A DNA stretch of 8,182 bases from an uncultured Erysipelotrichaceae bacterium (lineage in GTDB: Bacteria; Bacillota_I; Bacilli_A; Erysipelotrichales; Erysipelotrichaceae): NCBI GenBank assembly GCA_905201565.1, contig CAJKOS010000077.1, positions 1-8,182 of the forward strand. Direction: 5' to 3'. Below the pieces are notes generated by a model that did not search any database, was not told where the DNA came from, and was given only the letters and a program-made list of their open reading frames with translations. A program made the translations under genes and the position numbers. This document shows, piece after piece, positions 1 through 8,182 of this stretch. Within the stretch, counting starts at the first letter, position 1. Every line of letters begins with the position of its first letter.

Positions 1-631
1 TCGTCGGATCTGTCAGCACAGTGATGAACGGAAGACCGTAATCCGCAAGACGGCGCGCAGCGTTGGTCGTCTTGGCCATCTGCATGAGGGAGAAAAGCCC
101 TTCCTGCATGCGGGCTCCTCCGCTTGTCGCAAAGATGATAACGGGGAGTTTCTTCTTTGTTGCATATTCTATGGCACGGGTGATCTTTTCTCCTACGGCA
201 CTGGACATACTGCCCATGAAGAAGTTGGCATCCATAACAGCCATGACACAACGGTGTCCGGCAATCTTAGCAGTTCCGGTGATGACCGCTTCCTTCATGC
301 CGGTTTTTTGCATGGTACGGTCCAGCTTTTCTCGGTAACCGGGGAAGTGCTGTTCATCATTGCTTTCTAACTTAGCGTCCATTTCCTTAAATGTGCCGGC
401 ATCAGTGACTTCACGTATGCGCTCTCTTGCGGTAATACGGAAGGGATGGTGGCATTTAGGACAGACATAATAGTTATGGATGAGGTCCATGGTCGGAATG
501 GATTCATGGCAGTTAGTACATGTCATGAATACATTGTCCGGTATGTCACGTGCTGTTTCTTTCTTTGGTTTTGTTCGCCACTGTCTGAAGATGGACAAAC
601 GGTGGCGGCGTTCCTTAAATGAACTGTCCAT
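1..631 (-). CDS. accD: Acetyl-CoA carboxylase carboxyltransferase subunit beta (partial, C-terminus beyond window)
   Basis: Beta half of the carboxyltransferase, which moves the carboxyl group from carboxybiotin on AccB to acetyl-CoA to make malonyl-CoA, the first committed step of fatty-acid synthesis. The 210 visible residues hold the family's N-terminal four-cysteine zinc ribbon (C38, C41, C57, C60; spacing CX2C-X15-CX2C). The crotonase-type core follows, with DANFFMGSMSSAVGEK (134-149) and SGGARMQEG (170-178). About 70-80 residues are missing, judged from the usual length near 285-300. The ATG at 631 lies inside the end of accC, so the two genes overlap by 17 bp, which suggests coupled translation. 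The upstream ribosome site is weak (AAGG-like), consistent with coupling. accA, the alpha subunit, would be expected next beyond the window edge. Confidence 0.96.
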   Translation of the reverse strand, partial: MDSSFKERRHRLSIFRQWRTKPKKETARDIPDNVFMTCTNCHESIPTMDLIHNYYVCPKCHHPFRITARERIREVTDAGTFKEMDAKLESNDEQHFPGYREKLDRTMQKTGMKEAVITGTAKIAGHRCVMAVMDANFFMGSMSSAVGEKITRAIEYATKKKLPVIIFATSGGARMQEGLFSLMQMAKTTNAARRLADYGLPFITVLTDPT

Positions 632-1982
632 TTTGTTTCAGCCTTTCCAGTAAGGTTGGTGCATACGCTATGGTATGCGTTCCTTCAATCATTTCTTTCT
701 GGTAGAGGGAGAGGTAGAGGAATTCAATATTTGTCTCTACACCCCGCACTATCGTTTCCTCTAATGCGGTGCGCATTTTCCGTATGGTTTCTAGCCTTGT
801 CGGGGCATGGACGATGATTTTGGCAATCATGGAATCGTAATATGGAGAAACGCGCCAACCGGTATAGGCGGCGGAGTCGACACGGACATAGTTGCCGCCG
901 GGCATATGGATGAAGGCAATAGTGCCGGGAGATGGGGCGAAGTTACGCTTCACATCTTCGGCATTGATACGGCATTCCATTGCCCATCCGTCACAGTGAA
1001 TATCTTTTTGTTCAAAAGGTAATTCCATACCCGCCGCAATCCTGAGCTGTAATTTTACAAGATCTATTCCGGTGACCATTTCCGTTACCGGATGTTCTAC
1101 CTGTATGCGGGTATTCATTTCCATAAAGTAGTAGCGGTTGTTTTCATCAAGCAGAAATTCCATTGTGCCAAGGGAGTCATAACCGATGGCTTTCGCTGCT
1201 TTGACGGCATCCTCCAAAAGGTTCTTTCTGACATCTTCTGGCAGACCGATACATGGTGCTTCTTCGATCATCTTCTGGTTTTTTCTCTGGAAGGAGCAGT
1301 TTCTTTCAAAAAGGTGAACGACATGTCCATGTTTATCTCCGGCAATTTGTACTTCCACATGCCTTGGATTTTCAACATAGCGTTCCATGTATACTTCATC
1401 ATTTTCAAAAGAGACAAGGGCTTCCTGACGGGCTTCTGCATATGCCTGTTCGAGCTCTTCTTTGCTATGAGCAATGCGCATGCCGCGGCCTCCGCCGCCA
1501 AGACGGGCTTTGATAATGACGGGGTAACCGATCTTCTCCGCTGCTTCTTCTGCTTCTTGTAAAGTATCCAGCGATTCCTCAACACCTTCTACTACCGGTA
1601 CTCCTGCTTCTTTCATGCGTATGCGCGCATTTGTTTTATCTCCCATCAAGGCGATGATAGATGGGGCAGGTCCGACAAATGTCATGTCGCATTCCTGTAC
1701 CAGGCGGGCAAATCTTGCATTTTCGCTGAGGAAGCCATAACCGGGATGGACGGCATCACAGCCTGTGGAACAGGCTGCCTGGACGATACGGTTGCTGTCG
1801 AGATAGCTTTCTCTAGCACTTGATGGACCGATGCATACTGCCTGATCCGCCAGTTGTACAGGAAGAGATTCCCTGTCTTCTGTGGAATAGACAACGACCG
1901 TTTCAATGCCCATTTCCTTACATGCCCTGATGATGCGTACAGCGATTTCAGAGCGGTTGGCGATCAGAAGGCGATGGATCAT
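615..1982 (-). CDS. accC: Acetyl-CoA carboxylase, biotin carboxylase subunit
   Basis: ATP-dependent carboxylation of biotin on AccB, using bicarbonate. The 455-residue length fits the family (about 450). Domains in order: N-terminal Rossmann-like domain (about 1-115, start [20 protein letters not shown]), ATP-grasp (about 116-330), C-terminal domain (about 335-445). Visible key positions are K158 before the glycine loop GGGGRGMR (162-169), K237 in the QRKNQK segment, [15 protein letters not shown] (287-301) with E288, N290, R292, Q294 and E296 for metal, bicarbonate and biotin, and R338 in ECRINAED. The two residues before the glycine run are R160-L161, where many homologues have S/T-A/G; the catalytic set is otherwise intact. 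The start ATG overlaps the accB stop by four bases (ATGA), a classic coupled junction. Confidence 0.97.
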
Positions 1983-2407
1983 GCGTCTTCTCCAATGGTG
2001 AAAAGAGGCTGTCCGTATTCCACCATCTCTCCGTTTTCAACAAGGATTTTGCGGATAATGCCATCTTTGTCTGCCTGGATTTCATTCATCGTTTTCATGG
2101 CTTCAATCATACAAATGACATCTCCTGTATGAACGTGGTCGCCTTCTTTAACATATGGTGCGTCATTTGGAGACTTAGCCCGATAGAATGTGCCTACAAG
2201 AGGTGAAGTGATGTTCTTTTCTTCATCCTCTTTGCTTTCTGTTATTTCTGGTGTAGTACTTACAATGGAGGCAGGTTCTGCTGCAGCTGGTGCGGCAGCA
2301 GATGGCTTTTCCATTTTGATTTTGAGATTACCTTCTTCTATTTCAAGACTTGAGAGACCGCTTTCTTCAAAGACAGCGACGATTTCTCTGATTTGATTTG
2401 TGTCCAT
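1979..2407 (-). CDS. accB: Acetyl-CoA carboxylase biotin carboxyl carrier protein
   Basis: Carries biotin between the biotin carboxylase and carboxyltransferase sites. The 142-residue protein has the usual three parts: an N-terminal segment (1-33), an Ala/Pro/Ser/Thr/Glu-rich flexible linker (about 34-65), and the C-terminal biotinyl domain (about 66-140, from [16 protein letters not shown]). The biotinylation motif is EAMKTMNEI (102-110), with K105 as the acceptor; the residue after the lysine is Thr where Leu or Met is more usual. A strong GGAGG (complement of 2416-2420) sits eight bases before the ATG. That good independent ribosome site, after a hairpin, suggests translation is started afresh here rather than coupled to acpP. 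The 3' end overlaps accC by four bases. Confidence 0.96.
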
Positions 2408-2427
2408 GATCTAGACCTCCTTATGAA

Positions 2428-2453
2428 AATGAGCCGTATTCACCCGGCTCATT
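2428..2453 (-). promoter_or_regulatory. Hairpin between acpP and accB (processing site or weak attenuator)
   Basis: A perfect 9-bp inverted repeat, AATGAGCCG at 2428-2436 and CGGCTCATT at 2445-2453, with an 8-base loop. In the transcribed direction the stem is followed only by TTTTC, so it resembles a leaky intrinsic terminator or an mRNA end-protecting hairpin rather than a full stop. It begins six bases after the acpP stop and ends seven bases before the accB ribosome site. A plausible role is to give more acpP message than accBCD message. The hairpin is seen directly; the role is inferred. Confidence 0.6.
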
Positions 2454-2459
2454 GGTGTT

Positions 2460-2687
2460 TTACTTAGACTTTTTTTCGATGATATCCATGACATCCTGAA
2501 CGGTGACAAGTTTTGCCAGTTCTTCATCTTCGATGCGGATGTCGAATTCATTTTCGAGTTCGAGGGCAAGTTCTACGGCTGCCAGTGAGTCGATGCCGAG
2601 ATCTTCGTTCAGCTTGGCTTCTGGCTTGATTTCTTCTTCATCAACGTTAATTGCTTCAACGAGTACTTTTTTGATTTGGTCAAACAT
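2460..2687 (-). CDS. acpP: Acyl carrier protein
   Basis: Small acidic carrier that holds growing acyl chains as thioesters on a 4'-phosphopantetheine arm in type II fatty-acid synthesis. The 75-residue length is typical. The attachment motif is GIDSL (31-35), with S34 as the modified serine, followed by the usual helix AAVELALELENEFDIRIEDEE. The start was set at the ATG at 2687 because GGAGG (complement of 2696-2700) lies eight bases before it. An in-frame ATG ten codons further up would put that ribosome site inside the gene. acpP is first in the acpP-accB-accC-accD unit. It has its own promoter and sits directly behind a FabT-like operator. Confidence 0.96.
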   Translation of the reverse strand: MFDQIKKVLVEAINVDEEEIKPEAKLNEDLGIDSLAAVELALELENEFDIRIEDEELAKLVTVQDVMDIIEKKSK

Positions 2688-2713
2688 TACATTTTCCTCC
2701 ATAGTCTTGAATG

Positions 2714-2740
2714 TCAAATAATTTGAATATCAAATCAAAT
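2714..2740 (-). promoter_or_regulatory. Putative FabT operator upstream of acpP
   Basis: A perfect palindrome ATTTGA-ATA-TCAAAT lies at 2721-2735. Two further half-sites flank it: TCAAAT at 2714-2719, forming a second palindrome with the central ATTTGA, and TCAAAT at 2735-2740. From memory, the TTTGA-n3-TCAAA form matches FabT boxes of streptococci and lactococci. The cluster lies just downstream of the predicted acpP start point, where a bound repressor would block initiation or early elongation. The neighbouring upstream gene encodes a FabT-like protein. The repeats are seen; the binding protein is inferred. Confidence 0.7.
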
Positions 2741-2749
2741 GACGTTGTC

Positions 2750-2778
2750 ATTCTATGCGCATTATTCTCACTTGTAAA
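2750..2778 (-). promoter_or_regulatory. Sigma-A-type promoter of acpP-accBCD
   Basis: On the minus strand, TTTACA (complement of 2773-2778) and TAGAAT (complement of 2750-2755) are separated by exactly 17 bases. Transcription should start near 2743, giving a leader of about 56 bases before the acpP ATG, with the ATTTGA/TCAAAT cluster inside its first 30 bases. The promoter lies just after the fabT terminator, so acpP can be expressed independently of fabT. Confidence 0.65.
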
Positions 2779-2790
2779 GTAGAAAATGAC

Positions 2791-2817
2791 AAAAAAAGGC
2801 TGAATCCTCTTCAGCCT
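2791..2817 (-). terminator. Rho-independent terminator of fabT
   Basis: On the minus strand, an 8-bp stem (2797-2804 with 2810-2817, core GGCTGAA/TTCAGCC) with a 5-base loop is followed by seven T residues (A-run 2791-2797 on the plus strand). It sits about 60 bases after the fabT stop and separates fabT from the acpP promoter. Confidence 0.88.
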
Positions 2818-2877
2818 GTCTCACATACTTTTTCATCCGTTTCAGACGATATTTTCAACAGTTTTTCAATAACCTGA

Positions 2878-3375
2878 TCAGAAATCATCACCTGTCTGGT
2901 CAGAATATTCATCCCGTAACCACTTCAGAATGTTCTCCAGAGATGTGTTCAACACATCATTATCATCCATGTGCAGATCTTCGACAGCCTTGTCGATCAA
3001 CTGGGCATGGAAGTCATCATGGACTTTCAGAATCGCATCTGCTTTGTCAGTAAGGCGGATGCGGACAATACGGCGGTCATTTTCATCACCATAGCGTTCT
3101 ACATAGCCTTTCTTTTCAAGGCGGGCAATATTGGTTGTCAATGTGCCGGAAGTTACCATCATGCGTCTTGCAAGGTGACTCATGGTATTGGAACTTGAAT
3201 TGCGGATGCTTTCAAGAATATGCACTTCATTGATCGAAAGCTCAACGCCTTTGACTTTGAGGTTGTTGGCTTCGATGTAGAGAATGTAGTTGAAAAGACC
3301 GACAAGCAGTTCATTCAATGTATGCCGGGTTCTCTTTTCTGATGAAGTGATCATTTTACCGTTATTTTCGCTCAT
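2878..3375 (-). CDS. fabT: MarR-family regulator, FabT-like repressor of fatty-acid synthesis
   Basis: Predicted winged-helix repressor of 165 residues. FabT proteins bind DNA as dimers and bind more tightly in the presence of long-chain acyl-ACP, shutting down fatty-acid synthesis. A winged helix spans about 45-112, with the recognition region MVTSGTLTTNIARLEKKGYVER (73-94) and the wing DENDRRIVRIRLTD (97-110). The VTxGTLTT..LEKKGYVER pattern is close to streptococcal FabT. Flanking helices (12-44, 113-155) would form the dimer interface. The ATG at 3375 was chosen because a GAGAG ribosome-site-like stretch precedes it and a TATAAT lies upstream; a TTG start five codons earlier would begin almost at the expected transcript start. 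Position directly before acpP-accBCD supports the FabT assignment over other MarR proteins. Confidence 0.82.
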   Translation of the reverse strand: MSENNGKMITSSEKRTRHTLNELLVGLFNYILYIEANNLKVKGVELSINEVHILESIRNSSSNTMSHLARRMMVTSGTLTTNIARLEKKGYVERYGDENDRRIVRIRLTDKADAILKVHDDFHAQLIDKAVEDLHMDDNDVLNTSLENILKWLRDEYSDQTGDDF

Positions 3376-3394
3376 TTTTACTCTCAACAAATTT

Positions 3395-3400
3395 ATTATA
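3395..3400 (-). promoter_or_regulatory. Possible -10 element of fabT
   Basis: A perfect TATAAT on the minus strand, 19 bases before the fabT ATG. No good -35 hexamer is seen at 16-18 bases (the best is TATTAA, complement of 3418-3423), so the promoter may be weak. No ATTTGA/TCAAAT palindrome is present here, so I see no sign that FabT represses its own gene by the site used at acpP. Confidence 0.4.
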
Positions 3401-3506
3401 GCGGATATTTTTTGTGATTAATAGTCTGGTAATGTGTTTTGTGGAAGCTATTATATAGGTGTAAAAAGAAAGTACCAATAAAAACAAAGAAAGAGAGGTA
3501 CAAATC

Positions 3507-3533
3507 ATGAAGAAGGTGTTACTCGAATATTAG
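3507..3533 (+). CDS. Possible eight-residue leader ORF (MKKVLLEY)
   Basis: ATG followed by seven codons and TAG, preceded by an AGAGAGG ribosome-site-like stretch (3492-3498) eight bases away. The start resembles a real gene start (Met-Lys-Lys), but the frame closes after eight codons exactly where the first large stem of the structured region begins (TAGTTCA, 3531-3537). Reading on in this frame meets further stops at 3585-3587 and beyond. It could be a leader peptide, the 5' stub of a decayed gene, or chance. The ORF and spacing are seen; translation is unproven. Confidence 0.25.
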   Translation: MKKVLLEY

Positions 3534-3908
3534 TTCAGGTATTCCGAAATAATGCAGAAAGGTTTCGGGATACGGGTAATGAACTAAAACAAAAAGGTAT
3601 TTCTGGAAACCATTCACCTGTGTAAAATGACTGTCTGAAATAGACTCCAAGGAAAATACATCTGTTGACAAAGTGACTGAATAAAAGTTCCAGAAAAACC
3701 ACAAAAGAAAGTGAAAGTCTGCATGAGGACAGACCAATGGGCTGTATCATTTAAACAACTGAATAGAGTTATCAACTGATACAATGTATCAGTACAGTTA
3801 AGATTAATTCTTTCTTAAAGACAACAAACAAGTTGTCAGATATTGAAGCATAGCTTCAGCGGAAACAGAAATCCGTCTTCACTTCATTACAAGTTGCCAA
3901 TAAGATAC

Positions 3909-3976
3909 AAAGAAGAATCCGCCAAAAGAGATTGTTGGAAAAGTAGCAGCAGAGTCTCACCGGATTCTTCTTTTTG
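3909..3976 (+). terminator. Long-stem terminator ending the structured region
   Basis: A perfect 13-bp stem (3909-3921 with 3961-3973, core AAGAAGAATCCG/CGGATTCTTCTT) runs into a T-run at 3971-3975. The 39-base loop is itself partly paired (GAGATT 3928-3933 with AGTCTC 3953-3958, one G-U), so it folds as one extended hairpin. The T-run orientation indicates plus-strand transcription. It lies about 120 bases before the HAD gene, so it would insulate that gene or attenuate read-through into it. Confidence 0.7.
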
Positions 3977-4096
3977 GGTAGATTCATGAAAAGCTACAAA
4001 CGGGCGTTTTGTCATTCCTGCCATGCATTTGCACCACTGCTAGAGTAGAAGATCCAGTGATTGTGCAGTGCTCGTTTAACAAAAAGGAGTATTTGT

Positions 4097-4927
4097 ATGG
4101 CTGTTAAACTAATTGTAACAGATCTTGATGGGACGTTTTATCACCGTGATATGTCCTATGATAAGGAAAAGTTTGATAGACTTCTGGATCAGCTGCATGC
4201 GTCTGGTATCCGCTTTGCGGTTGCCAGCGGCAATCAGTATTACCAGCTGATATCCTTCTTTGATCATCCGGAGGAAATGGCATTTGTTGCTGAGAATGGC
4301 GCATTGATCATCAATGAGGGAAAAGAGCTTTCTGTGGCAGAAATTGAGCGTGACGTATGGACGGAGGCAGTCAGACTCGTGAAATCTTATCCGGAAATTC
4401 ATACGCTGCTGGTTAATGGTGTAAAGAGCGCATATTGTGGTATGGAATTGGATGATGAGCTAGTTAATATTTATCGGCGTTATTTTCCACGTCTTGAAAA
4501 GATAGAAGACTTTACTGCCATTGATGACCGCATTATCAAGATGTCTCTTGCGGCGGAAGAAGAACATGCGGACAGGATTGCGAATGAATTAAATGAGAAA
4601 CTGAGTGGCAGGTTGCGTGCAGTAACCAGTGGTCATGGGGATATTGATCTTGTCAAGCCAGGTATTAATAAGGGTATGGCAATCCAGAAATTATTGGATA
4701 TCTGGAATCTGAAAATGGAAGAAGTGATGACGTTTGGAGATGCCATGAATGACAGGGAGATGTTGCTGGAAGCAGGTTATGGATTTGTTATGGCAAATGG
4801 TAATGAACAATTGAAGAAAGAAGTTGGCAGGGTTGCTCCAAAGACAAATGAAGAAGATGGTGAACTGGAACTGATTGAGGAATATCTTACAGATCCGGAA
4901 AAGTTCCTGAACAAATACAAAAGGTAA
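4097..4927 (+). CDS. Cof-type HAD-superfamily hydrolase (sugar-phosphate or nucleotide phosphatase)
   Basis: Cytoplasmic Mg-dependent phosphatase of 276 residues, the normal length for subfamily IIB. All four HAD motifs are visible: I, DLDGT with the nucleophile D9 and acid D11; II, VASGN with S45; III, K192 in KPGINKGMAI; IV, GDAMND (214-219) with D215 and D219. The alpha/beta cap lies between motifs II and III (about 85-185). SGNQYYQL resembles YbjI/SupH-like members, which act on phosphosugars or FMN-type substrates, but substrate cannot be read from the sequence. The ATG at 4097 was chosen because GGAG (4086-4089) stands seven bases before it; an in-frame TTG twelve codons earlier has no such site. 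The LCP gene follows after 61 bases with no terminator between, so the two may share a transcript. Confidence 0.9.
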   Translation: MAVKLIVTDLDGTFYHRDMSYDKEKFDRLLDQLHASGIRFAVASGNQYYQLISFFDHPEEMAFVAENGALIINEGKELSVAEIERDVWTEAVRLVKSYPEIHTLLVNGVKSAYCGMELDDELVNIYRRYFPRLEKIEDFTAIDDRIIKMSLAAEEEHADRIANELNEKLSGRLRAVTSGHGDIDLVKPGINKGMAIQKLLDIWNLKMEEVMTFGDAMNDREMLLEAGYGFVMANGNEQLKKEVGRVAPKTNEEDGELELIEEYLTDPEKFLNKYKR

Positions 4928-4988
4928 TTTTCACATTCAGTTGTTTCTTCGTATGCTAATATAGTAACGATTATATGGGGGAAACAAT

Positions 4989-5999
4989 ATGAAGATTTCG
5001 CATCAGAAGGGCAGAATCCGCAAAGAGGATAAATTGAATGCCATTCTTGTATTTTTAGTGCTTGTCATCATCCTTTCCGCAACGATGGTAGGTATCAATA
5101 TCTGGGAAAACTATCGATACCAGACCGGTTCCACAGGCCAGGGAGGCGGTATTCAGAAAACAGAATTAAAACATGTTGAATACAATGGTACTGACTACGT
5201 ACAGCGTGAAGACCTGGAAACATATCTTTTCATGGGAATTGATGTCAGTGGCGTGGTTGAAGAAAAAATAAATTTTGAAGGTGGCCAGGCTGATTTTCAG
5301 ACATTGATTACAATTGATCATAAGAATAAAACATGGCAGATGTTACAGTTGAACCGTGACAGTATGGTGGATGTTATTGTTCTTGATTTGTTGGGGAAAG
5401 AAGCAGGAACTTCTTTCGAACAGTTGACTCTGGCACATTCATTTGGTGATGGTAAAGAGCTGAGCTGCGAAAATACAGTGAATACTGTGTCCAATATGTT
5501 TAATGGACAAACAATTGATGGATACTTTTCCGTCAATATGGATGCAGTTGGTATCCTCAATGACATGGTTGGTGGCGTACCTGTTACTGTTACTTCTGAT
5601 TTTACTGCTGTAGCCCCGACACTAGTGGAAGGTGAAACGATAACACTGACTGGTGAGCAGGCATTAACGTTTGTCAGGACCAGAAGGGACGTCGATGATC
5701 AGACAAATGTTTCCCGTATGGGCCGTCAACAACAATACATGGATGCACTGCAACAGAAAATCAAGGAACAGGATGAAGAATTTGCTGTGCGTGCATATGA
5801 TGCGATTGCGGATTATCTCGTGACAGATGAAGGCAGTGGAACAGCTGCCAATATCGCTGGCTATTTGAAGGAATATACAGAGCTGGATCTCCTGACGATT
5901 GATGGGGAAAGCCGTATTGAGGAAGGCTCAAATGCATATTATCTGGACGAAGACAGCAAGATGAATGTCATGTTACAGATGTTTTACGAAAAAGCCTGA
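4989..5999 (+). CDS. LCP (LytR-CpsA-Psr) family cell-wall glycopolymer ligase or divergent homologue
   Basis: LCP proteins attach teichoic acids or capsular polymers from a lipid carrier to peptidoglycan on the outer face of the membrane. The 336-residue protein has a short basic N-terminus, one membrane segment (about 17-38, type II topology) and an extracellular LCP domain from about 79 to 255. Visible family blocks are FMGID (81-85), GGQADFQTLITID (98-110), QLNRDSM (120-126, the family IPRDT block, with R123 and D124), and LTGEQALTFVRTRRDVDDQTNVSRMGRQQQYM (220-251, with R230, R232, R243 and R246). The position usually held by Arg in the (R)xDT block is Gln (Q100), suggesting a divergent subgroup. 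A GGGGG ribosome site precedes the ATG by seven bases. About 80 residues follow the core and are unassigned. Confidence 0.85.
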   Translation: MKISHQKGRIRKEDKLNAILVFLVLVIILSATMVGINIWENYRYQTGSTGQGGGIQKTELKHVEYNGTDYVQREDLETYLFMGIDVSGVVEEKINFEGGQADFQTLITIDHKNKTWQMLQLNRDSMVDVIVLDLLGKEAGTSFEQLTLAHSFGDGKELSCENTVNTVSNMFNGQTIDGYFSVNMDAVGILNDMVGGVPVTVTSDFTAVAPTLVEGETITLTGEQALTFVRTRRDVDDQTNVSRMGRQQQYMDALQQKIKEQDEEFAVRAYDAIADYLVTDEGSGTAANIAGYLKEYTELDLLTIDGESRIEEGSNAYYLDEDSKMNVMLQMFYEKA

Positions 6000-6061
6000 G
6001 AATGTGCATATGGTAGGGAAATTGGTTTGAAGTAAAAAACGGATCGTAGTAAGTTATAGAC

Positions 6062-6121
6062 ATGTATAAATTATCCCTTGAAGAAGATAATTTGTACATT
6101 TGCATGAATGGTTTCATTCAT
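6062..6121 (+). repeat. Two adjacent inverted repeats in the leader of the surface-protein gene
   Basis: The 155-bp gap between the LCP and surface-protein genes holds two clear inverted repeats. The first pairs 6062-6075 with 6086-6099 (14 bp, one G-U, 10-base loop CCTTGAAGAA). The second pairs ATGAATG 6104-6110 with CATTCAT 6115-6121 (loop GTTT). Neither is followed by a T-run, so they are poor terminators. They lie 34-93 bases before the ATG at 6155. They may be mRNA-stabilising leader hairpins or operator palindromes. No convincing -35/-10 pair could be placed around them. Confidence 0.6.
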
Positions 6122-6154
6122 TGTAAAAACATACTTATAGTGGAGGGATAACGT

Positions 6155-6835
6155 ATGAATTTCAAAAAACTGACTTCTGTTTTGGCAGCAGGTCTGCTGT
6201 CATTCACATGCGCTACTGCTGTAAACGCTGAAGACTTTTACGGCAGTAAAACACAGGGTGGCACAGCAATCTCTGGTAGTTCTACTGTAACAACAGCAAA
6301 GGGTACATCTGTAACTGTTTATGCTGAAGATAATGCAGTGACTCAGTCTCTTCGTGCTTCTTTGAAATCTGCAGGTAGCATTGAAGCTTTCTTTAAAGCA
6401 GAAGGTGCTTCTGGACTTGTCAGCGAACTTGCTGCAGTTGCAGGTAATGTTGACGATCTTGTCTGCTTGGATGTTGTTGATGTAAACATCGGTGAAGCTA
6501 CACTTGCTGAAGGTGATTCTGTTCAGGTTTCTCTGGATGTTCAGGGCATTCTTGCTGGTGATAAGGTAATTGCTGCACATAAGCGTTCTGATGGCGCTTG
6601 GGAACTTGTTGATGCATCTGCTCCAGCAAATGATACAGTTACAATCACAATGACAAGCTTCTCACCTGTTATGATCTTCAAAGATCAGACACCTAATAAT
6701 GGTTCTACTCAGAACAATAACAATGCTCCTGTCACAGGTAACTACACAAACATCGCTCTCTGGGGTGGTGTCCTTGTCGTAGCAGTTGCTGCAGCTGGTA
6801 TTGTACTTTTCGAAAAGAAGAGAAAGGCTAACTAA
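6155..6835 (+). CDS. Secreted, probably wall-anchored surface protein with noncanonical sortase-like signal
   Basis: 226-residue exported protein. It has a signal peptide at 1-25 (basic NFKK start, hydrophobic core, predicted cleavage AVNA-ED) and a Ser/Thr/Ala/Val-rich extracellular region (about 30-175). Its second half (119-175, with AHKRSDGAWELVDAS and ending SFSPVMIF) resembles a beta-sandwich module often seen in gut-Firmicute surface proteins, by impression only. An Asn-rich spacer (181-190), APVTG (191-195), a membrane segment (about 202-219) and a KKRK tail follow. The layout equals a sortase signal with Ala in place of the first Leu of LPXTG. A strong GGAGGG (6142-6147) sits seven bases before the ATG. 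Codon use (GCA, GCT, GTT, TCT, GGT) is more uniform than in the neighbours, suggesting high expression. Function unknown; the alternative is a membrane-anchored protein without sortase processing. Confidence 0.85.
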   Translation: MNFKKLTSVLAAGLLSFTCATAVNAEDFYGSKTQGGTAISGSSTVTTAKGTSVTVYAEDNAVTQSLRASLKSAGSIEAFFKAEGASGLVSELAAVAGNVDDLVCLDVVDVNIGEATLAEGDSVQVSLDVQGILAGDKVIAAHKRSDGAWELVDASAPANDTVTITMTSFSPVMIFKDQTPNNGSTQNNNNAPVTGNYTNIALWGGVLVVAVAAAGIVLFEKKRKAN

Positions 6836-6847
6836 GTAACGCATTAT

Positions 6848-6875
6848 AGCACTCTCGGTTGAGGGTGCTTTTTTT
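6848..6875 (+). terminator. Rho-independent terminator of the surface-protein gene
   Basis: AGCACTCTC (6848-6856) pairs with GAGGGTGCT (6861-6869), 9 bp with one G-U and a GGTT loop, followed by a run of seven T (6869-6875). It begins 13 bases after the stop codon. Its strength fits a highly expressed gene. Confidence 0.9.
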
Positions 6876-6889
6876 GTATGTAGATATAG

Positions 6890-6915
6890 AAAAGGCAGTC
6901 TTGTTAGGGCTGCCT
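6890..6915 (-). terminator. Probable terminator of the HipA-like gene
   Basis: On the minus strand, AGGCAG (complement of 6910-6915) pairs with CTGCCT (complement of 6893-6898) across an 11-base loop, and the stem runs into TTTT (complement of 6890-6893). It lies five bases after the kinase stop and 15 bases from the convergent terminator of the neighbour. The short T-run makes it moderate in strength. Confidence 0.6.
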
Positions 6916-6919
6916 GTTG

Positions 6920-8122
6920 TTATTGGTTATGTGTTGCTGCATAGCGCTTTAACGAAATGACACGCTTATAGAATAAACGGTAAGCTGAATCAATGCGTTT
7001 GTTTGTGATACCTGTGTATTGCTGGTATTGCAATAGCTTCTCTCCGTAAAGATGCGGCAGATCATCAAGAGTATCGAGGTCATAGTTTTTTAAGGAGAGG
7101 TGTTCAAGCAGCAGGTCAAAGGCGAAGTGCTTGGCATTGAACAGCTGACAGTTGTTTTTGTGTAGCTCCTGCATGATTTCATCATCTTTGACAAGACACC
7201 CAAGGCCGGTGCCTGTATCAAATACCGGCGCAGCTTTCTTCCATTCCATTGTGTCCGCATCGATGAGAATACCAAAGTTTTGACTGTGCCTGTCAGAGTT
7301 CATGAGAAGATAGTCAAGGATCATCATCTCATTGAGTGCTTTTTCGCCATTGCGTATGCCTTTATCTTTTAATGCCTTGAGATAATAAGGGAGATGAAAG
7401 TCATCATTGAGGTCTAATGAAGTAAGAATATCTGCTGCCGGGACAAGGTCTGTATGTTCATCAGTCATAATTGGACAAACTGATACCAGGTTGTTTTCAT
7501 ATAGTTCTGTTGTATAAGGGACAACATCCATCCCAAGTCTTCTGCCTATTTCACTTGCCAGCCATTCATTGACCGGCTCCTGCTGGTAGATGGGAGTTCC
7601 TCCCTTACGTAAGACGAGTGTATCATTTTGTCTGAACCATGCCTTGCGATGAAAGCCACAGGTTGTGTTATTTGGGGTATGACGGGCACTATGTCCAGCT
7701 TCCTGAGCGAGCATGGAAAACATTGCCTGACCAAAGGTTGCTTGGTCAAAGCTGCGATGGAAGAAGTTCTTCTGTCCCCATGTGGCATCATCATCTTCTG
7801 CTTTCAGCCAGTAAGTGTCGCTTAGAGAAAGTGCGTATTCCTTTTCTAACAGATCCAAAGGCTGTTCAACACCTAGTCTTTGCATGAGTTGGTAAAGACC
7901 GAGTCTGTATTTGGGTATACCCCTCCAGCGGAACCAGTGGTTGAGGCGGTTAATGCTCAAAGAACCGTCAGATCTTTTTGCGCCAACTGGAATATGTGCA
8001 GGAGATAGGATTTTTGAGATCGATTTAAAACAGTGGTTACCAAAGCTGTACTCGCCTTTGAGTACAGGAATGTCTTTATGCATCAGTACATATTCTGTTT
8101 TCTTGCCAAATAAGAATTTCAT
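6920..8122 (-). CDS. HipA-like serine/threonine kinase-fold protein
   Basis: 400-residue protein with a HipA-type kinase core. Visible elements are LVLRKGG (169-175, K173 the likely ATP-binding lysine), the helix region QEPVNEWLASEIGRRLG (181-197), the catalytic loop LLMNSDRHSQNFGIL (272-286, with D277 and N282), and the metal-binding segment VFDTGTGLG (300-308, D302). The N-terminal 150 residues are not recognised. HipA toxins of Gram-negatives phosphorylate a tRNA synthetase and pair with an upstream HipB antitoxin; here no HipB-like HTH gene is visible and the N-terminal HipA subdomain is not obvious, so a toxin role should not be assumed. The ATG at 8122 lacks a good ribosome site, and the frame stays open to the window edge with no ATG, GTG or TTG codon in the last 60 bases, so a start further upstream cannot be excluded. 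Confidence 0.8.
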   Translation of the reverse strand: MKFLFGKKTEYVLMHKDIPVLKGEYSFGNHCFKSISKILSPAHIPVGAKRSDGSLSINRLNHWFRWRGIPKYRLGLYQLMQRLGVEQPLDLLEKEYALSLSDTYWLKAEDDDATWGQKNFFHRSFDQATFGQAMFSMLAQEAGHSARHTPNNTTCGFHRKAWFRQNDTLVLRKGGTPIYQQEPVNEWLASEIGRRLGMDVVPYTTELYENNLVSVCPIMTDEHTDLVPAADILTSLDLNDDFHLPYYLKALKDKGIRNGEKALNEMMILDYLLMNSDRHSQNFGILIDADTMEWKKAAPVFDTGTGLGCLVKDDEIMQELHKNNCQLFNAKHFAFDLLLEHLSLKNYDLDTLDDLPHLYGEKLLQYQQYTGITNKRIDSAYRLFYKRVISLKRYAATHNQ

Positions 8123-8182
8123 ACGATGATATTGTACCTGTTTTTTGAGAAAAAGAACATTTTGAAGGAGCGAAAAATACGC

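Follow-up and report, generated by a model that had tools for sequence, protein, structure and literature searches.

The loop of a hairpin in the repY–repZ system (ColIb-P9) pairs with a strand lying just before the ribosome site of the next open reading frame (ORF), and the product of this pairing is a pseudoknot. This leader–pseudoknot system is said to have been described by Asano and Mizobuchi in 1998. RNAIII, SR1 and SgrS are dual-function small RNAs, which are stand-alone, structured and peptide-encoding. A leader ORF is needed for the expression of repA in I-complex plasmids, according to one account (PMC10286972). Comparative surveys of uORF attenuators and small ORF candidates describe a Shine–Dalgarno (SD) sequence and a short conserved ORF beside a structured RNA (PMC6429828, PMC11109978).

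The RNA considered here is encoded in a stretch of 8,182 nucleotides from an uncultured Erysipelotrichaceae bacterium, referred to below as the window, and invites comparison with each of these systems. It shares with repY–repZ and repB–repA a leader ORF and a hairpin loop complementary to a strand before the next ribosome site. By contrast with repY–repZ, however, it is accompanied by no replication gene and has no plasmid match as far as searched; furthermore, the putatively controlled ORF (ORF2) is a mini-ORF, the peptide of the leader ORF (ORF1) is conserved, and modules are repeated. Like the uORF attenuators and small ORF candidates, it has an SD and a short conserved ORF adjoining a structured RNA, whilst differing from them in having no consistent downstream gene and in a covarying hairpin and pseudoknot which link two mini-ORFs. 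As in the dual-function small RNAs, a stand-alone structured RNA appears to be combined with a predicted encoded peptide, albeit with a pair of mini-ORFs, roughly 8 and 5 codons long, and with module repeats. Finally, its size and stand-alone position recall RNase P, tmRNA, OLE, GOLLD and ROOL, but it reaches no Rfam cut-off.

Distribution of the RNA family

The minus strand of the window carries genes for an acyl carrier protein and for a regulator of the MarR family, fabT judging by its position, together with others which we take to encode parts of acetyl-CoA carboxylase; the last gene, also on the minus strand, encodes a protein whose HipA_C match falls short of the cut-off. Repeats of the form TCAAAT/ATTTGA at 2710–2745, before the acyl carrier protein gene, are perhaps a FabT-type operator. 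On the plus strand are genes for a HAD hydrolase, a LytR–CpsA–Psr protein and a protein of 226 amino acids without a Pfam match (6155–6835), the last of which looks secreted and has a C-terminal membrane stretch and a basic tail. Between fabT and the HAD gene, an earlier note on the window had placed a possible large structured RNA at 3461–3976. This RNA is a member of a real, previously unmodelled, predicted RNA family.

A DNA search at E 0.001 gave matches in 68 of the 272 genomes of the bacterial family; 60 loci (L039–L098) were fetched, and an iterated profile detects the element in all 60 as well as in the window. A covariance model of 168 positions, R1, was built from an alignment (A1) of 37 relatives selected for short inserts (no more than 130 nt from ORF1 to the core). 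It scores the window at 106.3 bits and matches all 61 sources, that is, the 60 loci and the window. Searches of over 40 genomes use stricter filters, and the following counts are therefore lower bounds: R1 has matches in at least 89 of the 272 family genomes, in at least 89 of 315 genomes of the order, every one of them with a handle of the family set, and, at E 0.0001, in at least 7 of a class-wide draw of 395 genomes, an unstated number of which are from the family; all 7 carry handles of the family set. No R1 match was found in the 43 non-family genomes of the order. The proposal of a structured RNA is thus borne out by a conserved element of about 500 nt with relatives in these 89 family genomes. 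A weak second R1 match inside the HAD gene (window 4733–4816; 16.9 bits, E 0.013) was taken as chance.

The earlier note recognised no known RNA core, in agreement with the Rfam covariance search. At the gathering scores of Rfam 15 there were no matches for the window, none in 20 relatives and none in 16 divergent or sibling loci, and under a lax limit the window gave sub-threshold matches only (best E 0.77). A known housekeeping RNA was rejected on this ground and because a separate tmRNA is located elsewhere, above the cut-off, in nine of ten of these genomes (in G063 it lies below the cut-off). A phage or plasmid RNA was likewise rejected, there being no blastn match among phages or plasmids; an exact search of viral contigs for one 23-base core pattern, which differently lettered relatives would escape, also found none. 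No title or abstract opening in the literature on Erysipelotrichaceae or on leader–pseudoknot RNAs describes the RNA, and no paper was found on the two commonest peptides, supplements and most subscription papers being outside the scope of these searches.

Anatomy of the element

Alignments give the order of elements as SD1, mini-ORF1, hairpin H1, a variable insert, the core, mini-ORF2 and variable 3' stems, the consensus of the core being AGAAAGUGAAAGUCUGCAUGAGGACAGACCAAUGG. The anatomy of the RNA, predicted from these comparisons, can be given with great confidence, and the features in the window are as follows.

3383–3454, no strand assigned: composite near-palindromic promoter region, from 49 aligned promoter regions; its parts are CTCAACA (3383–3389), TATTATA (3394–3400; TATAATA on the minus strand), AGTCT (3423–3427; AGACT in most relatives) and a −10-like TATTAT (3449–3454)
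3461–3976, plus strand: predicted stand-alone transcript with predicted start and end, from the fold (z −4.83) and the end of identity to the sister genome
3472–3501, plus strand: possible SD1-masking stem of GUACC (3472–3476) with GGUAC (3497–3501), from the predicted fold
3493–3501, plus strand: SD1, GAGAGGUAC (GGAGGUAC in most relatives)
3507–3533, plus strand: mini-ORF1, MKKVLLEY*, 8 codons, its peptide kept through synonymous change
3539–3573, plus strand: hairpin H1, 3539–3550 with 3562–3573, from fold and covariation
3553–3558, plus strand: first strand of the pseudoknot, UGCAGA, within the loop of H1, from complement analyses
3574–3705, plus strand: insert of variable length with the 3596–3608/3688–3700 stem
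3717–3734, plus strand: alternative hairpin H2, 3717–3721 with 3730–3734, with SD2 in its loop; it excludes the pseudoknot
3718–3723, plus strand: second strand of the pseudoknot, UCUGCA, one nt ahead of SD2
3725–3729, plus strand: SD2, GAGGA, from its GG-to-AUG spacing
3737–3754, plus strand: mini-ORF2, MGCII*, 5 codons, with an in-frame stop
3909–3976, plus strand: terminator-like stem 3909–3921/3961–3973 with a T-run, from the repeat and the end of sister identity behind it

The plus strand of 3461–3976 folds at −123.7 kcal/mol, compared with −95.5 (s.d. 5.8) for 100 dinucleotide shuffles, none of which reaches as low; the minus strand of the same region also folds well (z −3.43). Several pairings first noticed by eye are indeed present: the 13-bp terminal stem with its T-run, the 12-of-13 long-range match at 3596–3608/3688–3700 and, in the two-part arm described at 3531–3586, the hairpin H1, which is predicted and backed by covariation. 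The count of at least eight inverted repeats needs qualifying, as only two of 12 nt or more are listed in 3391–4096 and the rest would be shorter stems, for example those of the predicted fold. Nested long-range pairing was not confirmed as a core feature. The 3596–3700 stem sits in a stretch of variable length, even the sister genome lacks its exact 3' arm, and the ORF1-to-core distance is 199 nt in the window and at most 130 nt in the 37 relatives selected for that property. An RNase P- or OLE-like nested architecture is not supported, and the element is predicted not to be a purely noncoding, nested large RNA. The stops that had been read as disrupting protein coding are real, but they terminate conserved mini-ORFs, and an absence of coding is not supported.

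ORF1 varies like a coding sequence, and its translation is predicted. Amongst 74 distinct 24-mers, codon 5 specifies Leu in 72, by way of six different codons, and codon 6 in 64, with diversity at codon positions 1, 2 and 3 of 0.36, 0.14 and 0.47. Amino-acid identity is 0.659, compared with 0.570 (s.d. 0.007) in column shuffles, of which 0 of 500 reach it, in a test that is not independent of selection because the set was gathered with a degenerate motif from the first alignment (up to six mismatches, plus an SD filter) whose degenerate positions partly favour Leu codons. The same pattern is seen in 63 rows (61 loci) chosen by nucleotide profile. An ORF1 match is found in 98 of 102 loci: L046 failed the SD filter, and L129, L133 and L145 failed the length limit, their frames being read as running for 14, 14 and 22 codons, respectively. 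Three of the 126 matches look stray (MKMAILK*, MKKQLSMYKKK* and MKKLIK*) and were kept in the statistics. Thus a leader ORF with its own SD, as in repY–repZ, is indicated by the coding signature. The stem which may mask SD1 is seen in many relatives, albeit not in all.

In all 99 distinct RNAs, the best hairpin behind ORF1 starts 0–7 nt past the stop codon, in a search which looks no further than 13 nt from that codon and always returns its best candidate. Compensatory changes, which the earlier note had proposed to look for in relatives, are present in H1: in A1 both sides have changed at 8 of the 10 modelled pairs, and pairing holds in 86% of cells. Over the H1 and pseudoknot pairs, the covariation score is 0.434, compared with 0.181 when shuffled (0 of 500) and with no more than 0.282 for slid partners.

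An element of the H1 loop is complementary to a strand which lies one or two nt ahead of SD2, and changes in the two are compensated. Restrictive patterns parsed 61 RNAs, in all of which the four middle pairs of the pseudoknot were standard. Double changes from GC to CG and from CG to UA each form one clade on the tree of the RNA itself, and the sixth pair, standard in only 70%, is GC twice and CG once besides UA. This parse set L055 aside from 62 RNAs, L084 having failed earlier; a fixed-window test covers both. In a fold-free test, a perfect complement of at least 5 nt is found in 74 of 84 distinct RNAs, compared with 22 of 84 with reversed loops, so that those 74 share with repY–repZ a loop which can pair with the strand just ahead of the next SD. 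Where TCTGC is missing from the core (37 RNAs), 27 still pair, one of them (L105) probably by a chance match, against a mean of 9.7 and a maximum of 18 in 2000 permutations of partners; the alternative pairs include GUAGA/UCUAC, CCAGA/UCUGG, ACAGA/UCUGU, UCAGACA/UGUCUGA and GCCUG/CAGGC. Four loci (L130, L132, L136 and L146) have lost both pseudoknot strands and retain no complement on either side.

ORF2 is likely to be a translated frame. The GG of SD2 lies 8 nt from its AUG in 92 of 99 RNAs, SD2 having been found, here as in the fold-free test, by a pattern which limits the spacing and at times picks the wrong place (L047, L138, L139). In 98 of 99 RNAs the frame is closed by a stop within 12 codons, a length at which ORF2 does not qualify as a replication initiator; it comes after 5 codons in 62 (48 in an earlier set of 62) and after 6 in 11. 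Conservation of the ACUGAAUA that follows gives rise to stop peaks in other frames as well, and the ORF2 peptide varies among relatives. H2 forms when GUCUG of the pseudoknot strand pairs instead with CAGAC across SD2. It is possible in 79 of 99 distinct RNAs, shows little covariation and is missing by eye in L131, L134 and L135, which keep the pseudoknot; so the pseudoknot would be the more widespread of the two, H2 being an alternative confined to some lineages. With 20 of the 99 lacking it, H2 was rejected as a family-wide switch state.

The boundaries originally suggested for the element fit the sequence: 3461 agrees with a start site just behind the −10-like TATTAT, and the sister genome ceases to be alignable just past the T-run, near 3976. 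The element is likely a stand-alone transcript.

Possible functions and gene neighbourhood

The account of the RNA which we favour, and which we regard as evenly poised between right and wrong, is that of a stand-alone RNA in which translated ORF1 controls ORF2 through the pseudoknot. Transcription would start near 3461, and a ribosome at the ORF1 stop would melt the lower part of H1. On its departure H1 would refold, allowing its loop to pair with the strand abutting SD2. The pseudoknot would then present SD2, whilst H2, where it exists, would hide it in a 'closed' state, and the RNA would thereby report how well ORF1 is initiated or terminated. Since no downstream gene is shared, the output is likely to act in trans or to be the micro-peptide itself. 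The switch logic is apparently not essential everywhere, because L141 is without core and ORF2 and the four loci named above have lost the pseudoknot strands.

The first alternative, somewhat unlikely in our view, is that the RNA makes one or more copies of an 8–10-residue ORF1 peptide, the hairpins serving to insulate or stabilise it and the pseudoknot merely tuning decay or ribosome recycling. Such a messenger would account for an ORF1 peptide kept by synonymous change and for the repetition of modules. Three SD–ORF1–hairpin modules precede one core in L053 and L067, and two do so in L049, L051, L062, L064 and L092; L061 has two whole units; and four modules are seen by eye in L141, differently spelled and with no core and no ORF2, three of them passing the SD filter. 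Both the loop-to-SD2 complement, kept with changing letters, and the kept SD2 spacing would however be left unexplained. In L049, L051, L062 and L064, the complementary loop is found only in the module nearest the core.

It is improbable that the RNA acts in trans by base-pairing or ribosome binding, with the purine-rich core AGAAAGUGAAAGUCUGCAUGAGGA and the SD copies pairing with mRNAs or the 16S tail and the mini-ORFs protecting or loading the RNA. The most conserved stretch is single-stranded and SD-like, which would suit this role, as would the stand-alone position, but the codon-level conservation of ORF1 would go unexplained.

That the RNA is a cis leader, or attenuates the gene downstream of it, has very little probability. 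In favour of this, at 20 of 61 loci the closest ORF downstream is that of an aminopeptidase P-like gene. The nearest downstream ORF of at least 100 amino acids lies on the same strand at 35 of the 61 loci and on the opposite strand at 23, none being found before the end at 3, and there is no consistent same-strand gene downstream over the 61 loci as would befit a cis uORF attenuator. Since 23 of the 58 loci having such an ORF carry it on the opposite strand, a cis leader role is unlikely; the terminator-like end and the different context in the sister genome also argue against it. The sister genome, that of an uncultured Erysipelotrichaceae bacterium, was found through its HAD protein, which is 89% identical. 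Its HAD gene has another gene upstream, read as a PTS IIB gene, and the gap that is 90% identical to window 3391–3978 is on a different contig, where the RNA adjoins genes common to the window, including the fabT-like one. Thus, of the two possibilities raised at the outset, a stand-alone transcript is the most likely, whilst a leader of the HAD gene is not supported. Lastly, a decayed protein gene, foreseen in the earlier note as a refutation and suggested by stops in all frames, can be dismissed as contradicted by covariation, synonymous change and family-wide conservation.

Promoter and sibling RNAs

The 49 aligned promoter regions, a subset of 63 listed, include three from sibling loci and align nearly gap-free. 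A simple sigma-70 consensus scan of the promoter region found no plus-strand site, one minus-strand site (3478–3450) and fewer sites than shuffled sequences give. A plus-strand promoter would therefore need a different factor or an activator. A sequence-only promoter model, R2, was run on 16 genomes and gave 25 matches at E 1e-6 or better, many of which belonged to its own alignment. The composite promoter is near-palindromic, and R2 also weakly matches its own reverse strand. A minus-strand terminator-like hairpin occurs within 70 nt of TTGTTGGG in 32 of 49 regions, compared with 1.0 expected from mononucleotide shuffles, which suggests a very short divergent transcript from the composite promoter in relatives. 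In the window and the sister genome, fabT stands on the divergent side in place of this hairpin, and most relatives have there a gene read as NUDIX-like. In the window fabT starts directly behind a divergent TATAAT (3375–3400, minus strand), and the RNA and fabT may share one promoter region.

Seventeen of the R2 matches precede this RNA and 8 precede other loci, three of these 8 being siblings used to build R2. Read by eye, five of the 8 (L158, L163, L167, L173 and L174) have an SD and a mini-ORF with PGI (MKPGIYEGR*, MGPGISGGRF*, MKPGIYGGRS*, MRSPGISGGSAV* and MRSPGIYTGR*), and L162 and L170 have an SD and the Cys-ending mini-ORFs MRYIRAVC* and MLRRGIC*; in the remaining one no mini-ORF is readable. 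In each of the seven sibling loci with mini-ORFs, inspection by eye also shows a short hairpin that lies at the stop or spans it.

A possible, if tentative, generalisation is that of a new class of regulator: gene-less mini-ORF/hairpin RNAs which would sense ribosomes, be linked by a pseudoknot to a second mini-ORF and be co-regulated with sibling micro-peptide RNAs from the same promoter, forming a micro-peptide RNA regulon of one family. If control of ORF2 by ORF1 through the pseudoknot is true, the leader-ORF and pseudoknot logic of plasmid replication would also operate in a free-standing RNA without a main gene, an 8-residue peptide would be kept by selection across a bacterial family, and the RNA would offer a case, open to direct test, in which a stand-alone RNA reads ribosomes as its signal. 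The covariance model provides a means to find more such RNAs.

Two loci with promoter-model matches, L171 (strong) and L175 (weak), have no readable mini-ORF and no Rfam match; they share a stretch like UCUG(C/U)AGCCCGAGC(A/U)GAAA. The −10 and early transcribed part alone (TATTATAT.GGTGTAAA) also precedes other ORFs, at L101, L102 and L108.
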